Virus record (IMG/VR): IMGVR_UViG_3300027573_000052
Span: 1 to 45,701 of that record
Length of the DNA stretch: 45,701 nt
Reading direction: 5' to 3' (one strand)
DNA from: a virus
The position numbers were made by a program, and so were the translations under genes. How positions within the stretch are numbered: the first letter of the stretch is position 1; every line of letters starts with the position of its first letter. The notes under the pieces were generated by a model. The model made no database searches and was not told the origin of the DNA. It worked only from the letters and a program-made list of their open reading frames with translations. Of the stretch, positions 1 through 45,701 are shown one piece after another.

Positions 1-142
1 ACAATTAGATAGGCTTGCCTATAGGGTTCGTTCTGTGCGCCTTCTGTGCGCGTCATGATGGAAATTCATGACCGCACACGTGCGTCCGGATTGTTCTGTG
101 CGCAGGCTCCAATCTCAACCTTCAATCTCAATATATCACCTG
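1..142. repeat. Left copy of terminal direct repeat
   Basis: This stretch is repeated at 45559-45701 and is identical except for one extra C in the right copy (GCTTGCCT here, GCTTCGCCT there). It contains three copies of TTCTGTGCGC (31-40, 42-51, 94-103) and two ATCTCAA half-sites (112-118, 125-131). The right copy stops exactly where a TG dinucleotide repeat begins here. It could be a true terminal repeat or the overlap of a circular assembly. Confidence 0.9.
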
Positions 143-276
143 TGTGTGTGTGTCTCTCCGTGTATCCCCCCCCCCCCGGCACCAAAGCGACCTATTTTGA
201 GGACACTTCGGGGTTTTGGATTTTGATTCATTCTTCTTATTTTTTTTTTTTGTTTTTTTTAGAACTAAAATCTCAA
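141..276. repeat. Simple-sequence tract: TG repeat, C12, T-runs
   Basis: A (TG)n tract at 141-153 is followed by twelve consecutive C at 166-177, then T-rich runs around 239-260 and an ATCTCAA half-site at 270-276. The stretch from 143 to 413 holds no convincing gene; the ORF running through it translates the repeats. Such tracts are prone to polymerase slippage and sequencing error, and this is where the other end of the assembly stops. Confidence 0.75.
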
Positions 277-300
277 AATATCGCCCGAATCACGTAAAAA

Positions 301-330
301 TTACCATTGCGCGGCCGATTGAGGTATGAT
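301..330 (+). promoter_or_regulatory. Candidate sigma70-type promoter for the first early gene
   Basis: TTACCA (301-306) and TATGAT (325-330) are separated by 18 bases, close to the bacterial -35/-10 pattern. The site lies about 85 bases upstream of the first early start codon at 414. This is inferred from the hexamers only. Confidence 0.4.
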
Positions 331-413
331 ACACTGATACACACGCACACACTTTCGACGGGCTGGCATGGTTCCGCATCCCTCGGGTATGTGTTTCTAA
401 GGAGATAAACAAC

Positions 414-695
414 ATGGCTAAGCATCCGCACCGTCTCATGCTGCTCAACAAGAAAACATGGAAGTGTACCATACCTGGGTGCGTGTTCTTCGTTCATCTG
501 GGCAACGCGCACTTACTACTCGGTCGTACAGCTCAGTGTAACAGTTGTGATGAGTTGTTTCCAATAGATGAGTACGCACTCAAGGATGAAGCTCCAGTAT
601 GTACAGAGTGCAGGTCAGGCAAGTCAGGTCATTCGCCCTCATGTGGCCTGTATGATGGGGGCGATTGCACATGTCACCTATCACATAGAGAATAA
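414..695 (+). CDS. Small cysteine-rich (zinc-ribbon-like) early protein
   Basis: A 93-residue protein and the first gene of the early arm. The start follows a strong Shine-Dalgarno (TAAGGAG about 9 bases upstream). It has a C-x2-C pair near residues 43-46 (CNSC), a second near 63-66 (CTEC), and further Cys/His towards the C-terminus, a pattern suggesting a small zinc ribbon. The protein family was not recognised. A palindromic operator (697-711) starts right after the stop. Small Cys-rich phage early proteins often bind nucleic acid or host proteins, but no specific function is claimed. Confidence 0.7.
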   Translation: MAKHPHRLMLLNKKTWKCTIPGCVFFVHLGNAHLLLGRTAQCNSCDELFPIDEYALKDEAPVCTECRSGKSGHSPSCGLYDGGDCTCHLSHRE

Positions 696-696
696 G

Positions 697-711
697 TTGA
701 GATAATCTCAA
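697..711. promoter_or_regulatory. Palindromic operator copy 1 (TTGAGATAATCTCAA)
   Basis: A perfect 15-bp palindrome with a central A. It is identical to the core of the palindrome at 850-868. The two copies flank the promoter candidate at 813-821, the arrangement expected for a dimeric regulator. No repressor gene was identified. Confidence 0.65.
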
Positions 712-723
712 AAAGTCGCCGGA

Positions 724-749
724 GGGGTCGGGGCAGTTCGCCCCACCCC
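724..749 (+). terminator. GC-rich hairpin after the first early gene
   Basis: GGGG and GGGGC pair with GCCCC and CCCC around an AGTTC loop, with a small internal mismatch. A T-run (764-767) follows only after an 11-base gap beyond the hairpin, so this is a weak or atypical terminator, or a structured RNA element. Confidence 0.4.
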
Positions 750-762
750 AACATCTTGTGGC
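743..762. repeat. 20-bp element shared with the right-end regulatory hub
   Basis: CCACCCCAACATCTTGTGGC matches 44829-44848 at 19 of 20 positions. In the right copy it forms one arm of a long hairpin; here no pairing partner is present. The next bases, GGCCTTTTCGGG (760-771), also recur at 44508-44519. Both copies are noncoding, so a shared regulatory role is plausible. Confidence 0.6.
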
Positions 763-812
763 CTTTTCGGGGCAAAGCCCTTCGCGCCGGCACATTTTGT
801 GGTTGCGGACTG

Positions 813-821
813 TGGTATAAT
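813..821 (+). promoter_or_regulatory. Candidate extended -10 promoter (TGGTATAAT)
   Basis: A consensus TATAAT (816-821) is preceded by TGG, making an extended -10; no good -35 lies at 17 bases. It sits between the two operator palindromes and about 100 bases upstream of the gene at 924. It probably drives the run of genes that follows. Confidence 0.6.
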
Positions 822-849
822 AGAGGCTGGCGCGGTCCCCACCCCGGAA

Positions 850-868
850 TATTGAGATAATCTCAATA
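850..868. promoter_or_regulatory. Palindromic operator copy 2 (19-bp palindrome)
   Basis: TATTGAGATAATCTCAATA is a perfect 19-bp palindrome whose 15-bp core equals the copy at 697-711. It lies about 30 bases downstream of the TATAAT at 816-821, a position where a bound protein would block transcription. Confidence 0.65.
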
Positions 869-923
869 GACTGACGCCAGACGGGACACTCAAGTCCCCA
901 CGTTATCCGAAAGGACGTGTAGA

Positions 924-1094
924 ATGAAAAGATTCTTCTGCACAATCTGTGGTCGTGTAAAGCGGGTACGCAAGTATCCTATCTCTGTGAGCAATAAACT
1001 CGCGGAAGATGTACACGCGCGCGTAGGTCGCTGTGATAAGCACGGCGAGATGGCGCAGGGCAAGTCTGGTCAGTATCTACGGAAGGCTAACTAA
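924..1094 (+). CDS. 56-aa basic Cys-containing protein
   Basis: A short ORF with ATG at 924 and TAA at 1092-1094. An AAAGGA motif about 8-9 bases upstream supports the start. The N-terminus carries CTIC (C-x2-C), and a CDKH motif near residues 37-40 could complete a zinc site. The protein is rich in Arg and Lys, compatible with nucleic-acid binding. It ends two bases before the next start, so it is probably co-transcribed and translated with it. Family not recognised. Confidence 0.7.
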   Translation: MKRFFCTICGRVKRVRKYPISVSNKLAEDVHARVGRCDKHGEMAQGKSGQYLRKAN

Positions 1095-1096
1095 TC

Positions 1097-1798
1097 ATGA
1101 AACCTATTGCCATTGGCGAATGTGATGCGTGCCCGGCTACTGAAGTTGATTTGTTTGAAGTACCTGGCAGCAAGATGAGACTATGCCTGAAGGACTATCA
1201 GGCAGAACTTCAGGCAATCGAGGACAGCAAGGTCATCAATAAGGTCATCCAGACCTCATTGAAGCAGGATGCTACCATCAATCGTAAGGCAGATATCTTC
1301 AATGCTGCTACGATGTCATTCGGTGAGCTTCAGGTAGCTATCCAGAATGATGAGTCCATCCCTGCTGAGAAGAAGACATCCACACTCATCAATCTAGTTG
1401 AGACTCGCATTCAGGGTTTCACTACAGTTATCTTTGACCTCAAGGCTCAGCAGACTAATGTTGAGAATGAGCGTGAGGGATGGCGTCAGTCTACTGTAGA
1501 CTTCATCGCGAAGTTGAGAGCAGATGAGCGTGAGAAGTACGCGAAGTTCAACGTCTCATATACTCCTGTTCCAGTCACTAAGTCTCGTGTGACTAAAGCA
1601 GCAGGTGTCAGCAAGACGAGCACCAAGCCGCGTAAGACTGGATTCAGCGCGGCAGATATGGTTGCCATCAAGGAAGCTGCTGCCAAGCATAACGTACCAA
1701 TGGCCAGCATCCAGATGATGTGCAAGTCGCAGAACATCTCGCCAGATGAAGCTGGTAAGAAGATGGCTGCACTCCTCTCCTCAGTCGTCACCAAGTAG
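1097..1798 (+). CDS. Hypothetical early protein, helical, with N-terminal Cys motif
   Basis: A 233-residue protein starting with a CDAC motif near residues 9-12 and a further Cys at about 30, which may bind metal. The middle is predicted largely helical and charged. A basic Lys/Arg/Ser/Thr-rich linker near 160-180 is followed by a small C-terminal domain (about 180-233) with an alternating helical pattern that could be a nucleic-acid-binding domain. It directly precedes the SprT/SNF2 fusion gene, so a DNA-metabolism role is possible. No family recognised. Confidence 0.75.
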   Translation: MKPIAIGECDACPATEVDLFEVPGSKMRLCLKDYQAELQAIEDSKVINKVIQTSLKQDATINRKADIFNAATMSFGELQVAIQNDESIPAEKKTSTLINLVETRIQGFTTVIFDLKAQQTNVENEREGWRQSTVDFIAKLRADEREKYAKFNVSYTPVPVTKSRVTKAAGVSKTSTKPRKTGFSAADMVAIKEAAAKHNVPMASIQMMCKSQNISPDEAGKKMAALLSSVVTK

Positions 1799-1837
1799 TT
1801 TCACTCGTCTACCTGAATTCCGTAAGGACAGACAGAC

Positions 1838-3925
1838 ATGGATAGAAAACAAGCTGCTCAAATCCTACGTGACGAGATGAATCGTCATGGCCTGCAGGAT
1901 TGGAGCGTAAGACTGAATCAGAATGCTGATTCACGATTCCTTGGTATGTGTTCATACAAGGATAAGTGCATCATCCTCTCCGCACATCACATTGACATAC
2001 ATCCTGACCCGGATGTAATCAATACCATCCATCACGAGATTGCACACGCGCTCACTCCGGGACATGGGCATGATTACGTGTGGGCTGATAAGGCACGTGA
2101 AGTTGGATGCGATAACACCCTTCCATGTAGTAACTTGAGCCTCAGTCCAGAGATAATAGATGCCATCAGGGGTGGCGCGGATGTTGAGGTGAGTTTTGAT
2201 GAGCAGGTAATCCGCACTCCACGATACACTGTCACTAGATTACAGGACAAGTGTCCAGTATGTGGCAAGGTCGCTGTAGTGGCATCTGAGCGCATCCTTG
2301 AATCTAAGGGTGACACAGAACCAGATACGAAGTTCATCAAGCTGGAGTGTGGGCACACCACTATTCGCTACATCCCGAAGGGTACGCCATATCATCTGTT
2401 TCAAACAGGTGGTGACCCTAACTGCACACACGAATGGGACAAGAACAATTGTGTCCTATGCAATAGGAAGCGTCCATACAAGTTCCAGCTCGATGGTATG
2501 GCGTTCCTTGAGGCAGGTCTAGCTGTTAACAAGGGTGCAGCAGTATTCGATGAGATGGGTCTGGGCAAGACAATTCAGGCTGGTGCAGTAGTTTTCTTCA
2601 ACCAATCCATTTGTTCACCAACTCTGTGGATTGTCAAGAGTGGCTTGAAGTATCAGTTTGCATCCTTCATCATTAACTGGATGCCAGGTCACTTTCCACA
2701 AATCATTAACTCTTCGAAGGATATGTTGTGGCCGGGGATGAAGCATTACATCATCGGTTACGACATGTTGGTATCGAAGACTCGCACTCTGAAGTCTGGT
2801 AAGACTGTTACTTCAGGGTTCGATATCACCAAGTTCGATGCTATTGGCATCAAGTGTGTTGTGTTGGATGAATGTCAGCAGATTAAGAACGTGGATTCAT
2901 CTAGAACTCAGATGGTCCGCAAGGTAGTTCGAGACAAGAAAGTCATCGCACTCTCTGGCACACCGTGGAATAACAGAGGGAGTGAACTCTTTCCAGTTCT
3001 CAATATGCTGGCGCCAATGAAGTTCGCGTCACCCGAGCGATTCAAGCGCGGGTGGGTGAGCTACTACTATCAGGGCGCGTTCATCAAGGAAGGTGGTATC
3101 AAGCGTATTCCAGCATTCAAGGAATACACGAAGGAAATCATCATCCGACGTGAGCGTACTGAGGTTCTCCCTGAACTGCCATTAGTCAATCGAACGAAGC
3201 TCAACGTAATCATGGATGAGGGCCAAGAGGCAGTCTATGATGCGGAAGTTGAGAAGTTCGTTGAGTGGTATGAGAATGAGATGGGCGAAATCTCTGGCAT
3301 GGCTATCATTGCAGCCATGCAGAAGATGCGTCATCTCGTTGCTCTCGCTAAGGTTCCTGCTACTCTGGAGCATGTTGCAGAATTTGTCGAGAACACTGAT
3401 AGGAAGCTCGTAGTGTTCGCTCATCACAAGGATGTACAGGCTATCCTGTATGATGAGTTGAAGACAGCTCATTCAGCAGATATACCAGTCATCAAACTGG
3501 ATGCTGAGATGAATGGCTGGCAGCGCAATGAAGCTCAGGAACTCTTCAATAAGAGTGAGAGAGTTATCATGGTTGCCTCTCAACTCGCGGCTGGAGAAGG
3601 ACTCAATCTTCAGACGTGCTCGGATTGCATCATGCACGAGAGGCAGTGGAATCCGGGTAAAGAAGAACAGTGTGAAGGTCGATTCATTCGCATCGGCTCA
3701 CAGGCTACATCAGTGAATGCTATCTACGCGCACCTCGAAGGCATCACTGCTATTGACGCGCAGCTCGATGTATTAGTTGAGAGGAAGCGTATTCAATTCC
3801 ATGAGGCTATGAGCAAAGGTGAGACGCCGAAGTGGAATGAAGATAGCATGATGCGTGACCTCGCTGCTAGCATCGTGAACTCACACAATGCTAAGAAGAA
3901 TCGTAAAGTTCTTGCTGCTAAGTAG
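1838..3925 (+). CDS. SprT-like metalloprotease fused to SNF2-family helicase/translocase
   Basis: A 695-residue protein with an AAGGA ribosome-binding site 8 bases before ATG. Residues about 1-110 resemble SprT/Spartan peptidases: HEIAH at 66-70 with downstream His at 76 and 78. Cys pairs follow (CPVC 139-142, CGH 171-173, C196, C205 and C208), suggesting zinc ribbons. From about 215 comes an SNF2 helicase core: Walker A region DEMGLGKT (238-245), DECQ box (344-347), SGTP (373-376) and a helicase C-terminal part with Q611 and R615/R618 before IGS. SNF2 proteins translocate on DNA and remodel protein-DNA complexes, while SprT proteases degrade proteins on DNA. The fusion suggests ATP-driven clearance of DNA-bound host proteins; that joint role is inferred. 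Confidence 0.93.
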   Translation: MDRKQAAQILRDEMNRHGLQDWSVRLNQNADSRFLGMCSYKDKCIILSAHHIDIHPDPDVINTIHHEIAHALTPGHGHDYVWADKAREVGCDNTLPCSNLSLSPEIIDAIRGGADVEVSFDEQVIRTPRYTVTRLQDKCPVCGKVAVVASERILESKGDTEPDTKFIKLECGHTTIRYIPKGTPYHLFQTGGDPNCTHEWDKNNCVLCNRKRPYKFQLDGMAFLEAGLAVNKGAAVFDEMGLGKTIQAGAVVFFNQSICSPTLWIVKSGLKYQFASFIINWMPGHFPQIINSSKDMLWPGMKHYIIGYDMLVSKTRTLKSGKTVTSGFDITKFDAIGIKCVVLDECQQIKNVDSSRTQMVRKVVRDKKVIALSGTPWNNRGSELFPVLNMLAPMKFASPERFKRGWVSYYYQGAFIKEGGIKRIPAFKEYTKEIIIRRERTEVLPELPLVNRTKLNVIMDEGQEAVYDAEVEKFVEWYENEMGEISGMAIIAAMQKMRHLVALAKVPATLEHVAEFVENTDRKLVVFAHHKDVQAILYDELKTAHSADIPVIKLDAEMNGWQRNEAQELFNKSERVIMVASQLAAGEGLNLQTCSDCIMHERQWNPGKEEQCEGRFIRIGSQATSVNAIYAHLEGITAIDAQLDVLVERKRIQFHEAMSKGETPKWNEDSMMRDLAASIVNSHNAKKNRKVLAAK

Positions 3926-3926
3926 T

Positions 3927-3984
3927 CTAGTGGTGATGGCCCTCAGTCTGTCTAGTTATGCAGGCTGTAGGGCCATCCAACTAG
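3927..3984. other. Long intergenic hairpin
   Basis: CTAGT (3927-3931) and GATGGCCCT (3935-3943) pair with AGGGCCATC (3969-3977) and ACTAG (3980-3984). An inner AGTCTG/CAGGCT arm closes a 10-base loop. No T-run follows, so a classical terminator is unlikely; an mRNA processing or stability structure is possible. The next start codon is 25 bases downstream. Confidence 0.6.
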
Positions 3985-4009
3985 AAGATAGAGTACAGGA
4001 GATGAAGCA

Positions 4010-4087
4010 ATGATGTTGGCATTCCGTATCATCGTTGTACTCGTGATGGTGAGCCTGATAGTCTGGGCAACTAATGAAGGAGACTGA
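4010..4087 (+). CDS. 25-aa single-span membrane micro-protein
   Basis: ATG at 4010 follows AGGAG with an 8-base spacer. The product begins with Met-Met and has about 18 consecutive hydrophobic residues from 3 to 20, then a short polar tail (NEGD). It ends one base before the next start. A single transmembrane helix is predicted. Function unknown; a membrane role early in infection is only a guess. Confidence 0.55.
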   Translation: MMLAFRIIVVLVMVSLIVWATNEGD

Positions 4088-4088
4088 T

Positions 4089-4280
4089 ATGCACAAGTGG
4101 TTTGAGATTACGTTCAAGGTGTTCAACGCGCAGGTCTGGCAGGTCACTGTTCAGGTGCGCCACGTATATGACGCGAGGCAGGCTGAGCACGTCGCGCGTG
4201 GTATCATCAAACATCTCACACTTCTGGAAGTGATTGAAGTCAAGGAGATTGAGAATCAAGTTCCACAGTTGCTCGCGTAA
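4089..4280 (+). CDS. Small hypothetical protein
   Basis: A 63-residue product. I chose the ATG at 4089 over an upstream in-frame ATG at 4074 because AAGGAG lies 7 bases before 4089. The predicted fold alternates strand and helix (MHKWFEITFKVFN, then a helix around residues 30-45), resembling a small alpha/beta domain. It sits between two intergenic hairpins. Family not recognised. Confidence 0.65.
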   Translation: MHKWFEITFKVFNAQVWQVTVQVRHVYDARQAEHVARGIIKHLTLLEVIEVKEIENQVPQLLA

Positions 4281-4303
4281 CTGATAGGAACAACACATAA
4301 AGA

Positions 4304-4327
4304 GTGGCCTGCTAGCATAGAGGCCAC
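4304..4327. other. Intergenic hairpin
   Basis: GTGGCCT (4304-4310) pairs perfectly with AGGCCAC (4321-4327) around a 10-base loop. ATCTTCAT follows rather than a T-run, so termination would be weak at best. Confidence 0.5.
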
Positions 4328-4352
4328 ATCTTCATATCACAATTCGCCCCGT

Positions 4353-4362
4353 TTCTGTGCGC
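4353..4362 (+). repeat. Internal copy of TTCTGTGCGC motif
   Basis: The 10-mer TTCTGTGCGC, found three times in each terminal repeat and once at 45528-45537, occurs here just upstream of the gene at 4387. It is the only copy I noticed away from the genome ends. Confidence 0.5.
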
Positions 4363-4386
4363 AACTTCTGATGAAGGAAACTAAAG

Positions 4387-4587
4387 ATGACTACTGACAA
4401 GAAGTACACCGTAACTGTTGAACTAGAGCCAGAAGAGATACTGGTTCTCACCACTGTCATCAAGGTCTTCCGAACTGTATCGGAGACTCTTGAGATGAGA
4501 GTACCTGATGAGATGCGCGCTCGTCTCATCACTGTTCTGTCGAAGCTGACGATTGAGTTGAATGAAGTGTTGGGAGAGGACAACTAG
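4387..4587 (+). CDS. Small acidic helical hypothetical protein
   Basis: A 66-residue protein with AAGGA about 8 bases before ATG. It starts with a beta-strand-like segment (KYTVTVELEPEE) and continues with two amphipathic helices rich in Leu, Val and Glu. This could be a small protein-binding or dimeric domain. It lies in the early block just upstream of another small ORF. Family not recognised. Confidence 0.65.
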   Translation: MTTDKKYTVTVELEPEEILVLTTVIKVFRTVSETLEMRVPDEMRARLITVLSKLTIELNEVLGEDN

Positions 4588-4589
4588 TC

Positions 4590-4817
4590 GTGGTATGGGA
4601 TGCGGAGTGGGCGTACGAAGATAACCCGAAGTACCGTGGAGATGATGAATACATGACTGAGATGCCGATTGTGAGCAACGTCACCCTTATCAAGAAGTTC
4701 TTTGAAATGGGTGGTCGGAAGGTGGAGATGGCTGAGATGAAGGCACTCACCATCGACGACAGGAACGAATTGGGTAAGCTGGCTCAGGAAGCACTGAACA
4801 AGCTAGAGAAGTTGTAG
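4590..4817 (+). CDS. Small hypothetical protein with GTG start
   Basis: A 75-residue product starting at GTG 4590, three bases after the previous stop, with GAGAGGA about 9 bases upstream. An internal ATG (residue 22) is an alternative start. The N-terminus is acidic and aromatic, and the C-terminal half is a Lys/Leu/Glu-rich amphipathic helix. No family recognised. Confidence 0.55.
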   Translation: MVWDAEWAYEDNPKYRGDDEYMTEMPIVSNVTLIKKFFEMGGRKVEMAEMKALTIDDRNELGKLAQEALNKLEKL

Positions 4818-4825
4818 TACCGTCC

Positions 4826-4862
4826 CAGCCCATTAGCCGGTCGCCGTTAGGCTAGTGGGCTG
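4826..4862. other. Intergenic hairpin, 13-bp stem
   Basis: CAGCCCATTAGCC (4826-4838) pairs with GGCTAGTGGGCTG (4850-4862) with one T-G wobble and an 11-base loop. There is no downstream T-run. It is the third hairpin of this kind within 1 kb of early genes. Confidence 0.6.
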
Positions 4863-4893
4863 TATCGGACCTATAACTTAACTGGAGACTGAA

Positions 4894-5328
4894 ATGGAAA
4901 CTAGAATTGTAGACCGTAGCGAATGGCGTGCTGGTGAGTGGGATAATGAGCCTGAGAATCGTGTGGACTTCGTTCATGCGGGCTTCGCGTGTTTCATTCT
5001 GCGCGGTCCTCTTGGCGCATGGTGTGGTTACGTGGGTGTACCTTCCACTCATTCTCTGTATGAGAATACTGATGTGGACGACAAGGTGGATGTGCATGGT
5101 GGCGTGACATACACTGAGAAGTGTGCTGGAGCCATTTGTCATGTGCCTGAACCCGGTATGCCTGATGATGTGTGGTGGATTGGATTCGATACTGCACACT
5201 ACATGGATGTCACTCCTCATGACTACCATAAGTTCGGACTAGGTTATGAGGCTAAAGGCACGTACAAGAACATCAAGTACGTCACTGATGAGGTCAAGAG
5301 TCTAGCTGAACAGTTGGAGAAACTGTAA
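4894..5328 (+). CDS. Conserved-looking phage hypothetical protein
   Basis: A 144-residue protein with GGAG upstream. It has a central segment with HGGVTY, a Cys pair (CAGAIC) and a WWIGFDTAH motif near residues 113-121. I recall this HGG...WW-GFD-xxH pattern from hypothetical proteins in many unrelated phages. The conserved His, Asp and Trp residues suggest a compact enzyme-like or metal-binding domain, but no activity is established to my knowledge. The stop overlaps the next start (TAATG), indicating translational coupling. Confidence 0.75.
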   Translation: METRIVDRSEWRAGEWDNEPENRVDFVHAGFACFILRGPLGAWCGYVGVPSTHSLYENTDVDDKVDVHGGVTYTEKCAGAICHVPEPGMPDDVWWIGFDTAHYMDVTPHDYHKFGLGYEAKGTYKNIKYVTDEVKSLAEQLEKL

Positions 5329-5414
5329 TGGCTGCACTCGCACTCATTCTATTGTGCGTCATTTTCTTGTGGGCTGCTCAGTCCGAACTGGATGAAACTA
5401 ACAGGAACAAGTAA
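5328..5414 (+). CDS. 28-aa single-span membrane micro-protein
   Basis: ATG overlaps the previous stop (TAATG at 5326-5330), and its own TAA overlaps the next ATG (5412-5416). GGAG lies about 9 bases upstream. Residues 2-17 are strongly hydrophobic (Ala, Leu, Ile, Val, Phe, Trp), followed by a charged tail ending ETNRNK. A single transmembrane helix with a short polar tail is predicted. Coupling on both sides supports it as a real gene. Function unknown. Confidence 0.6.
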   Translation: MAALALILLCVIFLWAAQSELDETNRNK

Positions 5415-5668
5415 TGGACCTATATAACGTAGTTCAATTCTTCGGGGATGGACAGTACGAATATGTGAGACGTGCTGTACCTGCACTCGAAGCAGTGAGA
5501 GCAATTCAGCATTACACTAATAATGTAGCTACACGAGCAGGTATCGTGAAACGAGTGATCATTACTGACATGATGGACTGTACTTGCTTTGAGTGGACAG
5601 AAGGTAAGATTACCTATCCTACTCAGCAACTGATGGACGAAGTGTCCGATAAACTGGAGAAGAACTAA
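5414..5668 (+). CDS. Small hypothetical protein
   Basis: An 84-residue product with AGGA 7 bases before ATG and TAATG overlaps with both neighbours. It looks alpha/beta: an N-terminal strand (YNVVQFFGD), a helix around residues 22-37, and a strand (VKRVIITD) before a DCTCFEW motif with two Cys. The overall size recalls small modulator proteins, but no family was recognised. Confidence 0.65.
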   Translation: MDLYNVVQFFGDGQYEYVRRAVPALEAVRAIQHYTNNVATRAGIVKRVIITDMMDCTCFEWTEGKITYPTQQLMDEVSDKLEKN

Positions 5669-5874
5669 TGCCACAGAAACAGCCTAGAATTACTGGTGGT
5701 CGTCGTCCCTATTACACCGGTGCAGACCCGGAGATTGAAAGAGCTATTGAGAAGGAGTGCGCAAGATACGACATCACACGCGCTCTTGTAATCAGGAACG
5801 CACTCGCATTCACTTTCAATATCGACTTGTATCAGTATGTGTCGAAGCCTGCGAAGTTGAGGAGAGTGAAGTGA
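5668..5874 (+). CDS. Possible ribbon-helix-helix-type DNA-binding protein
   Basis: A 68-residue basic protein with GGAG 8 bases before ATG. After a basic N-terminus come two predicted helices: about residues 22-33 (PEIERAIEKECA) and 37-49 (TRALVIRNALAF). This order and length resemble Arc/MetJ-type ribbon-helix-helix proteins, although the strand is weak. It is a candidate for the protein that binds the palindromic operators at 697 and 850, by inference only. Its TGA overlaps the next GTG (GTGA). Confidence 0.6.
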   Translation: MPQKQPRITGGRRPYYTGADPEIERAIEKECARYDITRALVIRNALAFTFNIDLYQYVSKPAKLRRVK

Positions 5875-5993
5875 GTAAAACTTGTCACTACTGCAAGGAG
5901 AATACTCATCACATCATTCTCAAGGATGATGAAGATGGACGACTGGTTCAGTGTGAGAAGTGTCTCAGGAAGACTCTAGAGGCAAAGAAGTGA
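5871..5993 (+). CDS. 40-aa zinc-ribbon micro-protein
   Basis: GTG start at 5871 overlaps the upstream TGA (GTGA), with GGAG about 6 bases before it. The product has two C-x2-C pairs (CHYC near residue 5 and CEKC near 29) plus two His, matching a minimal zinc ribbon. It ends in a GTGA overlap with the nuclease gene, so it is probably translated together with it. Confidence 0.6.
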   Translation: MSKTCHYCKENTHHIILKDDEDGRLVQCEKCLRKTLEAKK

Positions 5994-6997
5994 CAGATAT
6001 CCTAATTCCGAAGAAGAATGTCATCATGGATGCTACATCTCTCAGTAGTCTGATGAGTTGTGGGAGATATCATGACATTCGTTTCAATCATTGTCTCGTG
6101 TCCACAAAGGGGCGTTCCAACTCATTAGAGGTGGGAAGTCTGATTCACAAAGTGTTTGAAGTGTTCTATCAAGCACAGATTGATGGACATAACCGTGCCA
6201 CATCTATCGGTATGGCTCTTAGTGCCGGGCAGATGTTTGTTCTTGGCTGCCCTCATTGTGCTGGATTTGTTCCGACTCATCAAATCATGGGTCCAGATGA
6301 GGAGACTCATGTCTGTAATGAGTTGTGTGTAGCAAAGCCGAGTTGCAAGCATGAAGTAGACGAGTATCCAGGTATGACGAATACACCGGAGCAGTCAGCA
6401 GGATTCGTTGTAGGCTGGCGATTCGCACTCCAGACATGTGAACAATACTTCGACTTCTACAAGAACGATGCATTCATTCCTCTAGCTTCAGAACAGGTGA
6501 AGGGTGAAGTCCTGTATGAGGATGATGAGATTCGTGTACTGTGGAAGGCGAAGTTCGACCTCATCATTGACACGAATCAAATCGGCATCGTGTCAATGGA
6601 TCATAAGTCGTTCAAGCAAAGGAGAGATAAGTCCACACTCTCCAATCAGTTCACAGGTCAGTGTCTCCTTCTCAAGAGTAGGAACGTGATCGTCAATAAG
6701 ATTGGTCTACAGACTACTCTGAAGATTGATGAGAGACTGACGCGTGAAGTCGTGTCCTTCAGTTCAGCCAGACTAGTAGAGTGGCAGTCAGAGATTCTGC
6801 CCTACTATGCTTACAAGTACATTCAGTACGCTGAGTCTGGATATTGGCCTCCAAACTACACCAGTTGTGACTCGATGTACGGTCCCTGTGTGTATAAGCA
6901 GGTGTGTGAGGCCGATCAGGGGATGCGTGAGGAGGTACTTAGAAATAACTACACTCTCGCACCTGTGTGGGACCCGCAGAACAAGGGAGATGAATAA
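5990..6997 (+). CDS. PD-(D/E)XK (RecB/Cas4-like) nuclease
   Basis: A 335-residue protein. I chose GTG 5990 because it overlaps the upstream stop (GTGA); an in-frame ATG at 5960 would add 10 residues inside the previous gene. In this numbering, H53 lies in EVGSLIHKVF, D190 in KFDLI, and the D204-H205-K206 motif follows, matching the H...D...(D/E)xK pattern of RecB-like nucleases. QFTGQ near 220 fits the family's later helix. Cys near 24 and a C-terminal C293/C300/C306 cluster recall the Fe-S site of Cas4/AddB nucleases. A role in DNA end processing or recombination beside the Sak4-like ATPase is inferred. Confidence 0.85.
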   Translation: MTDILIPKKNVIMDATSLSSLMSCGRYHDIRFNHCLVSTKGRSNSLEVGSLIHKVFEVFYQAQIDGHNRATSIGMALSAGQMFVLGCPHCAGFVPTHQIMGPDEETHVCNELCVAKPSCKHEVDEYPGMTNTPEQSAGFVVGWRFALQTCEQYFDFYKNDAFIPLASEQVKGEVLYEDDEIRVLWKAKFDLIIDTNQIGIVSMDHKSFKQRRDKSTLSNQFTGQCLLLKSRNVIVNKIGLQTTLKIDERLTREVVSFSSARLVEWQSEILPYYAYKYIQYAESGYWPPNYTSCDSMYGPCVYKQVCEADQGMREEVLRNNYTLAPVWDPQNKGDE

Positions 6998-7227
6998 TGA
7001 AGGTCAGAGAACTACTAGAGGAACTGAGTAATCTTCCTCTCCATCATCGTGACCTCGAAGTGTACATAGATACTGAAGGAGATGAGTATAAGGAGATGGA
7101 ACTCATTCCCATCGTCGAGGTGAGCGCAAAGGATGATAGTCAGATCATTGGGTATATCATCTGCGAATCTAAGCCCGAGGATGATCAGCCAGTTCTACCT
7201 CTTGTCATAGAGAAGAAGGTTCACTAA
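6997..7227 (+). CDS. Small acidic hypothetical protein
   Basis: A 76-residue protein whose ATG overlaps the previous stop (TAATG). The N-terminus (MKVRELLEELSNLP, then DLEVYID) follows a pattern I recognise from many short phage and bacterial hypothetical proteins that start with a helix and continue into a beta-sheet. No activity is known to me. It is translationally coupled on both sides in the nuclease/recombinase operon. Confidence 0.65.
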   Translation: MKVRELLEELSNLPLHHRDLEVYIDTEGDEYKEMELIPIVEVSAKDDSQIIGYIICESKPEDDQPVLPLVIEKKVH

Positions 7228-7691
7228 TGATTGAGATTAAGCCATCACCGACTGCAGATACGCGCACGTGTGACTACACGAAGGTCACTCGTGAGACTTT
7301 GTATAATTCGTCACTTCAGCACATTAACGATGTTCAGAGGGCGTTGGCATTCTTTCAGCATCATCTGGCTATTGCTTCTGTTGAGCATGATACAGATAAG
7401 CTGACAGATATCGCTGGATTCCATCGTGATTTCGTCAAGGGATTCCCTGATGGAGATACGCCGTGGTGGGATGCACATCGTAAGTTGAATCGGCATCACT
7501 TGAACATGAGTGATGGTGTACCGGAGAATGTAACTCTCATCGACGTGCTAGACTACATCGCTGATTGTGTCATGGCTGGTATGGCTCGATCAGGTTCAGT
7601 CTATGAGATTAAGATTGACCCTGATGTCCTGATGCGCGCGTATGTCAACACCATCGAACTATTAAAGAAGGAAGTAGTGGTGGTGGAATAA
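7227..7691 (+). CDS. Conserved phage protein resembling DUF5662, possibly HD-like
   Basis: A 154-residue protein coupled to both neighbours by TAATG. It has a His/Asp-rich helical layout: HDTDK near residues 54-58, WWDAHRKLNRHH around 84-95, and LIDVLDYIADC near 106-116. A HD...H...N-HH pattern like this is found in DUF5662-type proteins and resembles metal-dependent HD-superfamily domains. The assignment is from memory of the pattern, and a nucleotide-hydrolysing role is only a possibility. Confidence 0.65.
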   Translation: MIEIKPSPTADTRTCDYTKVTRETLYNSSLQHINDVQRALAFFQHHLAIASVEHDTDKLTDIAGFHRDFVKGFPDGDTPWWDAHRKLNRHHLNMSDGVPENVTLIDVLDYIADCVMAGMARSGSVYEIKIDPDVLMRAYVNTIELLKKEVVVVE

Positions 7692-8503
7692 TGGCTACAA
7701 TGTCTGATGTGAATTTCGACTCACTGTACTGTCTCTTTAAGGGAGAACCTGGTACACGTAAGTCAACTCAAGCACTCTCTTTCCCTGGACCTCAGTATTG
7801 GTTCTCATGGGATAGGAAGATGAACGGTATCATGCTCCCGATGAAGCGTTGGGGCATTGATCCGAAGACTATCAGTTACGATGACTATGATGATTGGGCT
7901 GCGGGTAAGAAGCAGTTAGAGAAACTGCAAGTTAACTGCCCCTACAAGACCATCGTCATTGATTCAATTACCAGTATGGCTGATATGACTCTGCGACAGA
8001 CCATGAAGTTGAAGTATGGTGTCTCTCGGTCATCCGGTGCAGCCGCTGGTAAGCTAGTCGCTGGCATCGCTGTCAACGAGATTGAGGATTATAATGCAGA
8101 GAGTTCAGCTCTGAATGAACTCATCGCACTCACTAAGGACATCAATATGTTCCATAAGGTGAATGTGATCCTCATTGCGCATGTGGTGAAAGCAGAGTAT
8201 CGCGACACCACGAAGAAGACCACGCATATCTCGCGTCAGATCGTGACCGCGGGTAAGAACGTGGCGGCTAAAATCCCAGCATATTGTGGTGAAGTCTATC
8301 ACTTCAATATTGAGCAGGGATTTGTTGAAGGAGCAGGAGGTGACTACTCTCTACTGACAGAACATACTGGCGACGATTTCGCACGTAGCGCAATCGGACT
8401 GGAAAAGAAGATCGTATTTGGGGATAAGCCTCTATACGATACATGGGTTAAACCAGCCATCGCCAAACTCATCAACACCAACAACACCGTCAACAAGTTC
8501 TAA
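7691..8503 (+). CDS. Sak4-like / AAA_24 RecA-fold ATPase
   Basis: A 270-residue protein with a P-loop GEPGTRKST (residues 18-26), an unusual form with Arg before Lys. A Walker B strand TIVIDS ends at D91, and a strand ending in AHV lies near 170. Length and motif order fit phage Sak4-type (AAA_24) ATPases, which pair with phage single-strand-binding proteins in homologous recombination. The next gene is an ssDNA-binding candidate, and a RecB-like nuclease lies upstream, making a coherent recombination module. The start overlaps the previous stop. Confidence 0.82.
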   Translation: MATMSDVNFDSLYCLFKGEPGTRKSTQALSFPGPQYWFSWDRKMNGIMLPMKRWGIDPKTISYDDYDDWAAGKKQLEKLQVNCPYKTIVIDSITSMADMTLRQTMKLKYGVSRSSGAAAGKLVAGIAVNEIEDYNAESSALNELIALTKDINMFHKVNVILIAHVVKAEYRDTTKKTTHISRQIVTAGKNVAAKIPAYCGEVYHFNIEQGFVEGAGGDYSLLTEHTGDDFARSAIGLEKKIVFGDKPLYDTWVKPAIAKLINTNNTVNKF

Positions 8504-8517
8504 CAACAGGGGTCTGT

Positions 8518-8958
8518 ATGGCAGACGTACTAACTCTACCACCAGACGACCAGAAACCAGAAAAAACAATGCCTATCGTACAGTTCAATGATCGTGACCT
8601 TCTCCGCGGTAAGGTTGTGGAGCCGGCTTGGTATGTGGTGAATATCGTCAACGTGGGTGAGGCCCCATCGAAGGATGGAGGTAGCACCAACTACCCCGTT
8701 GAAGGTGTCATCGTGAAGAACGCTGACAATGGCTCCGAAGAGTTCTCCAACGTGCCGCTGGATTGGAATTTCAACTCCAAGGCTATCTCGTTCGCCGCAG
8801 GGTTCCTGATGGCGTTCGGTGTGGATGTGAAGTCTGGTGCGCGCTTCGATCTCGCCAATGCGATTGGTAAGCAGATCGAGATCTTCGTTGAGAACGGTGA
8901 GTGGCAGGGACGCATTCTCAACCGCGTCAACCACAAGTACAGGCCACTGCGAGGTTAA
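8518..8958 (+). CDS. Putative single-strand DNA-binding (OB-fold-like) protein
   Basis: A 146-residue protein with AGGGG upstream. The core looks rich in beta strands (VVNIVNVGEAPSKDGGS, then YPVEGVIVKN and IEIFVENGEWQGR), as in OB-fold phage SSB-like proteins found next to Sak4-type ATPases. The motif 'apSKDGGSTNY' followed by a strand resembles phage DUF669/DUF2815-style binders, but I cannot name the exact family. The tail is basic (NRVNHKYRPLRG), unlike the acidic tail of bacterial SSB. Assignment rests on context and predicted fold. Confidence 0.65.
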   Translation: MADVLTLPPDDQKPEKTMPIVQFNDRDLLRGKVVEPAWYVVNIVNVGEAPSKDGGSTNYPVEGVIVKNADNGSEEFSNVPLDWNFNSKAISFAAGFLMAFGVDVKSGARFDLANAIGKQIEIFVENGEWQGRILNRVNHKYRPLRG

Positions 8959-8959
8959 T

Positions 8960-9178
8960 ATGGACTTCATGTCTACTGGTCAGCTAGGTGCATACAACAA
9001 CGACTATCCAGTTCCAGTAGAGAAGCTGGGTCGTTCCATTCCCGTTCGTGAGCAGATTCAGCGCGAACGTGATATGCACACGCAGGAGATGAAGCGTCTT
9101 GATGCAATGCTCAAGCTGATTGAGGAGAATCCTGCAATCGAGCAGTTCATCAACCTTCAGCGTGGTTACATTGGCTAG
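8960..9178 (+). CDS. Small hypothetical helical protein
   Basis: A 72-residue product starting at ATG 8960, with GAGG 5 bases upstream that overlaps the end of the preceding gene. Residues 25-60 are charged and helical (RERDMHTQEMKRLDAMLKL), suggesting a coiled coil. It lies directly after the SSB-like gene. A short noncoding gap of 123 bases follows, with a weak CCTGTC/GGCAGG hairpin near 9192-9209. Family not recognised. Confidence 0.65.
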   Translation: MDFMSTGQLGAYNNDYPVPVEKLGRSIPVREQIQRERDMHTQEMKRLDAMLKLIEENPAIEQFINLQRGYIG

Positions 9179-9301
9179 TTCGTAGTTTCCTGTCTTGTAT
9201 GGCAGGTTGTGTGGATGCTTGTGGGTTGCGGGGAGCACGTAAAATGACGGAACCCTCATCATTTTGGTCTAACAACAGGCCCATCTGTAAATGGAGAGTG
9301 T

Positions 9302-9526
9302 ATGAACAACTACGACGAGTTTCCTGATGTACCGCCCTACATGCTTGATGGAGTTGAAGACACGGACTCCTCTGTCACGCCTGATCCAGATATCGAAGAA
9401 GTCATCGAAGAACTGCACAAGGATGACGATATCGAAGAAGACGAGGAAGATGTCATCGACGAGGATGAGGAAGAACTTGAAGATGACGATGAAGATGAGG
9501 AAGAAGACCCATCAGACGAAGACTAG
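9302..9526 (+). CDS. Extremely acidic small protein
   Basis: A 74-residue protein with GGAG 5 bases before ATG. From about residue 26 to the end it is almost entirely Asp and Glu, with very few basic residues. Highly acidic phage proteins of this size include DNA-mimic inhibitors (such as Ocr and Gam-like), but low-complexity acidic tails alone do not prove mimicry. It is the last gene before a strong terminator, so it closes its transcription unit, probably at high copy. Confidence 0.75.
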   Translation: MNNYDEFPDVPPYMLDGVEDTDSSVTPDPDIEEVIEELHKDDDIEEDEEDVIDEDEEELEDDDEDEEEDPSDED

Positions 9527-9584
9527 CCTCAACATACTGCTGACTCCCATTCAGCATCATTGGGCCTAGTGTAGTCTGATGATA

Positions 9585-9641
9585 GGGGCGTCATCCAATA
9601 CTTCCGCATAAGGTGGATGCTACGGGTGACGCCCCGTTTTT
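9585..9641 (+). terminator. Rho-independent terminator
   Basis: GGGGCGTCA (9585-9593) pairs perfectly with TGACGCCCC (9627-9635), followed by GTTTTTA. An inner CATCC/GGATG arm extends the stem. It ends the early transcription unit after the acidic protein gene. It is the clearest terminator in the window. Confidence 0.9.
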
Positions 9642-9683
9642 ACTTAGTATAGTAGTTCAACTCAATAAACCGGGGCAAGATAA

Positions 9684-10010
9684 ATGGAAGAAACTACGGA
9701 GAGAAAAGTAATTGGACGGGTAATCAAGGTCCATAAGACCGGATGGGGGTTCATCTCTAGCAGAGATATTGAGTTCACTCGAATCTTCTTTCATTGGACT
9801 GCTCTCAGACAAGACACTGTGAAGTTCCCTGAATTGAAGACTGGTATGCACGTTGAGTTCACACCTGTTGAGATTCCTGGAAAGGGATTTCGAGCTGTGC
9901 ATGTGCGCGTCATTCCGAAAGTTATGACTAATCATGACGAAGCCGATGATTTGTCCGAACTGCAAGAATCAGGACCAGTCGATGTTGGAACAGCTGACAC
10001 CGAATACTAA
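9684..10010 (+). CDS. Cold-shock-domain protein
   Basis: A 108-residue protein. Residues about 8-75 match a cold-shock/S1-like OB fold: GRVIKVHKTGWGFISS (RNP1-like) followed by RIFFHWTAL (RNP2-like FFH), then a strand with GMHVEFTPVEIPGKGFRAVHV. Such proteins bind single-stranded RNA or DNA and act as RNA chaperones. The C-terminal 25 residues are acidic and probably disordered. It is the first gene after the terminator, so it likely has its own promoter; TATAGT at 9648-9653 is a weak -10 candidate. A role in transcription antitermination or mRNA stability is possible. Confidence 0.85.
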   Translation: MEETTERKVIGRVIKVHKTGWGFISSRDIEFTRIFFHWTALRQDTVKFPELKTGMHVEFTPVEIPGKGFRAVHVRVIPKVMTNHDEADDLSELQESGPVDVGTADTEY

Positions 10011-10054
10011 GTGGTTCTGTTTAGTTTGTTCTAAAGTGTTCGAGGTGAAACCAA

Positions 10055-10243
10055 ATGAGCTACCACAAGGCAATAGCAACTGATCTAATTAAGGAATGGA
10101 GTGTCAAGGAGCTAGATGCATATCTAGTTCAATTGAAAGCAAGGCATGAAGAAGAAAGCGCGTGGATTAGAACTGTTCAGGAGATACGCAGGAAGCTAGT
10201 CAGGAAGTCAACTCCGGAGAATGGACCCAGAGATGGCCGTTAG
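10055..10243 (+). CDS. Small helical basic protein
   Basis: A 62-residue protein with AGGTG 7 bases before ATG. It is almost wholly predicted helical, with alternating charge (KELDAYLVQLKARHEEES), and ends in a basic tail. A helical hairpin or coiled coil is likely. No family recognised. Its 3' end overlaps the next small ORF in another frame. Confidence 0.6.
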   Translation: MSYHKAIATDLIKEWSVKELDAYLVQLKARHEEESAWIRTVQEIRRKLVRKSTPENGPRDGR

Positions 10244-10391
10244 TAAAATTATAGTATCAGTACTAGTAGATGTGAAACTAGGCTATCCAGCTGAAACTGT
10301 CTGTGAAATGATCTGTGAAATATTCGGCAAGGAGGAGATGAAAGAAAATCCCAGAGCCAAACTCATTCTCATTGAAGTGGAGCAGAAATGA
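10233..10391 (+). CDS. 52-aa hypothetical protein overlapping its neighbours
   Basis: ATG 10233 lies inside the end of the previous gene; an in-frame ATG at 10221 is an alternative, and neither has an ideal ribosome-binding site. The product has a strand (SKIIVSVLVDVK), a helix with two Cys, and a final strand (KLILIEVEQ), a ferredoxin-like beta-alpha-beta pattern. The TGA overlaps the next ATG (ATGA), which supports coupling. Function unknown. Confidence 0.5.
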   Translation: MAVSKIIVSVLVDVKLGYPAETVCEMICEIFGKEEMKENPRAKLILIEVEQK

Positions 10392-10621
10392 GCGACAACA
10401 AACTACGAGAGGCATTGGAGCGTATCCTTCAAGACGCGGACTTAGAGGATGAATACAATGAGCGAGATAGTGATGGGAGATTCATCTCTAAAGCCGCCCT
10501 CGTGAATGCGCGTGAAGTGTTGAAAGATACTGAAAAAAAGCATGAATGGGAGTTCTACATGAATGGCTCCTTCTGTAAGAAATGCGGCACACAATTAGGG
10601 AGTGGTCAGCCGTGTCGATAG
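10388..10621 (+). CDS. Small protein with C-terminal zinc motif
   Basis: A 77-residue protein starting with an ATGA overlap. The acidic helical N-terminus (residues 1-50) is followed by a C-terminal segment HEWEF...FCKKCG...PCR, where C-x2-C plus His and a final Cys could bind zinc. It overlaps the GTG start of the polymerase gene by 10 bases, so its translation may feed the polymerase. Family not recognised. Confidence 0.65.
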   Translation: MSDNKLREALERILQDADLEDEYNERDSDGRFISKAALVNAREVLKDTEKKHEWEFYMNGSFCKKCGTQLGSGQPCR

Positions 10622-13236
10622 AGAAGAAATATGTGCCTGGTATGGGAGCTATTGGTCCCAAGCTACTCATATTGGGCGATGCCCCATCACATGAAGAAAC
10701 GGCTGCGGGCAGGCCGTTCATTGGTTCTAACGGGCGCGAGTTAGATAGACTGTTAAAGGATGCGGGCATCCGTAGAGAAGAAGTGTGGACTACGAATGTA
10801 TCGAAGTATCTAGTCCCACCTAATGAGGTGAGGAAGAAATTACCATTTCATATACGCGCTCGAAATGCGGGTATTGACATGGATGCTCAACTGTCTGAAC
10901 TAAGGACAGAGATAAATGACATCAAGCCGAACTGCATACTGGCTCTTGGTGGGACTGCGTTATGGGCACTCTCTGGGAAAGAGAAGATTGCTAAGCACAG
11001 GGGTTCGATCCTCTGGGGGATGGGTACGAAGTTTGTACCTACCTATCATCCCAAGGATCTGCTATTTAATTATGGCGGTGGAGAAATCAAAGGTTACTGG
11101 AACAAGCAGATAATGATCTTTGATTTCAAGAGGGCATACGATGAGTCAGCTACCCGAGAACTCAATTTACCTAACCGTATCCTTCAAGTCGCTCAAAATA
11201 GTGGGGAGCTTTATGAATTCCTCCATCGCTATCGTGGACATTCCAGACTATCCGTCGATATTGAAGCCGGAGGTCATTGTCTTCCTATATGTATCGGATT
11301 GGCCTTCACTAAAGGACACGGACTTACAGTCCCTCTCTGGAATAGAGATGGAATAAGTCACATTCCAACTTCCGACCTAGCATCCATGTGGTGGATGGTG
11401 GCTAAGGTCCTAATGGAGAAAGACATTGTCGGACAGAACTTTAACTATGATCGTGACAAGATTCGGCGACTTGGGTTCACAATACGACGGATTCACTCGG
11501 ATACAATGCTCAAAGCATTCGCCATCAATCCTGAGCTTCCAAAAGGACTCGCATTCCTTACGAGTATCTATACAAGGGAGCCATTCTACAAAGACGACGG
11601 TATGTATGAAGGGTCGTACCGTGATCTATTGCTCGGATGTGCTAGAGATGCGTGTGTTACTTTTGAAGTAGATGAGGCGATGGATGCGGACTTAGATGAG
11701 CTGGGAGTGAGGAAGTTCTATGAGAACTTTATCATGACTCTCCCTGACTTCTATGCCGAGATTGAGAACAATGGGTTTCAAGTCAATGAGGTAAAGAGAA
11801 GGGAGTTGATAGAGAAGTATGTGCTCTGGGATGAGAGACTTGGCTTCGAGATGCATGAGATTGCTGGCATTGATGTCAACCCTAACTCTCCTCCAGCTGT
11901 TCATTCTCTTTTGTTCGATATATGGCATTTGCCTCGCCGTAATGGAGTGGGTGAGGAAGAACTAACTGCACTCCTGAATCTCAAGCAGGGTGTGAAGCAT
12001 CCGCAGTACCGAGTGTGGATTGAGAAGTGTCTTGAACGACGTAGAGTCAGAAAGACTATCTCCACATATCTCTTGGCTATACCTGATTACGATGGTAGAA
12101 TGAAGACTACCACGTACATGTGTCTAGAAACAGGTAGGACTAGTACAGGTCAGCAAGATCCACCTACACGCCCTTTAATAGACACTGGTGGTAAGGGCAA
12201 AAAAGCAGACATGAAGCCTATGGGCACGGCGTTCCAAACCATGACTAAACATGGTGACATTGGAGCAGATGTGCGCAGTATCTATGAACCCTATGAGGGC
12301 GAAGTATTCGTCCAACTAGATAGTTCTCAAGCTGAAGCGCGTGTTGTCTTCAATCTGGCAACCGATGATCAAGCATTAAGGGACATCGACGAACATGACT
12401 ATCATGCACTTACTGCAAGCTGGTTTTTCGGCGGTAAAGAGGAAGATTACTCGAAGAAAATACTTGGATACGAATCTCCCATTCGCTTTGCAGGGAAGAC
12501 TCTACGCCATGCGGGCCATCTTGGCGCAGGAAAGCGACGAGCATCTGTTGAACTTAACACGCAGGCAAGAAAGTTTAAGATCCCGATTACAATTGATGAA
12601 GGACAAGCCGAACGCGCGCTGAGAATCTTTCATTCAAAGCAACCGAAGATTCAACAAGTGTTTCATGCTGGTGTCATTGAAGCATTGAAAGAAAAGAGAC
12701 AGTTAGTAGCTCCATTACCTTGGGGGGTCGATGCCGAGCGAGGTGGTATTCGAATTTTCTATGAGCGATGGGGTGATGACCTGTTCCGAGAGGCATTCTC
12801 ATACATCCCGCAACGTGCTGTCACTGATAATACCAAAGCAGCTGGCATTAGAATTAAAAAGCAATGCCCATATGCGAGAATTATTCTTGAAGCACATGAC
12901 GCACTTCTGTTTGCAATTAGAAGAGAGTACTTGGACGAGTTTATCGAAATAGCTAGAAAGGAAATGGAGCGTGCGCTTAACTTCACTATGTGCAGCCTTT
13001 CTAGGAGATTTCTTAAGATCCCTTGTGACGTGGAGATCGGGGAGAACTACTGTGAGTTATCGAAATACAAGTCTGTTCAAAAGATTCAGGTGGAGTTGCC
13101 GGAGCCTGTTAGGACTCGACCCTTAAATATAACTGAGCAGTTCACTGTGAATGATGAGATGGTGCGGGATGAAATATTCCAGAGGCGTGCTGAACTAGAA
13201 GCCAAGATGAGCAGTAAGGAAGACATTCCATTTTGA
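10612..13236 (+). CDS. Uracil-DNA glycosylase domain fused to family A DNA polymerase
   Basis: An 874-residue protein. I chose GTG 10612 (GGAG about 9 bases upstream); an in-frame ATG at 10582 lies deep inside the previous gene. Residues about 8-180 form a UDG-superfamily domain like the SPO1-type/family 4 enzymes: GDAPSHEE at 22-29, GRPFIGSNG, and H146 in the YHPKDLL motif. A 3'-5' exonuclease domain follows (D216-x-E218, then NFNYDRDK and ARDAC). Polymerase motifs: D570 in LDSSQAEAR (motif A), an O-helix region R..GKTLRHAGHLGAG, and D763 in AHDALLF (motif C, where HDA replaces the usual HDE). It is probably the replicative polymerase, with built-in uracil recognition. Confidence 0.93.
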   Translation: MSIEKKYVPGMGAIGPKLLILGDAPSHEETAAGRPFIGSNGRELDRLLKDAGIRREEVWTTNVSKYLVPPNEVRKKLPFHIRARNAGIDMDAQLSELRTEINDIKPNCILALGGTALWALSGKEKIAKHRGSILWGMGTKFVPTYHPKDLLFNYGGGEIKGYWNKQIMIFDFKRAYDESATRELNLPNRILQVAQNSGELYEFLHRYRGHSRLSVDIEAGGHCLPICIGLAFTKGHGLTVPLWNRDGISHIPTSDLASMWWMVAKVLMEKDIVGQNFNYDRDKIRRLGFTIRRIHSDTMLKAFAINPELPKGLAFLTSIYTREPFYKDDGMYEGSYRDLLLGCARDACVTFEVDEAMDADLDELGVRKFYENFIMTLPDFYAEIENNGFQVNEVKRRELIEKYVLWDERLGFEMHEIAGIDVNPNSPPAVHSLLFDIWHLPRRNGVGEEELTALLNLKQGVKHPQYRVWIEKCLERRRVRKTISTYLLAIPDYDGRMKTTTYMCLETGRTSTGQQDPPTRPLIDTGGKGKKADMKPMGTAFQTMTKHGDIGADVRSIYEPYEGEVFVQLDSSQAEARVVFNLATDDQALRDIDEHDYHALTASWFFGGKEEDYSKKILGYESPIRFAGKTLRHAGHLGAGKRRASVELNTQARKFKIPITIDEGQAERALRIFHSKQPKIQQVFHAGVIEALKEKRQLVAPLPWGVDAERGGIRIFYERWGDDLFREAFSYIPQRAVTDNTKAAGIRIKKQCPYARIILEAHDALLFAIRREYLDEFIEIARKEMERALNFTMCSLSRRFLKIPCDVEIGENYCELSKYKSVQKIQVELPEPVRTRPLNITEQFTVNDEMVRDEIFQRRAELEAKMSSKEDIPF

Positions 13237-13245
13237 GGCGGAGAA

Positions 13246-14523
13246 ATGACATGGCTCGACACACTGTTGGGACAGCACAGCGAACTAGAATCTCCCATGA
13301 ACTTCTGGTTCTGGGGTGGGCTAGCTGCACTATCTGCTGTAGTTAAGGATAATGTGTGGGTGGACAGGCACATCCATAAGCTCTATCCCAACATTTACGT
13401 CATGCTCCATGCTGAGAGTGGACTGAAGAAAGGTCCGCCCATCAGTATGGCTAAACAACTAGTCAAGGGTGTGGGGGGCACTAGAGTAATCACTGGTCGA
13501 TCGAGTATTCAAGGGATACTCAAAGAATTAGGTACAGCCCAATCCCAACCTGGTGGGAAGGTATTGAACAAATCTGTTGCATTCATCTGTTCCTCCGAGC
13601 TTACCAGTAGTATCGTAGAGGATAAGGTGGCTACAGATATCTTGACGGACCTATACGACCGTCAGTATAACATGGGAGAATGGCGAAGTCTACTAAAGAT
13701 GGAACAGTTCCAACTAAAAGATCCAACTATCACGATGTTAACTGCAACTAATGAGGCGCACTCAGCTGACTTCTTCGGTAAGAAGGATATTCATGGTGGG
13801 TTCTTCGCTCGTACTTTTATCATCAGTGAGAGTAAAAGGAACAGGGCGAACAGTCTACTTGTGCCATTGACTAATCCACCTAACTATAAGGAGCACATTG
13901 AGTACTTGAAGGAAGTAGCTAAACTGGAAGGTCCATTCGCGGCTCTAGCAAAGAAGGAAGCAGATGATGCGTGCTGTATCCCTTACATTGAGCATGGAAC
14001 TGGAGAGACTAACTACTTCACTGAGGCAGGGATCATATACCAGACATGGTATGACGATCTAATCGAGCAGACACTAACAGAGGACTTACGAGATGACACA
14101 GGTACTCTCAACAGGTTCGGTGATTCCGTACTCAAGGTCGCTATGCTACTATCTCTCGCAAGATCACCCGAATTATATATTGATGCGGGTAGTATGCAGT
14201 TAGCGATAGACAACTGTCGCACACTAATAGGTAACGTCAGGGGTATGACCTATGGTAAGAAAGGTCTATCCGAAGCAAGGAACATCAAGAAGCTAGTCAT
14301 AGATGAAATTATGGCTAGACCTGGACATCAAGTGAGTCGGGCGATGCTTCACAAGAAGATGTGGTCCCACTATAAGGAAGCTAGTGAGATGGACGAGGTG
14401 ATGAACTCGTTCGATCAGGCGGGAACTATCAAGGCAGAACACGTAGGGAATCAAATCATCTACAGGATGACTGATGTGGAATACAAGAGGTTGAAAGACT
14501 TCTTTGATGGGAGGAACAAGTAA
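13246..14523 (+). CDS. DUF3987-type helicase/primase-like ATPase
   Basis: A 425-residue protein with GAGG 7 bases before ATG. It has the hallmarks of DUF3987: an N-terminal FWFWGGLAALSAVV segment, a P-loop-like but degenerate ESGLKKGPP near residues 57-65, a strand ending in SSELTS, and a 'FFARTF' segment after HGG. A winged-helix-like tail follows (about 350-420). Families of this kind take the place of the replicative helicase in many phages, and its position after the DNA polymerase fits. The P-loop lacks the standard GKS/T, so ATPase activity needs caution. It is coupled to the next ORF by TAATG. Confidence 0.8.
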   Translation: MTWLDTLLGQHSELESPMNFWFWGGLAALSAVVKDNVWVDRHIHKLYPNIYVMLHAESGLKKGPPISMAKQLVKGVGGTRVITGRSSIQGILKELGTAQSQPGGKVLNKSVAFICSSELTSSIVEDKVATDILTDLYDRQYNMGEWRSLLKMEQFQLKDPTITMLTATNEAHSADFFGKKDIHGGFFARTFIISESKRNRANSLLVPLTNPPNYKEHIEYLKEVAKLEGPFAALAKKEADDACCIPYIEHGTGETNYFTEAGIIYQTWYDDLIEQTLTEDLRDDTGTLNRFGDSVLKVAMLLSLARSPELYIDAGSMQLAIDNCRTLIGNVRGMTYGKKGLSEARNIKKLVIDEIMARPGHQVSRAMLHKKMWSHYKEASEMDEVMNSFDQAGTIKAEHVGNQIIYRMTDVEYKRLKDFFDGRNK

Positions 14524-14684
14524 TGGAGCATGAAGAAATTATTGTTGAAGACATAGATGGTGGATATTATATCGCCAAATATGTAACTACCAAAGAAAAT
14601 GCGGATGAGAATTTTGTTCGCATTTACAAGTGTGGAGAATACTATCACGATCTCGAATCAGCTATGAGGGAAGTTAAGCCATGA
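14523..14684 (+). CDS. 53-aa hypothetical protein
   Basis: ATG at 14523 overlaps the helicase stop (TAATG), and its TGA overlaps the next ATG (ATGA). The 53-residue product is acidic, with short strands (GGYYIAKYVTT, FVRIYKCGEYYHD) and a C-terminal helix. This looks like a small beta-sheet domain of the kind often encoded beside replication genes. No family recognised. Confidence 0.6.
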   Translation: MEHEEIIVEDIDGGYYIAKYVTTKENADENFVRIYKCGEYYHDLESAMREVKP

Positions 14685-14881
14685 CTGAGATGATTGATGT
14701 CCATCCTCTTGAAGGAGTTCAATTCCTCCATTGTAATTCGTGTGGCAAGTGCGTGTCTACTGGTTTCTATCCAGTGCCTACTGATACTCCGGATAAGGGA
14801 CTGGTTCTACGTGCGTGGATTCAGTGTCCCGAATGTATTCAGACAGAAACAGACGAGAGACTGAGGAGAAGTAAGAAGTGA
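14681..14881 (+). CDS. Small zinc-ribbon protein
   Basis: A 66-residue protein coupled by ATGA upstream and GTGA downstream. It contains CNSCGKC near residues 18-24 and CPEC near 49-52, a C-x2-C...C-x2-C zinc ribbon, followed by a basic helical tail. It probably binds nucleic acid or protein. No specific role can be read from the sequence. Confidence 0.65.
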   Translation: MTEMIDVHPLEGVQFLHCNSCGKCVSTGFYPVPTDTPDKGLVLRAWIQCPECIQTETDERLRRSKK

Positions 14882-15165
14882 TTATACCGAGACCCACACA
14901 CAATGACTACCTTCTACCCTATGTTGAGGAGAGAGCGGTCCCAACAGGAGATCAGAGTAGACATAGTGCGTGGGTCAAATGGTATCTTGATGCACCCACA
15001 TGGAAGTGTCCTAAGTGCGGGTGCATCATTTCAGGTCGTTCTGCTAACTGTGTGTTCTGTAGACTTCAGCATCGAATCATAACACCTAGACCAGAAGGAA
15101 TGAAGTGTATGACCGATGCTGAAATCGACGAGTGGATAACTAAAAATTCTCATCCTCAGTCGTAA
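14878..15165 (+). CDS. Last early-arm gene: zinc-ribbon protein, convergent overlap
   Basis: A 95-residue protein with a GTG start overlapping the previous TGA (GTGA). CPKCGC (about residue 44) and CVFC (about 58) form a zinc ribbon, followed by a short helical tail. Its last 26 bases overlap, on the opposite strand, the end of the 2254-residue late gene. No terminator separates the two arms here, so readthrough in either direction would make antisense RNA. Confidence 0.65.
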   Translation: MIIPRPTHNDYLLPYVEERAVPTGDQSRHSAWVKWYLDAPTWKCPKCGCIISGRSANCVFCRLQHRIITPRPEGMKCMTDAEIDEWITKNSHPQS

Positions 15166-18100
15166 CTACATCCTTCAAACCACCACCTGTAGCCAACCAG
15201 TCATTCTCTGGAGCCACCAGCTTACCAACACTCTCACCACGTCCGTAGGTCTGAGTACCCATACCAAGCATGATGGGAGCCATCCACGGTAGCATCTTTG
15301 GATTCTCATAGTATAGTCCAATGAGATCCTGAATTACCAGTGGTACAAACAACTGAGCTACACGATCCTTAACGTGGAATGGATTGTACTCTGACTGACT
15401 AGCTAGATCGTAAGCAAACTTGGTGACGGGATTGAACTTATTACTCAGGAACCGTTCGATGTTACCCTTCTGAGTAGGTGCGTTGAATCCCTCGCCAAAC
15501 TCTCTCCAATCATTACTTGCGGATGATGTGGTGCCTCCCTGAATCATACGCGCCATTGCTACAAGGAACTGCTGGAAGCCACCTCCAGGGTCCATGCGCG
15601 TGTCGCCAATCTTAGCCTTACCCCAATCAGCAGAAGTCATATTCTCCAAGTTGACCTCTACTTCATCTCCACCGCCACCCTTAATCAGAGCAAGTGCTGC
15701 CATCCATGCTGCTCCAGTAGCTAGAGCAGACTGAAGGTATTGCATCCGCACTTGTGGACTAGCCATAACGTACGTACTGGGATTCAGCATTCGCACTCGA
15801 CTCGCAATGAGTCCGGGTGAGAAGAATAGATGCTGCAATGCACCAGCTGCACTCTCTAGACTCACCTCAGTCTGTCTGAATGGTAGCACATGAGTCTTCA
15901 GTGGACCCTGACCAGTAGCAGTATTCACGAAGTCAGCAAGTTCCTTAGCTAGAACTTTATTCCTGTATCCGTTGAGGTCTTTTGCTTCCTGCGCAGTATA
16001 TGCCTGCTTGAAGAAACCTGGTCTAACGAAACCAGTATTCCTAGCCTCAATGTGCATCTTAGCAGACTGATCCATCAGATACTCGAACCTATTCACCTTC
16101 AAATGATTCAAGAAGGTGATATACGCTCTATTCGATGCACGAATTGGCTTACCAGCAGTATTCTTCCAAATTCTGGAACCGATACCAGTTCCAATACCCT
16201 GTTCAATCCATCTAGATGCAGTAGCCTGAGCACGCTGACCCATCGGTGCATTAGATGAAGCTGATTCAAACATCTTAAGTCCAGCTTCAGTAGCAATAGA
16301 TGGCATCACCTTACCAGTCGTTCGATTCCTTCGAGCTAACATGACTGGTTTGCTGCGCAAATCTGCATCAATAGTATTGAATATCTGCTGACTAAATCCA
16401 GCCTTGAGCATAGGCACTACAGCTCTCCAGAACTGTGGAGTATGAATCTGTCCAAGTCCCTGTCTCCATGGAGCGGATAGGTCTGCTGTAGTAGTTAGAC
16501 CCGCAGGTACAGCTAATGCTTCTCTAACCCAGTGTACAGGCTTCTGAGTAGGCTGACCTGGAACTACGGGAGGAGGAGGTGGCATCTGACCGCCCATACC
16601 CCATCCAGTAGCCTGCTTTACTCCAGCATATGCCTGTTTAAATGGCATACCTCCAAACAAGGCACCAGTAGTTGACCCGCTCTTAGCGTCAGTCCAACCC
16701 TTCTCAAAGTCCTGGAAGAACTTGTTAACCCAATTACGGATCTTACGTGGTGAATCATTCTCACCAAATGTCTCGTGTGTTCTTCCTCCACTTGGCGTCA
16801 GCACATCCACTACAATGAATGGATCTGTACTGGATTCACTATTCCATGTTGAGTCGGCCAAATGTGTAGCCTGCTCGCCTGAAATAGGTCCATGTACTTC
16901 AGCCATGTGATCACGGAAGCGAATGATACCAGCTTCCTGTGCTTCAGCGAGTCTAATTCCGAGCGCGTGTGTCTGCTCGTCATGATACTGAGGTTTCTTA
17001 GGATCAAATCCCAATCTAGTACCATCAGGTAGTATAAATCTAGTTTTTTCATAAGTATTTACAACAGGTAATGCTTTACTAAGCACCTCTATGGCGCGGG
17101 GAGTAGCCTTCTTTCCATCTCGTTCACCATCGCTAGGAACTCCCTCCTGTCCTTCGGGTTCTCTAATCCATTCGAGAGCTCTCTGTCTTGAGAGAGTATC
17201 GACCGTAGTGTCTGGTCTCCCCCTCTGCTCTGTATAGCTCTGTAGGAGTTTTCGAATCCCTGGAGCATAGCTTCCGTCTGGTCCGGTGATTGCTGCATAG
17301 ATCTCCTCTACAATATCTGCACGTCTTCCGGCAGTATAGGTACTATCTGTTTCCAATAGTGCCCAAGTAAACTGAGCACCTTCTGGACGTACACGATTGT
17401 GATTGAACTCATGGAGAATAACATGAGCAATCTTCTCTGCTGCAACACCAGGACTAGGAGCATCCTGAATTAATCCCATCAGGTTAATCAGAATCTTATA
17501 TTCTTTCGCATCTCTCCATCCTGATTTTGATGGATTAGGAATATTCAAACCACCAGATTTAGAATCAGCTTGCATGAATCCAAATGCAACAGTATCACCA
17601 GCTGCATTTCCTTGAGCATGACTAAAATGATTACGTAGTTCATCAAGCATCTTCCCCATAATGCTCGCAACTCTCATCACATGGGGACTATTGTTAAATT
17701 CAGCCTTCTCTCTCGGAGTCATTCGATCACCAGAGTCATGGAGTACATGCTGATGATGTGGACTAGCTGGCTGCAAATCATCAAATAGTTTCTGAATTTC
17801 ACCAGTCTTCTGGTCTCGACCAGGTTTAGTAATATTCTGATCAATCCAAAGATAGATCTTATTTTTAAGATCATCATTCATATCCTCTCGATTTAGACCG
17901 AACGGATATCCGGTAGTTCCCTCTGGAACGAGGGAATTAATATCAAGTACAATCTTTTCAGGAACATTGGGCAGTGGTGTACGCCCATATGAATGACCAT
18001 ATTCCAGTGCAAACAATCCATTATTCAATACAACTACTGAAGCTTCTGCACGTTCCTTATCGTCCAGATCATAATGAACTTTAATATTTGCAGTCGGCAA

Positions 18101-21100
18101 GTTAATAGTATTTACATAATTCGGAGTGGGTAGACTCTTATGTTCAGTTATATGAGGGTTATTCTTGGGATTACTTACTGTACCTTTATCCAAGAATTCA
18201 GGAATATCATCATCCCAATCAACAGAACTCTGAGCCCAGAATGACTGGACATTGTCCATACCTGCTGAGTTTTCAATAGTTGTCTTCCACAAACCCTTAG
18301 CCTTGTCCAGAGAAGCAGTTTGTGGAAAATATACTGTTACTTCAAATCCGGTCCTTGCTTTCCATGTTATCTCAGTTCTATGAAGAGGAACACCAACAGC
18401 CTGATCCTTCATCTGAGTTGGATCGCCTTCAAATTCATAGGCTACCAGTTTACCATTTTCATTGACGATAGATTCTACATTGACATGGAGTCCACCAAGC
18501 ATAGGAGCAGCCTTGGCGAATCCAAAGCCACCAGATGCATTAGCTTCGTCTCTCTTACCTGATTTACCCACGTCAGTGAAAATAGTGTAAAGCTGGTCAG
18601 CCGTGAGACCACGACCGAAGTCCTTTACAACAATAGCCTTACCATACACCTTACCACCGTGACTTGGATCTCTTACACCAGGAATCTCAGCATACTCGGA
18701 GAACACAATACGAATGGGATTCTTATTTCCACTAATCTTACGTTCATCCGCTGCGTTCTGACCTAGTTCCTTGATTGAAGTAGCAATCGCATCACGATTG
18801 TATAGAGAGGTACCCAACATATCCAATACAGCGGGGTCAGCTCCGCCCATTGCAATGTTATGCATACCTGTCTTTGGATTGACTCCAGGTACTCGCATCT
18901 CTGCAATGTTCTCAGCTGTGTACTGAGTAACGAATGCGCGCTCATCATCATTTTCAAACTGAATCTCTCTAGCAGCCTCTCGGATGCGAATCTCCTGCTC
19001 AAGTTTAATAGTAGTTAGCTTACTCTCAGCGAATGCAACTCGTCTCTTAGCCACACCTGACATGTTAGGAATAGTCTTAACACGTTCCAGATGTGCTCTA
19101 GCCTTATCAACATCTTCGACCATTAGTTCTTCCATTCGAACTAGGTCTTCATCAGTGGCATCTCTCAATGCCTTTTCAAAGCTCTGTCCCACACCAGATC
19201 CAATGCGCGGATCGAATGCTTTAATGCTAGCAGATCCAGCGTCAGGTGCGACACGAGACTCAAAGTAATCAACTAGACCGAGAACTACATTACGCCAGGT
19301 ATCACCCTTCTTTAACACCATCCGTGACATGGAAGAAGTAATATTACGATATTCTGAATCAGGTGCTCCTCGTGCATCGAGTTCCTTAACAGCTGCCATC
19401 ATTCGAATAGCACTAGGATGCCTCAGTGCAGTCTCAGGATTGATAGCTGCCTCACCAGCAGTATCCATAGAGGGAGGATTCTCCTGAACTCGCAGTCTAG
19501 CGATCTCAGCCTCTGCTCTACCTCTCCATGTTTCACCCTTCCTCAGACGTGCGCGTGGGGAGTCGGCTGTGAGAGCCCTGTATGCCTTATCAGGCTGCTT
19601 CTGTTTATCGAATGCATCTACCTGTCTCTGTAGATCATCAGCCTTCGGACCCTCTACAGATACAGATGGACCCTGAACAACTTCCTTCTCAAATCTACTG
19701 CTACCATCACTCGTCTTACCTACCTCAACGTATCCACTCCTATTGAGATTCCCCAACATCTGAGGAGTAAGCTGACCCTTCCTAATGATAACAGTCTGTT
19801 TAGCTGGTGTAGTTGGAGTAATATTCTTCTCTACAACAGTCTGATCTTCTAATTCAGGATAATGAAGTTTCTCATCTCCAATAGTTCCAGTTACTTCATC
19901 TACTGCTGCCTGACCTTCTACGAGATCTCCTCCATACATAGCTCTCAGCTGATCTAGATGGAACTGCTTAACATTTTCAATTTCCTGATCACTCATTTCC
20001 TGACCAGGCTGAAGTCCCATCAACCTCTCAAATTCAGTTTGCTGAGCTTCAGCAGGTAGTATTTCACCATCTGGTCTCGCTGCTTCAGGAAGTTGTGCAG
20101 GAGTTTGTGGTAGGAGTGACTCTGCATGACCTGGAGTAATTGGACCCCATTCATCTTCTTCAACTGCAGGAGTCTGCTGGATATTATCAATTCCGTTCTG
20201 TACACGCAGTCCACTTACATCATTAGTTGGAGGATATACAACATCAGGCCCGAATGGAACCTGAGGAACTAGATCAGGTCCAACACCAGCGGCAGCCTGA
20301 CCTTCAGCAGTTCTCTCACCTACAGGATCAGGCAGATTTCTCCACATTTCCGCATGTGCTTGTGGATTATCAGGAACATATTCTTCCTGATTAATATTAG
20401 GCTGATAATTCATCTCAGGTTGAATAGTATTCAGCCTTTGTGCAATTACATTAGCTAGACTCTTAGTGAGAGCATCCTGACGTGGATGCATTTGGACTAG
20501 CTGAATCATTCCAGCTAGTTCCATTGGATCTGTTGAGCTACTTACAAGCTGCTCGAATCTAGCAACGTTAGCTTCAGTTGAAATATTAGGATCTGAGTCA
20601 GACAGAATACTACTGAGTACCCCATTCGCACCTGACATGGGAGTATTGATGACTGTTTCTCCTGCTGGATCTGGTACTACTGTACCTTCAATATCCGGCT
20701 GATTAGGAGGAGCAGGCTGAATAGTCTCACCACCCTCATCAGGCGAATTGACACGCCTGAATACAGTCTTACCTCCAGGTCGCTGACCTGCCTGTATGAA
20801 TCCATTATCCCGCATTGCTTTAATAAAATCATTAGTTACATCAGCTTCAGGTACCTCAAATGTGGTACCTACAGCTTCAGTATCTTCATCATATACTTCA
20901 TCAGTTTCATTAGTTCCAGTGTATCTATCAGGTGTGGGCTTAGCATGGTTACCCATAACCATAGGCATACCACCACCCATGATACCGCCAGAAATCATAC
21001 CTGATGCGGCAGCTTGACCCGCACCCTGATTCCATGGCTTACCAGTAGCTAGATTAGTTGCAACCTTTTCCTGATAAGATTGTGGAGCTTCTTCAAGAAC

Positions 21101-21904
21101 ACCCTCATTAATAGCAGTACCAATTAATGGAAGAATACGTCGAGATCCCTTTCGTGTAGGATCTGCTAGCATCTGCTCCACATCAGGCAGACCTAACCTA
21201 TTAGCTAACTTACCACCAGCTCCACTAATACCAGCAGTTAGAGCAGCTGATCCCGCTGCATATGGTACGTCACCAAGGGTAATATCACTACCCTTTTCAT
21301 CACGTATATCAGCAGCCTGTTGACCAGCTGTGGTAAGAAACTCACCAAGCATACCCGCACGCAGCGCACCAAGAGTTGGAGCCACACCTAATGCAGCACG
21401 ACCAACTCCCATACCTGCAGCCATAGCAGGAAGGGATTCCTCAATAGACAATATGGAAGTACCTGGATTACGCCATTTGGAGTTAAAGGTACCAACGAAA
21501 TCCTTACCTGCCTCCTCCTGTCTAGCTTGCTTCAGTTCTGGAGATTCAAATTCTGAAATATAATCCAACGTTTTCTTTGCATCATATCCAGTCAAGTCAT
21601 GCAACATTCCCGTTGCATCTGGAATTTCATATCCAGCGAGTTCCGCTATCTTACGCTGCGGTGTTGACGCAAGATCAAGCAATCCCATACCCATCTGACC
21701 TAGCTGAGTAGGAATCTTGAGTGCAGTTACGCCAATATCCCTCAATGACGGGAGTGCGTATCCACTACCGAAACTAGTATCTTCAGGCTCCTGAGGTGCG
21801 TCATCATAGAACTGAAGACTGGATGGACCCTCACTCTGACCTTGACTCTGAGAATCTGGAGTCAAATCATCATAGTACTGGAGGCTAGATGGTCTCTGAG
21901 GCAT
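15140..21904 (-). CDS. 2254-aa polyvalent internal virion protein with GHKL ATPase and HExxH motif
   Basis: The largest gene. The N-terminus repeats SSLQ-(Y/F)-YDD and is followed by a hydrophobic Gly/Ala region (about 50-320). Two KG(E/D)TWR segments, with W793 and W870, mark a small internal duplication. Residues about 1010-1200 carry GHKL ATPase boxes: E1046/N1050/D1053 in KELGQNAADE (N box), D1095-F-G-R-G (G1) and G1125-G-F-G-F-A-K (G2). A possible transducer-like region follows. HEFNH at 1498-1502 is a zinc-peptidase motif. A 'LPDGTRL' segment and a hydrophobic C-terminal region resemble modules of large polyvalent phage proteins. Such proteins are typically ejected with the DNA. It is last in the late block and coupled by TAATG. 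Confidence 0.88.
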   Translation of the reverse strand: MPQRPSSLQYYDDLTPDSQSQGQSEGPSSLQFYDDAPQEPEDTSFGSGYALPSLRDIGVTALKIPTQLGQMGMGLLDLASTPQRKIAELAGYEIPDATGMLHDLTGYDAKKTLDYISEFESPELKQARQEEAGKDFVGTFNSKWRNPGTSILSIEESLPAMAAGMGVGRAALGVAPTLGALRAGMLGEFLTTAGQQAADIRDEKGSDITLGDVPYAAGSAALTAGISGAGGKLANRLGLPDVEQMLADPTRKGSRRILPLIGTAINEGVLEEAPQSYQEKVATNLATGKPWNQGAGQAAASGMISGGIMGGGMPMVMGNHAKPTPDRYTGTNETDEVYDEDTEAVGTTFEVPEADVTNDFIKAMRDNGFIQAGQRPGGKTVFRRVNSPDEGGETIQPAPPNQPDIEGTVVPDPAGETVINTPMSGANGVLSSILSDSDPNISTEANVARFEQLVSSSTDPMELAGMIQLVQMHPRQDALTKSLANVIAQRLNTIQPEMNYQPNINQEEYVPDNPQAHAEMWRNLPDPVGERTAEGQAAAGVGPDLVPQVPFGPDVVYPPTNDVSGLRVQNGIDNIQQTPAVEEDEWGPITPGHAESLLPQTPAQLPEAARPDGEILPAEAQQTEFERLMGLQPGQEMSDQEIENVKQFHLDQLRAMYGGDLVEGQAAVDEVTGTIGDEKLHYPELEDQTVVEKNITPTTPAKQTVIIRKGQLTPQMLGNLNRSGYVEVGKTSDGSSRFEKEVVQGPSVSVEGPKADDLQRQVDAFDKQKQPDKAYRALTADSPRARLRKGETWRGRAEAEIARLRVQENPPSMDTAGEAAINPETALRHPSAIRMMAAVKELDARGAPDSEYRNITSSMSRMVLKKGDTWRNVVLGLVDYFESRVAPDAGSASIKAFDPRIGSGVGQSFEKALRDATDEDLVRMEELMVEDVDKARAHLERVKTIPNMSGVAKRRVAFAESKLTTIKLEQEIRIREAAREIQFENDDERAFVTQYTAENIAEMRVPGVNPKTGMHNIAMGGADPAVLDMLGTSLYNRDAIATSIKELGQNAADERKISGNKNPIRIVFSEYAEIPGVRDPSHGGKVYGKAIVVKDFGRGLTADQLYTIFTDVGKSGKRDEANASGGFGFAKAAPMLGGLHVNVESIVNENGKLVAYEFEGDPTQMKDQAVGVPLHRTEITWKARTGFEVTVYFPQTASLDKAKGLWKTTIENSAGMDNVQSFWAQSSVDWDDDIPEFLDKGTVSNPKNNPHITEHKSLPTPNYVNTINLPTANIKVHYDLDDKERAEASVVVLNNGLFALEYGHSYGRTPLPNVPEKIVLDINSLVPEGTTGYPFGLNREDMNDDLKNKIYLWIDQNITKPGRDQKTGEIQKLFDDLQPASPHHQHVLHDSGDRMTPREKAEFNNSPHVMRVASIMGKMLDELRNHFSHAQGNAAGDTVAFGFMQADSKSGGLNIPNPSKSGWRDAKEYKILINLMGLIQDAPSPGVAAEKIAHVILHEFNHNRVRPEGAQFTWALLETDSTYTAGRRADIVEEIYAAITGPDGSYAPGIRKLLQSYTEQRGRPDTTVDTLSRQRALEWIREPEGQEGVPSDGERDGKKATPRAIEVLSKALPVVNTYEKTRFILPDGTRLGFDPKKPQYHDEQTHALGIRLAEAQEAGIIRFRDHMAEVHGPISGEQATHLADSTWNSESSTDPFIVVDVLTPSGGRTHETFGENDSPRKIRNWVNKFFQDFEKGWTDAKSGSTTGALFGGMPFKQAYAGVKQATGWGMGGQMPPPPPVVPGQPTQKPVHWVREALAVPAGLTTTADLSAPWRQGLGQIHTPQFWRAVVPMLKAGFSQQIFNTIDADLRSKPVMLARRNRTTGKVMPSIATEAGLKMFESASSNAPMGQRAQATASRWIEQGIGTGIGSRIWKNTAGKPIRASNRAYITFLNHLKVNRFEYLMDQSAKMHIEARNTGFVRPGFFKQAYTAQEAKDLNGYRNKVLAKELADFVNTATGQGPLKTHVLPFRQTEVSLESAAGALQHLFFSPGLIASRVRMLNPSTYVMASPQVRMQYLQSALATGAAWMAALALIKGGGGDEVEVNLENMTSADWGKAKIGDTRMDPGGGFQQFLVAMARMIQGGTTSSASNDWREFGEGFNAPTQKGNIERFLSNKFNPVTKFAYDLASQSEYNPFHVKDRVAQLFVPLVIQDLIGLYYENPKMLPWMAPIMLGMGTQTYGRGESVGKLVAPENDWLATGGGLKDVVTTEDENF

Positions 21905-23391
21905 TATCTACCTACCTTAAAACCTGATCTCTTAGCAGCTTCAATCTCAGAAGGGGTATTCAAAATGGTAGCTCTACGACCATCAGGACCAGTTACCATA
22001 ATCCGCTTACCGGATTTAACCTCTGCACTCTGCTGAATTTGTGCAGCACTAGGCTGTCTAGGTGCTGGAGGTCTAACTCCACCTTCACCAGTATCTCCTG
22101 CAGCAGTCTGATCATTTGGATCAGGTACTCTGTTAGAACCACCTATTGGAGCAGGTCTACTACTGGAAACAGGTGGCTTGTAATCAGGATCAATTGCACT
22201 CCTATATTCATCATATGCCTTTGCTTCAGCTTCAGAATGAGCACCAACACCAGAACCAAACCAACCACCTTCTCCTGGAGTAGGTCTAGGCTTCCACGTA
22301 AGTCCGCCCTTACCATCTCCCTTCATATACTTAGAAGCTTCACTACTATGAGCAGTGTAAGCCTCTTCCATTCTATCCTGCTTCTGCCTTCTAGTTTCTA
22401 GTGTATTAGTAGTTGCTCCTCTAGAACCAGGTGTGCGTACTGGACCTGTCGTACCCGGAATACGTCTAATAGGTGCATCTGGATCTCGGGGATTGACTAC
22501 ACCCGCACCCGTATCATCATTTACTACTTCAGCACCTGCCGCTACAGTGCGACCCATTGCATCAGCACCAGTCTGACGTGCGGCTTCTACTCGCCATCCA
22601 CCCTCAAGATTAATCTTCTCTTCCTGAGTCAAGTTACCAGATGAACCGAGTCTACGAGAACTCTGACCATCTGGACTATAGGCCATGACATCTGGACCGA
22701 CAACCTTCACAGTCCACTTGTTAGCTCTCGCATTCTCTGCATTTGCACGAATCAATGCAACTTCATTTCTTGCAGTAGCTGCTCTTTCAGTGGCAGCAGT
22801 TCTCTCTGCAGCTGCATGTGCCGTTGCTGCATTAGCCATCAATGTGCGTTCATTGATGTTCTGACGATTCTCCAATTCAGCTGCCTTATAGTATGGATCA
22901 GCGCGTGTCTTCCACTCTTCAACATCACGCATATAAGGTGCGTACATTACTGATTCAGCAGTTTTGATTGGATCATTAGCCTTAACTGACATACCCGCGG
23001 CTACTAGAGTACGTCCCCAGCCTGGAGCTTCTCTAGTTGGAGCCTCATTCAAGAGAGTATTAAGTCTATCTCTTGATGTATAATCAGGCGTATAGGCTTC
23101 ATTCATCTGCTTGAGGTAATCCTGTAGAGTTCTACCCGTATTAGGGTCTACTCTAGGTGCCTCAATAGTGGGAGCTTGAATTGGACTAGGTTCCTGAAGT
23201 GGCTGACCATCTGGTCCCAAGATAGCATTACTATCCTGTTGCGCAGCTACTGATTCCAAACCAGGACCGGGAGTATATGGAGATGAAGGATTACTATCCT
23301 CATTCATATAGTTCATCCCAGCACCAGGAGTAAGCTGGTCATACCCACCCATGAGATTCTGCTGGCGGAGTCTACCGATATCGTATGCCAT
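21904..23391 (-). CDS. Putative internal virion protein
   Basis: A 495-residue protein. I start it at ATG 23391 (MAYDIGRL) rather than an upstream TTG, which sits on the GGAGG itself. It is low in complexity at both ends (Pro, Gly, Asn, Gln). Residues about 175-250 form a long Ala-rich, charged helix (AHAAAERTAATERAATARNE), consistent with a coiled coil. Size, position and composition fit an ejection protein partner of the giant protein it overlaps. No enzyme motif was seen. Confidence 0.7.
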   Translation of the reverse strand: MAYDIGRLRQQNLMGGYDQLTPGAGMNYMNEDSNPSSPYTPGPGLESVAAQQDSNAILGPDGQPLQEPSPIQAPTIEAPRVDPNTGRTLQDYLKQMNEAYTPDYTSRDRLNTLLNEAPTREAPGWGRTLVAAGMSVKANDPIKTAESVMYAPYMRDVEEWKTRADPYYKAAELENRQNINERTLMANAATAHAAAERTAATERAATARNEVALIRANAENARANKWTVKVVGPDVMAYSPDGQSSRRLGSSGNLTQEEKINLEGGWRVEAARQTGADAMGRTVAAGAEVVNDDTGAGVVNPRDPDAPIRRIPGTTGPVRTPGSRGATTNTLETRRQKQDRMEEAYTAHSSEASKYMKGDGKGGLTWKPRPTPGEGGWFGSGVGAHSEAEAKAYDEYRSAIDPDYKPPVSSSRPAPIGGSNRVPDPNDQTAAGDTGEGGVRPPAPRQPSAAQIQQSAEVKSGKRIMVTGPDGRRATILNTPSEIEAAKRSGFKVGR

Positions 23392-23393
23392 GA

Positions 23394-24482
23394 TTAACCC
23401 CAACCTCCATCGGGACCGGGACCAGCACCTTGACTACGGGCATCATAAGTAGGATTAGTAGTTGCAACAGGCTTCTTCTTAGTAGTTAGTTTATCAACAA
23501 TTGGATTAGCGATACGACTCGCCGTGTCAATCCAATCCTTAGTTCTATCAACAGTCTGCTCATACTTACCGGGCTGCCCACCTACTGCAACCTCATTCTT
23601 AATCTGATTCTGACCGAATGTACCACTCTGACCGATAGCTGAGAGTACCTGATCTCCATACAACTGAGCCATACCTGGAGTGGTACCATAGAGAGATGTC
23701 ATACCACTGAGAGCACGCAACTGATCTGCTCTACTAGCTGCAGCAGACTGCATTGCATTAGATGCACTACCTGCTGCCGCGGCATTACGCGCACCTGCGT
23801 TAGACTGCTTGGCCTGATTATTGATACCAGCATTGTATTTCTGTACATCGAGATCACCAGCTAGACGCTGTTTCTCGATATCAGTCATACCTGTCAATCC
23901 TGCCAACTTACCAGTATTCCTAGATTCAATCATACCAGCTTCAACATTCTGCATGGCATCAGCACCAAGCTGACCCTGCTCTCTAGCCATGCGTGCCTGT
24001 AGAGCCATAGCATTAGGGGAATATCCACCCTGAAGTGAACGCTGTCTAGCTACTTCACGTTCAGCGTTAGCATATGCGGCTCGAACTGGAGATGTTCCTC
24101 TTGCTCTCAAATTAGCTACATCAGCAGCAGAATATCCGCCAGTATTACTGAAGTCCTGAAATCCAGCATAGGAATTAAAGGGATCATTGTACTTAATATT
24201 CTCTGGAGTCCATGACTCAGCTCCATAACTATAATCACCCCCACCACCCCCACCTCCACCTGGACCTACAGTACCGGCACCACTAGCGATGCCTCTATAC
24301 TGATTCATAATGTCAGTATAGTCACCATAATTGGCTTCAGAACCACGCGCATAGTTCTCAGCCATTAGACCCATAATAGGATCAATTTGGCCCTCATACC
24401 TCTGCTGTTGATAACCCATCTGGTTTTGCGCACGTCCCTTAGGATCGTTACCAGATGATGTATCGAACGGATTATATGCCAT
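23394..24482 (-). CDS. Gly/Ala/Gln-rich virion protein
   Basis: A 362-residue protein with a poly-Gly stretch near residue 80, an Ala/Gln/Arg-rich helical middle (about 125-260) and a Gly/Pro-rich end. Proteins of this type precede the large internal virion proteins in many podovirus genomes, and an ejection or inner-tail role is inferred from that. No catalytic motif is visible. The next gene begins three bases after its stop. Confidence 0.65.
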   Translation of the reverse strand: MAYNPFDTSSGNDPKGRAQNQMGYQQQRYEGQIDPIMGLMAENYARGSEANYGDYTDIMNQYRGIASGAGTVGPGGGGGGGGDYSYGAESWTPENIKYNDPFNSYAGFQDFSNTGGYSAADVANLRARGTSPVRAAYANAEREVARQRSLQGGYSPNAMALQARMAREQGQLGADAMQNVEAGMIESRNTGKLAGLTGMTDIEKQRLAGDLDVQKYNAGINNQAKQSNAGARNAAAAGSASNAMQSAAASRADQLRALSGMTSLYGTTPGMAQLYGDQVLSAIGQSGTFGQNQIKNEVAVGGQPGKYEQTVDRTKDWIDTASRIANPIVDKLTTKKKPVATTNPTYDARSQGAGPGPDGGWG

Positions 24483-24492
24483 GCATCACCTC

Positions 24493-24846
24493 TTAACTAG
24501 GAGTGTCAATACCAGCGAGGGCATTCCATAGACTTCTAATCTGAGATTCCAAATCAATATCTGCTGCTGTACATGTGGAAGTCTCAGTTGCTTCATCGTA
24601 TGTAGTAAATGCTATGATATTTACACCCATCACAATCTGGGGACCAGCCATAGTAGCTGCGGCTTGAGGTCCACCGATAACTCTCTGTGCATAAAATGCA
24701 CGAGGCTGGTGATATGGTGTACTACCTGGTTCACTGAGAATGGAACCAGCTACGAAAGCTAACATAGCCGTAACACGTTCCATGAATCCACCCGGACCTG
24801 TATCACGGGTCAATCCCATCTGTTGAACTGAAACTTCTACGGCCAT
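24493..24846 (-). CDS. Hypothetical virion-region protein
   Basis: A 117-residue protein with AAGGAG before ATG. It has an N-terminal VSVQQMGLTRDTG segment, a hydrophobic helix (TAMLAFVAGSIL) and a beta-rich middle (IVMGVNIIAFTTYDE). The position between the fibre and internal virion genes suggests a structural component. Family not recognised. Confidence 0.6.
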   Translation of the reverse strand: MAVEVSVQQMGLTRDTGPGGFMERVTAMLAFVAGSILSEPGSTPYHQPRAFYAQRVIGGPQAAATMAGPQIVMGVNIIAFTTYDEATETSTCTAADIDLESQIRSLWNALAGIDTPS

Positions 24847-24856
24847 GTGAATCTCC

Positions 24857-26401
24857 TTAAACTACTGAGTAGGTGTACTGATAGAACAATGGCTCTACAC
24901 CGTTATGAACTGATTTCCACCGTAGTTCGATAGTGTTAGCAGGACCAGCGAATACAGTACCAGCTGATCCGAAAGCTGATGCAATACTTCCACCGGCTTG
25001 ATGATCCGCAGTGAAATTACTATTAACTGGTCCCGCTAGTCTAATCTGACAAACATTACCTACAACTACAGCAGATGCATCTACTTTACCCGATACAGTA
25101 ACTACATTACCTACTCTTATGAATTGAGCAGGACCAATAACAAGTGTGGCCATATTTGCTAAGCCACCGCCTGATGGGGTATAGTTTCCCCAGTTTAATC
25201 CCGTACCACCTTGATTAACCTGATCAACAAGTAATCCACCAGCACCTGTTCTAACTTGACCAGTACGACCAATACTAAGTGATCTAAGCCAATTACTTCC
25301 TACTGGAGTTATACCATCATCATCAGTTGGAGCGAATGCTAATACCTGTTGTGTCTGAAGTAGTACATAAGTCTGAGAACCTGATGGTTGTGCAGTCTCC
25401 CTCAAATGAATTCGGGCTGCTGGTGTGCCTCGAATATATAGTCCTTCAGAACTAGTACTAATGAATGAACCAGCAGTTTGAATAGCATTAGTAGCAACGA
25501 TATAGTTAAGAGATTCTAGTGCATATCCTTTAATAACACCATTCGCATCAATATTACCAACTCTATTAATTGTTACTCCTGGACCTGAAGTAGCATTCTC
25601 TGCATCATTTGGGAAATCGAAATGAATTAATTTCTGATAATGGTAAACTCGTGCTTTCTTTTCATTAGCGATTTCACTAGGATTATTCAGGATAATAGCT
25701 GGATGAGGAGTTCCAGTTAATTCTAACTGCGTAGCTGTAGATGTAGTGATAGTCTGTTTCTGAGTAAATACATTAGGCTGATTAGTCCATGCATTATTCA
25801 GTAGAGTGTCACCTCCACCTATTTGATGCGTAGCCTGATGTGGTCCTGCTGGTGGTCCTGTATCTCCGGTATCACCTTTCGGACCTTCTGGTCCAATAGG
25901 ACCCTGTATACCTTGTGGTCCTTGTGCTCCAGTAGAACCTGGAGGACCAGTTGCACCAGTACTACCCGGAGGACCTGGTACAGTAGATGCTGGACCTGCT
26001 GGCCCAATTGGTCCCTGTGGACCTGTAGGACCTGGAGGTCCTTGAATTAAGCCCGCATCAACCCATGCAGTACCATCCCATACCCATAGATGGCCATCAT
26101 CCTCAGTAATGTATCCATCTCCAGGTGTATTACCAGTAGGTGGTAGACTACCTGAATCAGGTACACTACCTTTAATAACTACACCAGTACCGGGATCTCC
26201 TTTATCTCCCTTATCTCCCTTAGTACCAGGTGTACCAGCACCCTTAGTAGCTAACTCTTCATTTATTACACGCTGGTATTGGGTTAATCTTTCAATTAAC
26301 GTCTGCAATACTTGATAATCAGCATTATCCTGCTGAGTTTGAGACAGGATGGCCTTTAGATCAGCAAACTGGGGCTGTACTCTAGGTTTCTGGAAGGCCA
26401 T
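24857..26401 (-). CDS. Tail fibre with collagen-like repeats
   Basis: A 514-residue protein. A helical N-terminus (1-55), likely the attachment end, is followed by Gly-X-Y triplets at about 56-71 and a longer run at 121-187, which form collagen-like triple helices. Between them is a [13 protein letters not shown] motif common in phage fibres. The C-terminal 300 residues are beta-rich, with repeated LYIRGT and VVTVSGKV strands, and probably carry the receptor-binding domain. Collagen-like phage fibres are normally trimeric. Its start overlaps the next upstream stop by one base. Confidence 0.88.
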
Positions 26402-26712
26402 TATGCACCTGGATATGAAGTATAGATTTCCTTCATGTAAACTACAATTCGATTAATTTTAACGTATTCATTTAATTCTGTTAGTTGCAGTTCAAATGAT
26501 ACTCTTTGTCCAGTAAAATTTACAATTCTATTTGGTTGAATTCGTTCTTTAACATGTAATACAAATGGTACCAGTTCCTTATGGAGTACATAATCCATAG
26601 AATGAACTACCATAAGTAGATTACCAGAACCTACTGCACGTAATCGAAGAGTAGAAAAATGCTGAACATTTTCTCCACTTGAGCCTTCACTGGAAATAGC
26701 TCCTCTTGGCAT
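26401..26712 (-). CDS. Small beta-rich virion protein
   Basis: A 103-residue protein between the nozzle and fibre genes. It is rich in alternating hydrophobic and charged residues ([37 protein letters not shown]), pointing to beta-sandwich structure. It could be a fibre adaptor, given its location. No family recognised. Confidence 0.6.
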
Positions 26713-26714
26713 GA

Positions 26715-29099
26715 TTACTCTCCCAGAAAGGCAGTACGGACAGCTATTCTAATTGGAAAATCGTGTACAGATCCAGTTGATACATTTGCAAACTGATCAA
26801 ATTTATCTGTATTAGCAGGATCCATTATCATCAATCCTCCTCCAATGTTAGGTTCAGGAGGCTCGGGATAAGTACCTGGAAATGCATGAGGAGGAGCTGT
26901 AATATCAGATGGATATCCACTACCATCTGGCGGTGGCCAGATTTTACTACGTATCATTGGAAGATATTCTCGAAATACAAGTGGTCCGGGATAGGTACCA
27001 AGTATCAATTTATCTGTTTTAAACAGAACAATTGAATTAATATCTACCAAATCAAAATTCCACAATGCCCATCGAATATCCTTGGGATTCAATCCATTTG
27101 AATAATCAGCAAGTAGTAGGAGAGTCAAATCATCAGGAAAAGTCATCCAAATCTTTTTACGGATAGAATCATTAACTATACTTATTTTATGAAATTTATT
27201 CTTATCAAAGTGATTCCAAATATTTTCAATCTTCCAGCTCAGTTCCGGCCGCGCATATGTACCATTAAATAGCATTAATCCGGATTGACTAGCAGTAATT
27301 AGGTAATCAGTATTAACACCACCAGAATCCAATACTTCAGCTATACCATGTACAGGACAGCCAATACCTTCATCTACTGCTTCCACTGGTCCCCAAGTAA
27401 CAGGTTCATCTTCATTATCTACAACAGAATAAGTACGAGTTTGCTTGAACAGATAAAGAACATCACGAAATACTTCACAATGGGTGAGTGGATTTCCATC
27501 TAATGGTGTAATAATTAGTCCATCAATTTGATTAATTGATTCAGGTTCCCCCGCTGCACTCACCCAAGCAACTGATCTATTATCAGGTTTAGTGGTATCA
27601 TCTGTAATACCATCTGCTTTCTTAGTATAGCTTGGATCTCCTACAAGTACCATACGACTATGATATTCACCTAATGCTACTCCAGCAGGAATCTTACTAA
27701 AATTCTCTGTCAAATGAGATGCATCAGCTACTAGATCAGAATCATAGTAACTGACTGTCTTAGTAGTATCAGTATTATTCTCTATTGTTCCATTGGGAAT
27801 AAAGAAAAACTGATACCCTTTCTGATCTCCATTATATTCAGGGATTGCCTTAGTTGAAACAAGATGTCGTTTCACTACACGACTAGGTATAACAGGTGGT
27901 CCAACAGATTCAACTGGACCAACTGGAATATTACTAACTTTAACTCCATAGTTTTCACCTACATATGTATTTCCTCCAATAAACTGTGGCCCAGGCGCAC
28001 TTAAATAACCTGTATCAGTTTCAAAGACTACACCAACTAAGTGGAATCCAAGATCAGAATAATAAATAGTAGGTGGATTAGTTACAGGTGCAGCTACATT
28101 TTCTACTACTAATGCAGTTTTGAATGGAGCAGGTTCAGTACCAGGTACATAAGCTACAGTAAGATTTGCATCAGGAATATCAATTCTAATACTAGTAGTA
28201 AAATTATCATTAATAGTAATAGCTTCAAAGAGTGGAGTTCCCACACCAGGAGTATAAATATTTGCCTTACTCATGTAAATTACTCTATTTATCGTACCAA
28301 CATTTCCTACTGGAATACCAGTTAATTGAATTGCTTTATCTCCAGGTGCATATCCCACAGCAAATACTATTGGATCAGTACCTGTTGATGTTATACGAGG
28401 ACCAGCCATTCCCAAAACAGGACCAGCACCAGTGACAGATACTGCAAATGCATGTTGTCCCTGAGTAACTGTTCCTGCAAATGGACTGGTATAAGCTAGA
28501 AAGGGTTCATTCCATCGAGTAAATCCACCACTGTTAGTGTTAGAAGGAGCTTCTCCAGAGGCAGGACGTGCCTTTATTGTAGTTCCAACAGGTGTACCGG
28601 GTGGACGATAGTATACATAAACAAATTCTCCGGGTAGACCTAGAGAATAGTTTGTACCAGCTGTATCAAGAATAGTTCTGAATGGAGTAATATAAGCTCT
28701 ACCAGCTATTGAAATGAATCCAAAATCTTCCATTCCCATGTGTACATATGTAACAGGAGTAGTAGCAGGAAAAACTTCTTTAGGACCAATAGTAAGAATA
28801 AGGTATACTTGATCTGGAGCCACCACATGATAGAGTTTACCTCCATCAGTTAACACAAGGAGAGTTTGACCATTTTGTGTAGTATAATTGTAAACACGTT
28901 TAGTTTTCTTAATATCATCTTCAAATAAATTAGTTTTATAAGGCTTAACAGCCTGACGAGTTTCAATTCCTGAATGAATGAATTGAACATTATTTGCTAA
29001 TAGAAGATGATCTTTAGGACATGACTCATCATCACCTCTAGACCACAATCCATTAAATTCTTCAATTACAACTGGGTTATGTTCCCGAACCTTGCCCAT
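26715..29099 (-). CDS. Putative tail nozzle / tail tubular protein B-like
   Basis: A 794-residue beta-rich protein beginning with EEFNGLWSRGDDESCPKDHLLLANNV. An N-terminal 'GLxxR...P..ha..a.N' segment of this type is typical of P22 gp10 / T7 gp12-like nozzle proteins, which form a beta-propeller ring below the adaptor. Segments such as YSDLGFHLVG, VAWVSAAGEPESINQIDG and TRTYSVVDNE are propeller-like. The length is close to T7 gp12 (about 794). Placement next to the adaptor supports this. Identification is by pattern and context. Confidence 0.72.
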   Translation of the reverse strand: MGKVREHNPVVIEEFNGLWSRGDDESCPKDHLLLANNVQFIHSGIETRQAVKPYKTNLFEDDIKKTKRVYNYTTQNGQTLLVLTDGGKLYHVVAPDQVYLILTIGPKEVFPATTPVTYVHMGMEDFGFISIAGRAYITPFRTILDTAGTNYSLGLPGEFVYVYYRPPGTPVGTTIKARPASGEAPSNTNSGGFTRWNEPFLAYTSPFAGTVTQGQHAFAVSVTGAGPVLGMAGPRITSTGTDPIVFAVGYAPGDKAIQLTGIPVGNVGTINRVIYMSKANIYTPGVGTPLFEAITINDNFTTSIRIDIPDANLTVAYVPGTEPAPFKTALVVENVAAPVTNPPTIYYSDLGFHLVGVVFETDTGYLSAPGPQFIGGNTYVGENYGVKVSNIPVGPVESVGPPVIPSRVVKRHLVSTKAIPEYNGDQKGYQFFFIPNGTIENNTDTTKTVSYYDSDLVADASHLTENFSKIPAGVALGEYHSRMVLVGDPSYTKKADGITDDTTKPDNRSVAWVSAAGEPESINQIDGLIITPLDGNPLTHCEVFRDVLYLFKQTRTYSVVDNEDEPVTWGPVEAVDEGIGCPVHGIAEVLDSGGVNTDYLITASQSGLMLFNGTYARPELSWKIENIWNHFDKNKFHKISIVNDSIRKKIWMTFPDDLTLLLLADYSNGLNPKDIRWALWNFDLVDINSIVLFKTDKLILGTYPGPLVFREYLPMIRSKIWPPPDGSGYPSDITAPPHAFPGTYPEPPEPNIGGGLMIMDPANTDKFDQFANVSTGSVHDFPIRIAVRTAFLGE

Positions 29100-29830
29100 T
29101 AGAAGCCTCCGCGCATTTTATATGCAGCCCTAAAGGGACGGTGACGAGTCATAATCTGCTGACGACCCTTATTGTTGATGCTATCAATCATTTCGAGCGC
29201 ACGTTCAGCTTTTGCATCAAGGATTTGCGCGCGTTCAGTATTCTCTCCAATGAACTGAGACGCGTATGATGCAGTCTTATAGGCTAGAAATGAACGTGAA
29301 TTCATACTTCCCACAAAAGCAGCGGGATCTATTTCACTAATAGAATAGTTGAAGTCTCTAATATATCTCAGTTGAAGTTCTATACGTGTATTAGCACCAA
29401 AGGGATTGAAGTAAATAACCTGATTCTCCCACGCCCAATACATCAGTCTATCACTTCGAGGAAATCGAGGAAGAAACTCTACTCGTGTCATTGGAATGAA
29501 TGGAGCATGAATATCTCCAGCCACTCTCTCCCCAATTTCCTGAATTTCAACTAGATCTGCTGGATATTTTGGATCATTCACACTATCTTCTGGATAAAGA
29601 GCACTCTGAGTAGTCTCCAAAATCATCTGGAGAATAGGATAAGAAGTAGAAGTCTGAATAGTGGGAGAACTCTGACTATCTACTAGAGATAGAGTCAGTT
29701 CATCTAGAGCCATCCGCAAGAATGGCCCCAGAACCGCATAGGTGTAATCTGTCTTAGCTGGATCGTTCAATAGTATAGCACTACGATCCATTATCTCGCC
29801 GGCAGTGACGGATGAAGTGCTAACAGGCAT
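29099..29830 (-). CDS. Putative head-tail adaptor (P22 gp4-like)
   Basis: A 243-residue, largely helical protein directly upstream of the nozzle gene and coupled by TAATG. It starts with an MDRSAILLNDPAKTDYT segment and has a central beta part (RIELQLRYIRDF). The C-terminus is basic (RHRPFRAAYKMRGGF). The order adaptor then nozzle and the mixed helix/strand content fit the gp4/gp11 adaptor family of short-tailed phages. No sequence signature proves it. Confidence 0.6.
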   Translation of the reverse strand: MPVSTSSVTAGEIMDRSAILLNDPAKTDYTYAVLGPFLRMALDELTLSLVDSQSSPTIQTSTSYPILQMILETTQSALYPEDSVNDPKYPADLVEIQEIGERVAGDIHAPFIPMTRVEFLPRFPRSDRLMYWAWENQVIYFNPFGANTRIELQLRYIRDFNYSISEIDPAAFVGSMNSRSFLAYKTASYASQFIGENTERAQILDAKAERALEMIDSINNKGRQQIMTRHRPFRAAYKMRGGF

Positions 29831-29839
29831 TGATCTCTC

Positions 29840-30106
29840 CTATGCAACAACAGTTACAGTGTAAACACCAGCTGCAACGGCAACAACGACTGTAGCTGTA
29901 GGAAGAGAAATGTCAAAGTCCTTGACATCATCACTTTTCCCGTCAGCAGTAGGAGGAAGAGCAACATTAGACTGATCGACCTGAACAGACATAACCTTAC
30001 CAACCAGATCAAATGTAACTGATTCCACATCCAGAATATTCAATGCAGTTACTTGACTAGCTGGACCAGTCTTCGCCGTGACTACTACTTTGTGTGGAGT
30101 TGTCAT
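29840..30106 (-). CDS. Small beta-rich virion protein
   Basis: An 88-residue protein. The start at 30106 is set by a clear GGAAGGA ribosome-binding site; the longer ORF runs into the preceding gene. It is Val/Thr/Ala-rich with repeated beta strands (HKVVVTAKTG, VTFDLVGKVMSVQV, TATVVVAVAAGVYTVTVV). This could be a small decoration or connector protein. Family not recognised. Confidence 0.65.
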   Translation of the reverse strand: MTTPHKVVVTAKTGPASQVTALNILDVESVTFDLVGKVMSVQVDQSNVALPPTADGKSDDVKDFDISLPTATVVVAVAAGVYTVTVVA

Positions 30107-30125
30107 GTTTTCTTCCTTCCTATAA

Positions 30126-30821
30126 CTACTGAGCAAACGTGAGATTGAGCTTCTTAGCCAACTCTGGATCTGCAATTGCCTTACAGGTCTGGCAAATCGG
30201 AAACTGACCGTTACGGAGTGAACCACATGCAATGCAACGTACCAATTCAGCAGTCTGAATGTCACTCAACCACGGTTTATTCGTGATATTGAGTTCACGA
30301 CAAGCCACACGCGCATCAGTCGAGATAGCAAGTGGATTTCCATTCGATCTAGACCACAGAATATCAGCGATACGGATCAATTCCATGAACCATCGCTTCT
30401 GATTCTCTCTTGCACGAAGAAGTAGAGGAGAATGATCCTTCTTGATCTTCTCTACTGTGTACTCACCAGGAATATAGAACAATCCCGGCATCATATCATC
30501 CAAATTGCATGCAAGAAGACCATTACAATAGTCTCTCACGATACTATCTGCAATCTGAATACTTGACACAGGGATTTCTAGGAGAGGCTGATTCTCATCA
30601 ATCTCACGCCACCAACTAGAGGTTCCAACTACTAGTACTGATGGATTTTCAAATGTACCAGCAGGCAATTCAAAGAATCCAGGTGAAATAGTTGGCTTTC
30701 TTTCAGTAATCTGCTTAGGAAGAATCGACACTACAGTCGATTTATCCATTGGATTAATCTCGGCACGAATAGCCCGACGATTAGTCTGAGCAATTCCAGG
30801 AAATTCACCTACTACACTCAT
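30126..30821 (-). CDS. Structural-region protein with C-terminal zinc ribbon
   Basis: A 231-residue protein. A mostly helical and beta body is followed by CIACG (about residue 194) and CQTC (about 211), a zinc ribbon, and a short helix. It lies among the connector genes, overlapping its upstream neighbour by one base. Zinc ribbons in this place are unusual. Possible roles include assembly or DNA contact; none can be assigned. Confidence 0.6.
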   Translation of the reverse strand: MSVVGEFPGIAQTNRRAIRAEINPMDKSTVVSILPKQITERKPTISPGFFELPAGTFENPSVLVVGTSSWWREIDENQPLLEIPVSSIQIADSIVRDYCNGLLACNLDDMMPGLFYIPGEYTVEKIKKDHSPLLLRARENQKRWFMELIRIADILWSRSNGNPLAISTDARVACRELNITNKPWLSDIQTAELVRCIACGSLRNGQFPICQTCKAIADPELAKKLNLTFAQ

Positions 30822-31357
30822 TAGTTTACTCCCTTGTAACTAGATGGAACTACAACACCCTCTTTATAACGAAGCGCATCACCTACTTCGGTCTCATTTC
30901 CGAATAGTTCTTCATGCAACTTCGTAAGTCTCTCTTCTTTAGCTTCAATTCCCACATCAGGATCTACATACTTCTTAAGACTTGTCTTACCCATCGCAGC
31001 GTAAAGAGTATCGACGATTAGTTTCGTCGGTTCCCACTTAGGTGGAAGTGGATTACCTGTTGCATCCACATAAACCCACAATGGCTCATAACTCAATTTA
31101 ACGCCCGCGAGTTCCTTGATTTGAAAATCTGGTACTACTACTAGACGTTCCAATACATAGGCATTTTGAATGTAATTGTACTTACGTACCTCTCGAACAA
31201 CGGGAGTCAATAGCTGAATCCCGTTGTCGAGAGTATCCATCATTCGCTTCTCTACTTGATCAGGAGCCCATACTATCTTAAAGATAGGCATACCACTCGA
31301 AGAGTCAAGACCGAAGTGATCAATGAGCTGCTGATTGAGAGAAACGATAGGGTCCAT
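30821..31357 (-). CDS. Hypothetical head/connector-region protein
   Basis: A 178-residue protein with a mixed pattern: a strand segment (PIFKIVWAPDQVEKR), several charged helices and a PLWVYVDATGNPLPPKWEP motif. It is encoded between the capsid-associated protein and the zinc-ribbon protein. The motif FKIVWAPDQVE(K)R resembles hypothetical proteins in related uncultured podoviruses, as far as I recall. Function unknown. Confidence 0.6.
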   Translation of the reverse strand: MDPIVSLNQQLIDHFGLDSSSGMPIFKIVWAPDQVEKRMMDTLDNGIQLLTPVVREVRKYNYIQNAYVLERLVVVPDFQIKELAGVKLSYEPLWVYVDATGNPLPPKWEPTKLIVDTLYAAMGKTSLKKYVDPDVGIEAKEERLTKLHEELFGNETEVGDALRYKEGVVVPSSYKGVN

Positions 31358-31366
31358 TACTCTTTC

Positions 31367-31666
31367 CTAGATGACAGTGATGCCACTAACAATGGCCCAC
31401 TTATTGAGACGCTTCATGTAGACCAAAATAATCATGTTGACAGTGGAACCAATTCCCTGAAACACATTACCAGTATTACTGATAATGATTGGTCCACCTA
31501 CGGGAACCAGAAAGCACAGTCCACTATGTCCACCACCAAATGCGGGAACGATATTGTCAATCGTTACACCTGTACTGATTAGGTGAACAATATCTGTCTT
31601 AGGACTGATAGTAGCTGCTGCTGATAAAGTACCTTCACTCAACTTGGTCGTAATTCCTGGAATCAT
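31367..31666 (-). CDS. Small beta-rich capsid-associated protein
   Basis: A 99-residue protein with AGAGG 6 bases before ATG, immediately downstream of the major capsid gene and separated from it by a hairpin. The beta-rich body (IVHLISTGVTIDNIVPAF, GLCFLVPVGGPIIISNTGN) ends in a strand (KWAIVSGITVI). Size, place and fold pattern suit a head decoration or head fibre protein. Inferred from context. Confidence 0.6.
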   Translation of the reverse strand: MIPGITTKLSEGTLSAAATISPKTDIVHLISTGVTIDNIVPAFGGGHSGLCFLVPVGGPIIISNTGNVFQGIGSTVNMIILVYMKRLNKWAIVSGITVI

Positions 31667-31700
31667 CTTGAGCCTCTTTCCCCACCACCGCCATGAAAGA

Positions 31701-31773
31701 GTAGGTGGATGCTAGCTTCTCACGTGAGGGAGTATGAATGTGACACGTGAGCCCAGTCCAAACATCCACCTAC
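31701..31773 (-). other. Nested hairpin between capsid and downstream gene
   Basis: GTAGGTGGATG (31701-31711) pairs perfectly with CATCCACCTAC (31763-31773), 11 bp. Inside, CTCACGTG (31719-31726) pairs with CACGTGAG (31744-31751), 8 bp. No T-run follows on the - strand. It might attenuate or process the transcript after the capsid gene so that capsid mRNA is the most abundant. Confidence 0.6.
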
Positions 31774-31777
31774 AAGA

Positions 31778-33028
31778 CTAGTAACCTACAGGTACCGCGA
31801 GGGTATCAATGTACGAGCAGGCTGCAGGATTAGACACGAATGTCTGCATCCCAACAACCATGTAGAAGATCTCAGCCGCAGCCACACCACCAGATGCGCC
31901 ACGAATCTCGAAGATCTTCCTTCCATCAGTAGTGTAGAAGCCGATGGGGAGAATCTCACCACGACCCCACACTTCATCGACAATGAAGTCGATACGTGTC
32001 TTATCCCAGTTGTATGATGCCTTCATACTAGCACCAGCCAACTGCATGTTGTTTCCAAAATACATATTCAGACCTTCTTCTTTGGTCGTCTTCTGAATAA
32101 TGGAAACAAGCTGACCGATCTCTTCATACGCCTGCATCTGGCAGGGGTGCAGCCAAGCAGTCGGATTGAAGTTATTGTCGATACCCACACGATTACCGAT
32201 CTTATTGATCGCCAAACGTGGGAGTGGCAGAGTAAGACCGGCGCCTCCAGCGTTCACACGATTGGCACGAATCTCAGGCGTAGTGCTACGTGAGAATCCA
32301 AGCCATGTGCCCGCACTAGCATTTGAATGGTGATATGGCACACCAAACAATCCGGGGAGTGAAGCAGGAGCAGCAAGACCAGCTGTCACAATCTTATCGG
32401 TAGGCACCGTACCAGCGACAAGAGGAGCAACGGTAATAGTCTTGTTCTCTACATCCCACTGAGTAATCGTAGTGGTAAAGCCTGCACCACCACGCTGAGT
32501 AGTGAGAGTAGCGTCCCAAATACTAACAGTCTGACCAAACCGCATCAGACGCGCACCGAATCCATCCGTCGTCAGAGTGATGACACCAGCAGCATAAGTG
32601 GTAACAACACCAATTACACCATCACCAACCTGCATCATCTGACTATCCAACTGCCGACGCATTTCATCCAATGCGGTAGCAGTCAGACGACGAACACTAT
32701 TGACGATAGCCTTACGAGCATCGTCAGTAGCCCACTGTGTCAACTTGGTGTACTCAATGTTCTCACTCAAGAACACGCAGTTGAGTACAGCCTTATCGAA
32801 GGTAGGCCCACCACCTCGTCCCAGATCTCCACCATCTGGATTGAAGTACTGGAAGCTACCTCCCGGACGAAGTTCCAGAGGCACGCGCATCTGGCGATGG
32901 GAGATCTTCTCCACATCACGCTTCTTGATGTTCGCGTAGAACTTGTCATCACGATCGAACAGGACACGTACCTTCGGGATTACGTGCTCAAGTTCGAGTG
33001 CTGCAACCTGAGATTCAACAACGGCCAT
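31778..33028 (-). CDS. Major capsid protein
   Basis: A 416-residue protein with AGGAG before ATG. Order scaffold-capsid, length and abundance-type codon use fit a HK97-fold major capsid protein: an N-terminal region (VLFDRDDKFYANIKKR), a long helix (ARKAIVNSVRRLTATALDEMRRQLDSQ, about 103-130) that matches the spine helix, then a beta-rich stretch with insertion-like sequence, and a C-terminal hydrophobic strand. No protease gene is next to it, so maturation cleavage is uncertain. Confidence 0.85.
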   Translation of the reverse strand: MAVVESQVAALELEHVIPKVRVLFDRDDKFYANIKKRDVEKISHRQMRVPLELRPGGSFQYFNPDGGDLGRGGGPTFDKAVLNCVFLSENIEYTKLTQWATDDARKAIVNSVRRLTATALDEMRRQLDSQMMQVGDGVIGVVTTYAAGVITLTTDGFGARLMRFGQTVSIWDATLTTQRGGAGFTTTITQWDVENKTITVAPLVAGTVPTDKIVTAGLAAPASLPGLFGVPYHHSNASAGTWLGFSRSTTPEIRANRVNAGGAGLTLPLPRLAINKIGNRVGIDNNFNPTAWLHPCQMQAYEEIGQLVSIIQKTTKEEGLNMYFGNNMQLAGASMKASYNWDKTRIDFIVDEVWGRGEILPIGFYTTDGRKIFEIRGASGGVAAAEIFYMVVGMQTFVSNPAACSYIDTLAVPVGY

Positions 33029-33037
33029 TTTAGGCTC

Positions 33038-34306
33038 CTACTTGTCAGACATCAACACATCGAGTGTAGACATACTACGTGGTATGTCCGAGGCTTTACG
33101 AAACTTTCCACTAGATGGCCGTGGAGATGATCCACGAGCAATTGGGCCTTTCTTAGAGGCCATGAGATCCTGATTACTATCTGATCTTTCTCGCAAGGCT
33201 TTATTACGTGCCGATTTGATTACGCTTGGCAAGAGCGTCTTAGCCTTACTGAGATATGCAGACTTAATACGATCAGTAGATTCCTTATCAAATCCTGACT
33301 TGAATGCACGTTCCCAGAGTTTATCAAGCATACCTCGAAAACGTGTATCCTGACCAATCAGGTCTTCCAGCTTATCAAATGCTTCCTTTGTTGCATGTTC
33401 CTTCACATATTCGGTCATCGTCTTATTAGGATCAATATGACCGTCAATCGTGGATCTCAGCACATTGTCAGCTCGTGTCTGCAAATCATCCCTCACATTA
33501 GTGAAGGTGTGCATGACCTGCTGCTGTCTCTCTTGCTGAACTTGCTGTCTAACCTGTGTAACCTGGGGATCAACTGGTTTAGATAATCTACCTGGTGGTG
33601 TAAACTGCTGTGAACCAAAGATAAACTGATTCAATACATTTGCAGCAGCTGTAAGAGGCGCACCCTGATCACCTAGATTACGACCCTCTCGAACCATAGT
33701 GATGATAGTGTCCTTGATGACATTACCAAGCACATGGTAGTAAGCCTGCTGATCTACCTTCCTCAGTGTTGGAAGGTAATTATCAGCGATCTTATTGAAT
33801 GCCTCATCATTTTCAGCCTTAGCAGCCTGAAGGAACATGGTGATGTCACCATTCATCACCTGCTTCTCTGCTGCATCTAGAATCTGAGCCTTCTCTGCAC
33901 TGATTCGCGCATCCTGAATAGTTGGGAATACTTCGGTGAACTGCTGTTCACGGTAGTATGCCTTCTCTAGATATGGAAAATCCTTGAAGAGAGTTGGATA
34001 CTTAGCAAGAATTTCCTTACGCCTAACAGGAGTAGTGAGTTCGAGATCTTCCTCAGATGGAAGTTTAATTTCTTCTTCAATTTCCTTCAGTTCATCTTCG
34101 TCTTCTGATTCCTCTTTCTCAACAGGAGGTGATGAATCATCATCATCATCCAAATCGAGAGGTTCTTCCTTAACTTCTTCATCATCGGCATTGAGAAGTT
34201 CTAGTGTATCAAGATCTTCTGACGTACCTGTGGCATCAGGAATACTAGCACCACCACCTTCTGGACTCATAAATACTCGAAATAAATTATTGAACTGTAG
34301 GTTCAT
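33038..34306 (-). CDS. Scaffolding protein
   Basis: A 422-residue protein. I chose ATG 34306, where AGGG lies 5 bases upstream; ATGs at 34318 and 34270 are alternatives. It is very acidic over residues about 15-95 (runs of Asp and Glu), then helical and charged, with a Gln-rich segment (QVRQQVQQERQQQ) and a basic, Ser-rich C-terminus. Position between portal and capsid and this composition are typical of podovirus scaffolds. It overlaps the portal gene end by about 20 bases. Confidence 0.82.
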   Translation of the reverse strand: MNLQFNNLFRVFMSPEGGGASIPDATGTSEDLDTLELLNADDEEVKEEPLDLDDDDDSSPPVEKEESEDEDELKEIEEEIKLPSEEDLELTTPVRRKEILAKYPTLFKDFPYLEKAYYREQQFTEVFPTIQDARISAEKAQILDAAEKQVMNGDITMFLQAAKAENDEAFNKIADNYLPTLRKVDQQAYYHVLGNVIKDTIITMVREGRNLGDQGAPLTAAANVLNQFIFGSQQFTPPGRLSKPVDPQVTQVRQQVQQERQQQVMHTFTNVRDDLQTRADNVLRSTIDGHIDPNKTMTEYVKEHATKEAFDKLEDLIGQDTRFRGMLDKLWERAFKSGFDKESTDRIKSAYLSKAKTLLPSVIKSARNKALRERSDSNQDLMASKKGPIARGSSPRPSSGKFRKASDIPRSMSTLDVLMSDK

Positions 34307-36626
34307 TTTGTCCCTCATTCAGTTGCTCGCCTGTACTTCCCTGTGGACCAGCTTCTGGTGGTGCTTGGCCTGCTGGTTGAGGCATACCGCCCTGCGCCAT
34401 CATCTGTTTCTGCATATCCATCATTTGCTTCTGCATATCCATGTCTTTATGAAGCTTCATGTGCAGAAGTACATTCTCATATCCCAGTGGATTCTCTAGT
34501 TTGCACAGTCTACCCGCATCTGATACCAACCAACGACGATCAATATCAGCTGCGAGAAGGTGATTATCTACTTCGAAATCTGGTTCAATTGATGGTACTC
34601 GCATAGGTGGTGGAGGTGGCATTCCCATCTGAAATGCTTGCTGAGCCATCATTGGATCAGGTGGCATCTCAATAGGTTCGGATGTAATCAGGAGTTGAAT
34701 CTCTTCAAACTCCTTCATTCTATCATCTTCACCAGGAATAATATAATCAGTCAGACCAATAGCCTTCTTGATGTAAGGCATATTTTCAGGAGACATGAGA
34801 GTGGACATAATCTGGTCATTGTTCATACCGAACAACTCCATAATTGCATCCTTCTGCTGATTCCAAGTGATCGGCAGATTCTCATTTGCTTCCAATTCAA
34901 TAGAACCAATCTTACCTTCAAGCTCAGATCGACGAATGAAGACGTTCACAAAGTTACCGAATTCATCCTTCTTGACCTGCTTATCATCTTCTTTCATCTC
35001 TTTAATGTAGAGAGGAATGGCCTTAGCGAATACATTCTTCCACCACAGTAACAACATCTTCCATGTGCCCTGTAGTCTCTGGAGAGCCTGAGCACGAGAC
35101 ATAGAATATTCAGATGCAGTTCTGGATCCGGACATCTGCCCACCAAATAGACTAGGCAGAGCACCAGACACCATCTGACCAATCTCTTGAATCTTTTGAG
35201 CGAATGGAAGGACTTCCTGAGATAGTGTAGCAGTCTTTACCTCATAGAATCCTTCACTAAGAGGCTTACCAGTTTTTGGTGTAGCTGGATATATTCCTCC
35301 AGGTATAACTTCTGCATTTCGATATGCGTTAAAGTTAAGAACCTTCGGATCAGCAAATGTTTGCGGAATTCCATGCTCAATAGTCTGAAGAGTAAGACTA
35401 ATGAGATCATTCGTAATGTCCTGAACTGACGTAAGGAGTAGACCGACTGGATCGAAATGAATGAAATCAGAGAGTGGATTGTGCGTGAGAGTCCAATAAT
35501 CGTCCATTGCCTCATTACACGCATCTGCAACTAAATCATTGACTACCGTAACTTTCACACCATCAGGAAACTGCTTCTTCAGTTCTGCTACTTCATCAAC
35601 ATTCAAGATATTATACGCACATGGACGGAACCATGCGTATCGGCACGTAACATTGTTTATTGGATGTTCACCCCGATACTGTGGACTAGTACGACCCCAC
35701 TGTTCGTACATGTCGTATGAAGCACCACCTTTAGTGATCTTGTCTCGGAGTTCTGGATGCTTTTCGAGTACATTTGCCCAATGAGTCTCATAAGAGTAAA
35801 TGAGGTATGAGCATTCGGACTGATTCCTCGCCCAGACCGGCACTTTAACAAATAGACCACCATATACTTCCATCTTTACACGAGATTTGGGTTTATTAGT
35901 GACTCCAACGAGTCTCTGAACACTGAATGACTGACGCTGCATGTCTGGAAGGACCTGCATACCACACTCAGGGCACATCTCCAAACCCGCATTAATGGCT
36001 GCATTCAATGGTGCATCAGTGTCATCAGGAGTAAACTTGTCTTCCTGATCATAAGTTACTGTCTCATCTGCCATATTCATTTGGCAGAGAGGGCAAATCT
36101 TATTCTCAGTCGTTTCTACTCCAGTTTCGTACTTCTTTTCCTCGTATGTGCCGTATTTCTCGTCTTCACACGCATAGGTGTAGCACGCAGTCATTCCCTC
36201 AGTCATATGAATGAACAGCGCGTGTAACCAAAACAGAGGAGCATCATTATGCTTAAAGATCAAAGCAGCAATCTTATCGCCTGTCTTAGCTGTAATTACG
36301 TCCAGTGGGTTTTCAGCGTCATCAGGATAGCAAGTAACAGGAGGAACAGTAACACTAAGAGCGGCAATGATTGACTCAAGGTAAGCCCGGTATATATTGA
36401 CCGGCTTGTCATAAAACGCTTGATCAGATTGATCACCCTGTGTCTCAGGTGTACGCCAATCATGAGCTATCTCGGAGTAATAGGTATGCTGAATGTTCTC
36501 CCAAAGTAGCTTCAATCGACGCCATGTTCTTATTTGACGATCACGCACACCTCTATCTTCATCGTCAAAATGATCGACTAGCTGCTTCAATAGAGCCTTA
36601 GTAGCGTCATCCAGTTCAGGTGTCAT
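34287..36626 (-). CDS. Portal protein with zinc-ribbon insertion
   Basis: A 779-residue protein. The N-terminal body with FYDKPVNIYRAYLESIIAAL and the long mid-region resemble large podovirus portals, and the place between terminase and scaffold fits. An unusual insertion holds C178-x2-C181 and C218-x2-C221, a likely zinc site, in the segment about 170-230. The C-terminus has Met/Gln-rich helices (MDMQKQMMDMQKQMMAQG), as in a barrel region. It is coupled to the next gene by a one-base overlap. Confidence 0.82.
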   Translation of the reverse strand: MTPELDDATKALLKQLVDHFDDEDRGVRDRQIRTWRRLKLLWENIQHTYYSEIAHDWRTPETQGDQSDQAFYDKPVNIYRAYLESIIAALSVTVPPVTCYPDDAENPLDVITAKTGDKIAALIFKHNDAPLFWLHALFIHMTEGMTACYTYACEDEKYGTYEEKKYETGVETTENKICPLCQMNMADETVTYDQEDKFTPDDTDAPLNAAINAGLEMCPECGMQVLPDMQRQSFSVQRLVGVTNKPKSRVKMEVYGGLFVKVPVWARNQSECSYLIYSYETHWANVLEKHPELRDKITKGGASYDMYEQWGRTSPQYRGEHPINNVTCRYAWFRPCAYNILNVDEVAELKKQFPDGVKVTVVNDLVADACNEAMDDYWTLTHNPLSDFIHFDPVGLLLTSVQDITNDLISLTLQTIEHGIPQTFADPKVLNFNAYRNAEVIPGGIYPATPKTGKPLSEGFYEVKTATLSQEVLPFAQKIQEIGQMVSGALPSLFGGQMSGSRTASEYSMSRAQALQRLQGTWKMLLLWWKNVFAKAIPLYIKEMKEDDKQVKKDEFGNFVNVFIRRSELEGKIGSIELEANENLPITWNQQKDAIMELFGMNNDQIMSTLMSPENMPYIKKAIGLTDYIIPGEDDRMKEFEEIQLLITSEPIEMPPDPMMAQQAFQMGMPPPPPMRVPSIEPDFEVDNHLLAADIDRRWLVSDAGRLCKLENPLGYENVLLHMKLHKDMDMQKQMMDMQKQMMAQGGMPQPAGQAPPEAGPQGSTGEQLNEGQNEPTVQ

Positions 36627-37510
36627 TAGTATTCTTCCACTGGTTCAGGATTACGCTTCCTAGCTACACGACGGGAAGTCAACTCATCATTGAATCTATT
36701 TGCAATTGGCGTAGACTCACTAATTGGTGGTGACATTACTGAAGGTGGTCTATTTGGATAAATTGGTGGAGTTTGATTAGTGATAACTGTTGGATTTCCT
36801 TCAGCATCATCTGGACCAATAGTTTTAATCTCATAGCCCTGACGCCACGGCTGATTCATGAGTGCTGTATTTCTACCCACGGCCACAGCTCCAGCCAATC
36901 CACCACTAGCTCTAGGCTGAGCTAGATTAGATCCAACAGGTACTGAATTCTGACTAGATGATGGAGTATCTGCTCCACGTGTATTAGCAGCGGAGGACAG
37001 AATACCCTTCAACTGACCCTGCCAACCACTATCTGCAACAGATTCATCCAATGTTTGACCAAGTACTTTATTACCAACTGTATCACCAGCTAGTTTACCT
37101 ACTGCACCCTGCCATCCACCTACATTACCCTTACCGACGGCAGCAGATGCAATCTTACCCAAATTACCCAATTTAGATGCACCAGTACCAGCTTGAGATG
37201 CGATACTACTTAGACTAGCACCCTTACCCACACCCGCACCCACAGTACCAGCTTTACCTAAACCACTCAATGCTCCACCGAATGCCATACTACCGAGACC
37301 AGCGCCAGCAGAAGCCATGCCAAGATACTTATCGAATTTACTAGGCGCGAGTCCTTTTGCGATAGCTTTCTTTGCATCGCTCTCAGCCCATTTTTGACCG
37401 AGTTTTTGCGTAGCTCCAGTAGCCATCAGACTAGCTCCACCTGTGAATGGAGCAGCCACATATGGCGCGGCCTGTAGAGCTATCTTGCCTAACTTATTCC
37501 AAAAGCCCAC
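36626..37510 (-). CDS. Gly/Ala-rich virion-region protein (GTG start)
   Basis: A 294-residue protein; the start is GTG at 37510 with AGGT about 7 bases upstream. It is low in complexity: alternating Gly, Ala, Leu and Ser with many small residues (about 20-160) and hydrophobic stretches, then a Pro-rich C-terminus. The pattern recalls internal or ejection proteins that span or disturb membranes. It lies upstream of the portal gene. No family recognised. Confidence 0.65.
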   Translation of the reverse strand: MGFWNKLGKIALQAAPYVAAPFTGGASLMATGATQKLGQKWAESDAKKAIAKGLAPSKFDKYLGMASAGAGLGSMAFGGALSGLGKAGTVGAGVGKGASLSSIASQAGTGASKLGNLGKIASAAVGKGNVGGWQGAVGKLAGDTVGNKVLGQTLDESVADSGWQGQLKGILSSAANTRGADTPSSSQNSVPVGSNLAQPRASGGLAGAVAVGRNTALMNQPWRQGYEIKTIGPDDAEGNPTVITNQTPPIYPNRPPSVMSPPISESTPIANRFNDELTSRRVARKRNPEPVEEY

Positions 37511-37517
37511 TGTACAC

Positions 37518-37694
37518 CTACCTGAGGTTTACAGGAATGTTAATGATTCCAAACATGGAAAGGATGTACAGAATGGAGAACAGAATTACAACAGCCCTAA
37601 TGAGCATGATGATGGGAGGACTCATCGGAATATATGTCTCAACTAGATAGAGACAGAATCCAAGGACGACGAGAACAACGATCATCATTATCAT
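37518..37694 (-). CDS. 58-aa two-span membrane protein (Thivi_2564-like)
   Basis: A short ORF with ATG at 37694 overlapping the upstream stop (ATGA) and AGGGA 5 bases before it. Two hydrophobic helices (about residues 2-18 and 29-50) flank a YIPMSPPI turn, and the end has FGIINIP. This pattern matches the Thivi_2564-type small membrane proteins common in phages and bacteria. A lysis role such as holin is conceivable, since no other holin candidate was found, but is not shown. Confidence 0.7.
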   Translation of the reverse strand: MIMMIVVLVVLGFCLYLVETYIPMSPPIIMLIRAVVILFSILYILSMFGIINIPVNLR

Positions 37695-38395
37695 TTTTTC
37701 CCTGTCTTTCTTTTGTAACTAATCCACTCATCATCAGAGAATTTCTGATTAGCTTTCCTAGTAAGTTCAATATATCTCTTAGTTTCTTCTGGTGACAGCA
37801 TCTCGGAACTTATTCTGCCGGTTGTAGAGTAATATGCCGGAAATTCGTCTGCTCGATTAGCAGGCCATCTATTAGGTCTATTGAGATTCTGACCATAATG
37901 AACCATTTCATGTTCTATGGTCTTATATCTCTCATCAGGAGTCATTTGCTCCAAAATAGGATTAAAATCAATATTCCTCAGAGTCTGCCCCTCTGGTTCG
38001 ATTCCACCGAGTTGATTAGTACCAATCCAGTCACCTCTCGGACCTAATCCTCTTACACGCGCTGCCAAATCAGGATGTTCCTTCTTAGCACGTTCAAATG
38101 AAGCGCGCATATTTGGATATTCTTCAGGAATCTCAGTATTGTAAGTCTCAGGCGGAAGATATACACCCTTTGGAACTTTACCAGGCGAACCTAAAGTAAC
38201 TTCTCGAAGTTCTGTTGGATTATAATCCCAACTAGGAGACATAGGACCAGGATTTTCAGGCTTAACTTCTACATCTTCCTTAAATCCCATATCATAAGTA
38301 GGTTCAGGACGTGGAGTTCCACCCAAATTCCTGACTACCATATCAGCCAGTGCATCAAACATAGTACGTTTGGATGGACCTATTCTGTCAGGCAT
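37691..38395 (-). CDS. Putative HExxH zinc metallopeptidase
   Basis: A 234-residue protein with HEMVH at residues 162-166 (IEHEMVHYGQ), followed by ADEFPAYY, where the Glu could be the third ligand, a gluzincin-like layout. The N-terminal half is Pro-rich and looks disordered, with FDALADMVVRNLGG at the start, suggesting it may be targeted to or packaged in the virion. A role in virion maturation, entry or lysis is inferred from the late location. Confidence 0.72.
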   Translation of the reverse strand: MPDRIGPSKRTMFDALADMVVRNLGGTPRPEPTYDMGFKEDVEVKPENPGPMSPSWDYNPTELREVTLGSPGKVPKGVYLPPETYNTEIPEEYPNMRASFERAKKEHPDLAARVRGLGPRGDWIGTNQLGGIEPEGQTLRNIDFNPILEQMTPDERYKTIEHEMVHYGQNLNRPNRWPANRADEFPAYYSTTGRISSEMLSPEETKRYIELTRKANQKFSDDEWISYKRKTGKK

Positions 38396-38397
38396 GG

Positions 38398-38712
38398 CTA
38401 GGAAATACCTACTTCCTTTTCCAACTTGTCGATTTCAGCAGATCTATCTCTCATCAATTTAGCTTTCTGTCTATCTTCCTGTTCCAATATCTGCTGTCTC
38501 ACACGCCAAGGAGTGAATTGTGGAGTAATAGCTACTGGTTCCTCAGACTGAATAGAGGGTGGTTCGACCTGCTTAGGTTCCAGAAGTCTATGTAGAAGAT
38601 CCCGTCGTTCTGCATTACTCTCAGCGAGTTGCATACGCAGGATGTCACATGACTCACACGGAGGATCAGTCAGGCCGAACCACTTGTTTACCAGCTGCTT
38701 CCACATTCCCAT
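38398..38712 (-). CDS. Small helical late protein
   Basis: A 104-residue protein; the start is ATG 38712 with AAGGA 8 bases upstream. It has CESC near the N-terminus, a charged coiled-coil segment (MQLAESNAERRDLLHRLLE) and another in the C-terminal third. It overlaps the end of the lipoprotein gene by 47 bases in a different frame. It could be a structural or lysis-linked factor. No family recognised. Confidence 0.65.
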   Translation of the reverse strand: MGMWKQLVNKWFGLTDPPCESCDILRMQLAESNAERRDLLHRLLEPKQVEPPSIQSEEPVAITPQFTPWRVRQQILEQEDRQKAKLMRDRSAEIDKLEKEVGIS

Positions 38713-38956
38713 TATTTGGTTCCTTAGGATTCCAACGATCTGGATGACATGTATATCCACAAATCCCATTAGGTGGACATTTTGGATGAGTTAAAATCTT
38801 AGCTGGCATCCCATCTCCACACTTGGGGAGCATACGAAAGTGACCACACGCACTCAATGAAACAGAACTAATGACGATACCGACTAACAGGCTTAGTGTA
38901 ATCGTCAGACTGAGACTCGACTTTTGCCATATTTCGGTAATAGGCGGTCCAGTCAT
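38666..38956 (-). CDS. Predicted small lipoprotein, candidate outer spanin
   Basis: A 96-residue protein with a hydrophobic N-terminal helix (LSLTITLSLLVGIVISSV) ending in a lipobox-like LSAC near residue 36. The mature part is Cys- and Pro-rich (CPPNGICGYTCHPDRW). It overlaps both the terminase end (89 bases) and the next gene. A late, overlapping small lipoprotein fits an Rz1-like spanin, but the N-terminal stretch before the helix is long and the ribosome-binding site weak. A structural lipoprotein is an alternative. Confidence 0.55.
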   Translation of the reverse strand: MTGPPITEIWQKSSLSLTITLSLLVGIVISSVSLSACGHFRMLPKCGDGMPAKILTHPKCPPNGICGYTCHPDRWNPKEPNNGNVEAAGKQVVRPD

Positions 38957-40538
38957 GTGATGTACTCAACTGTTGAACTAAGTGTTCTTTGGCCTGTACC
39001 GCTCTAAATTCTTCGTTAGCTTCACCAAAGAATCCCTCTGCAGCGTCAACCATGTATCGCAGACCATCAATGGGGTCATCACCATCAAATTCCGCAATGT
39101 CTTCTGCTGCTTTATTACCTTTAGGCTTGTCATAACTACATGCCTTAATAGCTTCGACTAGAACTGGACACGCATCCTGAAATATTTGAAGTTTAGGAAT
39201 ATTCGTTTCAGGTTCCTGAGGTAGAAATGAATTCATGTACGCATGGTACTCATTCATTCCTCGATTTCGCATGATCCACATGGCATATTCTTCATTATAT
39301 AGACCGATTTCATGTGAATTAATTAATTTAGGCTGCCACCGTAGGTATTCATGTATAAGTTGCTTACCAGCGATCCTAGATCCGGGCGTATTGTTTGATA
39401 ACTCGACAGAAACTCCAAGTTCTGCCTCAATCTGTTCCTGAATAGTGTGTTCCTGTCCTCTATCCTGACCCGCAGACTTGCAGAATCGAACCAAACGGGG
39501 ATGTTCCTGGTCGAGATGTAACTTAACATGTGGTGCCCACTCTGCAATCTTCGTTTTCACCCATGTTTGCTCTCTGTAAATATAAATTCTCTTGGATGGA
39601 GAGATTGCAGCCCATCCAATCCACGTCATTGCAGCAAAACCCCAGTCACCTATGCAGATACGCGGCCACCATGCCGGAATTTCAAATGATGGGATGACAT
39701 GAAGTGCATTTTCTGGTTCGTCTTCAAACTTACGATCACGAAATTCATCGAATACCTGCCCCTGATAGGCATCCCAATCACCCAATAGTTTGGCTTTACG
39801 TTCTGCTTCAATCGTAATGCCCTGAAGTGACTGCTTATAAGTAGGATCAATGTGTGGATTATCTTCTAGAGTTGAGTGGATGTAGATTCGCTTGTTTCCA
39901 CCTTTTCCAAGGATGATCTTTCCACCCTTGGGATAAGGCTTAATGAATCTTTTGTAAGTCCAAGTATGTCCAATGCCACCCGGCATCCCTGCGGCGCGCG
40001 TAATACTCGGTAATCCACTATCCTTGGGGGCACGGTTACGTTGGAATGTAATGTAAGTGTAAATCCATTCCGTGATAGAAGTAAGTTCGTCAGGGGTATA
40101 GAGGCAGATCTGCATCGTGTCATATTGATGCACGTCATCTTCATTCTCACAATGACCCAGAAAGATCATCGCTCCTTCGTTAGTTCCACCCGTACCACCA
40201 TATTGATCTGTTCTGGGGAAAGTCCAGCACATTTCAGTCTTGTTGAGAGTTGCTCCGAATTTCCTATAGAGTTCTCTAGATCTTGGAATAATTTCATTAC
40301 GGAGTTCGGGATAGGTTCTCCGCATAAAGACTTGCTTAAATTTCGGGTGCTCATGCCATCGGTGTACAATACCATAGAGTAAAAGTACGTCCGATTTACC
40401 GGAACCAGCTCCTCCTCCATAGAATCCCTCTTTTACTGTAGTAGGTAGTGAAAGAAACTGTTCCTGTTTAGCTGAAGGTCTCCACTCATTACTCTGAAAT
40501 ACTTTCTTCTGATTCAGTTCAGGATCAGTTGTACTCAT
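38868..40538 (-). CDS. terL: Terminase large subunit
   Basis: A 556-residue protein. ATPase: Walker A GGGAGSGKS (residues 41-49) and a Walker B-type LYTPDE ending at D150/E151. Nuclease (RNase H fold): D298 in IGDWGF starts the nuclease strand, and D491 (PIDGLRY) gives the third acidic residue. It packages DNA into proheads using ATP and cuts the concatemer. Its type could inform packaging mode (cos, pac or DTR), but I cannot place it in a clade from here. Confidence 0.95.
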   Translation of the reverse strand: MSTTDPELNQKKVFQSNEWRPSAKQEQFLSLPTTVKEGFYGGGAGSGKSDVLLLYGIVHRWHEHPKFKQVFMRRTYPELRNEIIPRSRELYRKFGATLNKTEMCWTFPRTDQYGGTGGTNEGAMIFLGHCENEDDVHQYDTMQICLYTPDELTSITEWIYTYITFQRNRAPKDSGLPSITRAAGMPGGIGHTWTYKRFIKPYPKGGKIILGKGGNKRIYIHSTLEDNPHIDPTYKQSLQGITIEAERKAKLLGDWDAYQGQVFDEFRDRKFEDEPENALHVIPSFEIPAWWPRICIGDWGFAAMTWIGWAAISPSKRIYIYREQTWVKTKIAEWAPHVKLHLDQEHPRLVRFCKSAGQDRGQEHTIQEQIEAELGVSVELSNNTPGSRIAGKQLIHEYLRWQPKLINSHEIGLYNEEYAMWIMRNRGMNEYHAYMNSFLPQEPETNIPKLQIFQDACPVLVEAIKACSYDKPKGNKAAEDIAEFDGDDPIDGLRYMVDAAEGFFGEANEEFRAVQAKEHLVQQLSTSHDWTAYYRNMAKVESQSDDYTKPVSRYRH

Positions 40539-40543
40539 TAGAG

Positions 40544-41275
40544 TTACCTCGCACCTCTACGGGGTTCCATTCCATTTTCATCCATCTGTACTGGTGGCTG
40601 ACCATAAGGTGCTGCCATTCCACCAAACATCTGCTGACCATCAAACAACTGAGCAGATGGACCGATACCACGATCCATTACATCAGGTCGCCCGTAATTA
40701 CCTACAGGAAGTTCTGGAACCTGATTAATTGGTTGCTGACCATGTAACTGGCCCATACCTTGACCCACACGCGCTAATTCACGTGGATCTTGTGATCCCA
40801 GATCTGGACCATCATAACCGCGCATCTGTTCTTGTGCTGCAGCCAATGAAGACTGCATAGGATTTTGCTGCTGTTGAGCAAGAGATTCCTGCTGCACAGC
40901 ATATGGAGTCTTCAGTCCACCCTGCTGAGCCTGCAGTTTCTGCTGTAATTGCTGATACTGAGGAATAGATGGTCCCAATCCTGGCTGCTGTTCCTGCTGC
41001 TGTTGTTTAGCAGCTAGTTGTTTAGCCTGAATCTGTTGTGCAGATCCACCAGCTCCAGGTATCTGACCCATAGTTGGATTAGGTCTCTGTCCAAATGCCT
41101 GTCTAGGCTTTTGCATTCTATTAGCTTGCCATGCATTAGCCACATTACTCACACCTTGAGCCATATTATTCATGGGTGACTTCTGCTGAGCGAATCCCTG
41201 TCCCATACTATTAGCTCCAGCAGATACACCAGATGCAGGAGTTCCCATCTGTTTCATCGTATCGTAGAGTCCCAT
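40544..41275 (-). CDS. Gln/Gly-rich virion-region protein
   Basis: A 243-residue protein dominated by Gln, Gly, Pro and Met, with poly-Gln tracts (about 90-150) and low complexity throughout. The first 12 residues (MGLYDTMKQMGT) look like a short helix. It lies between the glycoside-hydrolase-like gene and terminase. It is probably disordered; a scaffold or virion-internal role is possible. No family recognised. Confidence 0.65.
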   Translation of the reverse strand: MGLYDTMKQMGTPASGVSAGANSMGQGFAQQKSPMNNMAQGVSNVANAWQANRMQKPRQAFGQRPNPTMGQIPGAGGSAQQIQAKQLAAKQQQQEQQPGLGPSIPQYQQLQQKLQAQQGGLKTPYAVQQESLAQQQQNPMQSSLAAAQEQMRGYDGPDLGSQDPRELARVGQGMGQLHGQQPINQVPELPVGNYGRPDVMDRGIGPSAQLFDGQQMFGGMAAPYGQPPVQMDENGMEPRRGAR

Positions 41276-42969
41276 TATCGTAGTCTCCCTCGTACAACCT
41301 GCGCTGTGTAACCGTTAGGTTGTCCGCCTATACTACGGACAAAGTTGAAAGAAATCTCTTCGGACAGGTCGAACTGCTTCTCTTCACCTGTAGTTCCATC
41401 CCAATTTACGAATGTAAGGAAACATGCGCGCTCACATTTGGCTCGACTAGTTCCCTGATCTCCGTAGAAGATACCGAAGATCTCTCCATCATGAGATATC
41501 CTGTGATCAAATCGAAGGGTATCTTCTGCGAGCGGACTAAATACCCTGTGACCGGATTGACTAGAACCAAAGTGAAATACTCCGGGCCAGCCCATAATGT
41601 CGAGAGGAACAATCCCGTGGACTTTAGCGACTTCATAAAAGCCCGCGTATGAATCGAGTGGAGTATCAGACTTTACACCAGCACCACAGAAGTAATTGAA
41701 TCCCTGATTACACATCAATGACTGGACAGCCAACGCACACATGTGATTAGCGTCAACATCACGCCCTTCATAACAATGTGCTGGCTTGACTGATACTTCA
41801 TCTCCTGGTCCTGTAGGTTCATCCTGTATTCCGAATCTAACAGGCGGATGTCCTTCCCACGGTACTGAGAAGATGTGACGAATTCGATCATGGTCCTCAT
41901 TACCACGGAAGCCATGAATAGCATAGAAATCTCCACCACACCATTCTGCAATAGCTGGTGCAGATTCATCAGGTGGTGCAGTAGTTGTGACTATGATTGT
42001 AGAGACTTCCGCCTTGAAGTTGTCGAGTGCGTCGGAAATCTCTTCCTTACTATCTGCACCCGTTTGCCACGCTTCATTTCCACCGAACACATACGCGGCT
42101 GTACAATTCTCTCTAGCTCGGAGATGTCGTCCAAGCTCAGCGAAGAACTCCGAATGCGACCCGCCCCATAACTTGTAGTCGCCAAGGTTATAACCACCTT
42201 TCATTCCATGCTTATCTAGCAGATCACCAAGTCGGCCAAGCTGACCCCAGAAATCATCTGTATATCCTGGGCCACATTCTCTACCTGACCAGTAATCTCC
42301 TAGTGTACCAAGATTCATCCAGAAATGGATGAAAGGATATCCTGCTGATTTGGCTAGAGATACAATAGATTCGGCTCGACTGGCGTCTCGCACGAATACA
42401 CTGAATAGATCTCCTACGTGTAAACCAATAGGAAGGATTCGATTACCTGAATCATCAGTAAATCCTGCTTCATCAATGCGCAGTTGACCCTGAATGATTG
42501 ACTCACCGGGAGTAAATGAGGAGATAGGAGGATCAGCAGTAAATGTCTCGTACCCTCCGGGTACGGTTGAAGGACTATCCTCGAACATTGGCTGATCTAG
42601 ACTAACTCGACCATCTCCCCACACTTTAATGAAATAACCTGGCCTACAGACTGATTCGAATGATACCTTACTTCCATTCTCTTTAGAGTGAAGAATGAAC
42701 TTCTCCCATGCACCTACTTCCTGACGATTGAAGACAATGATTCCATCTCTGCCTTCATTTTCACAACATGCATAGAATCCATGACATGACTGGATTGAAT
42801 AATGTCCTTCATCATCTGAATCGAAGACCATGAATGATTCCCACGCACCCGCACTATCACGGGTAGCAGTCATCAATCCACTAGGTCTACCATCAATGAT
42901 CTGACCGGGAAGTCCTCCACCATCTTCTGCTGACGCGAACTTCCCGTGGTCTGATTTAAGTGTAGTCAT
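41275..42969 (-). CDS. Glycoside hydrolase (clan GH-A-like) with N-terminal fascin-type domain
   Basis: A 564-residue protein. Residues about 20-145 form a beta-trefoil/fascin-like domain (AWESFMVFDSDDEGHYSIQS, AWEKFILHSKENGSKVSFES), usually a carbohydrate-binding fold. A catalytic TIM-barrel candidate follows: NEAW with N298/E299 (acid/base) and an IQDEP strand end with E384 (nucleophile), as in clan GH-A enzymes. The C-terminal 100 residues are beta-rich. A virion glycanase or depolymerase acting on host surface sugar is inferred from the late position. It could also be an unusual lysin. Confidence 0.75.
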   Translation of the reverse strand: MTTLKSDHGKFASAEDGGGLPGQIIDGRPSGLMTATRDSAGAWESFMVFDSDDEGHYSIQSCHGFYACCENEGRDGIIVFNRQEVGAWEKFILHSKENGSKVSFESVCRPGYFIKVWGDGRVSLDQPMFEDSPSTVPGGYETFTADPPISSFTPGESIIQGQLRIDEAGFTDDSGNRILPIGLHVGDLFSVFVRDASRAESIVSLAKSAGYPFIHFWMNLGTLGDYWSGRECGPGYTDDFWGQLGRLGDLLDKHGMKGGYNLGDYKLWGGSHSEFFAELGRHLRARENCTAAYVFGGNEAWQTGADSKEEISDALDNFKAEVSTIIVTTTAPPDESAPAIAEWCGGDFYAIHGFRGNEDHDRIRHIFSVPWEGHPPVRFGIQDEPTGPGDEVSVKPAHCYEGRDVDANHMCALAVQSLMCNQGFNYFCGAGVKSDTPLDSYAGFYEVAKVHGIVPLDIMGWPGVFHFGSSQSGHRVFSPLAEDTLRFDHRISHDGEIFGIFYGDQGTSRAKCERACFLTFVNWDGTTGEEKQFDLSEEISFNFVRSIGGQPNGYTAQVVRGRLR

Positions 42970-43214
42970 TAAGCCCTCTTCAGAATTACAGTAGCTCCAC
43001 CGACCGCAGTGGCACGCAAAAATCCACCTACTACCTGCACCTGACCATTCGTCAAAGTCAACGCAACATTAGCCGTAAATGTTGATGTATTGGACTGTTG
43101 AAATGCAGGTGTAGTCGTGTCACTGAACAGAGTACACTGAACAGCCGGAAGTGCGTATGCTACATTCTGAAGAAGTGGAGTGATTGGACCACATGAGAGG
43201 AGTTGAGTAGGCAT
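42969..43214 (-). CDS. Small beta-rich late protein
   Basis: An 81-residue protein, overlapping both neighbours by a single base. It has a cluster of beta strands (TFTANVALTLTNGQVQVVGGFLRATAVGGATVILKRA) and two Cys near the N-terminus. It lies between the IPT/TIG protein and the hydrolase, so it may be part of the same virion appendage. No family recognised. Confidence 0.6.
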   Translation of the reverse strand: MPTQLLSCGPITPLLQNVAYALPAVQCTLFSDTTTPAFQQSNTSTFTANVALTLTNGQVQVVGGFLRATAVGGATVILKRA

Positions 43215-43783
43215 TACTTCTTCTCCTCTTTCTTAGGAGATTCGTAGACTTTCTTAGATTCATCAGAAGGAACACTCAACAAGACTGGAGCAGTAAATTC
43301 AAAGTTAACTGGTTCACTAACCAGATCACCATTCCTCACTGCAACAGGTACAGTAGCTGGAGCAACCCACAAGGACATATTCACACCTGTGGACAGTTCA
43401 GTTTCGGAGACAAGGAGAGTAGGTTCATCCAATCCATTGAATGTAATGACTGATGTTGCATCAAATCCAGTTCCGATTACATGGATATCAAATGATGGAT
43501 CTCCAATTACTGCCGTAGCTGGATTGAGTGAAGAAACTACAGGAGCAACTGGAGCAGCACCAGTCAGAATATACTGAATAGCTAGATATGCCTTCTTAGC
43601 AAACAAAGAATCTGAACAGCAGATGTCAAGAATCTCTCTGATGTAGGATTCTTGCTCAGTAGTAGTTTGGAGAGACGGAGTTCCAGCTTTAAGGACTGGA
43701 TTCCATGGATCGAATGGTTTGAATTCTTCAACTACTGGTTCAACTACCTTGGACTTAACTGGTTCCTTGTATGTAGATGGCAT
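43214..43783 (-). CDS. IPT/TIG immunoglobulin-like domain protein
   Basis: A 189-residue protein. Residues about 83-166 match an IPT/TIG fold: VSSLNPATAVIGDPSFDIHVIGTGFDATS... with the 'G.gF...s.v.fng' signature, then VPVAVRNGDLVSEPVNF. Such domains in phages sit on virion surfaces and contact carbohydrates. Both ends are charged and probably disordered (Lys/Glu/Pro). The upstream half may be a helical attachment region. Confidence 0.75.
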   Translation of the reverse strand: MPSTYKEPVKSKVVEPVVEEFKPFDPWNPVLKAGTPSLQTTTEQESYIREILDICCSDSLFAKKAYLAIQYILTGAAPVAPVVSSLNPATAVIGDPSFDIHVIGTGFDATSVITFNGLDEPTLLVSETELSTGVNMSLWVAPATVPVAVRNGDLVSEPVNFEFTAPVLLSVPSDESKKVYESPKKEEKK

Positions 43784-43796
43784 GTGATTACTCCAA

Positions 43797-44411
43797 TTAC
43801 TCGGAGACAGTGATCATATCGAACGACCGCTCATCACGGAATTGTGGAGCGAAAATGACAAATTGTGGTTGTTTATTTCCCTCATCTGGCGAAGCAACCT
43901 TCGGTTCCAAATTTTTAATGATGACAGACATATCCTTAGCGATGCCAGATACTTTATCTGCATCGAGATAGTCTAACTTCTCTTGAGTGATGGAACCGAG
44001 GGCCATATTCAAAGTCTTAGACGCGCGCTTCATAGCACGTTCACGAGACTTATTGATATGGGAAATGATGGACTGTTTAGGCTCGTTGTAAGATGAAGTA
44101 GATGTAGCCCCAACAGCGTAAGCAGAAGCAGAGGAAGGAGAGAGACCGAATTCAGCTGCTAATTGAACAGCGGAAGCACGACCATTGAGGAGAGCTTCTT
44201 CTCCAATGATTTTCTGGAGAGATTCAGGAACTGCAACATCCCCATCTTTACGTCCGCGCTTCTCTCTGGTAATGACTTTTCCATCAGGACCCGGTATCTC
44301 CTGAATGATTGGTCCTGAGATAGCTTCATCAGGTACAATCAATTGAGTTGGCTTCTCATAAGAAGAAATCTCCTTCAAGAAGTCATCGTCAGATACTATA
44401 CCGATGGCCAT
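43797..44411 (-). CDS. Putative terminase small subunit
   Basis: A 204-residue protein, first in the late block, with GAGGAGG 8 bases before ATG. It has a basic segment (REKRGRKDGD, about 54-63), a helix-turn-helix-like stretch (ASAVQLAAEFGLSPSSASAY, about 79-98) and a helical middle. The end QFVIFAPQFRDERSFDMITVSE is a pattern I associate with small-terminase-like proteins of podoviruses. Position and DNA-binding layout support the call. A transcription regulator is the alternative. Confidence 0.6.
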   Translation of the reverse strand: MAIGIVSDDDFLKEISSYEKPTQLIVPDEAISGPIIQEIPGPDGKVITREKRGRKDGDVAVPESLQKIIGEEALLNGRASAVQLAAEFGLSPSSASAYAVGATSTSSYNEPKQSIISHINKSRERAMKRASKTLNMALGSITQEKLDYLDADKVSGIAKDMSVIIKNLEPKVASPDEGNKQPQFVIFAPQFRDERSFDMITVSE

Positions 44412-44459
44412 AATTATATCCTCCTCATTGCGAGCGGAGCGAGCATACCGATGGCCATA
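44398..44459 (-). repeat. 15-bp duplication at the first late start codon, with leader peptide ORF
   Basis: ATACCGATGGCCATA occurs at 44398-44412 and 44445-44459, 47 bp apart. On the - strand the outer copy places ATG 44458 at the head of a 14-codon ORF (44458-44414, MAIGMLAPLAMRRI) that ends 2 bases before the real start at 44411. The inner ribosome-binding site GAGGAGG lies inside it. It might be a translated leader or a duplication scar. Confidence 0.45.
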
Positions 44460-44603
44460 GATATACCTATACAGGAAAGGATTACAAAATTATATTGTAT
44501 GGGGATGGGCCTTTTCGGGCCATGTCCAGTTAACCACGAATTGCCTGAGTTGTCAAGCCTTTTAAGTCGTTCATTTTCAGGCACTTACCCGGATGATCGA
44601 AGG

Positions 44604-44654
44604 TACAGGACTGAACCAAATATCGAGATACAGGACTGAACTAAATATAACGAG
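44604..44654. repeat. Two tandem 25-27 bp repeats (TACAGGACTGAAC family)
   Basis: The unit TACAGGACTGAACCAAATAT-CGAGA (44604-44628) is followed at once by a copy with C to T and a 2-base insertion (44629-44655). Two iteron-like units lie in AT-rich sequence. Direct repeats of this size often bind a replication initiator or regulator. Confidence 0.7.
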
Positions 44655-44718
44655 ATTATATACTTATAAATCTCCGATTTATTTTTATTTTTTCTCCATG
44701 GAAAATATGGAACTCCAG

Positions 44719-44768
44719 ATATTTATACCCCGACTATCTCTGAATAAATATATCCCGACTATCACGAT
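44719..44768. repeat. Two tandem 25-bp repeats (CCCGACTATC family)
   Basis: ATATTTATACCCCGACTATC (44719-44738) and ATAAATATATCCCGACTATC (44744-44763) are direct repeats with a 25-bp period, sharing a perfect CCCGACTATC core. They lie 90 bp from the TACAGGACTGAAC pair, with a similar period. The surroundings are very AT-rich. Confidence 0.65.
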
Positions 44769-44792
44769 TTCTAGGAGGCCGCCCTGAGCAAG

Positions 44793-44856
44793 TTTGTCAA
44801 GCCCCAAGATACAGGGGTGTACCCGGTGCCACCCCCACATCTTGTGGCTTGACAAA
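44793..44856. other. 64-nt long hairpin in the regulatory hub
   Basis: TTTGTCAAGCC (44793-44803) pairs perfectly with GGCTTGACAAA (44846-44856). Inside, CAAGAT pairs with ATCTTG and GGGGTG with CACCCC, leaving a loop of about 10 bases. On the + strand an A-run follows, and on the - strand the T-run precedes the stem, so it is not a standard terminator in either direction. The right arm contains the 20-bp element shared with 743-762. Confidence 0.7.
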
Positions 44857-45068
44857 GAAAAAAAAATCTGAGTGAAAAAAATATTTTGAGATTGGCCCTA
44901 CTTTCCGTCGATTGTTGTTGACTCCCATACCCCACCATGAGACTATGTACTTGCACTCCGTGAGCACCGCCTAGGCCACAAGCCGACAGCTGGAAAGCGC
45001 GAGCTGCGAGGCGAAACCCGAAGGACGGACTCGGCCGAACCCGAGAGCAGGAAAGTTGAGACTAGAAC

Positions 45069-45428
45069 ATGAAGACTGAAAAGAAGTCCGGTACGTGTGC
45101 CAGTGCCCGAGGTCAGCAGTTTTCGCCGGCACTTGAGTTCGAATTTCCCGTCAATCTGTATGAGACGAAGGAAGAGCTCATCGCGGCGAAGGATGAGTTG
45201 ACGCATGACGAGCAACTCAAGGTTCGCAACGCCGAGCGTATCACGCGCGCTCGTCAGGCTGCACAGAACGCGCTCCTGGACTCGATGGGCATCGAGAAGC
45301 AGGACATCAACAACAACGAACAGATTCGCCTCCGAGAGTTCGTGAAGCTCTTGAAGTCGAACGGGTTCTCCGAAGCTGACGCCCGCGCTCAGGCCGTGAA
45401 GACTCTCGGCATCGAGTTCGCTGAGTAG
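45069..45428 (+). CDS. Hypothetical + strand protein at the right end
   Basis: A 119-residue protein. It is helical and charged (NLYETKEELIAAKDELTHDEQLKVRNAERITRARQAAQ), with a C-terminal helical pair (REFVKLLKSNGFSEADARAQAVKTLG). The only ribosome-binding site candidate (AGGAAAG) is about 13 bases from ATG, so the start is uncertain. GC content is visibly higher than in the rest of the genome, and the leader before it is also GC-rich. It is followed by two perfect hairpins. Across the circular junction it reads toward the early arm. Family not recognised. Confidence 0.7.
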   Translation: MKTEKKSGTCASARGQQFSPALEFEFPVNLYETKEELIAAKDELTHDEQLKVRNAERITRARQAAQNALLDSMGIEKQDINNNEQIRLREFVKLLKSNGFSEADARAQAVKTLGIEFAE

Positions 45429-45439
45429 CTACCACCCAG

Positions 45440-45464
45440 GGCGCCAGACTCGATATCTGGCGCC
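45440..45464 (+). terminator. Perfect hairpin 1 after the right-end gene
   Basis: GGCGCCAGA (45440-45448) pairs with TCTGGCGCC (45456-45464) around a 7-base loop. The tail is TCACCCC rather than a T-run, so it may act together with hairpin 2 as a terminator or protect the mRNA 3' end. Confidence 0.6.
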
Positions 45465-45474
45465 TCACCCCTTC

Positions 45475-45501
45475 GCCCTCCGGGTAGGCTCACCGGAGGG
45501 C
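45475..45501 (+). terminator. Perfect hairpin 2 after the right-end gene
   Basis: GCCCTCCGG (45475-45483) pairs with CCGGAGGGC (45493-45501) around a 9-base loop, 10 bases after hairpin 1. TATTCG follows. Two strong stems in tandem probably isolate the right-end gene from the early arm across the junction. Confidence 0.6.
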
Positions 45502-45527
45502 TATTCGCACGCGCTCCTGGCCGCGAG

Positions 45528-45537
45528 TTCTGTGCGC
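45528..45537 (+). repeat. TTCTGTGCGC motif just outside the right terminal repeat
   Basis: A copy of the 10-mer TTCTGTGCGC lies 21 bases before the right terminal repeat. Across the circular junction the copies read 45528, then 31, 42 and 94 in left-end numbering, all in the same direction. Confidence 0.55.
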
Positions 45538-45558
45538 ATCTCTCCTCTCCACTTCCCT

Positions 45559-45701
45559 ACAATTAGATAGGCTTCGCCTATAGGGTTCGTTCTGTGCGCC
45601 TTCTGTGCGCGTCATGATGGAAATTCATGACCGCACACGTGCGTCCGGATTGTTCTGTGCGCAGGCTCCAATCTCAACCTTCAATCTCAATATATCACCT
45701 G
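45559..45701. repeat. Right copy of terminal direct repeat
   Basis: 143 bases matching 1-142 with one inserted C. It contains TTCTGTGCGC at 45590-45599, 45601-45610 and 45653-45662. The window stops exactly at the start of the TG tract. No gene was seen between 45429 and 45701. Confidence 0.9.

Follow-up and report, generated by a model that had tools for sequence, protein, structure and literature searches.

Phage polyvalent proteins, among them the DarB-like giants and the N4 virion RNA polymerase (vRNAP), were described previously, and the main text of that description names zincins (Iyer et al. 2017, PMC5512222). The N-terminal region of the N4 vRNAP functions in injection, according to the same main text. 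In phage JC1, the DarB-like giant gp69 is abundant in purified virions, where it was detected with 51 unique peptides (PMC9144972). RIIA, a phage GHKL protein, was reported to counter the RexAB defense (PMC11879866). The terms GHKL, Hsp90, HATPase, Bergerat and gyrase are absent from the main text of PMC5512222, and a literature search for GHKL or Hsp90 in ejection proteins found none.

We analyzed a viral stretch of 45,701 nucleotides (IMG/VR virus record IMGVR_UViG_3300027573_000052, hereafter the window). Its giant ORF, P0001, runs on the minus strand from 21904 to 15140, and the reading frame comprises 2254 codons without an internal stop. The features of P0001 and of its operon neighbors are listed in Table 1.

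Table 1. Features of P0001 and adjoining late genes, with positions in the window.
Feature	Residues (aa)	Positions	Strand	Basis or remark
P0001, giant ORF	1-2254	15140..21904	(-)	2254 aa; probable internal virion/polyvalent protein
N-terminal domain	106-338	20891..21589	(-)	PHROGs and tblastn
Bergerat (GHKL) ATPase domain	1012-1160	18425..18871	(-)	PHROG RIIA, AF2 model, TRAP1 profile
Box I, KELGQNAADE	1045-1054	18743..18772	(-)	E1046, N1050 and D1053 invariant in 22 giants
Box II, DFGRG	1095-1099	18608..18622	(-)	D1095 and G1099 invariant in 22 giants
Box III, GGFGFAK	1125-1131	18512..18532	(-)	G1125, G1128 and K1131 invariant in 22 giants
Transducer (S5-like/Hsp90 middle-type)	1175-1375	17780..18382	(-)	AF2 residues aligned to Hsp90
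NRE, transducer Arg/Glu	1338-1340	17885..17893	(-)	R1339 and E1340 invariant in 22 giants
Predicted zincin metalloprotease domain, Wss1/SPRTN-like fold	1388-1573	17186..17743	(-)	AF2 and structural search
HEFNH, putative zinc-binding/catalytic	1498-1502	17399..17413	(-)	third ligand E1508
Domain between zincin and C-terminal domain	1612-1730	16715..17071	(-)	N-terminal to the GHKL in L020 and L022, relatives with a shuffled order
Lineage C-terminal domain	1790-2241	15182..16537	(-)	79 loci, with or without the GHKL-zincin cassette
499-aa gene, P0001 operon		21904..23403	(-)	syntenic across lineage; probable internal virion protein
362-aa gene, P0001 operon		23394..24482	(-)	syntenic across lineage; probable internal virion protein

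The P0001 gene is the final gene of the late operon and faces the replication operon. It follows the 362-aa gene and the 499-aa gene, in that order, and this synteny is conserved in the lineage. The N-terminal domain (aa 106-338) matched phrog_30335 (1e-14), phrog_2206 (2.5e-8) and phrog_10089 (3.3e-7), and by PHROGs it is common to the N4-type virion RNA polymerase, DarB-like giants and other giants. By tblastn (matches down to 2e-11) it was found in giants annotated as 'structural' in F116/8P-type phages (8P, H66, Epa33). Pfam gave no domain match on P0001, polyvalent markers such as LPD domains included. In more distant giants that bear this cassette, Pfam recognized LPD38, GNAT and H-NS domains; LPD38 passed its cut-off in L066, which also has the H-NS DNA-binding domain, and LPD39 stayed below its cut-off in L030. 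Such giants have DarB-like regions as well, and the gene adjoining the giant in L025 has a transglycosylase domain, as internal virion proteins do. In P0001 and its relatives, enzymatic domains of unrelated kinds are joined in a single giant polypeptide encoded beside phage late genes. Since the N-terminus of P0001 resembles that of the N4 vRNAP and DarB-like giants, its gene closes the late operon, and its relatives bear LPD domains, P0001 is, by analogy, probably a phage polyvalent virion protein that is packed in the head and injected with the DNA; its link to the JC1 giant runs via the PHROG profile only. A clear transmembrane helix was not found in the hydropathy profile of P0001. When a cultured member of the lineage was sought, the major capsid protein had no match and the C-terminal domain was found only in the uncultured ctf1B273. 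The P0001 lineage is without a cultured representative.

In the middle of P0001, the boxes ExxxNxxD, DxGxG and GxxGxx occur in the order and spacing of GHKL ATPases. PHROGs RIIA profiles matched aa 1022-1134 (E 1.1e-8), and NCBIfam HSP90 (E 0.004) and sacsin (E 0.008) matched the GHKL region, both below their profile cut-offs. HATPase_c_3 (Pfam) passed its cut-off in relatives of P0001, not in P0001 itself. PADLOC and phmmer against the PDB, run with P0001 alone, gave nothing useful; a profile of the cassette against the PDB reached Hsp90/TRAP1 at 1.6e-14. An AlphaFold2 (AF2) model of aa 1005-1573, built from 22 sequences, had a pLDDT of 84.6 and a pTM of 0.76. Its first 363 residues matched the Hsp90 N-terminal and middle (N+M) domains with Z 20.7 and rmsd 3.6 over 282 residues; Topo VI-B, GyrB and MORC2 ranked closely after Hsp90. 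The transducer R/E pair of P0001 aligns with HtpG NVSRE and RIIA SRE. The best BFVD match covered the whole cassette in a fragment, 1404 residues long, of a different viral protein (E 3.2e-18, TMq 0.62) and was followed by RIIAs. A tblastn search of annotated phages with the GHKL region gave 862 records, and RIIA was the usual annotation among the matches listed. The model indicates that the middle of P0001 holds an Hsp90-branch GHKL module composed of a Bergerat domain and a transducer, a predicted ATPase. An earlier note on this DNA had read a GHKL domain into the 2254-aa ORF from the three boxes, with an HExxH behind them. All of these motifs lie at the positions given there and are not a chance occurrence; the profiles, the residue invariance in 22 giants and the AF2 model agree with that reading, and the structure prediction and fold search proposed there recovered the Bergerat fold.

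The HExxH lies in a second domain, for which AF2 gave a pLDDT of 90.2 when it was modeled alone. The best structural match was Wss1 (Z 8.5, rmsd 2.5, 102 residues aligned), followed by YbeY, BepA and SPRTN; Foldseek alone gave a weak match (E 0.17). With a Foldseek E of this size and a Z of 8.5, the predicted zincin assignment is modest. HExxH and a third ligand, H or E, were present in 31 of 31 zincin sequences, the third ligand being located 5 residues past HExxH in most and past an insert in some. The model suggests, more weakly, that the HExxH of P0001 belongs to a zincin protease, which would be proteolytic. In the domain order, the zincin occupies the position of the Hsp90 C-terminal dimerization domain. 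The zincin model is also faintly like the C-terminal domain of HtpG (Z about 4), a weak match that was not relied on.

A scan of IMG/VR with an alignment of P0001 and RIIA yielded 80 loci of two kinds. About 50 of them encode free-standing RIIA-like proteins, roughly 620-940 aa long, in which the GHKL lies close to the N-terminus and no zincin follows. Another 24 distinct loci encode giants (1061-4095 aa, some of them truncated where the contig ends) with the GHKL in the middle, and all 24 carry an HExxH 464-554 residues past the GHKL start; L078 and L088, both among these, nearly duplicate each other. Residue invariance was assessed in an alignment of 22 giants with 16-42% identity to P0001. 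Invariant positions were E1046, N1050, D1053, D1095, G1099, K1117, G1125, G1128 and K1131 in the GHKL, Y1333, P1334, R1339 and E1340 in the transducer, and H1498, E1499 and H1502 in the zincin. The invariance of the active-site residues argues that both enzymes are active. In the giants the zincin is an obligatory partner of the GHKL, which makes functional coupling likely. One scan of genome contigs confirmed no relative, with P0001 alone used for the confirmation, so that cellular or prophage relatives may still exist.

We built a tree from 58 GHKL+transducer sequences, including 30 giants; its cellular sampling consists of three long-branch E. coli proteins. The RIIAs formed a single clade (95/94) with all 30 giants outside, and HtpG was the sister of RIIA (98/83), closer to RIIA than the giants are. 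Neither a single clade of giants (p-AU 0.49) nor one uniting giants and RIIA to the exclusion of the three E. coli proteins (p-AU 0.37) was rejected by the AU test. In this phylogeny the P0001 GHKL is placed as Hsp90-like and outside RIIA. P0001 was considered as an RIIA, its best phage matches being RIIA, and this identity was rejected: the RIIA clade excludes the giants, and the GHKL is internal, starting at aa 1005 of 2254 with a zincin behind it, not part of a free-standing protein of 620-940 aa. A captured RIIA counter-defense gene, fused into the giant and still acting on RexAB-like systems, would fit those best matches in annotated phages, the 'AMGG...SLY' start common to P0001 and RIIA, and the action of RIIA against RexAB. 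We regard this as very improbable: the giants lie outside the RIIA clade and HtpG is nearer to RIIA, the deeper order not being resolved by the AU tests, and no RIIB profile match was found among the larger window proteins scanned. Because the RIIA clade excludes P0001-type GHKLs, the known function of RIIA is not simply transferable to them; its activity against RexAB (PMC11879866) makes a counter-defense role plausible and does not prove it.

A search with the C-terminal domain (aa 1790-2241) gave 79 syntenic loci of the same lineage, six of them cut and 73 evaluable. The GHKL was present in 15 of the 73, with the zincin each time. It was missing from the other 58, and from 56 of these a recognizable zincin was missing too. 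The remaining two members had the zincin alone (L100, 8296-8853; L105, 8341-8898); a degenerate GHKL was looked for in both and no trace was found. The C-terminal-domain tree requires at least nine cassette gains or losses, at least seven of them on well-supported branches. The sister phages L095 and L096 are 84-86% identical to the window in DNA polymerase and 78% in the C-terminal domain, vs. 26% in GHKL+transducer and 23-24% in the zincin, and their GHKL is placed in a different tree clade from that of the window. Pfam on seven cassette-less relatives named no alternative effector. The GHKL-zincin cassette is optional, swapped cargo rather than ejection machinery. Such exchange of modules, including that of aa 1612-1730 across the GHKL in L020 and L022, fits effectors under host selection.

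That the cassette is optional and is gained, lost and swapped also argues against an essential role in ejection. An Hsp90-like ATPase that refolds the giant, or moves the giant and the DNA through the envelope, would suit the Hsp90-like N+M fold and the location of the gene in an ejection-type operon, but with the cassette absent from most syntenic relatives and repeatedly gained or lost we consider such a machine decidedly unlikely. The reading given in the earlier note is supported in part. It had placed the GHKL in an internal virion protein, which can now be specified as an Hsp90-branch GHKL in a protein that, by analogy, is probably ejected. Its proposal of a chaperone or DNA clamp was right about the GHKL and incomplete otherwise, having missed the zincin partner and the optional, exchanged nature of the cassette. 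Polyvalent virion proteins, the kind to which P0001 probably belongs, were already described, and phage GHKLs are known as RIIA.

Two further observations were made among the relatives. L128 and L157 are two different C-terminal-domain giants near the ends of one 62-kb contig (IMGVR_UViG_3300036851_000016), either a chimeric assembly or two copies. In L016 the DNA polymerase gene is in two ORFs (14932-15801 and 16027-17136, minus strand) that correspond to consecutive parts of the window polymerase, and L018 has an identical split polymerase.

We propose, with about even confidence, that P0001 is an injected polyvalent protein whose cassette, an Hsp90-like clamp and a zincin, acts as an effector that disables host proteins, possibly defense proteins. 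About 340 aa at the N-terminus and about 450 aa at the C-terminus would place P0001 in the virion and carry it into the cell, and the middle would be a two-enzyme effector cassette in which a GHKL ATPase and its transducer are joined to a zincin. Upon ATP binding the GHKL would close as a dimeric clamp on a host target, either a protein or a protein on the incoming DNA, and the zincin, located where the Hsp90 C-terminal domain would be, would cut the clamped target. The cleavage may disable host defense or remodel proteins of the host during the first minutes, ahead of phage gene expression. In this proposal we infer the virion location, the ATP-driven clamp, the proteolysis and the host target. 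In clamp GHKLs the N-terminus is usually free, and the internal position of the GHKL in P0001 counts against the clamp. A broader idea, which we put forward tentatively and on the doubtful side, is a new class of ATP-dependent protease with an Hsp90-type clamp and a zincin as its C-terminal domain, virion-borne in many unrelated phages and cutting host defense or DNA-bound proteins before phage gene expression.

The main rivals of the effector proposal are self-processing and a DNA-clamp protease. In the former, the giant would be its own substrate, cleaved by the zincin within the capsid or once ejected, with the GHKL clamp regulating or powering this maturation. Self-processing was proposed for polyvalent-protein zincins, with processed DdrB as the example in the main text of PMC5512222; cleavage would free the internal GHKL, and the zincin does occur without GHKL in L100 and L105. 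However, the 58 of 73 relatives without GHKL, 56 of them also without zincin, indicate that maturation in this lineage requires neither domain, and simple autocleavage needs no ATPase; we judge this alternative unlikely. It is quite unlikely, in our estimate, that the GHKL holds the incoming phage DNA and the zincin strips bound or crosslinked host proteins from it. Wss1 as the closest fold of the zincin, with SPRTN also among the matches, MORC2 and Topo VI-B as strong structural matches of the GHKL, and the H-NS DNA-binding domain of the L066 giant all point in that direction, but Hsp90 scores slightly above the DNA-clamp GHKLs, a DNA-binding part was not identified in P0001, and a fold likeness does not imply a substrate.

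Other window proteins were noted as well. A 695-aa protein (1838-3925, plus strand) has an N-terminal SprT-like HEIAH metalloprotease region and an SNF2-type helicase (PHROG DNA helicase match, 7e-76), making it the second protein of this genome to pair a protease with an ATPase. A 234-aa late-region protein (37691-38395, minus strand) with an HEMVH motif is possibly a zincin and has no PHROG match. A 564-aa late-region protein (41275-42969, minus strand), also without a PHROG match, appeared by eye to be beta-trefoil and glycoside-hydrolase-like.

If the effector proposal is true, an energy-consuming clamp-protease joins the enzymes injected by phages, and GHKL ATPases can serve as pre-expression counter-defense. 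It would also bear on the function of RIIA-like GHKL proteins, a question of long standing. The cassette swaps between sister phages mark domains facing host selection and supply natural allele pairs.

Compared with known systems, P0001 shares the GHKL+transducer fold of MORC and topoisomerase VI-B, but a DNA-cleaving or DNA-binding partner domain was not recognized in it. Its zincin resembles Wss1/SPRTN in HExxH and third ligand, with Wss1 closest by structure; the Z scores are only 8.5 and 6.0 with no sequence relation detected, and the P0001 zincin is fused to a GHKL. Like RIIA of T4, N4 and FelixO1, P0001 has a GHKL and a transducer with the SRE-type motif and the shared N-terminal signature, whereas RIIA is free-standing with its GHKL at the start, usually lies beside RIIB, has no zincin and forms its own clade. 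The likeness to Hsp90 (HtpG, TRAP1) extends over the N and middle domains (profile 1.6e-14, Z 20.7) and includes the middle-domain arginine, but in P0001 a predicted zincin replaces the C-terminal dimerization domain and the whole is embedded in a predicted virion protein. Polyvalent proteins such as the DarB-like giants and the N4 vRNAP are, like P0001, giant multidomain products of late operons with zincins and the same N-terminal domain; what distinguishes P0001 is its candidate effector, an Hsp90-branch GHKL fused to a zincin.
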